From Sulfurimonas hydrogeniphila (lineage in GTDB: Bacteria; Campylobacterota; Campylobacteria; Campylobacterales; Sulfurimonadaceae): a DNA stretch of 64,000 bases. Numbering within the stretch: position 1 is the stretch's first letter; each line of letters opens with the position of its first letter. The translations under genes were made by a program, and so were the position numbers. The stretch lies in assembly GCF_009068765.1 (NCBI RefSeq), contig NZ_CP035534.1, positions 372,001 through 436,000 of the forward strand. Direction: 5' to 3'. Below the pieces are notes generated by a model, which had not been told where the DNA came from, did no database searches, and saw only the letters and a list, made by a program, of their open reading frames with translations. Shown one piece after another: positions 1-64,000 of the stretch.

Positions 1-753
1 GATTCTACGCCCTGGGCAACGGCGTATGTCGCTCCCTCTCGCCGTCCGACAGACGGAAGATACGGAGAAAATCCCAACCGTCTAGGTTCCTATTACCAGT
101 TTCAGGCACTTATAAAACCTTCGCCGGATAATATCCAAGAGTTGTATCTGCAGTCTTTGGAGTATTTGGGACTTGATGTTGCAAAACATGATATTCGTTT
201 TATAGAAGACAACTGGGAGTCTCCGACACTCGGTGCATGGGGACTTGGCTGGGAAGTATGGCTTAACGGTATGGAAGTGACGCAGTTTACCTATTTTCAA
301 CAGGTCGGAGGCATTGAATGCGATCCGGTTGCGGTTGAAATTACATACGGAACGGAGCGTCTGGCAATGTATTTGCAAGGCGTTGATACGGTCTTTGACA
401 TCGTGTGGAATATTGCTCCTGATGGAAGTCAAACGCTCTATAAAGATGTGCACAAAGAGAGTGAAATCGAGTTTTCAAAATACAACTTTGAAGTAGCCGA
501 TACAGAAATGCTCTTTGCTGACTTTAATGCAAAAAGCAAAGAGTGTTTACGCACACTTGAGGCCGGTTTGCCTTTACCTGCCTATGATTTATGTATGATG
601 GCATCAAATACGTTTAATGTTTTAGACGCAAGAAAAGCAATTTCACAAACAGAAAGACAAAACTATATTTTAAAAATTCGAGAACTTTCAAAAGGGTGTG
701 CAGAACTCTATAAAGAACAGGAAGATGAACGTACTAAAAGAGTAAATACTTAA
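1..753 (+). CDS. glyQ: Glycyl-tRNA synthetase alpha subunit (5' truncated by window)
   Basis: This is the alpha chain of the two-subunit bacterial glycyl-tRNA synthetase, which charges tRNA-Gly in the cytoplasm together with GlyS. The frame is open from base 1, so the start lies outside the window; 250 codons are visible, against roughly 290-300 for the family. Conserved class II blocks are easy to read, including [18 protein letters not shown] and the nearby [19 protein letters not shown]. The stop is TAA at 751-753. A possible extra start (TTG at 142) is internal to conserved sequence and is not a real start. The identity is secure. Confidence 0.97.
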
Positions 754-826
754 TTTTATTTCAATTTGTCATATTTTATAAAAGTTTTTTTCTTTTTCTT
801 TATAATTTAGTTTGAAAAGGGAAATT

Positions 827-2637
827 ATGAATTTATCAAAGGATGAAGAGGCAAAGTTTCGCAAGCTTGGAATTAATTCTGTTTTGGAACTTGCCTTGCT
901 GGTACCTCATACCTATGAAGATTACAGACTTCATGAAAAATTACTTCCACAAAAAGCACAGCTCATAGATGCGACGGTTGAGTCTGTCTATAAAGCCCCA
1001 AATTCTATTCAAATTACTTTTTTTGCACACAATCTCGGGCATACTGTTCAGGGAGTGCTTTTTCGCCCCAAACCTTACATGTTACATCAGTTTAAAGTAG
1101 GAAAGAGGGATTGTTATTACGGTGTTATAGACTGCAAGCAGGGGCACTGCAGTATGAGTATGCCAAAAAAAGTCTCTAAAGTGGGGATGATTACTCCAAA
1201 ATATAAAACGGCACTCAGAAGCGATGTTATGCAACGGCTTGTACAGAATTGTCTTACAAAAGAAAACCTGTTACATGTAAAGCTGCGTGAAGATATTGCC
1301 GAGGAGCTGTTAGCACTTCATTTTCCAACAGATGAATTTTTACAAAATAAAGAGTACAGTGAAAAAACACGCAAGGCATTAAAATACACGGAACTTTTTT
1401 CCTATATGCAGATGTTAGCTGGAAAAAGGCGTTATTTTGAATCACTCTCTTCACAGGCAAAAGAGTATACGCCATGGAGTAAAACGCTCCCTTTTGTGCT
1501 GACAGAAGAGCAGTTGAGAGCTATAGAAGATATTTATCAGGATTTGAAAAAAGATGTAGCGGCAAAACGGATGGTTGTCGGGGATGTGGGGAGCGGTAAA
1601 ACAATGGTGATTCTGGCAGCTGCCTATATGAATATGCCAAACCGATCTGTCTTAATGGCTCCGACAACGATTTTGGCAAATCAGCTCTTTGAAGAGGCAC
1701 AAAAATATCTTCCTCAACTCAAAGCTGCACTTGTAACAAATAAAACAAAAAAAACAGACTTGAGTCCTTATGACTTTATCATAGGAACGCATGCGCTTCT
1801 GTATCGAGAATTGCCGCAGGCTTCACTGATTATGGTGGATGAACAGCATCGTTTTGGAACTCTACAAAGAAATATGCTTGAAAAATTGGTGACAGAACAG
1901 GCATTAAAACCGCATTTTATACAGTTTTCAGCCACTCCGATTCCAAGAACACAGGCGATGATTGAGAGTGCACATATAGATGTCAGCCTCATTACTACTA
2001 CGCCTTTTACAAAAGATATTTGTTCAAAAGTCATTCACAGAAATGATTTTCAAGCATTGCTTTTACATGTAAAGGCGGAAATTGCAAAAAACAATCAGGT
2101 TTTACTTGTCTACCCTTTGGTGGAGCAGAGTGAAGCTTTTGATTATCAGAGTATAGACGAGGCACGGGGCTACTGGGAGAAAAATTTTAAGAATGTTTAT
2201 GTGACCCATGGAAAAGACAAAGACAAAGAGCAGGTACTGCTTGATTTTAGAGAAAAAGGCGACATATTGATAGCGACTACAGTTGTAGAAGTGGGTATAT
2301 CTTTGCCTCGTCTGAGTACGGTAGTAATAGTTGGAGCAGAGCGTTTGGGGCTTTCAACGTTGCATCAGCTTCGTGGAAGGGTGAGCCGTACCGGTTTAAA
2401 AGGCTACTGCTTTTTATATACAAACAAAAAAAGTCTGAGCGTTTAGATGAATTTATACATACCAAAAGCGGATTTGATATAGCAAATTTGGATTTGAAGT
2501 TTCGAAAGAGTGGTGATCTGCTCAAAGGAATTGTACAAAGCGGGAGCCGGTTTAAATGGGTGGATTTTGCGCAAGATGAAGAAATAGTTAAAATGGTAAA
2601 AAAAGATTTAAAAGCTGTTTCTAAACCTAAGTGTTAA
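827..2637 (+). CDS. recG: ATP-dependent DNA helicase RecG, with apparent -1 frameshift at 2426-2432
   Basis: RecG remodels stalled replication forks and Holliday junctions. From ATG 827 (AGGG just upstream) the frame carries an N-terminal wedge-like region, Walker A GDVGSGKT near residue 250, the DEQH box near 338, FSATPIPRT, and QLRGRVSR. The frame ends early at TAG 2444-2446. The -1 frame then continues without a gap as SERLDEFIHTKSGFDIANLD and on to TAA 2635-2637, matching the expected RecG C-terminal region. The switch lies at a seven-A run, 2426-2432. Read through, the protein is about 603 residues, a normal size for the family here. A missing A in the assembly, a real mutation, or slippage are all possible. 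A TTG at 812 is in frame but has a poorer ribosome-binding site. Confidence 0.9.
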
Positions 2638-2666
2638 CCTGGGTCTTAGTCTTTAAAGACACAAAG

Positions 2667-2713
2667 CCCGCACTGAAGTACGGGTTTCGGGTTTAATAGA
2701 GCCCGAATTTTTT
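2667..2713. terminator. Bidirectional terminator between convergent recG and hpf
   Basis: Two hairpins lie here. On the plus strand TTCGGG (2686-2691) pairs with CCCGAA (2702-2707) and is followed by six T, a good rho-independent terminator for recG. The second, 2667-2684, has arms CCCGCAC and GTACGGG around TGAA and would serve the minus-strand hpf transcript. The first hairpin overlaps the last codons of hpf. Confidence 0.65.
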
Positions 2714-3226
2714 GTTCCCCATTTTAAAAAGAACACGTGTTTTGTTTTCATTGTCTAAAAAGATTTCAAATGTTTTATCACTGTTTTTAAGATCTTCTAA
2801 AACATCTTCGACTTCACGAGGCTTGTAGAGTTCAAGTTCTACCGGAATGATTTCATCTTCCATTGCTTCTGCAGCAGCTTTTACATCGACTTCTTCCGCT
2901 TTGACTTCATTTAAACCGACTTTTTGATGGTCTGTTACTTTGTCATGGAGACGACGAAGTGATTTTTGTGCTCTGTTGGTTGCAAGGTCAATAGCAGCAT
3001 AGGCATCCTCATCATTTTGCTTGATTACTATAGTATTTTTATGTGCAAGATTGATGACAAACTCAACAATAGCGTGTTCTTTGCCCTTTTTTGTCTGTGT
3101 AGAGACAACAACATTTACCGAAATAATATCTAAATTAAATTTTTTTAGTGTTTCGATAGAAGCTGAAATATGCTCTTTTAAAGCATCAGTAAGTTCTACA
3201 TTTCTTCCTGTCATGCTGATATTCAT
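2693..3226 (-). CDS. hpf: Ribosome hibernation promoting factor, long form
   Basis: Long-form HPF binds 30S subunits and drives formation of inactive 100S ribosome dimers in starved cells. The 177-residue protein has an N-terminal S30AE domain (about residues 1-100, beginning MNISMTGRNVELTDALKEHI) and a separate C-terminal domain (about 120-177) with the typical VELYKPREVED stretch. The size fits the long, dimerising type rather than short HPF or YfiA. The start ATG has AGGA eight bases upstream. It is monocistronic, converging on recG. Confidence 0.93.
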   Translation of the reverse strand: MNISMTGRNVELTDALKEHISASIETLKKFNLDIISVNVVVSTQTKKGKEHAIVEFVINLAHKNTIVIKQNDEDAYAAIDLATNRAQKSLRRLHDKVTDHQKVGLNEVKAEEVDVKAAAEAMEDEIIPVELELYKPREVEDVLEDLKNSDKTFEIFLDNENKTRVLFKMGNKKFGLY

Positions 3227-3294
3227 GATTAAATCCTTTTTTATTCTATTGGAAAAAAATTATACCATTAAAAAGTTTAATAAAAAGTACGAAT

Positions 3295-3795
3295 CTATAA
3301 TTTTTGCAGAGTTCTTTTGAAATATCTGACAGGTTCACTGGCAACTGTTGTATCATTTACATCTACAGTTACATCCATAAGGACAGAACCGTTTTGTTCG
3401 GGTGTGGTAACAGTTGTATAGAGTATGCCTCTGTTGGCAGCAGGTATAGCATTGCAAACAGCTTGTGCTTCATTGACTAAAGGTGTATTTGGATCATCAT
3501 AATATATGTATTGTAGTTTGATTGTTATATTGTAAAGTGTGTCTTGCGTGAATGTTGTATCTAAATCAGTACAAGGTGGAGTTTGCGAAATCCGCAAAAG
3601 TGCATATTCTGCTGCACTGTGCGCAAGAAGTACAGACTGCTCATACAGATAGACATCTGTCGTGCGTTTGGTTGTTTGGGAAGTAAGAGAAATGGCTAAA
3701 GCCATTATGGTTGCAATAATGACAATAACGGCAATCGCCATAATCATGGCAATACCTGAACGCTTCCCTTTTAAAATACTGTTTTTTCTTTGCAT
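3295..3795 (-). CDS. PilX-like minor pilin component
   Basis: A 166-residue protein with a short basic N-terminus, then a hydrophobic helix (SGIAMIMAIAVIVIIATIMA, residues about 12-31) as in pilin assembly proteins of the PilX/GspK type. It is the last of four overlapping minus-strand genes. An ATG exists 12 codons upstream, but the start at 3795 has GAGGAG at the right distance and is preferred; it overlaps the previous gene by 25 bases. The family is inferred from the N-terminal helix and context; no further domain is recognised. Confidence 0.75.
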   Translation of the reverse strand: MQRKNSILKGKRSGIAMIMAIAVIVIIATIMALAISLTSQTTKRTTDVYLYEQSVLLAHSAAEYALLRISQTPPCTDLDTTFTQDTLYNITIKLQYIYYDDPNTPLVNEAQAVCNAIPAANRGILYTTVTTPEQNGSVLMDVTVDVNDTTVASEPVRYFKRTLQKL

Positions 3796-4694
3796 AAAGA
3801 GTACTCCTCTGCCAAGTCTGTTTTCGTGCATACCTGAATCTTCATAATAGAACCTATAGCGGTAAATCGGAAGGTACTGACATTTTGCATAAGTAATGAT
3901 TTGTGGAGGCTGTCATTGTTGTCATCATATTGTTCTCCCTGCCATGGCTGATAATTGTGATATAGATATAAATTACCCATTTTTGTAGTTGAATTATAGT
4001 CCTCCATAGCTACGGCATAGGCAGTCCATGCTAATTTGTAATACTCGTAAATATCGACACCGCTGAAGTCTGTACCTGTAGAAGATGTAAACTGTGTCGG
4101 TTGTCCGGCTACACTTTGGACAGGGTGCATAGCTCCTTGCTGGGCATTTATTATCGTTGTATTTGTATCCCATCCATAGCCGGTACGGATGTCACTGTCT
4201 GCCCCTGTAAAGAAGATGGCGCTGTCATTTATTCCTGCAGTACCACTTGAGAGTATAGCAATCAAAGTATTTGTTTTTGTGGTATTGGTCTCCGGAGATA
4301 CCAATGTATTGCTGTTTCCTGCATCCAGATCTATAATGCCACTCCAATTAGGAAGATGGATTGCAGTGGTATCTGAAATACCGCGAAAGCCGTCCGTATC
4401 ACTGCCAATCCATTCTAACACTGCATAGGTTTTTGAATTATTTACGTCTCCGATCGGATCAAAATTTTTATTTGCTTCTCTGGCAATCACAGAATCCTTT
4501 ATGCGACCTTCGAGCCGTTTTGCTATGAGTTCAACCGCAGCTTCACTCTTTGACTGGAGTTCATGATTTATTTTTGAGAATATAAAACTGTTATAGGCCT
4601 GTGCCAAAAATTCCACGCCGAATTTTCCTATAATTCCCATAATGACAATGACAAATACTAATTCAAGCATAGTAAAAGCAAAACGATTCTTCAT
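3771..4694 (-). CDS. Prepilin-type N-terminal methylation protein
   Basis: A 307-residue protein starting MKNRFAFTMLELVFVIVIMG. This is a classical type IV prepilin leader: basic tip, glycine replaced by A before FTMLE, conserved glutamate at +5, and a long hydrophobic helix. The prepilin peptidase would cut before F. The rest is a globular periplasmic region without a motif I can name, longer than a major pilin, so a minor pilin or pseudopilin is likely. The start overlaps the upstream stop by one base (TAATG), indicating translational coupling. Confidence 0.85.
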   Translation of the reverse strand: MKNRFAFTMLELVFVIVIMGIIGKFGVEFLAQAYNSFIFSKINHELQSKSEAAVELIAKRLEGRIKDSVIAREANKNFDPIGDVNNSKTYAVLEWIGSDTDGFRGISDTTAIHLPNWSGIIDLDAGNSNTLVSPETNTTKTNTLIAILSSGTAGINDSAIFFTGADSDIRTGYGWDTNTTIINAQQGAMHPVQSVAGQPTQFTSSTGTDFSGVDIYEYYKLAWTAYAVAMEDYNSTTKMGNLYLYHNYQPWQGEQYDDNNDSLHKSLLMQNVSTFRFTAIGSIMKIQVCTKTDLAEEYSLCKEKTVF

Positions 4695-5320
4695 TAATAG
4701 GACCTTTTGTAGTAGTCTATGCCGCCGATATTTGCAACATAGGTAAATAAAGAAGTAACAACATTACCTTCTTCATCTTTAACGGTAATGGTTAATTTTT
4801 TCATATTAGGTCTTTGAATTCCGTCAAATACAGGGTTATAGCTGATGACAAGTGAAGAGTTAAAGTCTTGCTTGTACCCTTCCTGCCCCGGTGTTAAGTT
4901 TAAAAATATATTTCTGTATCCATGTGCTTTGTCTTCAACTGCATCAACGTCCGGGTTGGTATTGGAATGGAGTGCTGTTTGATTTAAATTGTTTAAACAT
5001 TTTCTATGAAGCGGTTCCAGAATATGTCCGGGTTTTAATCGGTAGTGTTGACTGGATTGATTGTTTTCACATAAGCCGTCGAGGTTTATAACCTGACTGA
5101 CAGTTGTACTTGCGTTTTCATCTATGGAAGCTTCGTCCCATTGGGCAGTTGTTGCTTCATTGAGTTCTGTTGCTGCTGCAAAAATGGCTTCTTGCAGCAG
5201 ATTTGAATCAATTCCTTTTGAAATGGACTGATTCATCATTGGCAAAGAGATGACAGTAATTGCAATCACGACGATGGCAAAAATAAGCTCTATGAGCGTA
5301 AAAGCGCTTTTTTTTACCAC
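4694..5320 (-). CDS. Prepilin-type N-terminal methylation protein
   Basis: A 208-residue protein beginning MVKKSAFTLIELIFAIVVIA, with a canonical prepilin cleavage/methylation segment (FTLIE). The initiator is GTG at 5320, preceded by GGAG, and overlaps the end of the large upstream gene by seven bases. The C-terminal region contains cysteines and is likely periplasmic. With its neighbours it probably forms a minor-pilin set that primes or tips a type IV pilus-like filament. Confidence 0.85.
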   Translation of the reverse strand: MVKKSAFTLIELIFAIVVIAITVISLPMMNQSISKGIDSNLLQEAIFAAATELNEATTAQWDEASIDENASTTVSQVINLDGLCENNQSSQHYRLKPGHILEPLHRKCLNNLNQTALHSNTNPDVDAVEDKAHGYRNIFLNLTPGQEGYKQDFNSSLVISYNPVFDGIQRPNMKKLTITVKDEEGNVVTSLFTYVANIGGIDYYKRSY

Positions 5321-8300
5321 ATAAGTCTCCTGTTGGTATTATCAGAAGCATTTTTATTGGTTGTGGCATTTGTTTCATATATGCCGGCCCAGTTTGCATT
5401 AGGATTGACAAAGTCTACCTGAAACTCATTGGTTACGGCATTGGCATTGTATTTGTTATAAATGAGCCAGCCTGAGGCATTGTTTTCCATTGTTGCCTTG
5501 TACGGATATCCGCTGCTTCCATTGTAGTGTACTCCAATATAGTCAGGATGATTTCCGTTGGCTTCTCTGGTAATACTTACATTTACACCATTCTTTTGCA
5601 CTGTGGCTGTTTGTGCAGCTGTTCCTGCATCGCTAGTATGGTTGGTATTGACAAACCAACGCGGATCGTCTGTTGATGTTGAACTGTTCCCGTCTTGAAG
5701 TAATGATTTGTTACATGTAGCCCCGTTGCAGAATACTTCATAGTATACAGAAACATTGCCGTCAGAACCTAAAACAGTCTGTCTCGGTGTATTTGTGCGC
5801 CCGTAATAGTGCCTGACGGGTATTGTCGAATTTAAATCTTTAATCCCTTTTGTTGTCTTGCTGTTTATAAGGTCAGCATGAAAAGTACAATCAGCTACTG
5901 CATTTGTACAGTTGACCTGATACTTTATAAAGGTGAGTGTTGTCGGATTGACAGCAGTGTCTTTTTCTCTCACATAGTTCATATTTAAGCGTGTCTGCAT
6001 AGTACCGTTTAAATTTTTAGGAAAATATGTTTGAGCAGTTTGAATGCGTATGTCATTAGACTGCAGTGCGGGATTTGTTTCTGTAAGATTGATATCCAAT
6101 GCATTTATAATATTGCCACTCGAATTAATGTCATGAAAACGTATTCTGTAGGGAACATGATTCCCCTTTGAGTCATTCAAGTCTCTGTTGCTTGTAGAAA
6201 TGTTTATATCCAAAGGTACTGCATAACATTGGTCTACAAAGTTTGAAAGGGTGACATTGTTTTCACCTAAAGCTGTAATGCTCCCGTTTAAATGGTAGGA
6301 CATATTCTCATCCAGTGTATTGTTAATGTCTGCCATATAGATATACGGTGTGGTGCCTGGCACAGGAGTAAACAGCAAGCCGATAGTAGGAGTAACAGCT
6401 GTTCCTCCTGCAGTTGCATTGAGATCAAATCTGTAAGGGTGATAAAATACAAGCATATCCTGAAAATCTTGGGAATAGTCATTATTATGATGCACCGAAG
6501 ATATGTTACAACCATTCTTGGAAGCAGAACTTTCATCTTCGACTGCAGATGAGTTTTGTATACAGTCCGCTCCTGTTTGAAAATACGGAGCTGTATGATG
6601 ATCAAGATAGAGAGAATCAACCGCTGTCCATTTTGTATCAATAATATGAAGTTTGTATGATCCGACATTGTTCCATGTTGTGTTCGTTTCTGCAACACCA
6701 TTGACAAAAGGATGTTCGAGTGTAATATTGCTTTCATCGTTACAAACAAGTGAAGAAGTTCCCTGCCATGTCATATTTGCATCAAGACTACTTGTGGCGT
6801 AACCGAGGACAGGTGTATTGTTAAGATGGTCCGTTGCATTCATGGTCAAGAGGTAATTGTACCCCGCAGCCAAGTGGGCAGTTTTTATGTTGCTGCCGTT
6901 ATTGTCTATGATAAAACTTTTTTGTGACGGATTTGAGTGATTATAGTCTGTAAATTCAAAAGAGTAACCTTCCGGGCGGATGGCAAAGTTGTCTCTTGAA
7001 CAGATGCTTTTCGTATTGTTGTTTTCATCTGTATAAATAATTCTAAAGGCCGCATTTTGAGAGGCTTTGGAAAAGACTGCTGCAGTACGCATTGCATCTT
7101 TATCAATACTGACGGTTGTATCATTAATATTAAAGTGTGTGCTTACAGGCGTGCCTATCACAATACTGTTGTCAGGATCTGTACAGGTTGCATTGGTATA
7201 ATGAAAACCTGACATATTTACCATTGTAATATTGACATCCTGTGCCTTGCTGACAGCTTTTGATTTGTTTAAATCATTGGGATCCATTGATTCTAATAAA
7301 AAGTTCCCCACTCTGTTGACGACCTGTGTTGGAATATTAAAATAATAGTAAGGATCATCACTTTTTGTTTCTCCGGCTTGAACAATATTGAAAATATCCG
7401 GAACCGGTTCGTAGCCTGGAGTCGGCTGGCAAGGATCCATGTCGCTTAATTTAGTGCTGTATGTCCCTAATCCAATACCGTCAACAGTCAAATCATAGCG
7501 AAACTCTATGTCAACCGGTACTTCTGAAAGAGTACTTTGATTCAGGTCTAAACTATAGTAGAGATAAAAATAATCCAAACTTCCAAAGCTACCAATAGGG
7601 ATGTTCTTAACATAACTTTTGTCCGATGCAATATCTAAAATATTATCATCAATATTTGTCACAGTGGTATCTGTTTTAGCTATTTTTGTAGAGTTTAAAT
7701 GATAAACGGCTTCTTTAAGGTTTAGTATATCTATGTTCAGGTTGTTAATAGTAGTGTCAGAATTTTCTCTGTTTCTGAAATAGACTTTAAGGTCAAGTGG
7801 TGTACTTTTGTTGAAAGTTCCATCAATAAGTGCAGGTTTGATACTTGGTGCTGTAGTATAGTATCCGTTTTGTCCATAGGTATAATCGTAACAGATATCA
7901 AGGGTATAAAGGTTTGTTGTGAAAACAAACATACTAGGATAGTATGAATCTCCACTTGATGTAAAGCGTACTGTAGCACTGGTGTCTTTGTATCCTAGCA
8001 AGTCTGCTCCGGATGTACCGATATCTATATTTTGAATATCTATACCAAAATTGTTTGTTAAGCTTGGCTCTTTCTCAAATCCGCTGGTGTGTGAGTACAT
8101 GACATTGTTGGAGTTTCCAATTTGAGAGCCGTTAAAATAGAGTTCATCTCCAGTATAGGCTATATCCCCTTCCCCTGCAAAGAAAGAAAAAGTAGAGTTG
8201 ATATCTCCTGCTTTTGGGGTTAAAAAACCGCTTAAATCTATGGTCTCTTCTCTGTTGTATGATGAAATGTTAGTATAGCCATCAAACACAGTAATGTTAC

Positions 8301-9639
8301 GAAAGCTTTCACTGCTGTCTTTATATATAACAACAAGTGTCCATGCTCCAAAATAGCCCAAGGATATATCTTTTCCTTCGCTAGCCTTGATATTTGCACC
8401 TGTCCACCAGCCGTTTATCTCACTCCCTTTTTTTCCAATGAGAGCATTGACGGTACTAAAGGTTGAATAGGTGTAGCCAACCCACTGTAAGGAATCAATC
8501 ACTTCCGGATACAGCGGGAAAAGAGTGTTATCCGGTGCTATAAGGTACATTGGCTGAGAATTGAGGTCTGCTCGAACTGTTTCTAGGGATTCATTTGTAT
8601 ATCCTTGTGCGTAAAACCCTGCCCACACTACCTCTGCAGTATCCGGAATACCGCTTATTTTTGCTTTTGAAGCATTGATGAAACCATCTACCTCTTTAAT
8701 GTAACTTAAAGTAGTGTTATTGTTTGGATCAGAGGTTTCCTTGCATTGACCATTACTGTCTTTTTCACACAGAACAGTGTTCCCGATGATTTTGACATTA
8801 CCTCGAATATTTCTGGTGTCATCCGGATTTCTAATGGTAAAAGGACGACCATCTGAAGTCTCGTTTGTATCACTTTTGCATTGTGAAAGTTTTCCACTGT
8901 ATGTCGTGCCGTCTTTTGTATATGTTGCCAATAAATCATAATCGTTACTGTTTAAAAAACTAAAGAGTGATTCAACATAAGCACTTTTTGAATTGTTTGA
9001 TATAAGTGTTTGTAAATCATATGTGACACCGCTGTTAAAGGCTGTAAAAGTATTGAAAAAACTCAAATCACTTGTTTGTGAACATGTTTCACTGCCGTCA
9101 CCATCTAAAACATCACAGTTTGAAAAAGCTGAAAAAAGCGAATCAGATGCCAGAACTACCTGTACATCAGATAAATTATCATTTGAAATATTTCTGATAG
9201 GAATAGTTGTTTTGCTGAGAACATTTATAAATCCAAAATTTAGTCCACTGACTGAGATACTGTCATAACAAATGTCATTGGCAATTCCATTAGTAACGAT
9301 TGGAGTTGTGCCTTGTACAGTAATAGTAACTGTTGCAGTTCCCTCGTTCCATCCCAACCACCACCATCTCATAGTATATGTGAATGTATCAGTTCCCACA
9401 TAGTTTGCATCTGGAGTATATGAAAAGTTGCCATTTGTATAAAAACTTGAAATTGTTCCATGGGACGGAGCTGTATATGAGGTGACCTGCTTGTATAATC
9501 CTGAATCATTTGTTAAAACATTTTCATTTAGAAGGGTGTTTTGATCCGTTGTAAAAGTATCATTAATTGCTTCGGCAAAGGCAAAAACAGGTAAAAAAAT
9601 AAATAAAAGTATTACAGATTGTATTTTAAAATTTTTCAT
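5314..9639 (-). CDS. Large secreted protein with cadherin-like domain, pilus-associated adhesin candidate
   Basis: A 1441-residue protein with a clear signal peptide (about residues 1-22, ending AFA). Residues about 24-110 look like a bacterial cadherin/VCBS-type Ig domain (NENVLTNDSG, FSYTPDANYVGTDTFTYT, ATVTITV). The remainder is rich in N, T, S, D and paired cysteines and has no domain I can name. It is the first gene of an operon with two prepilins and a PilX-like gene, an arrangement like MSHA or PilY1-type loci where a large protein caps the filament. Adhesion is inferred from context only. The start ATG has AAGGG upstream. Confidence 0.82.
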   Translation of the reverse strand: MKNFKIQSVILLFIFLPVFAFAEAINDTFTTDQNTLLNENVLTNDSGLYKQVTSYTAPSHGTISSFYTNGNFSYTPDANYVGTDTFTYTMRWWWLGWNEGTATVTITVQGTTPIVTNGIANDICYDSISVSGLNFGFINVLSKTTIPIRNISNDNLSDVQVVLASDSLFSAFSNCDVLDGDGSETCSQTSDLSFFNTFTAFNSGVTYDLQTLISNNSKSAYVESLFSFLNSNDYDLLATYTKDGTTYSGKLSQCKSDTNETSDGRPFTIRNPDDTRNIRGNVKIIGNTVLCEKDSNGQCKETSDPNNNTTLSYIKEVDGFINASKAKISGIPDTAEVVWAGFYAQGYTNESLETVRADLNSQPMYLIAPDNTLFPLYPEVIDSLQWVGYTYSTFSTVNALIGKKGSEINGWWTGANIKASEGKDISLGYFGAWTLVVIYKDSSESFRNITVFDGYTNISSYNREETIDLSGFLTPKAGDINSTFSFFAGEGDIAYTGDELYFNGSQIGNSNNVMYSHTSGFEKEPSLTNNFGIDIQNIDIGTSGADLLGYKDTSATVRFTSSGDSYYPSMFVFTTNLYTLDICYDYTYGQNGYYTTAPSIKPALIDGTFNKSTPLDLKVYFRNRENSDTTINNLNIDILNLKEAVYHLNSTKIAKTDTTVTNIDDNILDIASDKSYVKNIPIGSFGSLDYFYLYYSLDLNQSTLSEVPVDIEFRYDLTVDGIGLGTYSTKLSDMDPCQPTPGYEPVPDIFNIVQAGETKSDDPYYYFNIPTQVVNRVGNFLLESMDPNDLNKSKAVSKAQDVNITMVNMSGFHYTNATCTDPDNSIVIGTPVSTHFNINDTTVSIDKDAMRTAAVFSKASQNAAFRIIYTDENNNTKSICSRDNFAIRPEGYSFEFTDYNHSNPSQKSFIIDNNGSNIKTAHLAAGYNYLLTMNATDHLNNTPVLGYATSSLDANMTWQGTSSLVCNDESNITLEHPFVNGVAETNTTWNNVGSYKLHIIDTKWTAVDSLYLDHHTAPYFQTGADCIQNSSAVEDESSASKNGCNISSVHHNNDYSQDFQDMLVFYHPYRFDLNATAGGTAVTPTIGLLFTPVPGTTPYIYMADINNTLDENMSYHLNGSITALGENNVTLSNFVDQCYAVPLDINISTSNRDLNDSKGNHVPYRIRFHDINSSGNIINALDINLTETNPALQSNDIRIQTAQTYFPKNLNGTMQTRLNMNYVREKDTAVNPTTLTFIKYQVNCTNAVADCTFHADLINSKTTKGIKDLNSTIPVRHYYGRTNTPRQTVLGSDGNVSVYYEVFCNGATCNKSLLQDGNSSTSTDDPRWFVNTNHTSDAGTAAQTATVQKNGVNVSITREANGNHPDYIGVHYNGSSGYPYKATMENNASGWLIYNKYNANAVTNEFQVDFVNPNANWAGIYETNATTNKNASDNTNRRLMW

Positions 9640-9858
9640 AATAACCCTTTTTGAAAGTAAAAGTAAAAAAAGTGCACCAAAAATCAGGGCTCACCCTCTC
9701 TTTTTACTTAATTGTAGCACTTTTTTTCAAGATTATTCTGAAACAGCTGCAAAGGAGACTGATTTTGATAACTTTTTGATGTGAATTAATGTTTCACATG
9801 TCAGTATAAGCTCAAATTTAGTAAGCGTCTGATAATATTTCATTTCTTTTAAACAAAT

Positions 9859-9934
9859 GGCCTGTTAGCTCAGTCGGTAGAGCAAGTGACTGAAAATCAC
9901 TGTGTCCTTGGTTCGATTCCGAGACAGGCCACCA
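9859..9934 (+). tRNA. tRNA-Phe (GAA)
   Basis: A complete 76-base cloverleaf: acceptor arms GGCCTGT/ACAGGCC, anticodon loop CTGAAAA with anticodon GAA, T-loop GTTCGATTCC, and encoded ACCA at 9931-9934. The next gene on the opposite strand ends at 9936, one base beyond the tRNA. Confidence 0.97.
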
Positions 9935-9935
9935 C

Positions 9936-10343
9936 TTATTCAGATATATTTTCTTTAATCTCACCTATAAAATTTTTGAAGTCATCAATAGAATTTAAAA
10001 AATCATAGAGTTTTTTTATGTCAATTGTCGTATATTCATGGATAAGAAGATTTCGAAGTCCTATCATTGCAATATACTTTTGGCTATGAAATTTGTTTAG
10101 GTAGTCATTTTTACTAAGAATTTCTATGCATTCTTTATAATTTTCAGGCTTCCCCAGGTTAAAATAATTTGTCACTTTACAGCTGATATCTATCATTATT
10201 TGTATTGATTCAAAAAAACCATATCGAAGTTCCCATTCGTAACGTTTATTTGCCGCAATGTCTTCAACTTGCATCTCTTGTTTCAGTTCTTCTAATATTT
10301 TTATATTTTCTTCAAGCTGTTTGAGTTTTTGCAATATTTCCAT
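9936..10343 (-). CDS. hepT: HepT-like HEPN ribonuclease toxin
   Basis: A 135-residue all-helical protein of the HEPN (HepT/DUF86) type. The signature R-x4-H active site is visible as RNLLIHEY near residues 97-104. Such toxins cleave RNA and are held inactive by a partner MNT nucleotidyltransferase that AMPylates them. The partner gene lies directly upstream in the same direction, and if its frameshift is corrected the two genes overlap by 32 bases. The start ATG has AGGA upstream. The stop lies one base from the tRNA-Phe 3' end. Confidence 0.88.
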   Translation of the reverse strand: MEILQKLKQLEENIKILEELKQEMQVEDIAANKRYEWELRYGFFESIQIMIDISCKVTNYFNLGKPENYKECIEILSKNDYLNKFHSQKYIAMIGLRNLLIHEYTTIDIKKLYDFLNSIDDFKNFIGEIKENISE

Positions 10344-10346
10344 TAC

Positions 10347-10733
10347 TTATCCTTTTGCTAAATGCCAGGTTTTGCTCATCAAGTATATGCTTAAAATCAA
10401 GATAGTAATGGAGAGCATTTTCTTTGAAGACATCATATTTTTTTTATTATTCAGTATAAGAATCGTATGGTTTTTGTAGATATTATAGGCAAGAAGTGGT
10501 GATGTTTTATAAAGTTCATTAAATATTACAAAATCTATTTTATGATTTAGTTCCGTCTCAAGGCTTGCGATAATATCACCCATCTCAAACAAATTGAGTT
10601 CACGGCTTGTTTGCACTGCAATATCCATGTCACTCATGTTGTGCTGGGTATTTGTTGCATACGACCCAAAGAGTAATGCATTTTCGACAGTGTCATATCT
10701 TTGTAAAATACGCTTTATTTGATTTATATCCAT
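10347..10733 (-). CDS. mntA: MntA-like nucleotidyltransferase antitoxin, C-terminus frameshifted
   Basis: The N-terminal part is a minimal nucleotidyltransferase with GSYATN and SDMDIAV (the GSx10DxD catalytic pattern, residues about 23-40). This family modifies and neutralises HEPN toxins. After an eight-A run (10438-10445) the reading frame becomes unlike the family. The -1 frame instead reads VFKENALHYYLDFKHILDEQ, the expected MntA tail, and would stop at 10312 inside hepT. One added A restores it. Either the assembly lacks one base, the antitoxin is truncated, or slippage makes the full form. The N-terminal identity is firm; the functional state is open. Confidence 0.82.
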   Translation of the reverse strand: MDINQIKRILQRYDTVENALLFGSYATNTQHNMSDMDIAVQTSRELNLFEMGDIIASLETELNHKIDFVIFNELYKTSPLLAYNIYKNHTILILNNKKNMMSSKKMLSITILILSIYLMSKTWHLAKG

Positions 10734-10847
10734 CTTGTTGAACCTTTTATTTATTTATTATAACACATAAATTTTTTTAGTTTAATCCCTATTATATAAC
10801 TTTTGGATAAAATAACATTCAATTTAATTTAATTAGGATATTTTCAT

Positions 10848-11585
10848 ATGAAATCAAAATTCTCTTTTGTATTTGCTCTCTCTTTTATCATTTTATTTGC
10901 TTCGTGTTCAAAAGAGGTGGAGGAATACAACAAGCCGGCTGTTTACTGGTATGGCAAAATTGTGGAGTCTATTTCATCCGGAAATATTGACAAAGCGGAT
11001 GACTATTATTCCTCTTTACAGGGGGAACATATCGGGTCACCTCTTTTGCCTGAGGCAACCATGATTCTTGCAATTGCGCATATGCACAATGAAGAGTATC
11101 TGCTTACTGAACACTTTTTAAATGAATATGTCAGAAGATATGCAAATGCCAATGAGAGAGAGTTCGCGGAATTTTTAAAGATTAAAGCAAAATATATGGC
11201 CCTTCCAAATCCAAGACGTGATCAAGGGCTTATACTTGAGGCCATAAAAAATGCAAAAACATTCAAGCAAAATTATCCGCACTCTATGTACTACTCTTTG
11301 GTGGATACGATGCTGACAAATTTATATCTTGCTGATGCCTCTTTAAACAAGGAAATTGTCGATTTGTATACCAGGTTAGACAAGCCGGAATCGGCAGCAT
11401 ATTATCGCACCTTAAGAGTAGACCCGTGGATAAAATGGGATGAAGTTGAGCGTGCAAAAATACCATGGTACAGAGAAATATTTGAAGGAGACGGTACATC
11501 CAGCTGGTATGCTTTTATGATTCCGGATACACAGAGTGTCGTCTCTAGAAATACAGTTAAATCAGACAATAATAAAACAAAATAA
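10848..11585 (+). CDS. bamD: BamD-like outer membrane assembly lipoprotein
   Basis: BamD is the essential lipoprotein of the BAM complex, which inserts beta-barrel proteins into the outer membrane. The 245-residue protein has a signal peptide with a lipobox (LFASC, cysteine near residue 20), followed by helical TPR-like repeats starting KPAVYWYGKIVESISSG, typical of BamD. It lies just upstream of lon on the same strand with an 18-base gap, an order also seen in Helicobacter. AGGA precedes the ATG. Confidence 0.85.
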   Translation: MKSKFSFVFALSFIILFASCSKEVEEYNKPAVYWYGKIVESISSGNIDKADDYYSSLQGEHIGSPLLPEATMILAIAHMHNEEYLLTEHFLNEYVRRYANANEREFAEFLKIKAKYMALPNPRRDQGLILEAIKNAKTFKQNYPHSMYYSLVDTMLTNLYLADASLNKEIVDLYTRLDKPESAAYYRTLRVDPWIKWDEVERAKIPWYREIFEGDGTSSWYAFMIPDTQSVVSRNTVKSDNNKTK

Positions 11586-11603
11586 TATAAGGAAACTATA
11601 TTT

Positions 11604-14021
11604 ATGAAATTAAGCAACTACGGAGAATTTCCTGCTGACATCCCGGTGATAGCAGAAGATGAACTTTTTTTATATCCTTTTATGATTTCACCGCTTTTTT
11701 TAAGTGATGAAAAAAATATTAAGGCGGCAACAAAGGCCATTGAAAACAATTCTTTGGTGATAGTCTGCCCGACTAAGCCAGGACATGAAGGTGAAAGAGA
11801 GTATGACGCACTGTATGACGCAGGTGTGGTAGGTTCAATTATGCGAAAGGTTTCGCTTCCTGACGGACGGGTCAAAGTACTTTTTCAAGGGCTTGCCCGT
11901 GCAAAATCTTTATATAAAGTTGCAGAAGATCCGCTTATAGCCCATGTAGACGTGATGCAGTCAACAGAGGTTGATTCTTTAAAAATTGATGCAATACTTG
12001 AAGTCGTGCGTGAAAAAGTGAGAGCTTTGGCTGCTGTAAGTAACTATTTCCCGCCCGATCTACTGCGAACTATAGAAGAAAATCATGATCACAACCGTAT
12101 CATTGATCTGATATGTTCAACAGTAAAACTCAAAAAAGAGCAGGCTTATAAGCTTTTTGTAGAAACTGATACAGAAAAAAGATTTTTGGATCTTATCGAT
12201 CTGTTGATTGATGAGATAGAGGCAAACAAGCTTCAGCGCGAAATTCGTTCAAAAGTACATACACATATAGAAAAAGTCAACAAAGAGTACTTCTTAAAAG
12301 AGCAGCTCAAACAGATTCAAAAAGAACTCGGAACGGACACATCCCGAGAAGAAGAGATAGAAGAGTACAGAAAAAAGCTTGAAGCCAAAAAAGAAAAAAT
12401 GGGAGAAGATGCCTACAAAGAGATAAGCAAACAGCTTGAACGATTTGCACGTATGCACCCGGATTCTTCGGATGCTTCTATGACGCAGACATATCTTGAC
12501 TGGGCTTTGGATCTTCCTTTTGGCGATTTGGCAAAAAAACCGCTTCGCATAGAGAGTGTGGAAGAACAGCTCAACAAAGACCATTTTTCGCTAAAAAAAC
12601 CAAAAGAGAGAATCGTAGAGTATTTTGCAGTAAAAGAACTGCTTGAACTTCGTGGTGTCTCAGCGAAAAAAAGTGCTGGAGCGATATTGTGTTTTTCCGG
12701 CCCTCCGGGTGTCGGAAAAACCTCTCTTGCCAACTCTATAGCAACAGCACTCAAACGTCCGCTTATCAGAATAGCACTGGGCGGTCTTGAAGATGTGAAT
12801 GAATTGCGCGGACATCGCCGTACTTATGTTGGGGCTATGCCGGGACGTATAGCACAGGGGCTTATAGATGCGAAAAAAATGAATCCTGTGATAGTGCTTG
12901 ATGAGATCGATAAAATTACCCGCTCACAAAGAGGGGACCCGACAGCGGCTCTTTTAGAGATTTTGGATCCTGAACAAAACAGCGAGTTTCGCGATTATTA
13001 TCTGAATTTTGATTTGGATCTGAGTAATGTGATTTTTATAGCAACAGCAAATGATGTCGGGCGTATTCCTGCTCCTTTGCGTGACAGAATGGAATTTATC
13101 ACCTTAAGTTCATATACACCGCAGGAAAAGTTTGAGATAGCCCGTCGTTATCTGTTGCCGCAGGAGATTAAAAAACACGGACTCAAAAAATCTGAACTCA
13201 GTATTTCAAAACCGGCGTTAAAAGAGCTGATACACAGTTATACACGTGAAGCAGGTGTGAGAAATTTACGCCGCCGTATAGCTGAAATGGCGAGAAAAGC
13301 AGCTATGGAACTGCTAAAACACAAAAATGTTGCAAAAGTATCAGTGACACTGAAAAACTTAAAACAGTTTTTTGATAAAAGTGTCTTTGAGATTGAAAAA
13401 ACAGACAAAGTTCCTGTTATCGGTGTAGTCAACGGCCTGGCATGGACAGCAGTAGGCGGAGATGTTTTACGAATAGAGAGTATCCGCATCAAAGGCAAAG
13501 GCAATCTGCAGCTTACAGGCAGTCTTGGTGATGTTATGAAAGAGTCTGCAAGAATTGCCATGAGTGTTGTAAAAACACTTATAGACAAACGCAAGCTGAG
13601 AATTTCTCAAGACAATATTCCGCTTACTTTTAAAGAAAAAGAAGAAATTATAGAAGTTGATCCAAGCGAAGTATATAAACGGTATGATTTACATGTACAT
13701 GTACCGGACGGCGCAACGCCAAAAGACGGACCGAGTGCAGGTATAGCTATGGTAACAGTTATATCTTCCATACTCGGCTCCTATAAAGTACGTTCAGATG
13801 TCGCCATGACAGGAGAAGTTTCATTAACAGGGGATGTCCTGCCGATTGGCGGATTAAAAGAGAAGCTTATAGCTGCATATAAAGCAGATATGACTAAAGC
13901 TTTGATTCCTGTAAAAAATTATGAAAGAGATTTGGAAGATATTCCAAAAGAAGTAAGAGAAGCACTTGAGATTGTACCGGTCAAACGGGTAGAAGAGGTA
14001 TTAAAACAGGTTCTTGTGTAG
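11604..14021 (+). CDS. lon: ATP-dependent protease La (Lon)
   Basis: Lon degrades misfolded and regulatory proteins in the cytoplasm. The 805-residue protein has the N-terminal substrate domain (about 1-200), a coiled linker, an AAA+ module with Walker A GPPGVGKT near residue 366 and Walker B VIVLDEIDK, and a C-terminal protease domain with the catalytic serine in DGPSAGIAM (near 709) and the lysine in IGGLKEKL (near 751). The length is normal. AAGGA precedes the ATG. Confidence 0.98.
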   Translation: MKLSNYGEFPADIPVIAEDELFLYPFMISPLFLSDEKNIKAATKAIENNSLVIVCPTKPGHEGEREYDALYDAGVVGSIMRKVSLPDGRVKVLFQGLARAKSLYKVAEDPLIAHVDVMQSTEVDSLKIDAILEVVREKVRALAAVSNYFPPDLLRTIEENHDHNRIIDLICSTVKLKKEQAYKLFVETDTEKRFLDLIDLLIDEIEANKLQREIRSKVHTHIEKVNKEYFLKEQLKQIQKELGTDTSREEEIEEYRKKLEAKKEKMGEDAYKEISKQLERFARMHPDSSDASMTQTYLDWALDLPFGDLAKKPLRIESVEEQLNKDHFSLKKPKERIVEYFAVKELLELRGVSAKKSAGAILCFSGPPGVGKTSLANSIATALKRPLIRIALGGLEDVNELRGHRRTYVGAMPGRIAQGLIDAKKMNPVIVLDEIDKITRSQRGDPTAALLEILDPEQNSEFRDYYLNFDLDLSNVIFIATANDVGRIPAPLRDRMEFITLSSYTPQEKFEIARRYLLPQEIKKHGLKKSELSISKPALKELIHSYTREAGVRNLRRRIAEMARKAAMELLKHKNVAKVSVTLKNLKQFFDKSVFEIEKTDKVPVIGVVNGLAWTAVGGDVLRIESIRIKGKGNLQLTGSLGDVMKESARIAMSVVKTLIDKRKLRISQDNIPLTFKEKEEIIEVDPSEVYKRYDLHVHVPDGATPKDGPSAGIAMVTVISSILGSYKVRSDVAMTGEVSLTGDVLPIGGLKEKLIAAYKADMTKALIPVKNYERDLEDIPKEVREALEIVPVKRVEEVLKQVLV

Positions 14022-14113
14022 AACCTGAAAAATCCAAATTTATAATTACATGTAACGATACGCCCTTTTTGAATGTTTGTTTATTTGTTATAATGTTTAA
14101 AAAGAGAAATATA

Positions 14114-14566
14114 ATGCTGAGAATATATATAGACGGCGATGCCTTTCCTAACCTCTTAAAACCGATTATTTTTCGTCAAATAGAAAAGTACGGCATAAAA
14201 ACCTGTGTGTTTGCAAATAAAAAAATCAATATTGGAAAATCAAAAAATATAGAGTATGTCATTGTAGATGCAGGTGCAGATGAGGCTGACAATAAAATTG
14301 TACAAAAAGTACATTCGGGGGATTTGGTTATCACTGCAGATATTCCCTTGGCGGACAGAGTTATAGATAAGAATGCCCATGCAATAGATCACAGAGGCGA
14401 ACTTTACAGCAAAGACAACATCAAACAGTATCTTGCAATGCGGAATCTCATGGAGAATATCAGAGAAATGGGAGAGATGACGCAAGGTCCGAAGCCTTTT
14501 GGTTCAAAAGATGCCGAACTTTTTGCAAATCAGTTAAACATGTTTTTGCAAAAACATATGCGATGA
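14114..14566 (+). CDS. UPF0178 (YaiI/YqxD, DUF188) family protein
   Basis: A 150-residue protein matching the UPF0178 pattern: IYIDGDAFP at the N-terminus, DAGADEADNKIV, SGDLVITADIPLA, DHRGELY, and a C-terminal GPKPFGSKDAELFANQL. The aspartates suggest a PIN-like metal-binding fold, but the family's function is not established. An upstream in-frame start at 14069 adds 15 residues not expected in the family, so the ATG at 14114 (GAGAAAT upstream) is chosen. Confidence 0.88.
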   Translation: MLRIYIDGDAFPNLLKPIIFRQIEKYGIKTCVFANKKINIGKSKNIEYVIVDAGADEADNKIVQKVHSGDLVITADIPLADRVIDKNAHAIDHRGELYSKDNIKQYLAMRNLMENIREMGEMTQGPKPFGSKDAELFANQLNMFLQKHMR

Positions 14567-14573
14567 CACTCTT

Positions 14574-14831
14574 TTAGATTTCGTCATTTTTCCAGGAACA
14601 AACGGCATCATTTAAACTTTCAAATCCACTTTCTTTGCCGATAATGAAAATTTCATCAAAAACATAACAGGTGACTCGTGTATTTGGTTCAAGCAAGAAT
14701 ACGGCATATTCTTCATTCTCTTTTTGATTGACAGATAAAACACGCATGTCATCAACTATATCTCCAACCTGTGGCGTTACATCAAACTCAACATTAAGTA
14801 ATTTTTTGCCGTCGCTACTGTAGATTGCCAT
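14574..14831 (-). CDS. Conserved hypothetical protein, 85 aa
   Basis: An acidic protein of 85 residues beginning MAIYSSDGKKLLNVEFDVTP. I do not recognise a family; it is probably a small cytoplasmic beta-rich protein with two cysteines. The start at 14831 has AGAGG upstream and is preferred to a longer in-frame start at 14894, which would run through the palindromic promoter region. It is divergent from the phosphatase gene across the 41-base inverted repeat at 14850-14890. Confidence 0.7.
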   Translation of the reverse strand: MAIYSSDGKKLLNVEFDVTPQVGDIVDDMRVLSVNQKENEEYAVFLLEPNTRVTCYVFDEIFIIGKESGFESLNDAVCSWKNDEI

Positions 14832-14849
14832 GATTGCCTCTATTTTTTT

Positions 14850-14890
14850 GTATAATAAGTATTGCTTTAAAATAGCAATACTTATTATAC
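14850..14890. promoter_or_regulatory. Perfect 17-bp inverted repeat with divergent -10 boxes
   Basis: GTATAATAAGTATTGCT at 14850-14866 and its exact complement at 14874-14890 flank TTAAAAT. Each arm contains TATAAT reading outward or inward on its own strand, so this small region can hold a -10 box for both divergent genes. It may be a shared promoter-operator bound by a dimeric regulator, or a strong hairpin in either transcript. Confidence 0.6.
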
Positions 14891-14908
14891 TCAAAGAATA
14901 GGAAATAT

Positions 14909-15364
14909 ATGAAATCCGTTATATTTGTATGTCTTGGCAATATCTGCCGTTCCCCGTTGGCAGAGGGGATTGCCAAAAAAATAGCACAAGAACATAAAAT
15001 AGATATAAAAATAGACTCTGCAGGGACAGGAGACTGGCATATCGGCGAACCCCCATGTGAGGGTTCAATCAAGGTGGCACAAATGCACGGCATAGATATC
15101 AGCCATCTTAGAGCGAGACAGTTTACAAAAGAAGATATTGATTTATATGAGTTGATAGTTGTACTTGATGAAAACAACAGGCTGCATGTCAAGAAACTGG
15201 GTGCCAAAAATATAGAAAAGCTGGGATGCTTCGCATTTAATTGTCAGGATGTTCCGGATCCGTATTTTTTTGACGGATTTGACGGATTTTTAGAAGTCTA
15301 CAAAATGATAGAAGTTTGTGTAAATAATCTTTTTAGTGTAAAATTACTTCAAGAGGAAAAATAA
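14909..15364 (+). CDS. Low molecular weight protein-tyrosine phosphatase
   Basis: A 151-residue cytoplasmic phosphatase of the LMW-PTP fold. The P-loop CLGNICRS starts at residue 8 (nucleophile Cys8, Arg14) and the general acid is in DPYF near residue 116. Such enzymes dephosphorylate tyrosine on proteins, often linked to capsule control, or act on arsenate when related to ArsC; the sequence here fits the phosphatase branch. The stop overlaps the start of cysK (TAATG), so the two are co-translated. AGGA precedes the ATG. Confidence 0.93.
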   Translation: MKSVIFVCLGNICRSPLAEGIAKKIAQEHKIDIKIDSAGTGDWHIGEPPCEGSIKVAQMHGIDISHLRARQFTKEDIDLYELIVVLDENNRLHVKKLGAKNIEKLGCFAFNCQDVPDPYFFDGFDGFLEVYKMIEVCVNNLFSVKLLQEEK

Positions 15365-16287
15365 TGAAAATTGCAAAAAATATAACTGAATTAGTAGGCA
15401 ACACGCCATTGGTAAGGCTGAATGAGGCATCAAAGCTGACAGGTGCCACGATATTGGGAAAATGTGAGTTTATGAATCCGACAAGTTCGGTCAAAGACAG
15501 AATAGGATTCAATATGATCCGCAGGGGTATAGAATCAGGACGTATTCAAGCAAATACAACGATTATTGAACCTACAAGCGGAAATACAGGAATTGCTCTG
15601 GCAGCCAACTGTGCAGCTCAAAATTTAAAACTTATTTTAACTATGCCTGAGTCTATGAGTGTAGAGAGAAGAAACCTGCTCAAGGCTTTAGGCGCTGAAC
15701 TGGTACTGACTCCGGCTGCAAAAGGGATGAACGGAGCCATTCAAAAAGCACTGGAAATTCAGGAAAATACACCGGACTCTATAATCTTACAACAGTTTGA
15801 AAATCCGGCAAATCCGGAGATACATGAAATCACAACGGCACAGGAAATCCTCCGTGATACAGAGCAAAATCTGGATGCTTTTGTGGCAGCTGTAGGGACG
15901 GGAGGAACGCTTAGCGGAACTTCGAAGGTCTTGAAAGAACATATTGCAGATATTGCTGTTTTTGCAGTAGAGCCTGAAGCTTCGGCAATTCTCTCAGGAG
16001 AGAGCCCGGCTCCACATAAAATTCAGGGAATAGGCGCAGGTTTTGTTCCTGCAATTTTAGATACCTCCTGTTACAGTGAAGTGATAAAAGTGAGTAATGA
16101 AGATGCCATAGCAACAGCCAGAATGTTGGCAAAAAAAGAGGGATTGCTTGTAGGTATATCTTCAGGAGCAAATGTATATGCTGCTATGCAGGTGGCTTCA
16201 CGGGAGGAATTCAAAGGCAAAACGATTGTGACCGTTTTATGTGACACGGGAGAAAGGTACTTAAGTACAGAACTTTTCAGTGAATAA
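15364..16287 (+). CDS. cysK: Cysteine synthase (O-acetylserine sulfhydrylase)
   Basis: A PLP enzyme that makes cysteine from O-acetylserine and sulfide. The 307-residue protein has the PLP lysine in NPTSSVKDRIGF (Lys44), the substrate loop PTSGNTGIALA near residue 70, and the phosphate-binding GTGGTLSG near 178. The length is typical. It is translationally coupled to the phosphatase upstream, and the next gene starts inside its 3' end. Confidence 0.96.
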   Translation: MKIAKNITELVGNTPLVRLNEASKLTGATILGKCEFMNPTSSVKDRIGFNMIRRGIESGRIQANTTIIEPTSGNTGIALAANCAAQNLKLILTMPESMSVERRNLLKALGAELVLTPAAKGMNGAIQKALEIQENTPDSIILQQFENPANPEIHEITTAQEILRDTEQNLDAFVAAVGTGGTLSGTSKVLKEHIADIAVFAVEPEASAILSGESPAPHKIQGIGAGFVPAILDTSCYSEVIKVSNEDAIATARMLAKKEGLLVGISSGANVYAAMQVASREEFKGKTIVTVLCDTGERYLSTELFSE

Positions 16288-16861
16288 AATTCAATATTTA
16301 GAAACAATCAAAGCAGTTGATGCAAAACTGTTTCATCTTGCATACCATCAAAAACGGCTTGAGAAAACAGTTGGGTATTCCGGCATTATACTACAAGATA
16401 TTTTACATCCTCCCGCATCAGGATTTTTCCGGTGCAGGGTTGTATATGATGGCGAAGAGTACAGCATCACATACCATCAGTATAAAAAAAAGAGTATTCA
16501 AACCCTGAAACTTGTTTTTGATAATGAGATAGAGTATTGTAAAAAATATTATGACAGAAGCAAAATAGAGAAGCTGCTGGAAAAAAAATCTTTTTGTGAT
16601 GACATACTTATTGTAAAAAATTCTCTTATTACAGATACATCCATTGCCAATATCGCTTTTAAATATAAAGATGAATGGATAACACCAAAAAGCCCTTTGC
16701 TTGAAGGAACGACCAGAGCAAGGTTGCTCGAGAGCGGGAAAATCAGAGAAGATGATATATCTGTAGAGGATTTAAATCATTTCGAACAGGTTGCACTGAT
16801 GAATGCTATGATAGATTTTGATATAATACCAAATGAAAACATAAGGGATATAATTTGTTAG
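16280..16861 (+). CDS. Aminotransferase class IV family protein (PabC-like)
   Basis: A 193-residue protein resembling class IV PLP enzymes such as 4-amino-4-deoxychorismate lyase. It has the CKKYYDR segment, which likely carries the PLP lysine, then FCDDILIVKN, TDTSIANIAF and a TPKSPLLEGTTRARLLE block. It is shorter than PabC of E. coli. The likely role is folate (p-aminobenzoate) synthesis, but substrate cannot be settled from sequence. The start is GTG overlapping cysK by eight bases. Confidence 0.8.
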   Translation: MNKIQYLETIKAVDAKLFHLAYHQKRLEKTVGYSGIILQDILHPPASGFFRCRVVYDGEEYSITYHQYKKKSIQTLKLVFDNEIEYCKKYYDRSKIEKLLEKKSFCDDILIVKNSLITDTSIANIAFKYKDEWITPKSPLLEGTTRARLLESGKIREDDISVEDLNHFEQVALMNAMIDFDIIPNENIRDIIC

Positions 16862-17313
16862 AAAATATAATACAAGACAGAGATTTTGCACACTTAATGA
16901 AAAAAAATATTCAGGAGTTGATTGTTCTGCTGTTTGAAAAAGAGCAGAATTTCGGTATTTTATGTAAAATCGAAGATGTGAGTTTTGCACCGGCACTACC
17001 GGAAAGTATAAACGCTGAGTTTCGTCCGTTGACACTTTTCTTTTTAGCAGGATATACATTTGAGACTGCCAGAATAGAGGATGATATTTTAATTTTTGAG
17101 GCAGGTTTTGGTAGTGAAAATTTTGGAAGTGTTGTACATGTACCCTTGCTGAGTATTTTACAGATTATTATCGATGAAACTCCGGTTTTGATTAATATAT
17201 CTGCATATAAAGAGGAAACAAAGAAACAAGAAGCTGATATAGACGAAAGCGGAGTGAAAAACTCCATGGCATCTTTTCTCTCAAATCCGGAAAACTCCAA
17301 GTTTATAAAATAA
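16855..17313 (+). CDS. Conserved hypothetical protein, weak SspB resemblance
   Basis: A 152-residue acidic protein started by TTG 16855 (AGGGAT upstream), overlapping the previous stop. The middle segment (DDILIFEAGFGSENFGSVVH) recalls the SspB core of ClpXP adaptors, where a short beta segment is followed by FGG and a VPLxAVLxI helix. This is a pattern impression, not a secure assignment. The charged C-terminal tail is probably flexible. It is co-transcribed with cysK and the aminotransferase. Confidence 0.75.
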   Translation: MLENIIQDRDFAHLMKKNIQELIVLLFEKEQNFGILCKIEDVSFAPALPESINAEFRPLTLFFLAGYTFETARIEDDILIFEAGFGSENFGSVVHVPLLSILQIIIDETPVLINISAYKEETKKQEADIDESGVKNSMASFLSNPENSKFIK

Positions 17314-17321
17314 GACGCTAT

Positions 17322-18224
17322 CTACACTCTGTTAAGCGAGAGCAGATAATTGACTACGTTGTCTACAAAAGCATCATGTTTTCTGTCTTTGAGATAGGCT
17401 ATGTAAAAACTTCTTGTAATTTTATGGTTTTTTAGTCTGGCTTCATAAAGTTGGCCGTTTTCGATTTCTGACTTGATGACATGACGGGACATAATAGAGA
17501 CAAGAGGTCGTTCTGCATTCTTGTCTGCATGTAAAATAGACTCCTTGATGGAAGTCGGACTGGCAAGAACACCGATAACATTGAAATTATTACACTGCAC
17601 TCCCATCTCTTCAAAAACTTCTGATGTCAGTTTTCTTGTGTGGGAGTCCTCATTGCGACAAATCCAGTCGAAATCGAGTAAATCATCTGCACTGAGATGT
17701 TTTTTCATCGGCTGGTTTGAAAAAACGACCAATTCATCTTCCACCCATTCTCTGTAAATGACACCATCTCTGAAAACAGGAGATTCGATGAGTGCGACAT
17801 CTATTTTTTTATCTTCAAGCTGGTCAATAATGTTTGAAGAGAGATCCACATTCATAAAAACTTCATTGTTGATGCGTTTTTTTATTTCACTGAGATAATT
17901 CGGAAGCACATAATTACCGATTGCAAAAGAAGAACCCATGACAAAAGTGAACTCTTTGTTGATTATTTTTAACAACTCTTTTTCACTGCTGTGTATAGCT
18001 TTTTCAAGTCTTAAAGCGATTCTGTAGAGATCTTCACCCTCTTTTGTGAGGATAATTCCGTTTTTCTTTCTATCAACTATTTTTGTATCAAGATAATCTT
18101 CAATGAACTTGATTTGCTGCGTGACAGCGGGCTGGGAAATCCCAAGTTTTGCTGATGCTTTAGAGAAGCTTTTCTCTTTTATAACCATCAAAAAAGTATG
18201 TAATTTCGCAAAATCTTTTAACAT
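17322..18224 (-). CDS. LysR-family transcriptional regulator
   Basis: A 300-residue regulator. The N-terminal winged helix-turn-helix (FSKASAKLGISQPAVTQQIK, about residues 18-37) is typical LysR, followed by an inducer-binding domain with LVSIMSRHVI near the C-terminus. The start ATG at 18222-18224 has AGGA upstream; a longer in-frame start at 18245 lacks a good site. Its target is unknown. It is divergent from the helicase gene and converges on the cysK operon, so sulfur or general metabolic control is possible. Confidence 0.9.
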   Translation of the reverse strand: MLKDFAKLHTFLMVIKEKSFSKASAKLGISQPAVTQQIKFIEDYLDTKIVDRKKNGIILTKEGEDLYRIALRLEKAIHSSEKELLKIINKEFTFVMGSSFAIGNYVLPNYLSEIKKRINNEVFMNVDLSSNIIDQLEDKKIDVALIESPVFRDGVIYREWVEDELVVFSNQPMKKHLSADDLLDFDWICRNEDSHTRKLTSEVFEEMGVQCNNFNVIGVLASPTSIKESILHADKNAERPLVSIMSRHVIKSEIENGQLYEARLKNHKITRSFYIAYLKDRKHDAFVDNVVNYLLSLNRV

Positions 18225-18351
18225 AATAATTCCTATAAGTATCAATAATAGTAAAATTATAACTCATAATTATAATTATTGCAATAGTTTTGTAATAATT
18301 TATGACATTTTAGCTATAATAAGTAGAAATACAACTTAGTAGTGAACATAT

Positions 18352-20400
18352 ATGGAAAAAATTTTTAATCATTTAAATGAGTCTCAAGCAGCAGCAGTAA
18401 AGCAAACAGAAGGACCTGTCCTGATTCTTGCAGGAGCGGGAAGCGGAAAGACGACAACAATTATTTCACGCTTGGCGTATCTTATTGAGGTTGTGGGTAT
18501 TCCCGCTTCAAATACACTTACCCTGACATTTACAAACAAAGCTGCAAAAGAGATGAAAGAGCGTTCTCTCTCTATGATAGAAAATGTCGCCTATCCTCCT
18601 CTTCTTTGTACCTTTCACAAGTTTGGACTTCTTTTTTTAAAATTCAATATACATCTTCTGGGCAGAGCCAATAATTTTGTTGTGATAGATACAGATGATA
18701 AAAAGAGAATCATTAAAAAAATAAATTCTGAGCTGCCGACACCACTTATCGCGAGTGAAATTTCCAGATACAAAAACTCTTTAATGAGTCCTGATGATGC
18801 CTACAAGCAGACTGAACTGTTCAGTTACAAGCAGATTGCCGAAGTTTTTGCAGAGTATGAAAAATATTTACTGGAAAACAATCTTGTTGATTTTGATGAT
18901 CTCATCGCGCTTACCTATAAACTTTTGGATGAAAACCCTGAGTTGGCAAAGGCTACCTCGCAGAAATATCAGTACATTATGATTGACGAGTACCAGGATA
19001 CAAACGAACTGCAGTTTAAGCTGTTACAAAAACTTTGTACAGTGCATAACAATTTGTGTGTAGTCGGTGATGACGATCAGAGTATATACGGCTGGCGTGG
19101 TGCGCATATTCGTAATATTATGGAGTTTGACCAGGATTTTTCAGGCACACATGTCTTTAAACTCGAAGAGAACTACCGTTCACGTGCGCCGATTTTAAAA
19201 GTTGCCAATGCGCTTATCGAGCACAACCGGTCCCGTTTGGGAAAAAAGCTCATAGCAACGCGTGGCAACGGGGATGATGTGACAACACTGAATTCTAATG
19301 ATGAAAACGAAGAGGCAAGAAAAGTTGCCGCAAAAATACAAAAACTGCTTGAGAGCGGAGTACGTGCCAGAGAAATAGCTATTTTGTACCGTGTCAATGT
19401 TCTGTCACGTTCTGTAGAAGAAGGCTTGAACCGTTACGGGATTAACTATAAACTTGTGGGTGGTTTGCGATTTTATGACCGGGCAGAGATAAAAGACCTT
19501 ATTTCTTATATCAGGGTGATTACAAATCATCATGATGACTTCTCCCTGAAACGTATAGTCAACAAGCCGAAACGCGGACTGGGCAAAGCAAGTTTGGATA
19601 AAATTGAACTTGCAGCTCAGAAAAAGGGAACTTCTATTTATGAATATATCACTCAGGCATCCATGGAAGAACTTGAAGGCTTGGTCAGAAAGAAAAATGC
19701 TGCAACGCTCAAAGAGTTTGCTAAAAACATTCAAGAGGTTGCCGGTATTGCGCAGGCGTCTACCTATGAGTTTATAGATGCTTTGGAAGAAACTTTTTCT
19801 TTGAAAGATATTTACAAAAACATGCAAGACTCACAGGAAAGAATTCTCAATATAGATGAGTTTTACGGTCTTTTTAGAGATTTTGTAAAAAAATCACCAC
19901 AGAGTTCTTTGGATGAGTTTTTAAACGAACTGACGTTGCAAAGTGAGCAGGACCAGGTGGAGGGGGAGAGTATCTACATGATGAGTATACATGCCTCCAA
20001 AGGTTTGGAGTTTGAACATGTTTTTGTCATAGGAATGGAAGAGGGCTTTTTGCCACTGACAGGAGACGGAAGTGATTTGGAAGAAGAGAGACGACTTGGG
20101 TATGTTGCGTTTACCCGTGCCAAAGAGACCTTGACGCTTTGCCATGCCGGGAGCAGATTTTACAAAGGACGCAGAAGTGATTTGGAAAAAAGCCGTTTTT
20201 TCAATGAAGCCGGACTTTGCAAAGGCTCTTTAAAGTGTGAAAAAAACACAGCATTTAAAAAAGGTGATCTGGTACGGCATAAAATCTTTGGAACAGGGCG
20301 CATTATCGGTGTGAGTAAGTCGGGAAGAGAGTTTAAACTCAAGATTAATTTTGCAGGAACAAAACGCGATATTCTTGCATCATTTGTAGAGAAGTTATGA
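18352..20400 (+). CDS. uvrD: UvrD/Rep/PcrA-type ATP-dependent DNA helicase
   Basis: A 682-residue superfamily 1A 3'-5' helicase. All motifs are visible: Walker A AGAGSGKTTT near residue 30, FTNKAAKEM, DEYQDTN, QSIYGWRGA, ENYRS, and SIHASKGLEFEHVFVIG with FTRAKE near the C-terminus. It unwinds DNA in repair and replication restart. The gene overlaps truB by four bases (ATGA). UvrD, Rep and PcrA cannot be told apart from this alone. Confidence 0.95.
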   Translation: MEKIFNHLNESQAAAVKQTEGPVLILAGAGSGKTTTIISRLAYLIEVVGIPASNTLTLTFTNKAAKEMKERSLSMIENVAYPPLLCTFHKFGLLFLKFNIHLLGRANNFVVIDTDDKKRIIKKINSELPTPLIASEISRYKNSLMSPDDAYKQTELFSYKQIAEVFAEYEKYLLENNLVDFDDLIALTYKLLDENPELAKATSQKYQYIMIDEYQDTNELQFKLLQKLCTVHNNLCVVGDDDQSIYGWRGAHIRNIMEFDQDFSGTHVFKLEENYRSRAPILKVANALIEHNRSRLGKKLIATRGNGDDVTTLNSNDENEEARKVAAKIQKLLESGVRAREIAILYRVNVLSRSVEEGLNRYGINYKLVGGLRFYDRAEIKDLISYIRVITNHHDDFSLKRIVNKPKRGLGKASLDKIELAAQKKGTSIYEYITQASMEELEGLVRKKNAATLKEFAKNIQEVAGIAQASTYEFIDALEETFSLKDIYKNMQDSQERILNIDEFYGLFRDFVKKSPQSSLDEFLNELTLQSEQDQVEGESIYMMSIHASKGLEFEHVFVIGMEEGFLPLTGDGSDLEEERRLGYVAFTRAKETLTLCHAGSRFYKGRRSDLEKSRFFNEAGLCKGSLKCEKNTAFKKGDLVRHKIFGTGRIIGVSKSGREFKLKINFAGTKRDILASFVEKL

Positions 20401-21218
20401 ATCGTCTTTTTGTTGCATACAAACCTTCGGGAGTAGGCTCAAACAAGTATCTTTACAGTCTGAAAAAAAAGTATAACAATAAAAAAGCAGGTTTTGCCGG
20501 AACACTGGATCCTTTTGCCAAAGGCGTGCTTTTGGTAGGTTTTGGCTCACATACGAAACTTTTTAGATTTTTGAACAAAACACCTAAAAGATACAAAGCG
20601 ACTTTGTGGCTTGGTGCAAAGAGTGATACCCTTGATACAGAGATGATCGAAGAAGTTGTACTTCCTGAACCTTTACATGTAAAGGAGATTGAAGCGGTGC
20701 TTTTGTCTTTAGAGGGTGAATTGGAGTATAAACCGCCGATTTTCAGTGCAAAACGGATAAACGGACAGCGAGCGTATGATTTGGCACGTGCGGGAAAAGA
20801 GGTTGTTCTCAATACTGTCAACTCAATTGTTTATGAAATGAAACTGATTCACTACTGCCATCCCTTTGTGACCTTTGAAGCAAGTGTCAGTGAAGGGACT
20901 TATATACGTTCTCTGGGAGAGATGATTGCGCATAAACTTGGTATAGCGCATGGAAGTTTAAGTATGCTTGAGCGACTGAATGAAGGACAGTTTGTTTATG
21001 AGGATGAAAAAGCCTTGAATATCAAAGAATCTTTAAACATTCCCCAGAATTACTATTTGGGTGAAAGCGATAATGTAAAGTATGGAAGAGTTCTTGCTTT
21101 AGAAGATTTAGAGTTTCAGGATGACGGCACATACTGGCTGGATAATGGCGAAAGCATCTCCATTATTACAGTAAATGAGGGCAGAGTAAAATATGAATTA
21201 GGCAGGATAGAATGTTAG
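20397..21218 (+). CDS. truB: tRNA pseudouridine-55 synthase
   Basis: TruB makes pseudouridine 55 in the T-loop of tRNAs. The 273-residue protein has the catalytic motif GFAGTLDPFAKGVLLVGFG with the nucleophile Asp near residue 39, and the TYIRSLGEM stretch. The N-terminus VAYKPSGVGSN matches the family. It overlaps both the upstream helicase and csrA. Confidence 0.95.
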   Translation: MNRLFVAYKPSGVGSNKYLYSLKKKYNNKKAGFAGTLDPFAKGVLLVGFGSHTKLFRFLNKTPKRYKATLWLGAKSDTLDTEMIEEVVLPEPLHVKEIEAVLLSLEGELEYKPPIFSAKRINGQRAYDLARAGKEVVLNTVNSIVYEMKLIHYCHPFVTFEASVSEGTYIRSLGEMIAHKLGIAHGSLSMLERLNEGQFVYEDEKALNIKESLNIPQNYYLGESDNVKYGRVLALEDLEFQDDGTYWLDNGESISIITVNEGRVKYELGRIEC

Positions 21219-21445
21219 TACTTGCAAGAAAAGCAGATGAATCTATAGTTATTGGTGAAAATATTGTTGTAAAAGTTATCTCTGTAGAAAACGGTGTCGT
21301 AAAACTCGGAATTGACGCGCCAAAAGAGATTTCCATCATTAGAAATGAGCTTATCGAAGAGGTCAAAGCGAGTAACAAGGCGGCTTCTTTGGGAACTGTA
21401 GACGAAAATGATATTCTGTCTTTGAACAAAATACTGGGAAAATAA
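21212..21445 (+). CDS. csrA: Carbon storage regulator CsrA
   Basis: A 77-residue RNA-binding protein that blocks translation by covering GGA-containing ribosome-binding sites. The hallmark MLVLARKADESIVIG N-terminus and VKLGIDAPKEISIIR are intact, including the conserved Arg after the second strand. In Campylobacterota it regulates motility genes. It starts inside the end of truB. Confidence 0.97.
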   Translation: MLVLARKADESIVIGENIVVKVISVENGVVKLGIDAPKEISIIRNELIEEVKASNKAASLGTVDENDILSLNKILGK

Positions 21446-21452
21446 AAAGCGG

Positions 21453-22235
21453 ATGAAAAAGTATAAGGCCTATGCCAAAGTAAATATTTTTTTAAAAATA
21501 ACAGGCAAAAGAGAAGAATACCATGAAATAGTATCGCGATTCATGCGAGTTGATGACTTGTATGATGTACTCTCTTTTGTTTCGAAGAAAAATGTTCAGG
21601 CAAAAGCGAATGAGTTTAAAATACTTGGCGACTTTGATTGTACTACAACACAAAACACTGTTTACAAAGCGTATAAGGCATTGAAGGAGGTTACAAAAAA
21701 TCAGGCGCTTGAAGAGCTTATGAGAACGCATGCCGTGAGCGTTGAAAAACGTATTCCGGCATATGCCGGACTTGGCGGAGGCAGCAGTGATGCAGCAACC
21801 TATTTGAAAATGTGCAATGAAGTACTGCATTTGGGTCTGAGTCTCAATGAACTCGCACAAATAGGTTTACATGTAGGGGCGGATGTGCCGTTTTTTATTT
21901 ATGGATACAATAGTGCCAATGTCAGTGGCATAGGTGAAGTGGTAGAAGCCTTTGATGAGGAACCGCTTAGCTTCGATATTTATACTCCTGCGGTAAAAAT
22001 CAGTACACCAAAAGTCTATCAGGCCTACCGGAGAGACTTTTATGCACCGATAGACGGATTTCAAGCCGATGCATTGAAAAAGAAATCTTCAGTAGAAATC
22101 TTGCAGGAACTCGATGCAAAAGAAGCAAATGATCTTTTTGCGCCTGCATTGCAGGAGTATACAGAATTGGAAAAACACTATAAAGAGGGCTACTTCTTCA
22201 GCGGCAGCGGCAGCAGTTTTTTTAGAGTAATTTAA
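21453..22235 (+). CDS. ispE: 4-diphosphocytidyl-2-C-methyl-D-erythritol kinase
   Basis: IspE phosphorylates CDP-methylerythritol in the MEP isoprenoid pathway. The 260-residue GHMP kinase has AYAKVNIFLKITGKR at the N-terminus and the glycine-rich ATP loop PAYAGLGGGSSDAATYLK near residues 105-122, plus GADVPFF. The chain is a little shorter than the usual 280-300 residues but ends naturally (SGSGSSFFRV). It is seven bases after csrA. Confidence 0.95.
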   Translation: MKKYKAYAKVNIFLKITGKREEYHEIVSRFMRVDDLYDVLSFVSKKNVQAKANEFKILGDFDCTTTQNTVYKAYKALKEVTKNQALEELMRTHAVSVEKRIPAYAGLGGGSSDAATYLKMCNEVLHLGLSLNELAQIGLHVGADVPFFIYGYNSANVSGIGEVVEAFDEEPLSFDIYTPAVKISTPKVYQAYRRDFYAPIDGFQADALKKKSSVEILQELDAKEANDLFAPALQEYTELEKHYKEGYFFSGSGSSFFRVI

Positions 22236-22329
22236 TAGTTTGCACCATTTTATTGGCATAAGAGAATGTTTTTTGTCAAAGTATTCAATATTATGATACA
22301 ATAAAAATTGTCAAAATAAGGGGGGCAAG

Positions 22330-22755
22330 ATGAGAAAATTATTACTAATAAGTGTGTTTGCATTGACGTTGTCAGTTACTTCTGCATCAGCATATAATCT
22401 TAAGTCAAATATGATACTTTTAAACACAGAATTACGAGAAGTTCAACAAGGCTTTATAACTAGTGATAAAGAGGGTATAAAAGTTTCGATTGAACGGTTT
22501 GCAAAACACGCCAATGATTTATTGGCTGATAAAGAAAAATTTGAGGAGATGCTTCCTAAAAACAAGAAGCATAAAGCCAATGAAGCGATTATGAGTGCAC
22601 AGATTATTGCACATAATGTTCAGATTATATTAGACGCTATTGCGAATAAATATAACCAATCGGGTAAACTTCGAAGAGAAGAGTCTCAAAGAGCTTATAC
22701 CTATATTGAGCATGCCTGTTTTCGCTGTCATAATATAGTTCGCGATGAAAACTAA
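22330..22755 (+). CDS. Periplasmic cytochrome c'-like monoheme protein
   Basis: A 141-residue protein with a signal peptide (about 1-20, ending ASA) and one C-terminal haem-binding motif CFRCH near residue 133, within a predicted four-helix bundle. This is the layout of cytochrome c'. It probably carries electrons or binds small gases in the periplasm; partner unknown. A very strong ribosome-binding site (GGGGGGC) precedes the ATG. Confidence 0.85.
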   Translation: MRKLLLISVFALTLSVTSASAYNLKSNMILLNTELREVQQGFITSDKEGIKVSIERFAKHANDLLADKEKFEEMLPKNKKHKANEAIMSAQIIAHNVQIILDAIANKYNQSGKLRREESQRAYTYIEHACFRCHNIVRDEN

Positions 22756-22850
22756 AACAATAAACATCTCTTTAACAATCCAAACCTTAATGAATGCATG
22801 CTAAAATAGCAGAAATATTTTAGGCTATACAGTTTAGAAGGAAGTGGATT

Positions 22851-23303
22851 ATGGGTGAAACAATAGCAAAAAACAAAAAAGCGTATCATGATTATTTTAT
22901 TGAAGAGAAGTTTGAAGCAGGGCTGGTTCTTACAGGGAGCGAGGTCAAAGGCATACGTGCGCATCGCGTTAATCTTAAAGACAGTTTTATCCGCTTTGTC
23001 AACGGAGAGGCTTTTTTGTTTAATGCGCATATCGGCAGACTCGAGACGACGCACCATTATTACGGGCATGAAGAGCGCGGGGCAAGAAAACTGCTTTTGC
23101 ATAAAAAAGAGTTAGAGAAAATGCAAAAGGCTGTAGCACGTGACGGGTATACCATTGTGCCTTTGCAGCTCTATTTTAACAAACGCAACATTGCAAAGCT
23201 GCAAATTGCCATAGCAAAAGGAAAACTGCTGCATGACAAAAGAAATGATTTAAAAGAGAAAGACCAAAAGAGAGACATTCAAAGGGCGATGAAGGATTAT
23301 TGA
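22851..23303 (+). CDS. smpB: SsrA-binding protein SmpB
   Basis: SmpB delivers tmRNA to stalled ribosomes in trans-translation. The 150-residue protein has [39 protein letters not shown] and the basic C-terminal tail that folds in the mRNA channel. The length is normal. The last base of its stop is the first of the next gene's ATG. Confidence 0.97.
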
Positions 23304-24169
23304 TGAAACTTTTGCTTTTTTTGTGCTTTTTTGTCTCCTCTCTTTTTGCTTTACATGTAAAGATAGTCAATGATGAGGTAGGTAATGGCAAGACAGTACT
23401 GGTGAAGTTTGCAAAAGAAAAAGGCATTGAATACAAAGCACTCTTTTTTGAAGAAAAAAAGATAAAAATTTTTCCGAATCCTTTGAACAGGAGTGAATAT
23501 TATGCCTTGATTCCTGTCTCCTATTACGACAAACCTGCTCAAAAAACCGTGAAAGTTATTTATCTGCAAAACGGGATAAAAAAACACAAAGAGCTTTCTC
23601 TTACAATCAAAGATGCAAAATACAAAAAAGAAACCATCCGTGTAAGCGCTTCGAAAGTAAATCCGACGCTGCCCAAGATAAAAAAAAGAATCGCAAAAGA
23701 GTACAGGGAAGCTATGAAAATTTATCATACAATAACAAACAAAAGCTATATGCATTCAGATTTTATCTTGCCGGTGGAGAGTAAAATTACAAGTGCTTTT
23801 GGTACAGCAAGAATTTATAACGGAGCTTTGAAAGGGTATCACAGCGGGACGGATTTTCGGGCGAAAACAGGCACACCGATTAGAGCGTCCAATGACGGAA
23901 AAGTCGTTTTGGTCAAAAAAAGATTTTATTCGGGAGGCACTGTTGTCATTGATCACGGTGAAGGCATTTATACCTGTTATTTTCATATGAGTAAATTCAA
24001 TGTCAAAACAGGTCAGCTTGTCCAAAAAGGAGAACTTTTGGGCTTATCAGGAAAAAGCGGCAGGGTAACAGGTCCTCATTTGCATTTTTCAGCTAGAATT
24101 GACGGTGTACAAGTTGATCCGTTGCAACTTATAACATTACTCAATAATAATTTAATTTTAAATAAATAG
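23303..24169 (+). CDS. Secreted M23-family peptidoglycan endopeptidase
   Basis: A 288-residue protein with a signal peptide ([16 protein letters not shown]), a beta-rich middle region, and a C-terminal LytM/M23 zinc peptidase domain. Metal and catalytic residues are visible in HSGTDFRA, and GPHLHFS. It likely cuts peptide cross-links in the periplasm; the related Campylobacterota enzymes shape cells. The ATG at 23303 (TGATG with smpB) is chosen over a TTG one codon earlier. Confidence 0.93.
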   Translation: MKLLLFLCFFVSSLFALHVKIVNDEVGNGKTVLVKFAKEKGIEYKALFFEEKKIKIFPNPLNRSEYYALIPVSYYDKPAQKTVKVIYLQNGIKKHKELSLTIKDAKYKKETIRVSASKVNPTLPKIKKRIAKEYREAMKIYHTITNKSYMHSDFILPVESKITSAFGTARIYNGALKGYHSGTDFRAKTGTPIRASNDGKVVLVKKRFYSGGTVVIDHGEGIYTCYFHMSKFNVKTGQLVQKGELLGLSGKSGRVTGPHLHFSARIDGVQVDPLQLITLLNNNLILNK

Positions 24170-24179
24170 GAAAACAATT

Positions 24180-24788
24180 ATGACACTTTTTCAGTTACTT
24201 ATGCTTGGAGCCTCTGCTTTTTTTGCATACAAAATTTACGAACATATACAAACACTTAAAGATCCGCAGGACCAACAGCACACAGGTGCCCAAGGTGAAC
24301 GAAGTGCTGAGGCATTTTCCCCTTTTGATGCCTCCTCTTTGGTGGAAAAAGCCGATGAAGAGATGCAAAAGGGAGATTTGCAAAAAGCGCTTGCCATTTA
24401 CAGCGAGGCAAATATTAAAAATCCAAAGAACCCTGAAACACTCTTTAAAATGGGTTATACACTTGCACAGCAAAACAGGGACGATGAGGCTATGGAGTAT
24501 TACAAAGAAGCGTTGGAACTGGACCCGAACAATACCTATATCCATCAGGCGATGGCATCCCTGTATAGAAAAGCGGGTGAATATGCGAGTGCAAGAAATC
24601 ATCTCAACAAGTCGCTTGAAATTGATGCCACAAACCCTATTACCTACTATAATTACGGGAATCTGCTTGTTGATATGAAGCATTTTGATGAAGCAAAAGG
24701 AATGTATGAAAAAGCGATAGAGCTTGACCCTGAATTTAAAGAAGCAAAAGAGGAACTGAAAAAAATCAAGAAGGGAGAATCGCTGTGA
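24180..24788 (+). CDS. Membrane-anchored TPR protein
   Basis: A 202-residue protein with an N-terminal transmembrane helix (FQLLMLGASAFFAYKI), a short linker and four tetratricopeptide repeats (about residues 60-195), for example NPETLFKMGYTLAQQNRDDE and LDPNNTYIHQAMASLYRKAG. TPR arrays bind other proteins; the partner is unknown. It overlaps the next gene by four bases. Confidence 0.85.
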   Translation: MTLFQLLMLGASAFFAYKIYEHIQTLKDPQDQQHTGAQGERSAEAFSPFDASSLVEKADEEMQKGDLQKALAIYSEANIKNPKNPETLFKMGYTLAQQNRDDEAMEYYKEALELDPNNTYIHQAMASLYRKAGEYASARNHLNKSLEIDATNPITYYNYGNLLVDMKHFDEAKGMYEKAIELDPEFKEAKEELKKIKKGESL

Positions 24789-25507
24789 AAATATTGGAAA
24801 TATACAAATATCTCAATGAACTTTCTCCTTTTGATATTCAGGAGTCATGGGATAATTCCGGTCTTTTGATAGGTGATTTCAAAGATGATATTTCAAAAAT
24901 TGCTTTGAGTATTGATGTAGATGAAAAACTGATTGATTCTTTGGATGAAAATACGCTGCTTATTACGCACCATCCGATTATTTTTGGCGGACTCAAACAA
25001 CTTGAGTTCTCTAAATATCCTGCAAATTTGATTCAAAAAATGATTAAAAAAAATATTTCAAATATTGCGATGCATACAAATTTTGATCAGACACACTTAA
25101 ACGAATATGTTGCAAAAGAGATACTCGGATACGAAATTTGTAAAAAAGACGGTTTTGTTGCATACCTGGAAGTGAATGAAGATTTTGATATATTCGCAAA
25201 ACATGTTTCAAAAGCATTTGGACTTAAATGTGCAAGAACAGTTAAGTGTGCTCAAAGAGTAAAAAAAGTGGCCCTGACAACAGGATCGGGATGTTCTTTG
25301 ATGAAGAGTCTGGATGCTGACTGCTTTTTGACAGGTGATGTAAAATATCATGATGCAATGGAGGCAAAAAGTATAAAATTGTCTTTAATTGACATCGGAC
25401 ACTATGAAAGTGAGTACTTTTTTGCACAAATTATGCAAAAGCATTTGAAAATTTTAGGTTTAGAAGTTATAATTGCATCATCAGAAAACCCATTTACATA
25501 TATTTAG
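24785..25507 (+). CDS. Nif3/YbgI family dinuclear metal-binding protein
   Basis: A 240-residue protein of the Nif3-like (DUF34) family. Metal ligands are visible in THHPIIFGG and AMHTNFD in the N-terminal half, and in DIGHYESE near the C-terminus. Annotated in some species as GTP cyclohydrolase I type 2, but that activity is not general. The start is GTG at 24785. It precedes FlgZ, as in H. pylori. Confidence 0.9.
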   Translation: MKILEIYKYLNELSPFDIQESWDNSGLLIGDFKDDISKIALSIDVDEKLIDSLDENTLLITHHPIIFGGLKQLEFSKYPANLIQKMIKKNISNIAMHTNFDQTHLNEYVAKEILGYEICKKDGFVAYLEVNEDFDIFAKHVSKAFGLKCARTVKCAQRVKKVALTTGSGCSLMKSLDADCFLTGDVKYHDAMEAKSIKLSLIDIGHYESEYFFAQIMQKHLKILGLEVIIASSENPFTYI

Positions 25508-25554
25508 GTCTAATAATACAGGTAATGGTAGAAGTAAACCCCTAAAGGATCCCA

Positions 25555-26268
25555 ATGAACAAGCACTTAAAACAATTAATCGATCTGTCAATTATAGATA
25601 AAGAGATAGACGCATTTGAACCTCAGATTGAAGAAGCAAATGCAAATTATGAAGCGGCTCTTGCAAAAACAAAGAGCATAGAGTCAGATATTGAAAATTT
25701 AACGAATGAAATCAAAGAAGAAGAAGTTAAAAAAGCAAAAAACGAACTGCATCTCTCGGAACTTTCACAAAAACTTGAAGAGAATGTAAAAAAAAGCTCT
25801 GAAGTAAAAACAGAACGTGAGATGAAATCGCTGCAGCTTGAAGAAGAGATTGCCAAAGAGCAGGTCACATTTGCAAATGAAGAGATTCAAAGACTTGAAA
25901 AAATCATTGAAGCAAAAAAAGAGCAGATTGAAGCTGCAAAAAATGCTCTGGAAGAGTTAAATGCAAATTTGGAAAGTGTAAAAGCTGATGTAGATACAAA
26001 ACTTGAAAAAATACACAAAGAGAGACAAGAGGTTTTCAAAAGAAAAGAGACTCTTTTGTCAGATATCAATCAAAAAGGGCTTGCTTTTTATCAAAAAATC
26101 CGTCGTTGGGCAAAAAATACAACAGTGGTTCCTGTTGAAGAACAGGCATGTATGGGATGCCATATGATAATAGGCGATAAGGTTTATGCTGATGTCATAA
26201 AAGGTGAAGATATCACTACATGTCCCCACTGCGGACGCATCCTTTATGTGAAAGTTAACGAAGAGTAG
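25555..26268 (+). CDS. flgZ: Coiled-coil zinc-ribbon protein, FlgZ (HP0958) homologue
   Basis: A 237-residue protein made of a long antiparallel coiled coil (about residues 1-190) and a C-terminal C4 zinc ribbon with CMGC and CPHC. This is the architecture of H. pylori HP0958/FlgZ, which stabilises RpoN and controls flaA mRNA. The flanking Nif3-like and waaA genes match the H. pylori order, which supports the assignment. AAGGA precedes the ATG. Confidence 0.88.
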   Translation: MNKHLKQLIDLSIIDKEIDAFEPQIEEANANYEAALAKTKSIESDIENLTNEIKEEEVKKAKNELHLSELSQKLEENVKKSSEVKTEREMKSLQLEEEIAKEQVTFANEEIQRLEKIIEAKKEQIEAAKNALEELNANLESVKADVDTKLEKIHKERQEVFKRKETLLSDINQKGLAFYQKIRRWAKNTTVVPVEEQACMGCHMIIGDKVYADVIKGEDITTCPHCGRILYVKVNEE

Positions 26269-26270
26269 GC

Positions 26271-27437
26271 TTGAAGCCGTTTTCCCTTTTCTATTATGTA
26301 CTGAGTGTAATGCTGTTTATAACAGCATTGCCTCTTTTGATATTGCTTGCTTTTAAAAAAAAATACAAAGAATCAATTCCTGCACGTTTTTTTCTTTTTA
26401 AGAACCCTCCGTTTCGCAGTACAAATGCAATTTGGTTTCATGTCTGCTCTTTAGGCGAAGCCAGAGCTCTTAAACCGCTTCTGGATCTATTGGCAAATAA
26501 AAAGATACTTGTGACAACGATTACACAAACCGGACACAATGAAGCAAAAAAATATAATGCAGAGGTACGTTATCTTCCGTATGAAATGTATCTGCCGTTT
26601 TGGGTCAAACCGCAGAAAAAGCTTATTGTACTTGAGGCAGAATTTTGGTATCTGCTCTTTAGCATAGCGCGTTCACGTGGTGCAGAAGTTATTTTGCTTA
26701 ATGCCAGAATTTCAGATAAAAGTGTTAAAAAATATATGAAGTTTGCCTGGTTTTATAAAAAACTTTTAGAGAATGTAGATATGGTCTATGCTCAAAGCGA
26801 AAGTGACAAAAACAGATTTTTGGCCTTAGGTGCAAAACACATTGAGGTGATTGGCAATATAAAATTGGCAGGTGAAATCAAAAAAACAAAAGAATACGAA
26901 AAGCCCGATGCGGAAGTAATTGTAGCTGGAAGTACCCATCCTGGTGAGGAACAAAGCATTTTAGAGGCATTTTTTGCCTATGAAAAGAGCAAAGAGGCAA
27001 AACTTGTAATTGTTCCCCGTCATCCGGAACGTTTTGCAGAGGTATATAGCTTAATGGAGCGATACGGCAGGCAAAATAATGCCACTGTTTCCCGTTTTTC
27101 AGAAGGAAAGAGTTTTGCAGGTGATTTGATTTTAGTCGATATGATGGGTGAACTCAACAATATCTATGCCATCAGCGACATAGCCATATTAGGGGGTGCT
27201 TTTAAAAATGATGTCGGTGGGCACAATCCGCTCGAACCGGCTTATTTCGGATGTAAAATAATTACAGGAAAGCATTTTTTTCACCAAAAAGAGTTGTTTA
27301 AATATGTCCATCACGTGCAGTATGTTGAGCCGGATGAAATAGCTGATGCACTTGAGATGACAAAGGAGTTGCCGCCTTCAATGGTAGAAGAGCAGATAAA
27401 CCTGGAACCCGTGGTTCAAAAAATATTAAAAAATTAA
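26271..27437 (+). CDS. waaA: 3-deoxy-D-manno-octulosonic acid transferase
   Basis: WaaA (KdtA) adds Kdo to lipid A precursor at the inner membrane. The 388-residue protein has an N-terminal membrane-anchoring helix, HVCSLGEARALKPLL, the glycosyltransferase-B stretch VAGSTHPGEEQ near residue 223, and a C-terminal GGHNPLEPA block. The initiator is TTG at 26271, two bases after the flgZ stop. The family is secure. Confidence 0.95.
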   Translation: MKPFSLFYYVLSVMLFITALPLLILLAFKKKYKESIPARFFLFKNPPFRSTNAIWFHVCSLGEARALKPLLDLLANKKILVTTITQTGHNEAKKYNAEVRYLPYEMYLPFWVKPQKKLIVLEAEFWYLLFSIARSRGAEVILLNARISDKSVKKYMKFAWFYKKLLENVDMVYAQSESDKNRFLALGAKHIEVIGNIKLAGEIKKTKEYEKPDAEVIVAGSTHPGEEQSILEAFFAYEKSKEAKLVIVPRHPERFAEVYSLMERYGRQNNATVSRFSEGKSFAGDLILVDMMGELNNIYAISDIAILGGAFKNDVGGHNPLEPAYFGCKIITGKHFFHQKELFKYVHHVQYVEPDEIADALEMTKELPPSMVEEQINLEPVVQKILKN

Positions 27438-27451
27438 AAGGAGCTGGTAAA

Positions 27452-28186
27452 ATGGCAACAGAAAAAGCGTATAAATTATTGGCACAGCAAGAGGGAATTT
27501 CCAATTCCAATGCAAAGTCTATGATAGACAGAGGACTTGTGTATGTCGGCAACAAAAAAGTGATGATTGCCCGTGGTGAAATTGATGAGCGAACGATATT
27601 CAGAGTAGAAAAAGTAGAACACGTTAAGCCTATTTTTGAAAATGATGACATTGTTGTAGTCGATAAGCCGGCACATGTAAACTCGGACGAGATAGAGCGT
27701 CAATTTAAACCGGCGGTACTGTTGCACAGACTCGACCGCGAAACAAGCGGTGTTTTAATGCTTGTAAAAAATGAGGAATTTCGTCAGCGTGCTATCAAAG
27801 AGTTTCGTGATGACAAAGTCTACAAAGAGTATATCGCCTGGGTTGAGGGAATAATGACCGAGCCGATTGAAGTAGACAAAGCAATTACTACACAGAAAAA
27901 AAACAACAAAGCCTACTCAAATGTTTCTCCAAAAGGAAAACCGGCGAGAACGGAGTTTTTTCCTGATATTGTCAGTGCCAAAAAAACAAAAGTCAAATGT
28001 ATTATTCACAATGGGCGCACACATCAGATAAGAGTCCATGCACGTTATATTGACCATCCTATAGTCGGTGACGAGCAGTATGGCGGGCGTCGTGCAAAAC
28101 GCGTGATGCTCCATGCCCATAAAGTCAGACTTCTTGGAATGGAGTTTGTGGCAAAAGAGCCCAAAAGCTTTGTTACATTTGAATAA
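27452..28186 (+). CDS. RluA-family pseudouridine synthase
   Basis: A 244-residue RNA pseudouridine synthase. An S4-like N-terminal region (about 1-45) precedes the catalytic domain with HRLDRETSGVLMLV (nucleophile Asp near residue 93) and NGRTHQIRVH. It probably modifies 23S rRNA, but the target site cannot be read from sequence. An rRNA pseudouridine synthase sits at this place in H. pylori too. AAGGAG precedes the ATG. Confidence 0.92.
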   Translation: MATEKAYKLLAQQEGISNSNAKSMIDRGLVYVGNKKVMIARGEIDERTIFRVEKVEHVKPIFENDDIVVVDKPAHVNSDEIERQFKPAVLLHRLDRETSGVLMLVKNEEFRQRAIKEFRDDKVYKEYIAWVEGIMTEPIEVDKAITTQKKNNKAYSNVSPKGKPARTEFFPDIVSAKKTKVKCIIHNGRTHQIRVHARYIDHPIVGDEQYGGRRAKRVMLHAHKVRLLGMEFVAKEPKSFVTFE

Positions 28187-28245
28187 TTAAGAAAAACTTA
28201 GTTACAATTTCGAAAAAATTTATATAGAATAAAAGAGGTGTTTTC

Positions 28246-29601
28246 ATGTTCGGTACTTTAACAGATTCGTTTACAAATGCAATAAAAAAGATTCGTTTTC
28301 ACGATGATGACAAGGCACTCTCCAAAGCACTCAATGAACTGAAAAAAAATCTTTTAAAAGCGGATGTCAACCATAAAGTCGTCAAAGAACTGATTCAAAA
28401 AGTACAACTGCGTACAAAAGAAAAAGGGATAGGCAAAGACCAGTTTCTTGAAGCCTTACGTGAAACTCTCAACGAACTCTTGGATGTAGGCGGCAACCGA
28501 GGATTCATCTTTGCTCCCAACCCTCCGACTGTGATTTTGATGACAGGACTGCAGGGGTCTGGTAAAACAACTACAACCGGTAAGCTTGCAAATTATCTTA
28601 AAAACAAAGGCAAAAAAGTACTTGTTGTTGCAGCTGACTTGCAACGTCTTGCCGCGGTAGAACAATTACGCCAGATTACCGCACAAATTGAAGTTGAATT
28701 GTATGAAGATGAAGCAACAAAAAATCCTGTAGATGTTGTACAGTCTGCATTAGAGTATGCTGATTCCAAGATTTTCGATGTTGTGCTTATAGATACGGCC
28801 GGTCGTCTGGCTATTGATGAAGAACTTATGGATGAGCTTGAAAATGTAAAAAAAGCGGCAAATCCTGATGAAATCTTTTATGTGGCTGACTCTTTGACAG
28901 GGCAGGATGCCGTACGCACAGCAACGAGTTTTAAAGAAAAAATCGGGATTGACGGCGTAATTCTTTCCAAATACGACGGAGATGCAAAGGGCGGTGTTGC
29001 TTTGGGCCTTTCATCTCAGGTACAGGTACCGCTTCGTTTTATCGGTCTGGGTGAAAAAATGGAAGATTTGGAAGTCTTTTTACCGGAGCGTATTGTCAAC
29101 CGTCTGATGGGTTTTGGTGATGTAGAAGGACTTGCGGAAAAAGTAACGAATGTTATTGATGAAAAACAGGCGAAAAAACTGACAAAAAAAATTCAAAAAG
29201 GCAAATTTAACTTTAATGATTTTTTAGAACAGATGGAACAGATGAAAAAAATGGGAAGCATGAGTTCTATCATAGGAATGATTCCGGGCATGGGCAATAT
29301 GTCCAAAGCGATTAAGGATTTTGATTTTGAAAACTCCGGAGAGCTTAAAAATATCAAAGCCATGGTTGCTTCAATGACAAAAAAAGAGCGAGAAAACCCC
29401 GACCTGTTAAATAACTCAAGAAAGCAAAGAATTGCAAAAGGGTGCGGCCTTGATATCGTTGAAATAAACAGAATGATCAAGCAGTTTAAAAATGCAGGGA
29501 AAATGGCAAAGAAATTTTCCGGCAAAAACGGTATGAAGCAGCTTCAGTCGATGATGGGTCAGGCAGGCGGACCAGGAGGTATGGGTGGCCTGCCAAGATA
29601 G
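28246..29601 (+). CDS. ffh: Signal recognition particle protein Ffh
   Basis: Ffh binds 4.5S RNA and signal sequences and delivers ribosomes to FtsY at the membrane. The 451-residue protein has the N domain, the G domain with GLQGSGKTTTTGKLA (near residue 101), DTAGRL and KYDGDAKGG, and the methionine-rich M domain (for example MIPGMGNMSK). The length is normal. Confidence 0.98.
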   Translation: MFGTLTDSFTNAIKKIRFHDDDKALSKALNELKKNLLKADVNHKVVKELIQKVQLRTKEKGIGKDQFLEALRETLNELLDVGGNRGFIFAPNPPTVILMTGLQGSGKTTTTGKLANYLKNKGKKVLVVAADLQRLAAVEQLRQITAQIEVELYEDEATKNPVDVVQSALEYADSKIFDVVLIDTAGRLAIDEELMDELENVKKAANPDEIFYVADSLTGQDAVRTATSFKEKIGIDGVILSKYDGDAKGGVALGLSSQVQVPLRFIGLGEKMEDLEVFLPERIVNRLMGFGDVEGLAEKVTNVIDEKQAKKLTKKIQKGKFNFNDFLEQMEQMKKMGSMSSIIGMIPGMGNMSKAIKDFDFENSGELKNIKAMVASMTKKERENPDLLNNSRKQRIAKGCGLDIVEINRMIKQFKNAGKMAKKFSGKNGMKQLQSMMGQAGGPGGMGGLPR

Positions 29602-29687
29602 AGATTGTAATTTAAGAAAAAAGTGGATATAATTCCATTTCAAATAAATCTTTTTAAACAATACCTCTGTGATAAAAAGATTTGTAG

Positions 29688-29848
29688 CCTGTTTACCGGT
29701 TACATGTGTACATCCAACTATAGAGATGGTAAGAGGGAAGCAAAATTATTTAAGAGAAAAAAGACTCTTCTACATTTATACCTTCCCAAAAAAACTTAGC
29801 ATTTATAGTAATAAACTCTCAATATGTATACATGTAACCGGTAACAGG
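29688..29848. repeat. 161-bp element with 25-26-bp inverted ends between ffh and rpsP
   Basis: The left arm (29688-29713, core ACCGGTTACATGTGTACAT) pairs with the right arm (29824-29848, core ATGTATACATGTAACCGGT) with one mismatch and one bulged T. Inside, GGGAAG (29735-29740) pairs with CTTCCC (29782-29787), and AAGAG (29752-29756) with CTCTT (29765-29769), giving a nested long hairpin. It could be a MITE-like insertion or a structured RNA in the ffh-rpsP intergenic region. No clear target duplication is seen. No open frame is present. Confidence 0.6.
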
Positions 29849-29871
29849 TAAATAAAAAAACAGGAAACAAA

Positions 29872-30093
29872 ATGACAGTAATTAGACTTACTCGTATGGG
29901 AAGAAAGAAAAGACCATTTTACCGTATCGCGGTAACAGACAGCCGTAAACGTAGAGATGGCGGTTGGATAGAACTTATCGGATATTACAATCCAATGACA
30001 AAAGAGCTGAAAGTTGACAATGAAAGAGTTGATTACTGGTTGGGCGTCGGTGCTCAGATGAGTGATCGTGTGAAAAAGATCACTGGTCGTTAA
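29872..30093 (+). CDS. rpsP: 30S ribosomal protein S16
   Basis: A 73-residue protein that binds 16S rRNA and helps 30S assembly. The N-terminus [20 protein letters not shown] and the following [12 protein letters not shown] are diagnostic. AGGAAAC precedes the ATG. First gene of the rpsP-khpA-rimM-trmD-rplS operon. Confidence 0.98.
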
Positions 30094-30095
30094 TT

Positions 30096-30332
30096 ATGAT
30101 TGCTGATTTTGTCGCACAATTTGCAAGACTGATAGCATCACACCCCGATGATATCAGAGTTGAAGTTCAAGAGGGCGATGAAATAACAGAAATAGTTCTC
30201 TACGCAAACCAGGCAGATATAGGGAAATTAATAGGAAAAAGCGGTAAGATGATTGGTGCTATTAAAACTGTGATTTCCGGATGTAAAGCAAAAGATGGTG
30301 TGAGTTACCGTATCAATGTCGAAGCAGTCTAG
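30096..30332 (+). CDS. khpA: KH-domain RNA-binding protein KhpA
   Basis: A 78-residue single-KH-domain protein; the GKLIGKSGKMIGAIK segment is the GxxG loop. KhpA-type proteins bind RNA broadly. The gene sits two bases after rpsP and overlaps rimM by 17 bases, the usual position in this operon. Confidence 0.93.
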   Translation: MIADFVAQFARLIASHPDDIRVEVQEGDEITEIVLYANQADIGKLIGKSGKMIGAIKTVISGCKAKDGVSYRINVEAV

Positions 30333-30861
30333 TAAAGAAAAGTTGTTGCATATAGCAACGATTGGTAAAACCGTCGGCATTCATGGAGATATGAAATTGC
30401 ACCTTAAGTGCGATTTTCCTGAACAGTTTGTTAAGGGAGCCACTTTTTTAATCAATAAAAGTGAGCGCATTACTTTAAGTGATGTTGATTTGAATCGTGG
30501 ATTGGTTCGCATTAACAGCATTGCAAATCCTGAAGATGCCAAAAAGTTTACAAATGCAAAACTTTTTACCACCTACGAAGAGACAAGAAAAAACTGCCAT
30601 TTGGAAGAGGGTGAGTATTTCTGGTTTGATTTAGAAGATTGTGAAGTCTATGAAGATGGCAAATGTCTTGGCAGAGTAAAAGAGATAGAGAGATTCAATA
30701 CTACCAATTATTTAAGTATTGTTACGGATGCAAGTTTAGTCGAAAGCGGTTTGGCCAAGAGCTTTTTGGTTCCTTTTATTGAGCCGTTTAAAGTGGAAGT
30801 TGACATTGAGAACAAACGCATCACACTCAGTGGTGCTGTTGATATCCTGGAAGCTTCTTGA
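30316..30861 (+). CDS. rimM: Ribosome maturation factor RimM
   Basis: RimM helps mature the 30S head and binds S19. The 181-residue protein has the N-terminal TIGKTVGIHGDMKLHL domain and the PRC-barrel C-terminal part with FWFDLEDCEVY and LVPFIEPF. The ATG at 30316 overlaps khpA. The start is somewhat uncertain because the ribosome-binding site is weak. Confidence 0.93.
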   Translation: MSKQSSKEKLLHIATIGKTVGIHGDMKLHLKCDFPEQFVKGATFLINKSERITLSDVDLNRGLVRINSIANPEDAKKFTNAKLFTTYEETRKNCHLEEGEYFWFDLEDCEVYEDGKCLGRVKEIERFNTTNYLSIVTDASLVESGLAKSFLVPFIEPFKVEVDIENKRITLSGAVDILEAS

Positions 30862-31563
30862 ATGCGCTTTACTTTTGTTACTCTTTTTTCTGCTCTGATT
30901 GAAGGCTATTTTAAAGATTCGATTTTGAAACGGGCCATTGAGAAGGATATCATAAAGATAGACTATTTGAATCCTCGGGATTACTCAAAGAACAAACACT
31001 CTAAAGTTGATGATACGGCAGTAGGCGGCGGTGCGGGAATGGTAATGAATCCACAGCCGCTTTTTGATGCACTGGATGATTTGAAAAATAAAGATGAAAA
31101 TGTTCATATCATTTTTTTGACTCCGGTTGCCAAACCTTTTGTACAGAATGATGCAAAGCGTTTGGCAAAGAAAACCCATATAGCTTTTGTGAGTGGAAGA
31201 TATGAGGGAATAGATGAAAGAGTTATTGAAAAATATGCGGATGAAGTATTTTCTATCGGTGATTATATTTTAACAGGAGGCGAACTCGCCTCTCTGGTTA
31301 TATGTGATGCTGTAAGCAGAAATATAGAGGGTGTTTTGGGAAATTCTGAATCTTTGGAGATTGAGAGTTTTGAAACGCCGCTTTTGGAAGCACCGTCATT
31401 TTCAAAACCACAAAACTATGAAGGTTTAAGTGTTCCATCAGAATACTTAAAGGGAAATCATAGTAAAATTCGCTCACTAAAATTAGCCTTGTCTGAAGCA
31501 AAGACCAAATTCTTTAGACCAGAACAGCTATTAAAGCACAAATCGGAAGAACGATTACGCTAA
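30862..31563 (+). CDS. trmD: tRNA (guanine-37-N1)-methyltransferase
   Basis: TrmD methylates G37 of tRNAs, preventing frameshifting. The 233-residue SPOUT-fold enzyme has [20 protein letters not shown] and the deep-knot block [10 protein letters not shown] and [13 protein letters not shown]. It begins directly after the rimM stop. Confidence 0.97.
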
Positions 31564-31564
31564 A

Positions 31565-31670
31565 TCGCACCAGTGCGATGGGCTTTTCGCCGAGAAAAAC
31601 AAAGTGTTAACGTAGAGAAAGGAATTATTTCCATTCTCGTTATAAATCAAATGGAGGGTTTCCTTCATTT
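31565..31670 (+). promoter_or_regulatory. Structured leader of rplS with three hairpins
   Basis: In the trmD-rplS gap are TCGCAC/GTGCGA (31565-31578), a 9-bp stem with one A-A mismatch at 31615-31638, and a 9-bp stem with one G-T pair at 31649-31670 (arms AAATGGAGG and CCTTCATTT around GTTT). The last ends 26 bases before the rplS start. This may be a ribosomal-protein autoregulatory leader or processing site. L19 leaders are known in Bacilli but I do not claim homology. Confidence 0.45.
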
Positions 31671-31696
31671 ATGAAATAAATTAAGGATCTAGTCTT

Positions 31697-32056
31697 ATGA
31701 GAAATAAGTATATTGAAAACTTTGAAAAAGCACAAACTGCTGAGAAAAATATTCCAGATTTTCGTGCCGGGGATACTGTAAATTTAGCAGTAACAATTAA
31801 AGAAGGTGACAAAACTCGTGTACAAAACTACGAGGGTGTTTGTATAGCTAAGCGTGGTCAGGGAACAGGGCAAACAATTACAGTACGCAAAATCGGTGCT
31901 AACGGTGTTGGTATTGAGAGAATTTTCCCAGTTTATTCTGACTCAATCAATGAAATTAAAGTGATTCGTCGCGGTCGTGTTCGTCGTGCGAAACTTTTTT
32001 ATCTTCGTGCACTTGCCGGTAAAAAAGCCCGTATTAAAGAACTTAGAAGAAAATAA
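31697..32056 (+). CDS. rplS: 50S ribosomal protein L19
   Basis: A 119-residue protein at the 30S-50S interface. [32 protein letters not shown] and the basic C-terminus are diagnostic. Last gene of the S16 operon. A weak hairpin (AGAAGAA/TTCTTCT, 32045-32063) spans the stop codon. Confidence 0.98.
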
Positions 32057-32202
32057 TTCTTCTGGGCTCTTGCCTTCTTCATATTTTATAACATTCCCAC
32101 ATTACACATATTTTTTAAACTCCGTAAAAATTAATCTAACTTTTTAGCATAAATAACAAATTCATAGTATAATCAATAAAAATAGACATTATTTGGATAA
32201 CA

Positions 32203-33306
32203 ATGAACTACATAGCAGACTTAAAAAAGGTCGTAGAAATAAATTCCTATACAAAAAACACAGAAGGTGTGAACCTTGTCGGTGAAATTTTTGATGAATG
32301 GTTTGGGGCATTGGGTTTTGAAACTGTCATTTACAAACGCAACAATGTCGGTGATCATCGTTACTACAAGTCTTTACATGTAAAGAATTCTCCAAAATTA
32401 CTTTTGCTCGGACATATTGACACGGTTTTTCCTCCCGGAAAATTTGAATATTTTACAGAAGATGACACCTGGGTATACGGACCGGGTGTATGTGATATGA
32501 AAGGCGGCAATATTGTACTGCTTGAAGCACTGCGCCAGCTTACATGTAAAGGCGTGAAAATTCAAAATATTGATATTCTTTTGGTCAGTGATGAAGAGAC
32601 TGGGAGTGATGATTCCAAATATCTGACTGCTGAACTTGCCAAAGAGTATGCGTATTGTTTTGTGTATGAAGCGGCCGGTGCGCATTTGGAACTTGTAACC
32701 GGACGAAAAGGTGTAGGAACTTTCTTTGTTGACATAGAGGGCAAAGCAGCCCATGCAGGCAATCATTACAGTGAGGGCTGTGATGCAAATTTAGAACTTG
32801 CATACAAGCTGCAAAAACTTGTGCAGTTGACAGACCTGGACAAAGGTACAACCGTTAATGTCGGAAAAATTATGGGGGGAATAGGGGCAAACACTGTCTC
32901 TCCGCAGGCACAATTGGTTTTTGAATTGAGATACAAATATTCTGCTGAGAAAGAGAGAGTGTTGGAAGCCATAGAAAAGATTGTGCAAACCTCTGTTGTT
33001 GATGGCGTAAAAGCAACATTAAGCGGTGGTATACAAAGAGATGTGATGCAGACAACAGAGGATTCAATCGCTCTACTTAAAAAAATAGAAAAGATTACAC
33101 AACAGCAAATATCCGCGGAAGAAAGAGGCGGTGTGAGTGATGCAAATATTGTCAGCGCATGTGGTGTTGTGACACTTGATGGTTTCGGACCGTTTGGTGA
33201 CGGAGATCATACAGTAAAAGAGCGGGCGAGCAAGGAGAGTTTTGTCCGTCGCATAGAGATGAGCAGAAAGCTCTTTGGGTATTTTATAAAAAATTTAAAA
33301 TTTTAG
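32203..33306 (+). CDS. M20-family zinc peptidase (carboxypeptidase G2-like)
   Basis: A 367-residue cytoplasmic metallopeptidase of the M20 (ArgE/DapE/CPG2) family. The metal-binding LLLGHIDTVFPPG and GPGVCDMKGG, the catalytic SDEETGS and the GKAAHAGNHYSEG lid-domain segment are readable. The family removes C-terminal glutamate or hydrolyses acyl-amino acids and dipeptides; the exact substrate is not clear. It is the first gene of a trio with an ATP-grasp ligase and an M14 carboxypeptidase. GGAT precedes the ATG. Confidence 0.9.
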   Translation: MNYIADLKKVVEINSYTKNTEGVNLVGEIFDEWFGALGFETVIYKRNNVGDHRYYKSLHVKNSPKLLLLGHIDTVFPPGKFEYFTEDDTWVYGPGVCDMKGGNIVLLEALRQLTCKGVKIQNIDILLVSDEETGSDDSKYLTAELAKEYAYCFVYEAAGAHLELVTGRKGVGTFFVDIEGKAAHAGNHYSEGCDANLELAYKLQKLVQLTDLDKGTTVNVGKIMGGIGANTVSPQAQLVFELRYKYSAEKERVLEAIEKIVQTSVVDGVKATLSGGIQRDVMQTTEDSIALLKKIEKITQQQISAEERGGVSDANIVSACGVVTLDGFGPFGDGDHTVKERASKESFVRRIEMSRKLFGYFIKNLKF

Positions 33307-33315
33307 GGGATGTCA

Positions 33316-34230
33316 ATGAAAAAAAGAAAAATCGGCATGTGGTTATATAAGAATGGCGGCGGAGACAAAATAGCAAAAAAAATAATTAAAAAACTCAAAG
33401 AAAGAAACATTGAAGTATTAAACGATATTAATTTGCGTCATGCGATTGCAAAAAATGCGCATATACTCTATCACGGAAAAGAGTATCATGGAGAAAAACT
33501 CGATACACTGGATCTATTTTTTTCCTATAATGCAGGGGAACAGACACAGTATCAAATGTACCTGTATCAGGCATTAAACCGAATTATTCCGATGATTAAC
33601 TCTTATGAGTCTTTTGCTTTGACAGAAGATAAGTTTCAGACCTCGTTTGTTCTGAGAAACAGCGGTGTGAAAACAGCTGATTATAAGCTGTGTCATCGGG
33701 ATGATGGGCATGAACTTAAAAAAATCATTAAAAAATGGGACAAAATGGTCTACAAGCCGACTGATGGCTGGGGTGGTGTGGGACTTACCAAAATCGAGAA
33801 TGAAGCAAGCCTGGATATGCTTATGCCTTTTTTAAATCAGATGGATCTGCGCTATTTTTATGTAGAAAAATTTATTGATTATGACAATACGGATTTTAGA
33901 GTTGATATTGTTGACGGAGAATTTGTTTCGTGTTACGGAAGAAAAGCCAGCGGAACTGACTGGCGTACAAATGTTACAAGCGGCGGCAGTGTTTTTGTAC
34001 GTGAAGCAAATGACGAAGTTGTCAGTATTGCAAAAAAAGCATGCAAAGCAACAGGTGTGGATATTGGTGGCGTAGATATTATCTATGACAGAGAAAAAGA
34101 AGAGTATATTGTTTTGGAAGTAAACGGTATTCCCGCTTTTGCTACTCCTGAACAGGAAAAAATGGGATTAAACTTTAATGACAAAAAAATTGATTTAATT
34201 GTGGATTTAATTGACAGAAAAACGAAGTAA
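33316..34230 (+). CDS. RimK-like ATP-grasp ligase
   Basis: A protein of 304 residues with an ATP-grasp fold. VYKPTDGWGGVGL is the ATP-binding lysine and glycine loop (near residue 145) and VLEVNGIPAFA near the C-terminus holds the metal-binding Glu-x-Asn. RimK-like enzymes join amino acids or peptides through acyl-phosphates. An ATG two codons earlier (33310) lies too close to the AGGGG site, so 33316 is chosen. The gene starts about ten bases after the M20 peptidase stop, so the two probably make and break the same amide bond; the product is unknown. Confidence 0.85.
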   Translation: MKKRKIGMWLYKNGGGDKIAKKIIKKLKERNIEVLNDINLRHAIAKNAHILYHGKEYHGEKLDTLDLFFSYNAGEQTQYQMYLYQALNRIIPMINSYESFALTEDKFQTSFVLRNSGVKTADYKLCHRDDGHELKKIIKKWDKMVYKPTDGWGGVGLTKIENEASLDMLMPFLNQMDLRYFYVEKFIDYDNTDFRVDIVDGEFVSCYGRKASGTDWRTNVTSGGSVFVREANDEVVSIAKKACKATGVDIGGVDIIYDREKEEYIVLEVNGIPAFATPEQEKMGLNFNDKKIDLIVDLIDRKTK

Positions 34231-34262
34231 GAGTATCATTTCAAAAAAATGAAGGCAATGGC

Positions 34263-36851
34263 TTGAGACAACAATATAGTTCATATGATGAATGTATAAA
34301 TTTTTTTAATTCTGCTCAAAAGAGACATCCAAATCTTGTTAAAGTAGAAACAATAGGACAAACATGGGAAAGCAGAGATATTATTGCTGTCTCAATTACT
34401 AAAAATGTAGAGGCACATCTGAAAAAACCTGCACTTTTTTACACAGGTACAATTCATGCAAGAGAATGGATTGGAATAGAACTTTCTCTTGCTTTTGCAA
34501 AATATATTTTAGAACATATTGATTATGATCCGCAGCTTAACAAAATATTGGACAATACAACACTCTATATGGTCCCCTGTGCAAATCCGGATGGTTTCGA
34601 ATACTCAAGAAACCATTTTTCTTTTTGGAGAAAAAACCGTAGAAAAAATCCTGACGGAAGTTACGGTGTTGATTTAAACAGAAATTTCAGTGTAGGTTTT
34701 ACCCCGAACAAAAATTATACTTCGAATGTCTACTCTGGTCCGAAACCGTTCAGTGAACCGGAAACCGCAGCCATTAGAGATTTTATACTCGAACGCAAAA
34801 ATATTACAATTGCTTTGGACTACCATTCTCAGGGCAATGTATTTTTTCCTGCACACAATTTTATTCATGAAGATGCGGAGGATGCTGTTGACTTGAATCT
34901 TCTGGCGGGAAATATGGCAGAAGAAATAAGAAAAGAGTCTTCTCGTGAATACGGCATTCATATGGGAAAACCGCCTGTGCATCTCATTTCAGGAAGCGGA
35001 CGCGAGTTTTACTATTCTCAGGGAATCCTTTCGCTTGTAGCAGAAGTCGGAACGAGAAACATCAGTGACTATATTGAGAATATGAGTGAGAATATCCAGG
35101 AAAATATTCCAGCTTTGATTATGGCTCTCTCCGAAGTAAACAATTACAAAAAAGAAAACAATTTACAACGTGTTGAAAATTTTGTGGCAACAGGTATTGG
35201 GGCAAAAGAGGTAGAACTCAGCTGGGAGTATATAGAAGACGAAACAATATATTTTGAAATTTATCGTTCAACAAAACTCAAAGGGTTTGCGCAGGCCTCC
35301 AATCGAATTGCCATGACGAAAATGAAAAGTTTTACAGATTCCAATTTAAAGAGTTCGACAAATTATTATTATTATATTCGTGCGGTCTGCAAGGACAAGT
35401 CAATTAAATCACCTTATGCTCAACTTGTTGCGGTAAGAACAAAACCGGCTGAAAATATGTTTTCCAAAATTTTATATCCCATTGCAAGCAAAATAGGATA
35501 TGTCGGAGAAAAGACACAAAAGAACAAAGATCATTTTGGGAACAATTCTCTGTTTGTCGGAATTTCAGAACAAAAAGGGGAGTGTTACGGAGTGTGTGGA
35601 TTTTCCTTAATGACAATTCCGGAAAATGCGATTATTACAGCAGCAAAAATTTCATTTTATCCGATGAACCGGGTTGCTGTACAGGTTGAGCGCTATGGTC
35701 AGTGGCGGGTTGGACAGATGGATGAGCGTACAATAGACAAAATAGACAGTTTTGATGATATAAAAAATGCAAAAATGCTTTCTTATATAGATCGACCAAC
35801 CTCTTCACATCAATTGGCTCAGGGTATATGGAGAGAATATCAATTTGCAGAACAGGAAATAAAAGTTCTTGAAAAAGCTTTAAAAAGACGAGAAGCATAT
35901 TTTAGAATGCAAGGACCGACCTCTTTGCCGCTTGACAGGTCTTCTCAGTTGATGCAGTGGGATATCGGATATGGAAAATTCAGTGGAGGATTAACCTACA
36001 GACCAAAGCTTGATATTTCGTATACCATACATGAAGCAAAACTGGATATTCAATCTTCTTATGAGTTTACAGTCAATCATGACAATATAAAAGATAATGC
36101 GCTTAAATCCGGATATGACGCAAGTGGCAACCTGAAATATGCATGCATTGAATTTGATTTATTGAATTTACCGGATATGGAAAATACCGTAGTATCTGAT
36201 GCGTATATAGATTTACAGGCATATCAGGTGAATGCAAAAGAGAATAATTTACGTTTTCATATAGAACTGGTGGAACCGATTACAGGTGAAATTACCTATG
36301 AGAAGATAAAAAACCGAAACATTATTGAGAGAATCGGATATGACGTAAGTATTACAGAGATCAAGAGATCTTCAAAACAGAGATTTGTTTTTGATACATA
36401 TGCAATTCAGGAAATGCTTGAGTTGGCAAAAGAAAAGAAGAAAGCCTTTTTTGTAATTTCCGCTTCATCAGAAACTGAGATGTCCAAAAATGCTGATGTA
36501 AACTGGATAGACAATAAAAAAATAGATAAACCGGTTTTAACTCTGGATTACATCCGTAAAAGGAAAAATCCGCCAAAACAGGTAGAGAACTTACGGGCAA
36601 GTATGGAAAACGGAATAATAAAACTGCAGTGGGAAAGTCCTGAAGACGATGGCTACAGAGGTGTGATTGTTGTAAAAAACAGATTCAAGGTTCCATGCTC
36701 TCCTTATGATGGACAAAAACTCTATGGCGGCAGTGATAATTATACGTATGATAATTTTGGTGATTTGAATGTTCATAAATATTATGCAGTATTTTCATAT
36801 GATGATGTTCCAAATTTTTCTGAACCTGTATATATTGAAGTAAACAGTTAG
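34263..36851 (+). CDS. M14 zinc carboxypeptidase with C-terminal accessory domains
   Basis: An 862-residue protein. The N-terminal M14 domain (about 1-290) has zinc ligands in HAREW (near 65-68) and DYHSQ (near 187), GVDLNRNF for substrate, and the catalytic Glu in AEVGT (near 260). A fibronectin III-like segment (about 300-395) and two beta-rich DNRLRE-like regions follow, then another FN3-like stretch at the end. No signal peptide is seen, unusual for an M14 enzyme with such domains; the TTG start at 34263 is the only one with an upstream AAGG. Third gene of the peptidase-ligase trio. Confidence 0.85.
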   Translation: MRQQYSSYDECINFFNSAQKRHPNLVKVETIGQTWESRDIIAVSITKNVEAHLKKPALFYTGTIHAREWIGIELSLAFAKYILEHIDYDPQLNKILDNTTLYMVPCANPDGFEYSRNHFSFWRKNRRKNPDGSYGVDLNRNFSVGFTPNKNYTSNVYSGPKPFSEPETAAIRDFILERKNITIALDYHSQGNVFFPAHNFIHEDAEDAVDLNLLAGNMAEEIRKESSREYGIHMGKPPVHLISGSGREFYYSQGILSLVAEVGTRNISDYIENMSENIQENIPALIMALSEVNNYKKENNLQRVENFVATGIGAKEVELSWEYIEDETIYFEIYRSTKLKGFAQASNRIAMTKMKSFTDSNLKSSTNYYYYIRAVCKDKSIKSPYAQLVAVRTKPAENMFSKILYPIASKIGYVGEKTQKNKDHFGNNSLFVGISEQKGECYGVCGFSLMTIPENAIITAAKISFYPMNRVAVQVERYGQWRVGQMDERTIDKIDSFDDIKNAKMLSYIDRPTSSHQLAQGIWREYQFAEQEIKVLEKALKRREAYFRMQGPTSLPLDRSSQLMQWDIGYGKFSGGLTYRPKLDISYTIHEAKLDIQSSYEFTVNHDNIKDNALKSGYDASGNLKYACIEFDLLNLPDMENTVVSDAYIDLQAYQVNAKENNLRFHIELVEPITGEITYEKIKNRNIIERIGYDVSITEIKRSSKQRFVFDTYAIQEMLELAKEKKKAFFVISASSETEMSKNADVNWIDNKKIDKPVLTLDYIRKRKNPPKQVENLRASMENGIIKLQWESPEDDGYRGVIVVKNRFKVPCSPYDGQKLYGGSDNYTYDNFGDLNVHKYYAVFSYDDVPNFSEPVYIEVNS

Positions 36852-36873
36852 AAGTTTGTTTGCGTCAAACTTC
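36851..36873 (+). terminator. Possible terminator after the M14 gene
   Basis: GAAGTTTG and CAAACTTC form an eight-base stem around TTTGCGT immediately after the stop codon. The tail (TATAAAAAG) is not T-rich, so termination would be weak. Confidence 0.35.
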
Positions 36874-36955
36874 TATAAAAAGTAACAAATAAAAAACTTC
36901 AAAAACTTTTTAAAAAACCCACCAAACATTAAGCAGTCTCTAAGCAATACTCCCC

Positions 36956-36961
36956 TATAAT
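36956..36961 (+). promoter_or_regulatory. Candidate -10 box of the rRNA operon
   Basis: TATAAT about 350 bases upstream of 16S, in an A/T-rich tract. It is the best -10 match in the 36852-37309 region, which otherwise holds no gene. A stable hairpin (CCATACAGGC/GCCTGTATGG) lies within the leader at about 37143-37164. Confidence 0.4.
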
Positions 36962-37036
36962 TCCCATCCACAAACAGAGAGACCTGATTTAAAAGGCCTG
37001 AAGAGACTTCAAGTAGAAGCTTTTAAAAATGTTTGA

Positions 37037-37061
37037 GATCATTGAAAACTAAGCAAGTAAG
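37037..37061 (+). other. 16S rRNA processing stem, left arm
   Basis: These 25 bases pair with 38916-38940 after the 16S gene, with only one G-U substitution. The arms bracket 16S rRNA and form the long duplex normally cut by RNase III during pre-rRNA processing. Confidence 0.8.
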
Positions 37062-37309
37062 AGACTTTTTAACTTTAGAGTTAAAGAGATAAATTACTTA
37101 GAAATAACTAATAAACAACAACCGTCTATTCTATTTTGAAATCCATACAGGCTTGCCTGTATGGTTCCCTTAATAGTAATAGATAACTATACAGTCTAGT
37201 AATAGAACCTTAAGCAGTTTTATTAAGACTTAAAATAACAAAGCCAATGATTTAATAATCTTGGGCAAAAGATCAGTAATAAGTTTACTTATCTTTCTGT
37301 AATAACAAT

Positions 37310-38828
<1,519 letters not shown>

Positions 38829-39113
38829 TAGAGTAAAGAAGAGTCATTCGTTTGACTACTTCATTCAAAAGAAAATCTCACACGAGAAATAGTTTATTAG
38901 TTGTTTCAAAAGTTACTTACTTGCTTAGTTTTCAGTGATCTGTGTTCATTTGAATTACGATTATGTCAAAGGTGTAACCTTGAGAGGGCTTTGCTTTCTG
39001 AGGGATTTTAGCTTTAGTCAAGGAAGGTTCTTTGCTGAAGGCGGAGCGTATAAACTGTACGTGACAACTGAAGTAAAGGTTCTGACGCAGAATAAAGTTA
39101 AAAGCACCAGAAA
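38829..39113 (+). other. 16S-tRNA-Ile spacer
   Basis: 285 bases of spacer containing the right arm of the 16S processing stem (38916-38940). I looked for a tRNA-Ala gene, usual in bacterial rRNA operons, and find none here. No convincing reading frame. Confidence 0.7.
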
Positions 39114-39190
39114 GGGCCTATAGCTCAGCTGGTTAGAGTGCACCCCTGATAAGGGTGAGGTCCCAGGTTCAAGTCCTGGTAGGCCCACCA
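39114..39190 (+). tRNA. tRNA-Ile (GAT)
   Basis: A 77-base cloverleaf with acceptor arms GGGCCTA/TAGGCCC, anticodon stem CCCCT/AGGGT around loop GATAA with anticodon GAT, T-loop GTTCAAGTCC and encoded CCA. It lies in the rRNA operon between 16S and 23S and is the only tRNA there. Confidence 0.97.
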
Positions 39191-39446
39191 TTTCTTAGCG
39201 ATTTGCACTTAAAAAAGAAACTCACATACTAAAGTATGCTTCGCTTCTTTTTTAAGCACAACTCATCTAAGAAACAAGTTTCTAAATTAAATATAAGTTC
39301 TTAAAGTCATAAGAATTTATATTTGGTTTAAAAACCAAACGATCATTAAATTACAATTGTTAAAGTCAACAACTTTAATTATAGAGATATAATTAAAAAC
39401 TAAATAACTACAATAACAGATCATTCATCTTGTTTAATGTATTCAT

Positions 39447-39471
39447 ACATTAAATAAGGTAGTGAACGCAA
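39447..39471 (+). other. 23S rRNA processing stem, left arm
   Basis: About 24 bases around ATAAGGTAGTGAA pair with 42392-42415 downstream of 23S. The 39191-39477 spacer holds nothing else I can name besides AT-rich sequence and short hairpins. Confidence 0.7.
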
Positions 39472-39477
39472 CATAGA

Positions 39478-42370
<2,893 letters not shown>

Positions 42371-42578
42371 CAAGTTCTTAAATGAACACAATTGCTTCAC
42401 TACCTTATTTAGTGTATATATACTAATAAGAGATATGTTAAGAAGTTATTTAGTATGACGGAAACAAGGTTTTAACCTTGCCTTTTAGGCTTTTAAGCCA
42501 ATTAGCCCAGACTGAAGTCTGGGTTCCGAAGAGTTTGTTGACTTTAACAATTGATATTACTCAACTCTTAACTGATAT

Positions 42579-42625
42579 AAGATCAGATATAAATACATCA
42601 GTCAGATGTCTTTATATCTGATCTT
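42579..42625 (+). other. Perfect 15-bp hairpin immediately before 5S
   Basis: AAGATCAGATATAAA (42579-42593) pairs exactly with TTTATATCTGATCTT (42611-42625), and an inner ACATC/GATGT stem extends it. It ends where 5S rRNA begins, so it may be a processing site between 23S and 5S. A second hairpin, CCCAGACTGAAGTCTGGG, lies near 42507-42524. Confidence 0.6.
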
Positions 42626-42744
42626 GTCTAGGTGGCTATAGAGAGAGGGAAACGCCTGGCCCCATTCCGAACCCAGAAGCTAAGCCTCTCATCGCTGATA
42701 ATACTGCAGGTTTCACTTGTGGGAATGTAGGTCGCTGCCTAGTT
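42626..42744 (+). rRNA. rrf: 5S ribosomal RNA
   Basis: About 119 bases with TCTAGGTGGCTATAGAGAG at the 5' side, CCATTCCGAACCCAGAAGC in the middle and GTCGCTGCCTAGTTG at the 3' side. The 3' end overlaps the stop codon of the convergent aat gene by a few bases. Confidence 0.93.
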
Positions 42745-43431
42745 GATCAGATTTTTATCAACAATCCATTCATTTTTTACAATATCCATATTTACTTTAT
42801 ACAAACGTTCAAGATAATAATCTCTTGAAACTTCTTTTGCTCCTAATGATTTAAGATGTGGTGTCGGTACCTGACAGTCAATAAAATCATATCCCCATAC
42901 TTTTAAATGTTTTACCAATACCGCATATGCAGCTTTTGACGCATCACTGACTTCTGCAAACATTGATTCTCCACAAAACACTTTTCCTATTGTCAATCCA
43001 TACAACCCGCCTACCAGTTTGCCATCGAGATAACTTTCAACTGAGTGAGCTATACCCATGCCGTGCAAAACATTGAATGATTCTGCCAGATCTTTATTTA
43101 TCCATGTACCATTTTGATCTTTTCTTGCAACAGAAGCACATTTATGCACAACTTCTTGAAATCTGCTATCAAATGCATATTCGAACTTTTTCAATTTTTT
43201 TTTCAATGAACGTCTTAATTTAAAGTCATCAAGCTCCATAATAAGACGCGGATTCGTTGACCACCACAGTATCGGGTCTTGCTGCGAGTACCAGGGGAAA
43301 ATACCATTTTGGTATGCTTTTAATAATCTAGAGGGATTTAAATCTCCTCCCCATGCTACTATACCTTCTTTGTTCGCATCATGGGGATCAGGAAAGGAGA
43401 GTGAATAATTGTCAAGCTGCGGCAAATACAT
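42739..43431 (-). CDS. aat: Leucyl/phenylalanyl-tRNA-protein transferase
   Basis: Aat adds Leu or Phe to proteins with N-terminal Arg or Lys, marking them for ClpS-ClpAP. The 230-residue protein has GGDLNPSRLLKAYQNGIFPW, the substrate-binding WWSTNPR and HSVESYLDGKLVGGLYG. It follows clpA with a one-base overlap (TAATG). The stop codon (TAG) lies inside the 5S rRNA 3' end on the other strand. Confidence 0.95.
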   Translation of the reverse strand: MYLPQLDNYSLSFPDPHDANKEGIVAWGGDLNPSRLLKAYQNGIFPWYSQQDPILWWSTNPRLIMELDDFKLRRSLKKKLKKFEYAFDSRFQEVVHKCASVARKDQNGTWINKDLAESFNVLHGMGIAHSVESYLDGKLVGGLYGLTIGKVFCGESMFAEVSDASKAAYAVLVKHLKVWGYDFIDCQVPTPHLKSLGAKEVSRDYYLERLYKVNMDIVKNEWIVDKNLIN

Positions 43432-45608
43432 TAAGCTTCTTCGTATACATTCTCTAAAGTGTCATTTTGTATTATCACTTCTACTTTTCCGCCATTTTTA
43501 AGTTTTCCGAATAAAATTTCATCACTGAGTTTATCGGTAATATTATTTTTAATATACCTTTTAAGCGGTCTGGCTCCCATTTCCGGTGAATAGGTTTTTT
43601 CAGCAATAAATTTTATAACTTTATCGGAAACAGTTACAGTTATTTTTTTCTTTTTTAACTCTTTATTGAGTTCTGCTATGAATTTTTGTACAATTTTTTC
43701 GACTATTTCATGACTCAATTGCCCAAATTCTATAATAGCATCTAATCTATTTCTGAATTCCGGAGTAAAAAATGATTTTAGTTCTTCGTTTTTGGAAATA
43801 GATTCATCTTTATTGAATCCCATTACATTTCTGGCTTGAGCTCCTATATTTGATGTCATTATCAGTATAACATTCTGAAAATCGGCTTTGTAGCCATTAT
43901 TGTCAGTGAGTGTTGCGCTGTCCATTATTTGAAGTAAAATATTTATAAGTTCAGGGTGTGCCTTTTCTATTTCATCAAGCAGTAAAACTGTATAAGGATG
44001 CTTTTTGATGGCTTCTGTAAGCAGTCCTCCCTGCTCATATCCTACATATCCAGGAGGTGCTCCTACCAAACGGCTGAGAGCATGTTTCTCCATATATTCG
44101 CTCATATCAAATTTTTCAAAATTGATCCCTAAAATTTCACTTAATGCAATTGCCAGTTCGGTTTTTCCAACACCTGTCGGTCCTGAAAACAAAAATGATG
44201 CTATGGGTTTATTTGGAGGTGTTAGTCCGGCTTTTGATATTTTAATGGCTTTTGTCACCATCTCTACAGCTTTTTCCTGACCAATAACTCTTTGTCTGAG
44301 TTTATCTTCTAAATGTTGCAAAGATGCCGTTTCATTATTAGATATTTTTGAATTACTGATACCCACAATGGATGCTATAGTTTTTTGAATATCATTTGCG
44401 GTTACTTTTTCTTTTTTTCTTTTTTGAAGATGAAATGATGCTGCTGTTTCATCAATTAAATCTATGGCAATATCTGGTAAAAATTTGTTAGTAATGTAGC
44501 GTTTAGAGAGATCCACTGCTGTTTTTAATGCCTTGTTTGTATATTGTACAGAATGGTGTTTTTCATATTTGCCTTGAAGTCCCTTGAGAATGAGATAGCT
44601 TGTTTTTTTCGATGGTTCATTAACATCTATTTTGGAGAATCTTCTGCTGAGTGCTTTGTCTTTTTCAAACCCGTTTCTGTATTCTGCAAAAGTTGTAGCT
44701 CCCATACATTTTATTTCGCCTGAAGCAAGAGCAGGCTTGAGCTGATTGGCTGCATCCATTGTTCCGCTCGTGCTTCCTGCTCCTATAAGTGTATGGATTT
44801 CATCTATAAATAAAATTGCTTTAGGTTCACGTTTGAGTTCGTCCATAACACCTTTGAGGCGTTTTTCAAAGTCTCCTCTGTACTTTGTTCCTGCAAGCAA
44901 TGCCCCTAAATCAAGCGTATAAAGATTGGAGTCTTTGATTATGTCAGGAACATCATTCGCTGCAATACGTAAAGCCAGTCCTTCTGCTATTGCTGTCTTT
45001 CCAACGCCTGGTTCACCTACAAGTACAGGGTTGTTTTTCTTTCTTCTGCAGAGTATCTGTGTGACTCTTTGAATTTCATTATCTCTGCCTATTACAGGGT
45101 CAATTTTTCCTTCTTTGGCTTTTTCTATAAGGTTTATTGTGTATTTTCGTAAATTAGACTCTTTTTCTTCTTCATCCTGGTCTGTGTCAAGATGTGAAAT
45201 TACTTCCAATATATCCAGTTTTGTTATTTGGTATTTATTGAGCAAAGCATAGGCAAATGTATGTTTCTCTTCAAAAAGAGTTGCCAAAAGATCCCCTATA
45301 TCCGCATTCGTTTGACCGGATGACTGAACATGGCGCACCATCTTATCAATCAAACGGGAAAGCGCTACACTTTCATAAGGGTCCTGTATTATATCGGCAG
45401 GAAGTGTTTCCATATTTTTTTTGATGTATTCGCCAAGTTCTTCTTTCATTTTTGACACATTCCCGCCACATGTTTCTATAATAGATGCGCCCTCATCCGA
45501 ACTTAACAAAAGGTAAAATATATGCTCAATTGTCAGGTATTCATGGTGGAGCTGTTTTGCAAATATTACAGATTTTTGAAATATATCATTGAGTGATGAG
45601 CTTATCAT
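43431..45608 (-). CDS. clpA: ATP-dependent Clp protease ATPase ClpA
   Basis: ClpA unfolds substrates for ClpP. The 725-residue protein has an N-terminal domain (about 1-150), a first AAA+ module with [15 protein letters not shown] near residue 205 and a second with [14 protein letters not shown] near 478. Lacking the long middle coiled-coil domain of ClpB, it is a ClpA. Together with clpS and aat in one operon it forms the N-degron degradation pathway. Confidence 0.96.
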
Positions 45609-45609
45609 G

Positions 45610-45909
45610 TTATTCTTCCTCCATTGTGGCTTTTAGGGGAAAGCCGTTGTCTTTCGCTTTGCGACGTACTTGCTTAAGCTTTGTCTCTGCGATTTCATAT
45701 GTGTAAACACCACACAAACCTCTGTTTTTTTTATGTACTTCAAGCATAATATCCTGCGCTTCTTCATATGTTTTATGAAAAATTTCCATGAGAATATCAA
45801 CTACAAAATCCATAGGCGTATAATCATCATTGAGTAAAAATACAAAATATTTTTTTGGATATTTCAGTATTGTCTGTTCGTCTATTTCTAAATCTGTTTT
45901 TGTTGCCAT
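45610..45909 (-). CDS. clpS: ClpA adaptor ClpS
   Basis: ClpS binds N-terminal Leu, Phe, Tyr and Trp and hands the protein to ClpA. The 99-residue protein has the substrate-pocket segment LLNDDYTPMDFVVDIL and HKKNRGLCGVYTYEIAETK. It lies one base ahead of clpA. Confidence 0.95.
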   Translation of the reverse strand: MATKTDLEIDEQTILKYPKKYFVFLLNDDYTPMDFVVDILMEIFHKTYEEAQDIMLEVHKKNRGLCGVYTYEIAETKLKQVRRKAKDNGFPLKATMEEE

Positions 45910-45914
45910 TTTTT

Positions 45915-47150
45915 CTACTTTGCTGCTTGAATAAAATCATTTATAATTTCTACCGGGTTTTCAAGTCCGATAGAAATTCTAATAAGACCGTCGGTAATTC
46001 CAAGAAATTCTCTGGTTTTTTCGTCAAAATCACTGTATATAGTTGATGCCATATGCAGGGCGAGTGTTCTTGAATCGCCTATGTTGGCAGTAATTGTTGC
46101 TATTTTTGTTTTACGTAAAAAGTCGTATGCACGCTCTTTGCTTTGCATATCAATCGTCAAAAGGGTTCCGCATCCATATTGAAAATCTTCTTTATACCGT
46201 GCATGGTGAGGATGAGACTGAATACACGGATGGTTTACCGCTATACCATGTTTGGCAAGTTCCAGGGCCACTGTTTCAACACTTTTGACTATTCTTGGAA
46301 GTCGGAGTGCCAGTGTTTCGAGTCCGAGTAACGTTTGATAGCTGGCATGTGCATTTGCGCTCATTCCCAAGTCTCGTAAAGCCCGTTTTTTTGCATTAGG
46401 TATGAGAGCCGTTTTCCCCGCTCCTTTGATAAACTTTTCAAGGAATGCGTAACGTTCTGTCTTAAATTTGTCAGCATTTTCATGTATGGCGCGAAAAACC
46501 ACACAACCGCCTAGTGCAGAGGAATTTCCAGAGATGATTTTCGTAGTTGAATAAACCGTGATGTCAGCACCAAGAGCCAAGGGCGAAACACTTAAGGGAG
46601 TAATAGTGTTGTCGACGATGAGCGCTACATTTGATTCATTCGCAATTGCAGCGATTCTTTTAATATCAGGAAGCCTCATATTCGGATTACCGACACTTTC
46701 TAAAAAAATTATTTTTGTATTTTTGTTTATGGCATTTTCTATGCTGTCAAATTCGTCAACATCAAAAAAGTGAGTTTTTATACCAAATCTGCTGAGAGTT
46801 TCATCAAACAGTGCGTATGTCCCGCCAAACAATCCGCCTATGCTAATGATTTCATCTCCTTGAGAAAGCAGGGACATTACGGCAAGAGATGTTGCTCCCA
46901 TCCCTGAGCTTGTTGCAACAGCTCCAATACCACCATCCATCTCTGCCATGATTGATTCAAGTTTTGCTGTTGTTGGGTTGCCCATTCTTGAATAGAGAGG
47001 CTTTTTTACACTGCCATTGAAAATCCCTTCTGCTGTTTCCGGACTTCCATAAGAAAAAGAAGCTGAGGATACTATACTCGGAGAGACCGCTCCTTCTTTA
47101 CTTCCGATACTTTGTACAAATTTTGTGCAGTAGTCTTCAAATTTATTCAT
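45915..47150 (-). CDS. Cys/Met metabolism PLP enzyme (O-acetylhomoserine sulfhydrylase-like)
   Basis: A 411-residue PLP enzyme of the cystathionine gamma-synthase family. YSRMGNPTTAKLE, TSSGMGATSLAVMSLL and the PLP lysine in TVYSTTKIISGNS are visible. Members make methionine from O-acetyl- or O-succinylhomoserine, or split cystathionine; the sequence looks most like O-acetylhomoserine sulfhydrylase (MetY or MetZ), but the reaction is not certain. It precedes clpS by five bases in the same direction. Confidence 0.88.
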   Translation of the reverse strand: MNKFEDYCTKFVQSIGSKEGAVSPSIVSSASFSYGSPETAEGIFNGSVKKPLYSRMGNPTTAKLESIMAEMDGGIGAVATSSGMGATSLAVMSLLSQGDEIISIGGLFGGTYALFDETLSRFGIKTHFFDVDEFDSIENAINKNTKIIFLESVGNPNMRLPDIKRIAAIANESNVALIVDNTITPLSVSPLALGADITVYSTTKIISGNSSALGGCVVFRAIHENADKFKTERYAFLEKFIKGAGKTALIPNAKKRALRDLGMSANAHASYQTLLGLETLALRLPRIVKSVETVALELAKHGIAVNHPCIQSHPHHARYKEDFQYGCGTLLTIDMQSKERAYDFLRKTKIATITANIGDSRTLALHMASTIYSDFDEKTREFLGITDGLIRISIGLENPVEIINDFIQAAK

Positions 47151-47270
47151 ATTTCATGCCTTTTAATTATCTATAAATTATAGCAAATTAGAGATAATAT
47201 TTATCCTATGTACTTTAATTATGTTAGAATTCTAAAGAAGAAATTTATTAATTAATATTAGGAAACGCAA

Positions 47271-47498
47271 ATGGATAATCAAACAGCTTTGAATAAACTC
47301 AGTGAAAAAGTTTCAAGTATTCTTGAAAAATATCATACGCTCATAGATGAAAATGAGAAGATGCGAAATGAAATCGTGACACTCAAAGCAGATTGTGCAT
47401 TGAAAAATCAGGAAATTGAAAGACTGCATGAAGAAAATGCTCAAAAAGATATAGAAATAGAAGAAATTGTAAATAAAATCGAAAGTATTTTAGGTTAA
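47271..47498 (+). CDS. Small coiled-coil protein, ZapB-like
   Basis: A 75-residue protein that is almost all coiled coil, with heptads from LNKLSEKVSSILEKYHTLID to the end. The size resembles ZapB, which helps position the FtsZ ring. It directly precedes a ZapA-like gene, which supports a cell-division role. Homology is inferred from size, coil and neighbourhood. Confidence 0.7.
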   Translation: MDNQTALNKLSEKVSSILEKYHTLIDENEKMRNEIVTLKADCALKNQEIERLHEENAQKDIEIEEIVNKIESILG

Positions 47499-47505
47499 TA
47501 ATATA

Positions 47506-47724
47506 ATGAGTAAAAAAATTGGACTACATATCGGAGGCCGCAGATTTGATGTTGATGTGGAAGATAAATTTGCCAATTTTTTACAGAAACAGATGATGAA
47601 AGATTTTAACATGGAAGGAAACAATGATATTAAAGTTTTACTCCAGGCATATGTACGAAAAAACCATGAATTGTATTTGCAAAATCAAAAAGTAGAAGAA
47701 ATATTAGTAAAAATTGAAGATTAG
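47506..47724 (+). CDS. ZapA-like protein
   Basis: A 72-residue protein starting MSKKIGLHIGGRRFDVDVED, resembling the N-terminal domain of ZapA, an FtsZ-bundling protein, followed by a short helix ending in a coil. It is shorter than typical ZapA. It lies seven bases after the ZapB-like gene. Confidence 0.65.
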   Translation: MSKKIGLHIGGRRFDVDVEDKFANFLQKQMMKDFNMEGNNDIKVLLQAYVRKNHELYLQNQKVEEILVKIED

Positions 47725-47790
47725 ACACTGTTTTATAATTATATAAGTTATAAGTGATATAATTTCAGCCTCTCAATCAGAGAATGGTGT

Positions 47791-47867
47791 GCGCTCGTAG
47801 CTCAGCTGGATAGAGCACTGGTTTGCGGTACCAGCGGTCACATGTTCGAATCATGTCGGGCGCACCA
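47791..47867 (+). tRNA. tRNA-Arg (GCG)
   Basis: A 77-base cloverleaf: acceptor arms GCGCTCG/CGGGCGC, anticodon stem CTGGT/ACCAG around loop TTGCGGT with anticodon GCG, T-loop GTTCGAATC and encoded ACCA. The DNA beyond its 3' end is strikingly different from the core genes, as expected for an integration site. Confidence 0.93.
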
Positions 47868-47935
47868 TTAACAAACTCCCTAAATGATGAACTTTCAAAC
47901 AAATTTTAAAAATACAAAATCATTTAAGAATTAGA

Positions 47936-47959
47936 TGGGACATACTTTGGGACATACTT
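47936..47959 (+). repeat. Tandem 12-bp direct repeat near tRNA-Arg
   Basis: TGGGACATACTT occurs twice back to back, about 70 bases after the tRNA-Arg. Repeats containing TGGGACA near tRNA ends are common at integrase arm-type sites, so this may be a remnant of, or part of, an att region. Confidence 0.45.
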
Positions 47960-48037
47960 TATAGTATTAGTCTGATCCCTAAACTACATTAGTAGTTATA
48001 GTTCTAGCACTATTTTGGATTTTTGCTATAATATTGC

Positions 48038-48937
48038 ATGAAGAATAATCCTGATTTAAAATTTGTAACAACTATAAAAATTAATGAAGTCCTTATAAAT
48101 ATTTGTAAAAATAAAAAAATTAATATTCAAGAATTAATTAGACAAACTTATCATTTTTTAATGATCATTAATCTCTATTATGTAACAAAAAATATAAATA
48201 TACTTCTTCCTGAAATATTTGAAGAATATGAAAATTCGGAATATATATCATTGAGCCCTTCTTTAAAGCAAATAAAAACTCATGTGACAAAAAAACAGCA
48301 TTGTGCCTACACTAGTATTAAGCGTGAAAACAGAGTGCTATATTTTAATAAACTTATTTCAATTATAATTAATAATATTGATTACAGAAATAAAAAATTT
48401 GAACATATAATTCAACAGGATCCAATTATTAATAAATTTACAGTTCAATACTTTCTTAATAAAACAAATAATACAGAGATATTAATGACACTTATGGAAA
48501 GTTTATTAGCGAAAGGTAATCATGTATTGAATAATACTTATATTTCAGATACTTTTTATAAGGGGTTATATTACAGATTGTTTGAAAAGGGAGAAAGTAA
48601 TGACTTTATTTCTCAATATAATTTAACAAAATTTTTACAGAAAGAATTGGAAAAAATATTTTTTTGTATGTTGATTGTATATAAAATTAAATTTAATGCT
48701 AAATCAAGTCATGGTCAAGCAAGAAAAATATATAAAAAATATAATGATAAGTATAAAAATATATATAATGAAGATATAAACTTGTTTATGAAAAACGAAA
48801 TACAGATATACAGTGGGTTGAGTGAAATAGAAGAATTTAAAGAAGTTTTTGAATTTATCTTAGCTATGCATCCCAGTGAAAAAGAACGAGTTGTTGTGGG
48901 CATGTCCTTTTTACAATACACTACCTTGAAAGTGTAA
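48038..48937 (+). CDS. Hypothetical protein, 299 aa
   Basis: An AT-rich gene for a lysine- and isoleucine-rich protein without signal peptide or clear transmembrane helix. I do not recognise it. A TATAAT at 48027-48032 sits only a few bases before the ATG, so the message would be nearly leaderless. Base composition differs from the core genes, suggesting acquired DNA. Confidence 0.6.
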   Translation: MKNNPDLKFVTTIKINEVLINICKNKKINIQELIRQTYHFLMIINLYYVTKNINILLPEIFEEYENSEYISLSPSLKQIKTHVTKKQHCAYTSIKRENRVLYFNKLISIIINNIDYRNKKFEHIIQQDPIINKFTVQYFLNKTNNTEILMTLMESLLAKGNHVLNNTYISDTFYKGLYYRLFEKGESNDFISQYNLTKFLQKELEKIFFCMLIVYKIKFNAKSSHGQARKIYKKYNDKYKNIYNEDINLFMKNEIQIYSGLSEIEEFKEVFEFILAMHPSEKERVVVGMSFLQYTTLKV

Positions 48938-49624
48938 ATAGTACCCACCCATACTGATAGTATTCTTTTAAATTAGAGATTTTAAATCTGCACTCACTTA
49001 ACTTTCCCACCTAAATCCAATCATTTTCTGAGTCACATCCTTACAGCTCATAATAGAGGTTAACTCTTTATTACTATTTACAATATCTTCAATCTTAGCT
49101 ACTTCTTCAAGAATAGCGATAAATGTTTGCCACCTTTCTAATCTTCATCTATCGTTAACTTTTTTAAAAATAGTAACTGATTTTGAATTTACAGAAAATT
49201 TATGACACTATTGAGTGAAGAACATATTAAAGATAAATCAGACGATTAAAAATATGAAATAAGTGCCAGACCATAATAAATTACATATACAACCCCTTTA
49301 AATGTTGCCCTTCTGGTGAAAAAAGAAAATAGAAGCTACTTCGTTAAGTCCTTGAAACTACTAGTAGTTCCTGCAAACTTTCGCCTTGTATCTTATGATT
49401 TTTTTTCATTGAATTATGTCATTTATTATAGTCTGGCACTTAAATGTCTTTTTTAAATAAAGTGGTCTATCAGGTATTTTTCCCTTATGCAGGTATCTGT
49501 TTATTTATTTTCTTCTGAAAAGCCCTAGAATAGGGATATATGAAAAATATAACAATGTTGTAAAATTTCGTCAACCCTAGGAAATTAATACGAACTGGAA
49601 GCTTACAGTTCGAAGGATAACGAA
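48938..49624. other. Gene-poor accessory stretch with remnant reading frame
   Basis: No intact gene is seen. On the minus strand 48998-49144 gives 48 sense codons ending in MIGFRWES, possibly the tail of a decayed gene. The 183-bp inverted-repeat element (49260-49442) lies in the middle. A hairpin with GAACTG/CAGTTC arms (about 49591-49610) precedes the next gene. Confidence 0.4.
49260..49442. mobile_element. 183-bp MITE-like element with 28-bp inverted ends
   Basis: The ends (49260-49287 and 49415-49442) are inverted repeats matching at 26 of 28 bases, starting TAAGTGCCAGAC. The interior has no complete gene. TA at each outer edge could be a target duplication typical of IS630/Tc1-type elements, but the pairing of TA is part of the repeat itself so this is uncertain. 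Confidence 0.6.
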
Positions 49625-49879
49625 GTGAAAAAGATAATTGAGTTGCTTGAAAAAATAATAGCTCTATCGCATGGGAAAAATCTAAAAGAAAAACGCTGGT
49701 TAACACCAGAAGAATTGGAGATAGAATACAGCTTAAAGGAAGACACAATGAGTAAATATAGGATGAAGAAGAAAGTTCCATTTTCAAAAATTGGAACTAA
49801 GCTCATTCGTTATGATCGTTTAAAGATAGATCAATGGCTTGAAAATCATGAGGTAATTGGATGTGATGTTAGAAGTTGA
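49625..49879 (+). CDS. Excisionase/AlpA-like helix-turn-helix protein
   Basis: An 84-residue protein begun by GTG (AAGGA upstream). RWLTPEELEIEYSLKEDTMS and KVPFSKIGTKLIRYDRLKID form the winged-helix pattern of excisionase-family DNA-binding proteins. It may guide excision or regulate the neighbouring genes of the mobile region. Confidence 0.75.
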   Translation: MKKIIELLEKIIALSHGKNLKEKRWLTPEELEIEYSLKEDTMSKYRMKKKVPFSKIGTKLIRYDRLKIDQWLENHEVIGCDVRS

Positions 49880-50369
49880 AAAAATTGTAAAAATTAATAA
49901 AGAAGAGCAAAATGCATTTCTTCGTACTTTTTCAAGATTACCGATGAATGAAAAGATTGAAGTGATGGCAGATCATCGTAAACTCGTGTATAAATTAAAG
50001 CAGATGCATGGTGAAATAAGTGTGTCGATTTTGTCTTATGCTGCTTTAATTATGTCATTACAGATATATAAAACTGATCAGGATAAGTTAAATAAGCTTA
50101 ATATTACTGATTTAAGTTTGGAAGAAATTCGGAAAATAACGTCAAAAAAAGCAAAAGTTTTTTTGCGAAAAGAGTTTCGGAAACAGACAAGAAGAGGGGC
50201 TCTACTAGGATATTGGGCAGTTGTTAGAACTTTGAAAAATGATGAAAAATATAGTTTTCGAAAAATTGAAAGCTATTTAAAAAAGCATCATAGATTTGAG
50301 GTTTCTTACAGTTTGATAGCAAAAGTTTGGAATCAATTGGAAAGTAAAAAGGAGTTAAAAAATGGATGA
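49866..50369 (+). CDS. Hypothetical protein, 167 aa
   Basis: A helical, basic protein of unknown family. KYSFRKIESYLKKHHRFEVS near the C-terminus has a helix-turn-helix look. The ATG at 49866 overlaps the previous gene by 14 bases; a TTG (49857) or GTG (49863) earlier is possible. It overlaps the following interrupted gene by eight bases. Confidence 0.6.
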   Translation: MLEVEKIVKINKEEQNAFLRTFSRLPMNEKIEVMADHRKLVYKLKQMHGEISVSILSYAALIMSLQIYKTDQDKLNKLNITDLSLEEIRKITSKKAKVFLRKEFRKQTRRGALLGYWAVVRTLKNDEKYSFRKIESYLKKHHRFEVSYSLIAKVWNQLESKKELKNG

Positions 50370-50506
50370 AATTATAGATGTCTATGCGGATAATAAAATA
50401 ATAATTACTCATGTTATGTTGAATAATGATAAAGATATTAAGTTATTGAGAGGTTTTGAAGAAGACACCAAAAAGAGGTATATACGTAATGTTGTTATTA
50501 TGGTTG

Positions 50507-51713
50507 CACGGTAATTCAAGTTTAATACTCACCCAAGTCTACTACTAAGACTGAAAAGCTTATGAGGACTCCATCCAAAAACCTTTCTGGCTTTTTTAAT
50601 ATTGGAGATTTTGTTAATATTCATGATATTTATGGCAAGACTTCTTAACATTGTAGAGATTAAAGGTGCTTGACCTGTGCGAACTCTTGAGCTATCCTCA
50701 TCGAAACTGACATCTTTTACATAGTGTAAAGAGTTCTCAATTTTCCAATGGCTCCTGATAATATGTGCAAAAGTTTTTGCATCTACATCAAGACTTGAAA
50801 TATAGTAATGATACTCTGTCGTATGTTTTCCATACGATAGTGTTGTTGCTGTAATCTTTACAACCCTTTTTACAGATAACCAACTCTTTTTGATTTGATA
50901 GAGGTCATCATAGACTTCACAAACCCTCTCTTCATATCTCCCATGAGTGTTATGCTCATAATGGGCATAAGTATCTATTGGCTTAGCATCTTCAAGAGAG
51001 GTATTGAATATTACCCATTTTAAAAGCTCTTTCTGATTCGATTTTACCTGTGCAATATAATCATGTCCACACTTTACTATTTTATTCAATGTTTTTTTTG
51101 AGTATGCATAGCATCCATGGTAATCACACAATTTGTGAGGTTTAAAGCATCTAATAGTTCAACAAGTGCGGGAATCTCGTTTGTTTTCTCTTGTACCTGG
51201 GCTTGTGCCAATGTAAGTTTAGATTCTGTTAGAAAGAGCGAAACTATATGTCTGGCTTTCTCACTCATCTCTTTATTTGCAGAACCTCTCATGGTTTTCC
51301 CATCTGTTGCAACTATTGTCAATGTTTGTGAATCTTTTGGAGTATTTGAAAGTTGATGAATCCATTTTTGTTGCATCTTCTCTACTGCTTGTGTATCAAT
51401 TCCCAAAAATGTATTTCTTATTGTTGTATATGCCGGAGCTTTAAAAGCACGACCCAAAAATTTAGAGAGTTCTCTTTTTCTCTCTTTCATCCATGTTGCA
51501 ATATCTTCATAGCTCCCGGCACCTGAAAGGAGAGCCAAAAGTGATAAAAATAATATCTCTCCTGGATGTGTGTATCGCACTTTATTTTTTCTATAATCTG
51601 GTAGTTGTCTAAACTCTTCCAATAATACTTGCATCTGCTCCTCCTAATTTTTATAGGAGTAAGCAAATTTTGTTCTAGTTTATTTAACTGGTTATTAAAC
51701 TTGAATTACCGTG
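50507..51713 (-). mobile_element. ISAs1-family insertion sequence, 1207 bp
   Basis: The ends are perfect inverted repeats of at least 20 bases (CACGGTAATTCAAGTTTAAT). A 9-bp direct duplication, TTATGGTTG, flanks it at 50498-50506 and 51714-51722. The transposase on the minus strand shows ISAs1 features (DGKTMRGS, QVKSNQKELL, SHWKIENSLH). Family assignment is from motifs. Confidence 0.93.
50529..51634 (-). pseudogene. ISAs1-type transposase, -1 frameshifted at 51092-51099
   Basis: The first frame, from 51634 to 51086, encodes the N-terminal DDE transposase half ending DAMHTQKK followed by H and a stop. The second frame, down to 50529, continues TLNKIVKCGHDYIAQVKSNQ, the expected continuation in this family. 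The switch is an eight-A run at 51092-51099; one extra A restores one frame of about 368 residues. It could be a decayed gene, a sequence error, or transposase made by slippage. Confidence 0.9.
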
Positions 51714-52054
51714 TTATGGTTGAAGATGAGTTTATTACGAGTAATATGGCAGATACAATACTTTTTAAAGAGGAACTGGCATTATTTAATTATGGAGATA
51801 AGCAAAATAAATATTTATTTCCATCTACAAGAACTATTAATCAAGAGAATGTATATAGCTTAGAATTAACTTTGAATAGTGGTAAAAAAATATATATAAC
51901 AAAATCTGAAGCAAAAGCAATGGTGGGCTTATGGAACATGTCACTGCAAGGATACTCATTTGCAAGGCTCCTAGAATTTGAGAAAGAACAAACATTAGAA
52001 ACTTGGACGCTTGCCCTTGAAGCTAATGGCTATCTACAATTAGTTGAATAATAT

Positions 52055-52885
52055 ATGTATTTTGCAATATTAATTTCTTGGATAGGTATCATTGTTTTCA
52101 TTTACCATAAGAGGAAAGCTGTAGATCTGGATAAAGTAATGGAAATTGAGGAAGAAGTTCAGCCAAAAAATATTGAAAAAGCAAAAGAAATCACATTGTA
52201 TTTTAATACAGATGTAATTAAAATTTCTCTTCATAGTTCCCGTGTTTTTAAGCATTATCAAGCAAAGAAAATATACCAAAAAGTAGTCGTAAAAAAACTA
52301 TATATTAATGAGCCTTTTCATACTACTTTTGTTCAACTGTTACAGGTATTTGATGAAACTGAATCATGGATAAAAAGTAAAAAAACAAAAGAAATTCGAT
52401 TGAAAATCCGAAATAAAAATGCAGATTATGAAGAAGGAAAAGCCTTTAAAGTATATGCAGTATCTGAAATAATGTTTGACTTTTTGACCAATATTTTAGA
52501 ATATTTTGATGAAAATAGATACAAAAAAGAAGATCAAGAAAATATTATTTTGGCAGCATTAATTTGGAAATTGGAAGACATTGAAGAGTTGAAATATTTA
52601 TGTGAGAAAAACCTGAATGATATAGAATTTAGAGAATGTCTTTCCAAAAAAATCTTAAAATATCATGATGAAAGTCATGATGTTTTTCAGATTTTACGAA
52701 TGATAGAATGCAATCATGAAAATTTACAGTTTTTGTTTGATATATATAATCAGTCATTAAAATATCAACGAGAATATCCTTATATGTTTAAAGGTAAAGA
52801 AAAATACAAAAGGTTAAACATTGATGATTTGGCTGATAAAAATATGAAACAGTTAATGGCATTGAATGATTTTAGTGTGTATTGA
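52055..52885 (+). CDS. Hypothetical membrane-anchored protein, 276 aa
   Basis: One N-terminal transmembrane helix (MYFAILISWIGIIVFIY) and a large helical cytoplasmic domain rich in lysine and glutamate. No family recognised. It lies three bases after the interrupted gene and is followed by a perfect hairpin, so it ends this small operon. Confidence 0.65.
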   Translation: MYFAILISWIGIIVFIYHKRKAVDLDKVMEIEEEVQPKNIEKAKEITLYFNTDVIKISLHSSRVFKHYQAKKIYQKVVVKKLYINEPFHTTFVQLLQVFDETESWIKSKKTKEIRLKIRNKNADYEEGKAFKVYAVSEIMFDFLTNILEYFDENRYKKEDQENIILAALIWKLEDIEELKYLCEKNLNDIEFRECLSKKILKYHDESHDVFQILRMIECNHENLQFLFDIYNQSLKYQREYPYMFKGKEKYKRLNIDDLADKNMKQLMALNDFSVY

Positions 52886-52938
52886 AGTGTTTACATATTG
52901 TGTATTTTGTTGTTTACATCCGAACACTTTTGCATTGT

Positions 52939-52967
52939 GCTAAAAGCCTGTTTAGCAGGCTTTTAGC
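52939..52967 (+). terminator. Perfect 12-bp hairpin, probable terminator
   Basis: GCTAAAAGCCTG and CAGGCTTTTAGC pair around TTTAG, 53 bases after the hypothetical gene. There is no T-run, so it may act as a transcript 3'-end stabiliser instead. The rest of 52886-53250 holds no gene I can support. Confidence 0.5.
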
Positions 52968-53250
52968 ATGAATTTCATTCAAAAATAGAAACTTGAAAAA
53001 ACATTCGCAACTTGCTCAAAAAACTCTTCATCTTAATTTAACAAAAAATCGTGTTATAGTTTGATATTAAATTTTTTACAATACATTGAAATTTATAGGT
53101 GGAGCTCAGATAACTTACGAGATATCGTACCATCTTAATCAAAAGAGCCGAGTTTCAGCATCTTGAAAAAATAGCAGATTGACTTAACACTTTTGCCGAA
53201 AATGGCGGCTTAAACCATGTAAAATATTGAGAAGGAAAATATGAAATATT

Positions 53251-54171
53251 ATGAGAGGAAGCGTATACTATCAGACAGCTGAATTGACGAAAATTATTTT
53301 TCAAGAGGGTGCAAAAAAACAAGATAGGATAAATCCAAAACATCTTCATTATCAAAAAATTGCAAGTTATAATACCATGAAAAGTTATCGTGATGTTTGG
53401 AACAATTTTCTAAATTATTTAAAGGAGCATTGGAACGTAAAAGATTGTGAAAAAATAAATTTTGAACATATTCTCGCATACATTGATTACAAAGTTGAAT
53501 ATTATCCATCAAAGCAATATTTACAAAAAATAATCTCCGCACTTGGTAAATTAGAGATAGCATTAAACTACTACTCAAAATTAAAGTATGACTTCCCAAT
53601 TCTATATGATTTTAGTATAAGAAGTTCATTACTTACTGAAGCAACGAATTTGAAATTAGTAGCAGATAATTATCATAATCGAACTTATCAAGATCCAATA
53701 AAATTAATTGAAAATTTATCTAAATCTAAACACAAAATTGCTGCAAAAATAGAGTTAGAAGGAGGTGCAAGAGTTGAGGCTTGTACTTTAATAAAAAAAG
53801 AACAATTATTAGAATATAAAATTGATAAAATTACACAAAATAATAAAGGAGTACTCTTTACAAAAGAAAAAGGTGGGAAAGAGGGGAATATATATATTTT
53901 GGTCGATACTTATAAATTATTACTTTTAGAAATTGAAACAGTTGGCGTATTTAAAATTAATCGTGCAAATTATATGAAAGATATTCGAGAAACTGCCAAA
54001 AGATTAAATATAGCTTCAGAAGGTACGCATGGTTTTCGATGGAATTTTGCAAAAAGAAGACTTTTCGAATATGCCAATGCTGGGTATACATATGAGCAAT
54101 CATTACTCTTGGTAAGTAAAGAAATGAAACATAATCGAGCTAATATCACTGAACATTATTTAGGTGGTTAA
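53251..54171 (+). CDS. Tyrosine recombinase (phage/plasmid integrase family)
   Basis: A 306-residue recombinase. The catalytic set is visible: Arg in GARVEA near residue 172, a lysine in KGGK, HGFR near 259, His in KHNRAN near 292 and the nucleophile Tyr in EHYLG near 302. Such enzymes integrate elements or resolve plasmid dimers. An ATG at 53241 with the better ribosome-binding site opens only a 13-codon frame that ends inside this gene, so start or coupling is uncertain. Confidence 0.88.
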   Translation: MRGSVYYQTAELTKIIFQEGAKKQDRINPKHLHYQKIASYNTMKSYRDVWNNFLNYLKEHWNVKDCEKINFEHILAYIDYKVEYYPSKQYLQKIISALGKLEIALNYYSKLKYDFPILYDFSIRSSLLTEATNLKLVADNYHNRTYQDPIKLIENLSKSKHKIAAKIELEGGARVEACTLIKKEQLLEYKIDKITQNNKGVLFTKEKGGKEGNIYILVDTYKLLLLEIETVGVFKINRANYMKDIRETAKRLNIASEGTHGFRWNFAKRRLFEYANAGYTYEQSLLLVSKEMKHNRANITEHYLGG

Positions 54172-54336
54172 TAAAATTTCTGTTTAAAATTCAATAATAT
54201 TAATTGAAATCTTTAAGTTTCAAACTTCAGTTTTTTAATCATTGTACTCAATCAGAACTGATACGAAATCAAAAAGAACTCATCCGAATTGAAAAATTAA
54301 AGCTAAAAAATCAGGCATAGAATTTAGAAAAAATCT

Positions 54337-54456
54337 TATAATATCTGCATACAAATTGCTGTGTGCAGGGAGCCAAAACTTGCATGTATAGGGTTCTTTC
54401 TTGAATCCTTGCACAGAGTAATTTAATAGCTAAGGTTTGGCTCCCTCTAGCTTTTT
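54337..54456 (+). ncRNA. Structured leader of rep with terminator-like switch
   Basis: TATAAT at 54337-54342 is followed by the hairpin CTGCATAC/GTGTGCAG (54345-54368). GGAGCCAAA (54369-54377) can pair with TTTGGCTCC (54436-54444). The same TTTGGCTC is the loop of a second hairpin, AGCTAAGG/CCTCTAGCT (54428-54452), followed by five T. The two pairings exclude each other, as in attenuation. ColE2-type Rep genes are known to be controlled by RNA in their leader; the switch here is inferred. Confidence 0.5.
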
Positions 54457-54482
54457 ATTCTAAATAAATTTGCTAAAAAGAT

Positions 54483-55601
54483 ATGTACGATTTTTTAGAA
54501 CAAAATGAACTTGATAAAATAATAAATCGATTTAACAAGATGCGATTGTATCATAAGCATGGATATAATAATTTACTTCCAATAAGTACATTTAAAAAAT
54601 ATGCCAAAAATTATCAACAAGTTCAACTCAATACAAATTTTCATTTTAATGCAATCATTATGGATATTGACGATGAAACATTATTGACAGAGTGGAATGC
54701 ACAAGGTCTTCCTGTCCCAACTATTCAGACAGTCAACAAAAATAATAATAGAGCGCATTTGGTATGGTTATTGAACACTCCAGTGTACAAAGAATACAAA
54801 CATGCAGTTGCATACTATATGGCAATTGTTAATAGTATAAAAAAGCTCATTGGCGCTGATTTGGCATATCAAAACCATCAAACAAAGAATTTTCTAAACA
54901 CTGAATTATTTAGAGTGACCTATAATGATGTAGCATACGATCTTGAAGATTTTAGAAAATTTATTGCTCATGATGTATTAGCTGAACATCAGTATGCTGA
55001 GTTTGATTACCTTGTTGCTGAGAGTCGTCATATTCATCTTTTTGAGTTACTAAGGGGCTATGGGTATACAATAGCAAAAGATCCAGACTTGTTAAATAAA
55101 TTGACACAAAAAGCAGAAGCTATCAATCAAGGTTTTAATAATCCAATAAAAGTTAAATATATCGTCAAATCTGTTTATCAGTTCTGTGAGCAAAATCGAA
55201 ATAATTTTAAAGATAAAAATCGTAAACGGGTTATGAATAATAAAAAAATATATAATTTGCCTCCACGAGAGTACAAAGAAGAGGTAAAAAGGCGACAAAG
55301 TAGGTCAGCTATTCGTACTAGCACGATAAAAAAACTGAAAACTGCTACAAAAATTAAGATAGCTATTGATCAACTTATTCGTAAAAAATTAAAACTAACC
55401 ATCCAGAATATAGCTAACTATGCAAATATTTCATCGTCAACTGTACGCAGAAATATCAAAATAGTCCAGATTTTTATTCAAAAGTCAACTGGTTTCATTC
55501 GCTCTATAAGATTGATAGTACGGAGAGCGAGTCAGGGGCATTTGGATCCAAAGGATGCTTATTTATGGGTAAACTCTTTTGTTCCTTTTCAATTAGAATA
55601 A
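54483..55601 (+). CDS. rep: Plasmid replication initiation protein, ColE2-type (primase family)
   Basis: A 372-residue protein. NAIIMDIDDE, GLPVPTIQTVNKNNNRAHLV and the later HQTKNFLNTELFRVTY follow the order of the archaeo-eukaryotic-like primase domain of ColE2-type Rep proteins, with a helix-turn-helix (LTIQNIANYANISSSTVRRN) near residue 310. These proteins nick-free prime leading-strand synthesis at the origin. It starts after the structured leader. Family assignment is by motif order and neighbours (parA). Confidence 0.78.
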   Translation: MYDFLEQNELDKIINRFNKMRLYHKHGYNNLLPISTFKKYAKNYQQVQLNTNFHFNAIIMDIDDETLLTEWNAQGLPVPTIQTVNKNNNRAHLVWLLNTPVYKEYKHAVAYYMAIVNSIKKLIGADLAYQNHQTKNFLNTELFRVTYNDVAYDLEDFRKFIAHDVLAEHQYAEFDYLVAESRHIHLFELLRGYGYTIAKDPDLLNKLTQKAEAINQGFNNPIKVKYIVKSVYQFCEQNRNNFKDKNRKRVMNNKKIYNLPPREYKEEVKRRQSRSAIRTSTIKKLKTATKIKIAIDQLIRKKLKLTIQNIANYANISSSTVRRNIKIVQIFIQKSTGFIRSIRLIVRRASQGHLDPKDAYLWVNSFVPFQLE

Positions 55602-55605
55602 TAAA

Positions 55606-55857
55606 TCAAATAAATTTCGCTAAACTGATCTTACAAAGTGCACTCACACTTATTCCAAGTTCTTTAGCAGCAGATTCTATTTTAGCTTTTTCATCTTTGG
55701 TAACATTGATAAAAATCTGTTCACTTGCTTTTTCATGAATGTTTTTTTTTGGTCTGCCACCTTTATTTTTCTTGGCTTTATTCATATCTGCTGCTTTTAT
55801 AAAACTTCTCTCTTTTTCTGTAATTTCTAAATCATCTAATTCTTTAATTTTTGCCAT
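55606..55857 (-). CDS. Ribbon-helix-helix DNA-binding protein, ParG/CopG-like
   Basis: An 83-residue protein with a basic, disordered N-terminal part and a C-terminal EQIFINVTKDEKAKIESAAK, ELGISVSALCKISLAKF segment matching the RHH fold. Next to parA it is the likely partition partner and autoregulator. The 29-base gap to parA contains ATACTAGTAT and ACTAGT boxes spaced by 11 bases, suitable operator sites. Confidence 0.75.
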   Translation of the reverse strand: MAKIKELDDLEITEKERSFIKAADMNKAKKNKGGRPKKNIHEKASEQIFINVTKDEKAKIESAAKELGISVSALCKISLAKFI

Positions 55858-55886
55858 ATTAATCCTTATTAAATACTAGTATAAAA

Positions 55887-56540
55887 CTAGTTATTTAGTA
55901 GTGCATAAATCTCTTTTGTAAACTTTTTAATCTCTTCTTGAGCTTGACCTTTTTTGTTGAGTTCTTTCACTGTAAGTCCTTCTCCATAGCTATTTTTATA
56001 GTCTGCTCTTGAATATAACGTGCTCTCTAAAAGATTAAAGTAATTATGTTTTTCTATGATGTAATTTTGTAAATCTTTGAGTTTTGATTTGGATCTGCTG
56101 TCAACATTGTTAAGCAAGACATTCGTTTTTATTTTTTTGCCAAGTGCTTCACTTGCATCTTTTAATATTTTTCTGAATTTTTGCAGTCCAAATATCTCTA
56201 TTTGAGATATACCAACAGGAGTAATGATAATATCAGCTTTAATAAGTGCTGTTCTATTGATGTCGCTGTCATATCCACCACTATCAATTATAAGAAGATT
56301 GTTTTTGTCAGACATATAGCTACTTAAGAACTTTGTTAAATCTATATCATTTTGAGTAACGCATTTGATAGTTGGAAGTTTTTCACCTGCTCGAAGTTGA
56401 TTAAATAAAACAGCAGAATGCTGGGAGTCAAGATCTAGTATAGTTATGTCTTTATATTTCTTTTGAACCTGGTATGCAAAATTAATAGCGATAGTACTTT
56501 TACCAACGCCACCTTTTTGATGAGAGAATAGAACTATCAT
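55887..56540 (-). CDS. parA: ParA-family partition ATPase
   Basis: A 217-residue ATPase. The deviant Walker A motif QKGGVGKST lies at residues 8-16, and the LDLDSQ (near 37) and LIIDSGG (near 83) segments complete the site. ParA moves plasmid copies apart with a DNA-binding partner. It is short for chromosomal ParA and fits plasmid type Ib. AAAGGAG precedes the ATG. Confidence 0.92.
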   Translation of the reverse strand: MIVLFSHQKGGVGKSTIAINFAYQVQKKYKDITILDLDSQHSAVLFNQLRAGEKLPTIKCVTQNDIDLTKFLSSYMSDKNNLLIIDSGGYDSDINRTALIKADIIITPVGISQIEIFGLQKFRKILKDASEALGKKIKTNVLLNNVDSRSKSKLKDLQNYIIEKHNYFNLLESTLYSRADYKNSYGEGLTVKELNKKGQAQEEIKKFTKEIYALLNN

Positions 56541-56559
56541 AAAAAACTCCTTTATTATG

Positions 56560-56592
56560 AGTATTATAATAGTTTAATACTTGTAAAATACT
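56560..56592 (-). promoter_or_regulatory. Candidate partition operator upstream of parA
   Basis: AGTATT (56560-56565), AATACT (56576-56581) and AATACT (56587-56592) lie in the parA promoter region; the last two are 11 bases apart, one helical turn. AATACT also recurs at 55872-55877 between parA and the RHH gene. These may be binding sites of the RHH protein. Confidence 0.45.
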
Positions 56593-56606
56593 TATTTAAT
56601 AGATTG

Positions 56607-57389
56607 TTATTTACTTTTAAAAGATACAAATTCTTTTACTAAGTTTTTCACTCTTTTACTAGCTATACCTAGCGATGTTAAAGCTTTTATATCTTCTTTA
56701 ACAAGTTCTGACAAGTTTGTTGCGTTTGATAGATATAAAGGCAAAGAGTTATCTTTATGCTCTTCAATTATGATTTGTAACTCTTCCATCTCTTGTATCA
56801 TCTTTTTCACTGTATGCACCGCTTTTAAACGCTTATATATAAAATCTTTAAACGCATAATCTCTTGAATAAAACAGCGGAATAGGAAGATTTGCTAAAAA
56901 AAGAGGACTGAGGATTTTTCTGTTGTTTTCAGAGCTTTGAGGTCTTTTTGCTATATATTTTTTGACATACGGAAGTTGTAAATATGTTTGAACAAACAAG
57001 GAGACTTCTTCTGCCTCCTGTGCATCTTCATATTCAAATTGAATACGTATTGCACTGTTGTTGCTTACAACAGGATGCTTATATTCTCTGTCAATCCGAC
57101 CAACTTGAATATCTAATCCTCTATAGGAAACTAAAAGATCATTTTTATGCAGTGCTTGTGATGCAATTGCACTGGCATTTGCCGGTGCCGGTTTTTTCTT
57201 AGTAGAATTAACTTGAATGATACCATACGCATCGATATCCGCAAGTGTGACCTCATTATAATCGAGAACATCTCTTTTTGTACCAACACGCACCTTTGAG
57301 ATGACAGCAATTTTTTTTGTTAAATCTTTAAGCTTGACAATTGGAACATCATGAAACTCTTCTTCTAATTTGGCTTTTAAGTCAAACAA
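56607..57389 (-). CDS. HsdS-like DNA-recognition protein (single target-recognition domain)
   Basis: A 260-residue protein with LHKNDLLVSYRGLDIQVGRI and SPLFLANLPIPL, matching one target-recognition domain of type I restriction specificity subunits, followed by a coiled C-terminal part (near 190-220). No HsdM or HsdR gene is in the window, so it is an orphan or a domain recruited to DNA recognition on the element. The start is TTG at 57389 with AAGGGG upstream. Confidence 0.7.
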   Translation of the reverse strand: MFDLKAKLEEEFHDVPIVKLKDLTKKIAVISKVRVGTKRDVLDYNEVTLADIDAYGIIQVNSTKKKPAPANASAIASQALHKNDLLVSYRGLDIQVGRIDREYKHPVVSNNSAIRIQFEYEDAQEAEEVSLFVQTYLQLPYVKKYIAKRPQSSENNRKILSPLFLANLPIPLFYSRDYAFKDFIYKRLKAVHTVKKMIQEMEELQIIIEEHKDNSLPLYLSNATNLSELVKEDIKALTSLGIASKRVKNLVKEFVSFKSK

Positions 57390-57537
57390 ATTAACCCCTT
57401 AATATAGTTGCAATTATACTGTTTTTACTATTTGATATTTATGATTTGCTCTTTTTGTATATTTTGAGTATACTTCTTTTAAATATAATAGACTACCAAA
57501 TATATAATAAGGTAGTTTACATTAAAAAGGATATCAA

Positions 57538-57951
57538 ATGTTAATTTTAAAAATTATCGCCGCTTTAGTTGTATTGTATGTACTGTATATAATCGCCATA
57601 GAAATCAATAAATACACGCAAAAGAAGTATAGATATTTATTTCTCAATAAAATTACTCTTATTACTTCATTATCAGGATATGGCGTGTCATTCTTTGGCT
57701 ATAACTGGTATGTAAATGCTCTCAGCCAACATGGTGATATATTAAATGGTCAAATTTTAATGGCAATAGGTGCAATTTTATTACTCTGGACAATGTATAC
57801 CAATATCGATAAAACAGGTTTATTCACTGGGGCTATTTTTACTGTTATACAACAGGTACTTTATTTAGTAGTAGGTGCAGCTGGTCTTTTTATACTTGTA
57901 TTATTATTTGCAGTATATGCTCAAGCAAAGCCGGTGTATAGAATAGATTAA
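57538..57951 (+). CDS. Hypothetical membrane protein, 137 aa
   Basis: At least three transmembrane helices (about residues 3-22, 40-58, 75-90 and 98-125). I do not recognise a family. AAGGA precedes the ATG and TATAAT lies about 55 bases upstream. First plus-strand gene after the partition module. Confidence 0.65.
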   Translation: MLILKIIAALVVLYVLYIIAIEINKYTQKKYRYLFLNKITLITSLSGYGVSFFGYNWYVNALSQHGDILNGQILMAIGAILLLWTMYTNIDKTGLFTGAIFTVIQQVLYLVVGAAGLFILVLLFAVYAQAKPVYRID

Positions 57952-58023
57952 TGATTTTGACACTTTGCAATAAAACAGACAGAGGATAGAAAAAATAATT
58001 ATAATATAAAAAAGGAGCCAATA

Positions 58024-58305
58024 ATGCGAAGTGCTAAAAAGGTACTGGCAATAATAATTTTTTTACTGGGAGGCATCATACTGATGCAATTAGGGGGTAT
58101 GAATAGCACACAAACTACCAAAAAACAAACAATTCTCGCTTTCCAAAGAGGCAAGAGCTTAATCTGTCAAGATTCCCTTGGAGGCAGAGCCTCCATTCTT
58201 GTAAATAAAAAGAGAGATTGGCATATTTATAAAAAGCAATATTTTAAAAAAGGTGATGAATTGATAAATGTTGCATATTGTACTTTAGTAGACGCAGGAG
58301 AGTAA
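58024..58305 (+). CDS. Two-cysteine small membrane protein (paralogue 1)
   Basis: A 93-residue protein with one N-terminal transmembrane helix and a short soluble domain. The domain (FQRGKSLIC ... WHIYKKQYFKKGDELI ... YC) shares the pattern AF-x-x-x-K-x-L-x-C, then G/D-W, YF, D and C with the paralogues at 58960, 59304, 61338 and 61740. Function unknown; the cysteines could form a disulphide outside the cytoplasm. GGAG precedes the ATG. Confidence 0.7.
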   Translation: MRSAKKVLAIIIFLLGGIILMQLGGMNSTQTTKKQTILAFQRGKSLICQDSLGGRASILVNKKRDWHIYKKQYFKKGDELINVAYCTLVDAGE

Positions 58306-58306
58306 G

Positions 58307-58645
58307 ATGAACAGTGCAATTATTTTAATAACGCTTTTAGGAATCTTTTCTCTTACCGTTACTTTTATAGCATTGCGTAACGCGCCATTGAAAAAAGAAG
58401 ATATACATAATCAGGATAAACCAGTCCCCTTACCACAAAAGAGCATCAAGCTTTTTAATGCAAGTGGTAAATTACTTTTAGAATATACAGATTGTTATGT
58501 AACGCATTTTAGCCAAACACTTTATCTCTTGTCACACCAATATAAAGGGGAGGCTTTTTTAAAGATTGACAAAGGAAGCGATATGCTTTTACTTATTGAA
58601 AACCATCTAGAAGGAGAAACAGATGCAACAAACGAAGTCAAATAA
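58307..58645 (+). CDS. Hypothetical membrane-anchored protein, 112 aa
   Basis: One N-terminal helix (AIILITLLGIFSLTVTFIAL) and a soluble domain with a single cysteine. It lacks the paired-cysteine pattern of its neighbours. The ATG is two bases after the previous stop, and the next gene starts inside its 3' end. Confidence 0.65.
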   Translation: MNSAIILITLLGIFSLTVTFIALRNAPLKKEDIHNQDKPVPLPQKSIKLFNASGKLLLEYTDCYVTHFSQTLYLLSHQYKGEAFLKIDKGSDMLLLIENHLEGETDATNEVK

Positions 58646-58949
58646 TAGTAAAGAACCAAACACAGCGTTCTATTCAAGAGAGAACCTGCAAAAGAGTTTA
58701 GCACACGCACTCGACAAAATTCGCTCAAAAAATTGTGAAGCAATTTATATCACAAAAAATGAAAAAAGTTCTGCAGAAGCAGTCATGCTTGATATCAATG
58801 AATATGAATATTTACAACAAAGATTACAAACATACAATGCACTGTTGCATGATGTAGCAGATAAAACACTATCCCAAAAGCTCAATACCATAGAACAAAA
58901 GATTGATGCAATACAAGAGGGTATAGACATTATTAAATATGTGAAATAA
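58623..58949 (+). CDS. Phd/YefM-like antitoxin, 108 aa
   Basis: A soluble protein with YSRENLQKSLAHALDKIR and EAVMLDINEYEYLQQRLQ, recalling the Phd/YefM DNA-binding antitoxin fold, followed by a coiled C-terminus. No toxin gene is obvious beside it. Possibly a regulator of the operon. Confidence 0.6.
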   Translation: MQQTKSNNSKEPNTAFYSRENLQKSLAHALDKIRSKNCEAIYITKNEKSSAEAVMLDINEYEYLQQRLQTYNALLHDVADKTLSQKLNTIEQKIDAIQEGIDIIKYVK

Positions 58950-58959
58950 AGGAGAAAAG

Positions 58960-59304
58960 ATGTTTGCATTTATAGACCCAGATATGATAAAAGCCGTTAT
59001 ATTGTTGATTCTAACCATCTATGCATTTTATGGAAGTCTTAGTTTGGATGGTTCAAAACCATCTCTTTTAAAAGCAATTCATGCTTTGATAATTACTGCT
59101 ATAGCGTATGTGTTTGTAAGTGCATACAATGATAAAGAGGATGCTATTGCAAATACAAAAGCATTTTTGCATAAAAGTGTCTTTGTCTGTAAAAACAGTG
59201 AAAACCTCTACCGTGTGAGTAAAAAAGATGGCTGGAGTGTTGATGGGTATTATTTTATAAAAGACTCCTTGATGATTCGAGCAGACGGATGCAAGAGGAA
59301 ATAA
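58960..59304 (+). CDS. Two-cysteine small membrane protein (paralogue 2)
   Basis: A 114-residue protein with two N-terminal helices and the shared domain: KAFLHKSVFVC, then VSKKDGWSVDGYYFIKDSLM and IRADGC. The last stretch is nearly identical to the paralogue at 61740 (FI-x-DSLMIRAD-x-C). Function unknown. GGAG precedes the ATG and the stop overlaps the next ATG by one base. Confidence 0.7.
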   Translation: MFAFIDPDMIKAVILLILTIYAFYGSLSLDGSKPSLLKAIHALIITAIAYVFVSAYNDKEDAIANTKAFLHKSVFVCKNSENLYRVSKKDGWSVDGYYFIKDSLMIRADGCKRK

Positions 59305-59639
59305 TGCTGGAGTATATTGATGATACGACAGCAATTAGTTTGGCTCTTGTTGCTTACAGCCTAAATGATGAAGAAAGAAGCTTTTTAGGACTTTCTCTCT
59401 TGATGCTTGGGGTGAGTGTAGTGTTATTAATTGATGACTTAGATGATAACAATAAAAAAAAGATACTTTTTAATAAGAATGCTGCATTTACATGTAAGGC
59501 GGATAACTCTCTTATTGTAAAAAAAGATTTGGGTTATAGAAGTGAGAGTATCTATTTTATAAAAGATAAAAAGCGCTATAAAATTCAAGATTGCCATCTT
59601 GTAAAAAACAGTTCAAAAACAGATACAACTACAAAGTAA
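59304..59639 (+). CDS. Two-cysteine small membrane protein (paralogue 3)
   Basis: A 111-residue protein with two weak N-terminal hydrophobic segments and a domain with NKNAAFTC, KKDLGYRSESIYFIKDKKR and DC, the most divergent of the set. An in-frame earlier start (59289) is possible; 59304 has AGAGGAA upstream. It contains one copy of TTACATGTAA (59488-59497). Confidence 0.65.
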   Translation: MLEYIDDTTAISLALVAYSLNDEERSFLGLSLLMLGVSVVLLIDDLDDNNKKKILFNKNAAFTCKADNSLIVKKDLGYRSESIYFIKDKKRYKIQDCHLVKNSSKTDTTTK

Positions 59640-59651
59640 AGGAGTTTTTAT

Positions 59652-59909
59652 ATGCAAACACAAAAAAGTTATAGAATCACCCTCTACAGAGAGGTCAACC
59701 ATAAAATCAGATACTACAAACTCTCACTGATGCTTAACCTCTTTGGTGAGTTTATTTTTTCTAAAGAGTACGGCTCGCTTAAACGCCCTAAACCAACACG
59801 GGTAATTGAGGAGTATTATAAAAGCTATAAAGAGGCCTACACCCACCTGCAAAGCAAACTCCAACAAAAGTATAAAAAAGGCTACAAGGAGTGTATCAAT
59901 GAAAGATGA
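59652..59909 (+). CDS. WGR-domain-like protein, 85 aa
   Basis: SYRITLYREVNHKIRYYKLS, LFGEFIFSKEYGSLKRP and a C-terminal LQQKYKKGYKE follow the WGR-domain layout, though the W-G-R tripeptide itself is replaced by EYGSLKR. WGR domains bind nucleic acids. Acts perhaps with the DUF2130 protein. GGAG precedes the ATG. Confidence 0.65.
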   Translation: MQTQKSYRITLYREVNHKIRYYKLSLMLNLFGEFIFSKEYGSLKRPKPTRVIEEYYKSYKEAYTHLQSKLQQKYKKGYKECINER

Positions 59910-60102
59910 AGAGATAGAATTTACCCTGCCAAAAGAGCTCTATGAACAACTCAAACACTTAGCAGAGAGTTCAGATATGAGTATAGAGGATATATCAATA
60001 GCAGCCCTGGAGGCATTTGTTAAAAAATATAAAAACTACACAAAAGATGAGTATTACAAAGAAAGAGGAGAAAAAACTTATGAATACAGCAGCAACAATT
60101 AA
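59899..60102 (+). CDS. Small ribbon-helix-helix-like protein, 67 aa
   Basis: IEFTLPKELYEQLKHLAESS followed by MSIEDISIAALEAFVKKY matches the RHH pattern of small DNA-binding proteins. The start ATG has GGAG upstream and overlaps the WGR gene by 11 bases. It overlaps the start of the DUF2130 gene. Confidence 0.65.
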   Translation: MKDEEIEFTLPKELYEQLKHLAESSDMSIEDISIAALEAFVKKYKNYTKDEYYKERGEKTYEYSSNN

Positions 60103-61345
60103 GTGCCCAAACTGTGGCAGTGAAATTAACATAGAAGAAGCACTCTACTCCAAACTTCAAACAAAGTTTGATGTAGACAGGGAGAGTGAGCGCAAGAAAT
60201 ATAAACTTGCGATGCAAAACCTCTCTGCCCAAAAAGAGGCAATCGAGGAAAAAGAAGCAGCCTTTGAGCATAAACTCCAAGAGGCACTTAGTCAAACACT
60301 AAGCAAAGAGAAGACAAAAATGCAGTACGAACTCACAGAGAGTATCAAGAAAAACCTTTTAGAGGAGAACGCTCTGCAACTCAAACAGCTCCAAAGCGAA
60401 CTCGACCAAAAGTCCAAACAGCTCCAGGAGCTCAATTTGCAAAAAGCAAAGGTGGCCCAACTAGAGCGAGAAAAGGAGGAACTCTCCTCTAAAATAAAAG
60501 CTGAAGCACAAATTGAGCTTAATAAAAAAATCCAACTAGAACGCCAAAAAGCAATCGAGGAGGCAGCCCAGGCAAATGAGATGAAACTCAAAGCCAAAGA
60601 GGAGCAGTTAGACCAGATTAAAAAACAGCTTGAAGATGCCAAACGCAAAGCAGAGCAGGGGAGTCAACAACTCCAGGGTGAAGCACAGGAAAAAAGTATA
60701 GAGGAGTATCTTAGCCTCACATTTAAATATGATGAAATAACAGAGATAAAAAAAGGAGCCTTTGGAGCTGATTGTATCCAAACCATCAACACCCCTGATT
60801 TTACAAACTGTGGAAAAATCTGTTATGAGTCTAAAAATACCAAAACCTTCTCCAATGATTGGATTGCCAAACTCAAATCCGATATGCTTGATGCCAAAGC
60901 CGATGTTGGAGTCTTAGTCACTGCCGCCAAACCAAAGGGTATGGAGCAGATGGGATTTATTGATGGTATCTGGGTTTGCTCTTACGATGAGTTTAAAGGG
61001 AGTGCTGCTCTAATTAGAGAGGGAATTATTGCAAGTTATATGGCTGCAAAAAGCCAGGAGAATAAAACAGATAAGATGACACTGCTGTATAACTACTTTA
61101 GCGGCAATGAGTTTAGTATGCAACTCCAGGCAATAGTATCTGGTTTTATGGCGATGCAAGAAGAACTCAACAAGCAAAAACGCTCTGTTATGGCAAGCTG
61201 GAGTCGACAACAAAAACAGATCGATACCGTACTGCTCAATACTACCAATATGTATGGAAATATAAAAGGCATTGCCGGTAATGCAATTGCCAATGTAGAA
61301 GCTTTAGAATTAGAACACTTTGAGGAGGAGGGCGAAGATGTTTGA
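60080..61345 (+). CDS. DUF2130 coiled-coil protein with nuclease-like domain
   Basis: A 421-residue protein. A CPNCGS half zinc ribbon opens it, then a long coiled coil (about 30-205), then a C-terminal domain with GAFGADCIQTI and ICYESKNTK, which looks like a PD-(D/E)xK nuclease core (E-x-K in YESKN). DUF2130 proteins are of unknown role, some linked to DNA defence or maintenance. It stands at the centre of the operon of small membrane proteins. Confidence 0.82.
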   Translation: MNTAATIKCPNCGSEINIEEALYSKLQTKFDVDRESERKKYKLAMQNLSAQKEAIEEKEAAFEHKLQEALSQTLSKEKTKMQYELTESIKKNLLEENALQLKQLQSELDQKSKQLQELNLQKAKVAQLEREKEELSSKIKAEAQIELNKKIQLERQKAIEEAAQANEMKLKAKEEQLDQIKKQLEDAKRKAEQGSQQLQGEAQEKSIEEYLSLTFKYDEITEIKKGAFGADCIQTINTPDFTNCGKICYESKNTKTFSNDWIAKLKSDMLDAKADVGVLVTAAKPKGMEQMGFIDGIWVCSYDEFKGSAALIREGIIASYMAAKSQENKTDKMTLLYNYFSGNEFSMQLQAIVSGFMAMQEELNKQKRSVMASWSRQQKQIDTVLLNTTNMYGNIKGIAGNAIANVEALELEHFEEEGEDV

Positions 61346-61712
61346 GTATATCAATCCATTTTTTGGGGTGATGCTGCTTTTGGTTATATTTGTCACTCTT
61401 TTATTGACGTTTTATGCAATAGGAGAAAAGCAAGCAAAAGGTACAAACTTTAAAGCTCCCTATTTTATGTATGGCGCTTCTGCTCTTTTACTCTTTATGC
61501 TTGTTTGGGATGCAACTGACACAAAACATAAAATCCATAATAATATTACAGCCTTCAATGCAAACAGAGCCCTCTCTTGTCAAGCTGCTGGACTCAAGCG
61601 TATCATCTCTAAAGCCAAAGGGTGGTATCTGCTTGATACCAACCACTTTAGCAATGGGGACGCTATTATTGCCAATAGTTTGTGTGAAGTGTTACAGATC
61701 AAGAAAAAATAA
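61338..61712 (+). CDS. Two-cysteine small membrane protein (paralogue 4)
   Basis: A 124-residue protein starting MFEYINPFFG with two helices, then AFNANRALSC, KAKGWYLLDTNHFSNGDAII and LC. It shares MFEY and the domain with the paralogue at 61740. The ATG with GAGGAGGG upstream is chosen over an in-frame upstream start at 61320. It overlaps the DUF2130 gene by eight bases. Confidence 0.7.
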   Translation: MFEYINPFFGVMLLLVIFVTLLLTFYAIGEKQAKGTNFKAPYFMYGASALLLFMLVWDATDTKHKIHNNITAFNANRALSCQAAGLKRIISKAKGWYLLDTNHFSNGDAIIANSLCEVLQIKKK

Positions 61713-61739
61713 TAAAACAAAAATAAGGAGTAAACAAAG

Positions 61740-62072
61740 ATGTTTGAGTATTTTAATTATGGTGGATTTTTTTTCTTGGTGTTTTTAATGCTGATAAGTT
61801 TTAAAATGCGAGAGGAGATAGCACCGCTTTATGGACTGTTCATATTGGTATTAGTCCTGATAGTATATGATGCTTACGCATCATATAGTGATGCCAAGAG
61901 TAATTTGAAAGCTTTTGAATATGGAAATACACTTACTTGCAGAAGTGGTGGTGGTGCTTATGGTGGTGTACAAAAATACAGTGTCTCTAAAGCAGAGGGT
62001 TGGAGAGTGCATAAGAGTTATTTTATTCATGACTCTTTAATGATTCGTGCCGATAAGTGCGAGCTACAATAA
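61740..62072 (+). CDS. Two-cysteine small membrane protein (paralogue 5)
   Basis: A 110-residue protein with two hydrophobic helices, then LKAFEYGNTLTC, VSKAEGWRVHKSYFIHDSLM and IRADKC. Closest to the paralogue at 58960. AAGGAG precedes the ATG. Confidence 0.7.
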   Translation: MFEYFNYGGFFFLVFLMLISFKMREEIAPLYGLFILVLVLIVYDAYASYSDAKSNLKAFEYGNTLTCRSGGGAYGGVQKYSVSKAEGWRVHKSYFIHDSLMIRADKCELQ

Positions 62073-62093
62073 AAAAAGAAGGAGAGAAGAGAA

Positions 62094-62456
62094 ATGGTTG
62101 GATTTGAGACAATGCTCTTTGATTATAATGAAGGATTAACACGCTTGGGTATTAATCACCCCTACATCACCGGTTTTGATTTTTTTATGAATATTATTCT
62201 CACTGCAATTTTAATGTTTGGATTTGAAAAGACAGTTGTTGCAAGTGGCATATTTGATAAGTATGAAGATCATATAACACTCTTTACGATGAGTATAGTT
62301 GTAGTGGGACCAATTGTTATAGGAATATATTTTCATGAATATACAGAAGTACTTCTATTTACAGTCTTTGTTCTTATTGTTCTTGCAGTAGCAATATTTG
62401 ATATATTTGAAGATTTTAGAACCTATCTTGATGAGAAGTTTGGATGGCTTTTTTAA
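62094..62456 (+). CDS. Hypothetical membrane protein, 120 aa
   Basis: Three probable transmembrane helices (about residues 28-46, 63-81, 86-104). It lacks the two-cysteine domain but is transcribed last in the same series, with AAGGAG upstream. Family not recognised. Confidence 0.6.
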   Translation: MVGFETMLFDYNEGLTRLGINHPYITGFDFFMNIILTAILMFGFEKTVVASGIFDKYEDHITLFTMSIVVVGPIVIGIYFHEYTEVLLFTVFVLIVLAVAIFDIFEDFRTYLDEKFGWLF

Positions 62457-62512
62457 AAAGGCAGGGCATGTTTATTTTTGAGTTTTTTGCTCATATCACA
62501 CGAATTTATTAA

Positions 62513-62545
62513 TTGACAAAACTTGTCCATCTAATTTCCTATAAT
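62513..62545 (+). promoter_or_regulatory. Candidate promoter of the repeat-protein gene
   Basis: TTGACA (62513-62518) and TATAAT (62540-62545) precede the gene by 30 bases. The 21-base spacing is longer than ideal, but -35 boxes are weakly conserved in Campylobacterota. Confidence 0.4.
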
Positions 62546-62574
62546 CCTTACACTTCAAAAAAAGGAACAAGAAG

Positions 62575-62880
62575 ATGAAAAAAATAATAATAGGTGCAGT
62601 TTTGGCATCAACAATGGCATTGGCAGGTAGTTACACTTTAGCTCCAGATGGTAGTTATGTTAGCGGGGATACTGCAACTTTAGCTCCTGACGGCACATAT
62701 GCAGGAGGTAATAGTGCAACACTAACTCCAAATGGTTCTTATGTAGGGGGTTCGAGCAGTACTATGACGCCAAATGGTAATTATGTAGGTGGATCAACAA
62801 GCACTTTGGCCCCTGATGGCTCTTATGTTGGTGGTAATACTGCAACTTTGGCGCCTGACGGTTCTTATGTAGGGCAATGA
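62575..62880 (+). CDS. Secreted protein of six 14-residue repeats
   Basis: A 101-residue protein with a signal peptide (about 1-18, ending ALAG) and six repeats of the consensus xATLAPDGSYVGGN covering residues 19-101 without linkers. It is entirely repeat after the signal. It could be a surface or periplasmic protein; function unknown. The repeats are conserved in protein but differ at many third codon positions, so the array is not a recent expansion. Confidence 0.75.
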   Translation: MKKIIIGAVLASTMALAGSYTLAPDGSYVSGDTATLAPDGTYAGGNSATLTPNGSYVGGSSSTMTPNGNYVGGSTSTLAPDGSYVGGNTATLAPDGSYVGQ

Positions 62881-62885
62881 TTTTT

Positions 62886-62908
62886 AGCATAGCTTTTATT
62901 GCTATGCT
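62886..62908 (+). terminator. Hairpin between convergent genes
   Basis: AGCATAGC and GCTATGCT pair around TTTTATT, just after the repeat-protein stop. The T-run lies before the stem, so it would better serve as an end marker than as a classic terminator. Confidence 0.4.
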
Positions 62909-62939
62909 CATGTAAAAGTTCTTTGCATGCAAAAATAAG

Positions 62940-64000
62940 CTATCGTTGCGGCACCCAATTTTCTTTCACATCACCAAACTCTTCTTCTTTATCAGGATGC
63001 AGAAATTTTTTTACCATCTGCTCAATATATCTATCCATTTTTTGGTATTCCTGTGCAAACTCTTCATGTGAAATATACTTGACAAGAGGTTCTTGTTTGT
63101 AGCGATGGGTGATTATTTTCATCTGCTGTGCCTCTTGAATATACTCATCATGGCGGCTTATAACTTCAAAGCCTTCTTTTAACAGCTTTTTGTTGGGTAA
63201 TGTGTCAATTGTATATACTGTTTCTGAATATTTTATCTTGATATAACCACGGGAGATAAGCTTGTCTATAGATGCTGGAAGTACATCTAATTCCCTTTTT
63301 CCATAATCAAACTCTTTAAGTTTTGGTAAGTGACATAGATCTTCTCGTATCTCTGTAAGCGAATCACATATAAGCACTTCTAAGTTTTTTAGATTTGCTA
63401 TCTCTGATGGCAGTTGTTTTATTTTTGTATCACGCATAGTTAAATTTTTTAGATTTTTTAAACTACACAATGAGACTGGAAAATTTACAAAAGGGATTCT
63501 ACACAAACTTACCTCTTCAAGCTCCGGGAATTGTTTGATAAAATCTAATATACAAAGCCTTTTAAAAGACTGTATAATGAGCTTTTTAAGGTTATGCAGC
63601 GGTTTTTGCGATATTGGCAAAATCTCAAGGTCTAAGCAATTCTCTAAAACAAGCATTTCCAAACCTGGTATCTCTACAAGACAAAGCGGCAAAGATTTAA
63701 CATGGGTACAGGCAGCTATAACAAACTCTTTTAAATTTGTTAATTGTCCAATCTCTTCGGGAATCATTTTTAGTTTCAGTGAAATGAGCTTTAAACTCTG
63801 CAGCTTTTTCAATCTTGTAATTTCAAGAGGCAGAGCTTCCAATAGATAAACAGTATCTATAGTGAGATCTTTGAGGTTTTGCAGATACTCTATCTCTGGT
63901 GCTATAAAGCCGTCTAATTTTTTTGATGCTTCAAAGCTGATCTTTAAAGTTTCAAGTGAGAGCAGTTCCTCTTTACTCTTGCCTATGAGGTCATCTATTT
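62940..64000 (-). CDS. Leucine-rich-repeat protein (5' end outside window)
   Basis: The frame is open to the window edge, with 352 codons visible. It has at least eight leucine-rich repeats, for example LTNLKEFVIAACTHVKSLPL and LKNLKNLTMRDTKIKQLPSE, then a charged helical C-terminal part (about the last 100 residues). LRR proteins bind other proteins. It is convergent with the small-protein operon, so it need not belong to it. Confidence 0.8.
   Translation of the reverse strand, partial: IDDLIGKSKEELLSLETLKISFEASKKLDGFIAPEIEYLQNLKDLTIDTVYLLEALPLEITRLKKLQSLKLISLKLKMIPEEIGQLTNLKEFVIAACTHVKSLPLCLVEIPGLEMLVLENCLDLEILPISQKPLHNLKKLIIQSFKRLCILDFIKQFPELEEVSLCRIPFVNFPVSLCSLKNLKNLTMRDTKIKQLPSEIANLKNLEVLICDSLTEIREDLCHLPKLKEFDYGKRELDVLPASIDKLISRGYIKIKYSETVYTIDTLPNKKLLKEGFEVISRHDEYIQEAQQMKIITHRYKQEPLVKYISHEEFAQEYQKMDRYIEQMVKKFLHPDKEEEFGDVKENWVPQR

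Follow-up and report, generated by a model that had tools for sequence, protein, structure and literature searches.

Arrays of two-cysteine membrane proteins on mobile elements of Campylobacterota and their possible link to Phd/YefM-like proteins

The DNA-binding domain of the membrane regulators ToxR and CadC is an OmpR-type winged helix. CadC also carries a periplasmic cysteine pair whose state matters for function (PMC3096576). A related layout is found in co-component cassettes such as VtrA/VtrC and ToxR/ToxS, where a regulator anchored in the membrane and its partner in the periplasm are encoded by small adjacent, often overlapping genes that evolve fast, and a cysteine lies close to the C-terminus (PMC9214523). 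Small membrane proteins are also carried by mobile elements as Eex/TraG entry-exclusion factors (PMC11493245).

How does the locus described here compare? It lies in a stretch of 64,000 nucleotides of Sulfurimonas hydrogeniphila (NZ_CP035534.1, positions 372,001 to 436,000; hereafter the window), in which a sequence-only reading had proposed five paralogous two-cysteine small membrane proteins (hereafter 2-Cys proteins) grouped around a DUF2130 protein. The listed features of the co-component cassettes recur in the 2-Cys sets, the tethered regulator and periplasmic partner as predictions, but these sets have no recognised lipocalin-like partner, belong to another phylum with other folds, and hold up to five paralogues. 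As with Eex/TraG, small membrane proteins are found on mobile elements; unlike them, the arrays occur without TraG in the S. hydrogeniphila genome, are associated with Phd-like proteins and have core chromosomal relatives. The comparison with ToxR and CadC is made through a fused relative at another locus (L138), which likewise combines a cytoplasmic, predicted DNA-binding domain, one transmembrane helix (TMH) and a periplasmic cysteine pair. Its N-terminal domain has the Phd/YefM fold and no OmpR-type winged helix, and the parts are usually separate genes, in arrays, the fusion having been seen once. Phd/YefM antitoxins share this N-terminal fold, and sequences from loci L033 and L039 exceed the Pfam cut-off for Phd, but in L138 the domain continues into a membrane helix followed by a periplasmic domain, and among the neighbours read no toxin partner was recognised. 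Since both domain folds differ from those of ToxR/CadC and the co-component systems, the likeness appears to be one of working, a resemblance and not membership.

The window array and its host island

The five 2-Cys genes lie in a single tightly packed forward-strand run, at 58024..58305 (one TMH), 58960..59304 (two TMH), 59304..59639, 61338..61712 (two TMH) and 61740..62072 (two TMH). A hidden Markov model trained without any sequence from this genome recovers these five window proteins and no others, with E-values of 3e-18, 7e-25, 3e-11, 2e-21 and 3e-26, respectively, against a best value of 0.14 among about 180 remaining window ORFs and 185 shuffled controls; paralogy is thus beyond chance. 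The proposed starts and the overlapping arrangement are both borne out, neighbours overlapping or nearly adjoining, and the profile search with the shared domain places the five proteins in one family, not in unrelated ones. The small proteins at 58307, 62094 and 57538 have no match to the out-of-genome profile and are non-members. The set is larger than first described and also takes in the genes at 57538 and 62094 and the divergent gene at 56607.

The last of these (56607..57389, reverse strand) encodes a lone HsdS-like protein with a single target recognition domain (TRD; PADLOC Specificity_I, 5e-7), whose family profile (F4) matches “Esub1” of PDB entries 8vsr and 8vsq (9e-4 for 8vsr). The forward run is headed by a multi-TMH protein with a GDILNGQ motif (F3; 57538..57951; weak DUF2975 match, 0.003) and ends with a membrane protein of TM helices and a C-terminal aromatic tail, ...EKFGWLF (62094..62456; hereafter the FF-tail protein). 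Between them, also on the forward strand, are a single-TMH protein without the 2-Cys domain (F55; 58307..58645; homologue at L036:509-793), a Phd/YefM-like protein without a TMH (58623..58949; Pfam Phd, 0.005), a WGR-like protein (59652..59909; Pfam WGR, 5.6e-4; 41% identity to a homologue at L132), an RHH-like protein (59899..60102; Pfam RHH_1, 0.0025) and the DUF2130 protein (60080..61345; PF09903, 1.8e-67). The sequence-only reading had named WGR-, RHH-, Phd- and nuclease-like neighbours. The first three score below the Pfam cut-off in the window, although Phd homologues at other loci pass it; the DUF2130 protein has a PD-(D/E)XK-like signature (D...ExK), of which GAD and ESK are invariant in 14 homologues. 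The same reading suggested a defence or envelope-stress system. In a PADLOC scan of ten set proteins, matches apart from that of the TRD protein were weak or absent, with none for the 2-Cys proteins; the set has no clear match to a defence system there.

The genome is a single contig of 2.34 Mb. A tRNA-Arg(gcg) gene (47791-47867; ARAGORN) ends in a 55-bp direct repeat (attL, 47823..47877, forward strand) which recurs about 64 kb to the right, past the window end (genome 483838-483892), and whose 23-bp core occurs exactly twice in the genome; the repeats mark an integrated element. The resulting 64-kb island (genome 419845-483892) runs from window position 47845 past the window end. Near its left end are a tyrosine recombinase (F13; 53251..54171, forward strand; Phage_int_SAM_1, 1.8e-4, 0.1 bit under cut-off), a plasmid-type replication initiator (54483..55601, forward strand; PF03090 Replicase, 5e-17, above cut-off), a NikA-like ribbon-helix-helix protein (55606..55857, reverse strand; PF21983, 5.4e-6, 0.1 bit under cut-off) and a ParA partition ATPase (55887..56540, reverse strand; AAA_31, CbiA and ParA families, several above cut-off). 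The F13 recombinase recurs next to 2-Cys arrays in Arcobacteraceae. Further right lie Cas1, Cas10/Csm1 and Cas6, a reverse transcriptase, DarT and AbiEii, all confirmed by Pfam, together with a second integrase. The setting is mobile and rich in defence genes, including a type III CRISPR-Cas system that comes with the reverse transcriptase.

A second copy of the operon is present on the reverse strand at G000:C1:1285200-1290400 (L003). It adjoins a type I R gene, with an F13-like recombinase (identified by eye) at 1.307 Mb, and the paralogue at 59304 was not found in it. Between the copies, identity is 99.2% over the 3' block (window 59669-62456) and 86% over the 5' block; the DUF2130 proteins are identical and the duplicated block stops exactly at the stop codon of 62094. 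This pattern points to a duplication in the recent past or to gene conversion. Among the 2-Cys and Phd genes with appreciable differences, dN/dS between copies is 0.19-0.28, which indicates purifying selection. The TRD gene has a value of 0.51, and F3, with few differing sites, one of 0.87.

Fold, topology and spread of the 2-Cys family

Members share the pattern F-x(5-7)-C ... VSK..GW....YF.K ... C, and both cysteines are invariant across 59 aligned sequences. For these 59 members Pfam gave no match at 1e-3 and NCBIfam no family, apart from one stray ComGE match (4e-4) of a single member; PADLOC and PHROGs likewise gave no match. An AlphaFold2 model of 61740 (pLDDT 91.8) has helices at 7-22 and 28-60 and six strands spanning 65 to 109, and the protein is accordingly predicted to comprise two membrane helices and a six-strand β domain. 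Foldseek, run with the 2-Cys model against PDB and BFVD, gave nothing at E <= 0.001. In particular, no ToxR-, CadC- or VtrA-type periplasmic fold was matched in PDB at that threshold or was among the 50 matches listed. The cysteine pair probably forms a disulphide in this domain.

Lysine and arginine are richer in the inter-helix loop than at the N-terminus in all two-TMH members (33/33), which would place the loop inside and the domain outside; the signal is less clear-cut in one-TMH members (14/25). A further member, L129:10967-11221, has a lipobox and is probably a lipoprotein. The 2-Cys domain is therefore putatively periplasmic as judged from these sequence features, which agree with the earlier description of the proteins as membrane-anchored.

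Matches to a family profile (A2) were obtained in 91 of the 135 Sulfurimonas genomes searched and, across the phylum sample, in 104 of 397. The family has so far been seen only in Campylobacterota, in many genera, and has two kinds of member. Accessory members occur one to five per locus on plasmids and on integrated elements or islands. A tblastn search of PLSDB and phage sequences with 61740 gave no match; with an Aliarcobacter member as query, seven Aliarcobacter/Arcobacter plasmids were matched. Scans of viral contigs, each with one short pattern, found no 2-Cys protein. The A. faecis plasmid pAFAEC (NZ_CP053838) carries three 2-Cys modules, at 91.4-92.6, 98.3-100.1 and 106.7-107.9 kb, two of them copies in inverted orientation whose protein accessions are identical.

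Core members are single-copy and chromosomal and, with neighbours named by eye, adjoin siroheme/nitrate genes or occupy the gap between murC and mutS2. To the first group belong those of L144, L072, L073, L179-L184 and L189-L191, beside siroheme-decarboxylase-like, met8-like, NnrS/NorB-like and CRP-like genes; that of L144 (L144:6586-6936) is the core member of S. hydrogeniphila itself (G000:C1:743585-743935). Distant members amid murC-like and mutS2-like genes are L185:5048-5389, L187:4865-5212 and L188:4786-5133. Cj1053c and HP0622 we take to be names of such murC-mutS2 members. The literature searched reports no function for 2-Cys proteins: nothing was found on HP0622, and for Cj1053c only a small expression change. 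These core members raise an alternative in which the arrays descend from them, help in envelope or redox functions as periplasmic housekeeping proteins, and travel on the elements as ordinary cargo. Both the core neighbourhoods and the recovery of core members by an accessory-only profile (5e-14 to 4e-6) fit such a descent. It is nonetheless quite improbable, as it leaves the arrays, island context, FF-tail partner and Phd fusion unexplained and the family lacks a CXXC motif.

Partners of the arrays and the case for exclusion

In these accessory arrays, which genes travel with the 2-Cys proteins? Removal of three core loci from a survey of 32 left 29 accessory loci from 25 genomes, which are not all independent and some of which lie at contig ends. 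An FF-tail membrane protein is found within 2.5 kb in 26 of the 29 and is the near-constant partner of the arrays; the label is given by a family profile or by size, TMH and C-terminal motif together, and does not denote one demonstrated homologous family. By comparison, among 13 loci with DUF2130 only, examined over 5 kb on either side, a single one has an FF-tail gene, and this is the S. aquatica plasmid carrying a degraded 2-Cys gene. Other partners are less frequent: Phd-like genes at 15/29 loci, F3 at 12/29, TRD at 11/29, WGR at 6/29 and DUF2130 at 3/29. The view that the paralogues always flank a DUF2130 protein holds in the window and in its second copy but fails elsewhere, and DUF2130 is ruled out as the hub.

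Two further kinds of protein were observed near arrays. A small protein recurrent in Sulfurimonas arrays (F15; L126:3527-3916 and homologues) matches phrog_8252 (1.3e-11; unknown function). Repetitive secreted-looking proteins with GSYVGG or SDGSYS repeats, grouped by appearance, are found at window 62575-62880, L037:12801-13136 and L038:3198-3530.

The most serious rival to a sensory role is exclusion of incoming elements. Here, periplasm-facing small membrane proteins would block related plasmids, integrative elements or phages, and diverged paralogues would supply several specificities. An outward-facing domain, diverged paralogues and an element-borne location match known exclusion factors, and the S. 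hydrogeniphila island also bears type III CRISPR-Cas, DarT and AbiEii. The L032 array is near a large TraG-like gene (L032:1734-6872; TraG_N, 3e-32), separated from it by a FIST-like gene (by eye) and a transposase-like fragment, and traG-like C-terminal sequences adjoin arrays in L036 and L132 (by eye). Against this, the S. hydrogeniphila genome has no TraG_N gene; of the 135 genomes, 11 have one, and the regions retrieved around ten of these genes are without a 2-Cys gene, so that entry exclusion tied to TraG is weakened. Moreover, the annotated parts examined of pAFAEC name no conjugation genes despite its three modules, and exclusion leaves the Phd fusion and core chromosomal members unexplained. 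We regard it as rather unlikely.

The Phd fusion and a possible sensor-regulator role

That the membrane proteins are joined to nucleic-acid proteins, as first proposed, is best seen in the fusion (L138:2261-2755, genome G132), a single ORF comprising a Phd-like N-domain, a TMH and a 2-Cys domain. A profile built from other Phd-like genes is matched by its Phd half (1.1e-11), which also finds window 58623 (E 1.1e-4, 38% identity), while the 2-Cys half separately finds window 58024. Both domains are modelled with confidence (pLDDT about 94 for the Phd-type domain), from an alignment (A10) in which the Phd rows were placed correctly and the TM parts of the 2-Cys rows were not. In a PDB fold search, every one of the top 22 matches is a chain of a Phd-, YefM- or RelB-type antitoxin, and four of these chains come from complexes with DNA; the best probability is 1.00, with E-values above 0.05. 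A membrane-tethered Phd-type domain is also present in TM-Phd proteins at four further loci (L033, L125, L126 and L128), that of L033 being above the Pfam cut-off, whereas the window Phd-like protein has no TMH. Membrane-tethered RHH proteins were suggested by eye at L129 and L132; neither Pfam nor BLAST confirmed them.

A Phd fold could also belong to a toxin-antitoxin or abortive defence system, with 2-Cys or FF-tail proteins as effectors, Phd-like proteins as antitoxins, and DUF2130 (PD-(D/E)XK-like) and NYN proteins as optional nucleases. The fold itself, the defence-rich island, the D...ExK signature and an NYN domain above cut-off at L131 are in its favour. It is quite improbable, as PADLOC gives only weak matches once the TRD protein is set aside, an antitoxin fused to its own membrane toxin would be odd, and core chromosomal 2-Cys members exist in many genera.

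Fusion to a predicted DNA-binding domain in a relative suggests that the set may pass surface signals to genes. Tentatively, and with rather less than even confidence, we propose that the arrays are membrane-tethered sensor-regulator cassettes of mobile elements, similar in working to ToxR/CadC or co-component systems and built from unrelated domains. One or two inner-membrane helices would hold the small, probably disulphide-bonded β domain in the periplasm, where it may respond to a ligand, a partner or its own redox state. A change in this domain would alter the state of a cytoplasmic, putatively DNA-binding partner that is fused (L138), membrane-anchored (other loci) or encoded by a neighbouring gene (window), and this partner could in turn control genes of the element or neighbouring cassettes. 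DUF2130, WGR and TRD proteins may also have a role.

This proposal is supported by the Phd-2-Cys fusion, the TM-Phd proteins and the Phd-like genes at about half of the accessory loci, together with the topology signals, the lipobox member and purifying selection on 2-Cys and Phd genes. Counting against it, the full fusion is known from one draft genome alone (81% complete), being found in 1/135 Sulfurimonas genomes and in none of the 397-genome phylum sample, and around half of the accessory loci, including all examined Arcobacteraceae ones, have no Phd-like gene. Regulators also seldom occur as five-paralogue arrays. In its favour, known regulators of such layout have functionally important periplasmic disulphides (PMC3096576; PMC9214523).

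The sensor-regulator reading can be taken further, to unrecognised surface-to-gene cassettes of Campylobacterota in which 2-Cys sensor arrays, FF-tail proteins and membrane-tethered Phd/YefM proteins would let mobile elements sense envelope events (phage, mating or damage) and, in response, switch genes of the element or for defence; this fuller version we consider unlikely. None of the family libraries searched contains the 2-Cys family, yet its members occur across many genera of Campylobacterota and are multiplied on mobile elements. The family lends itself to direct tests, as its domain boundary is clear, its cysteines are invariant and its model is confident. Should the fusion reflect normal function, Phd/YefM proteins, which are known as soluble antitoxins, would have a second use as transmembrane regulators, and mobile elements would bring surface sensors of their own.
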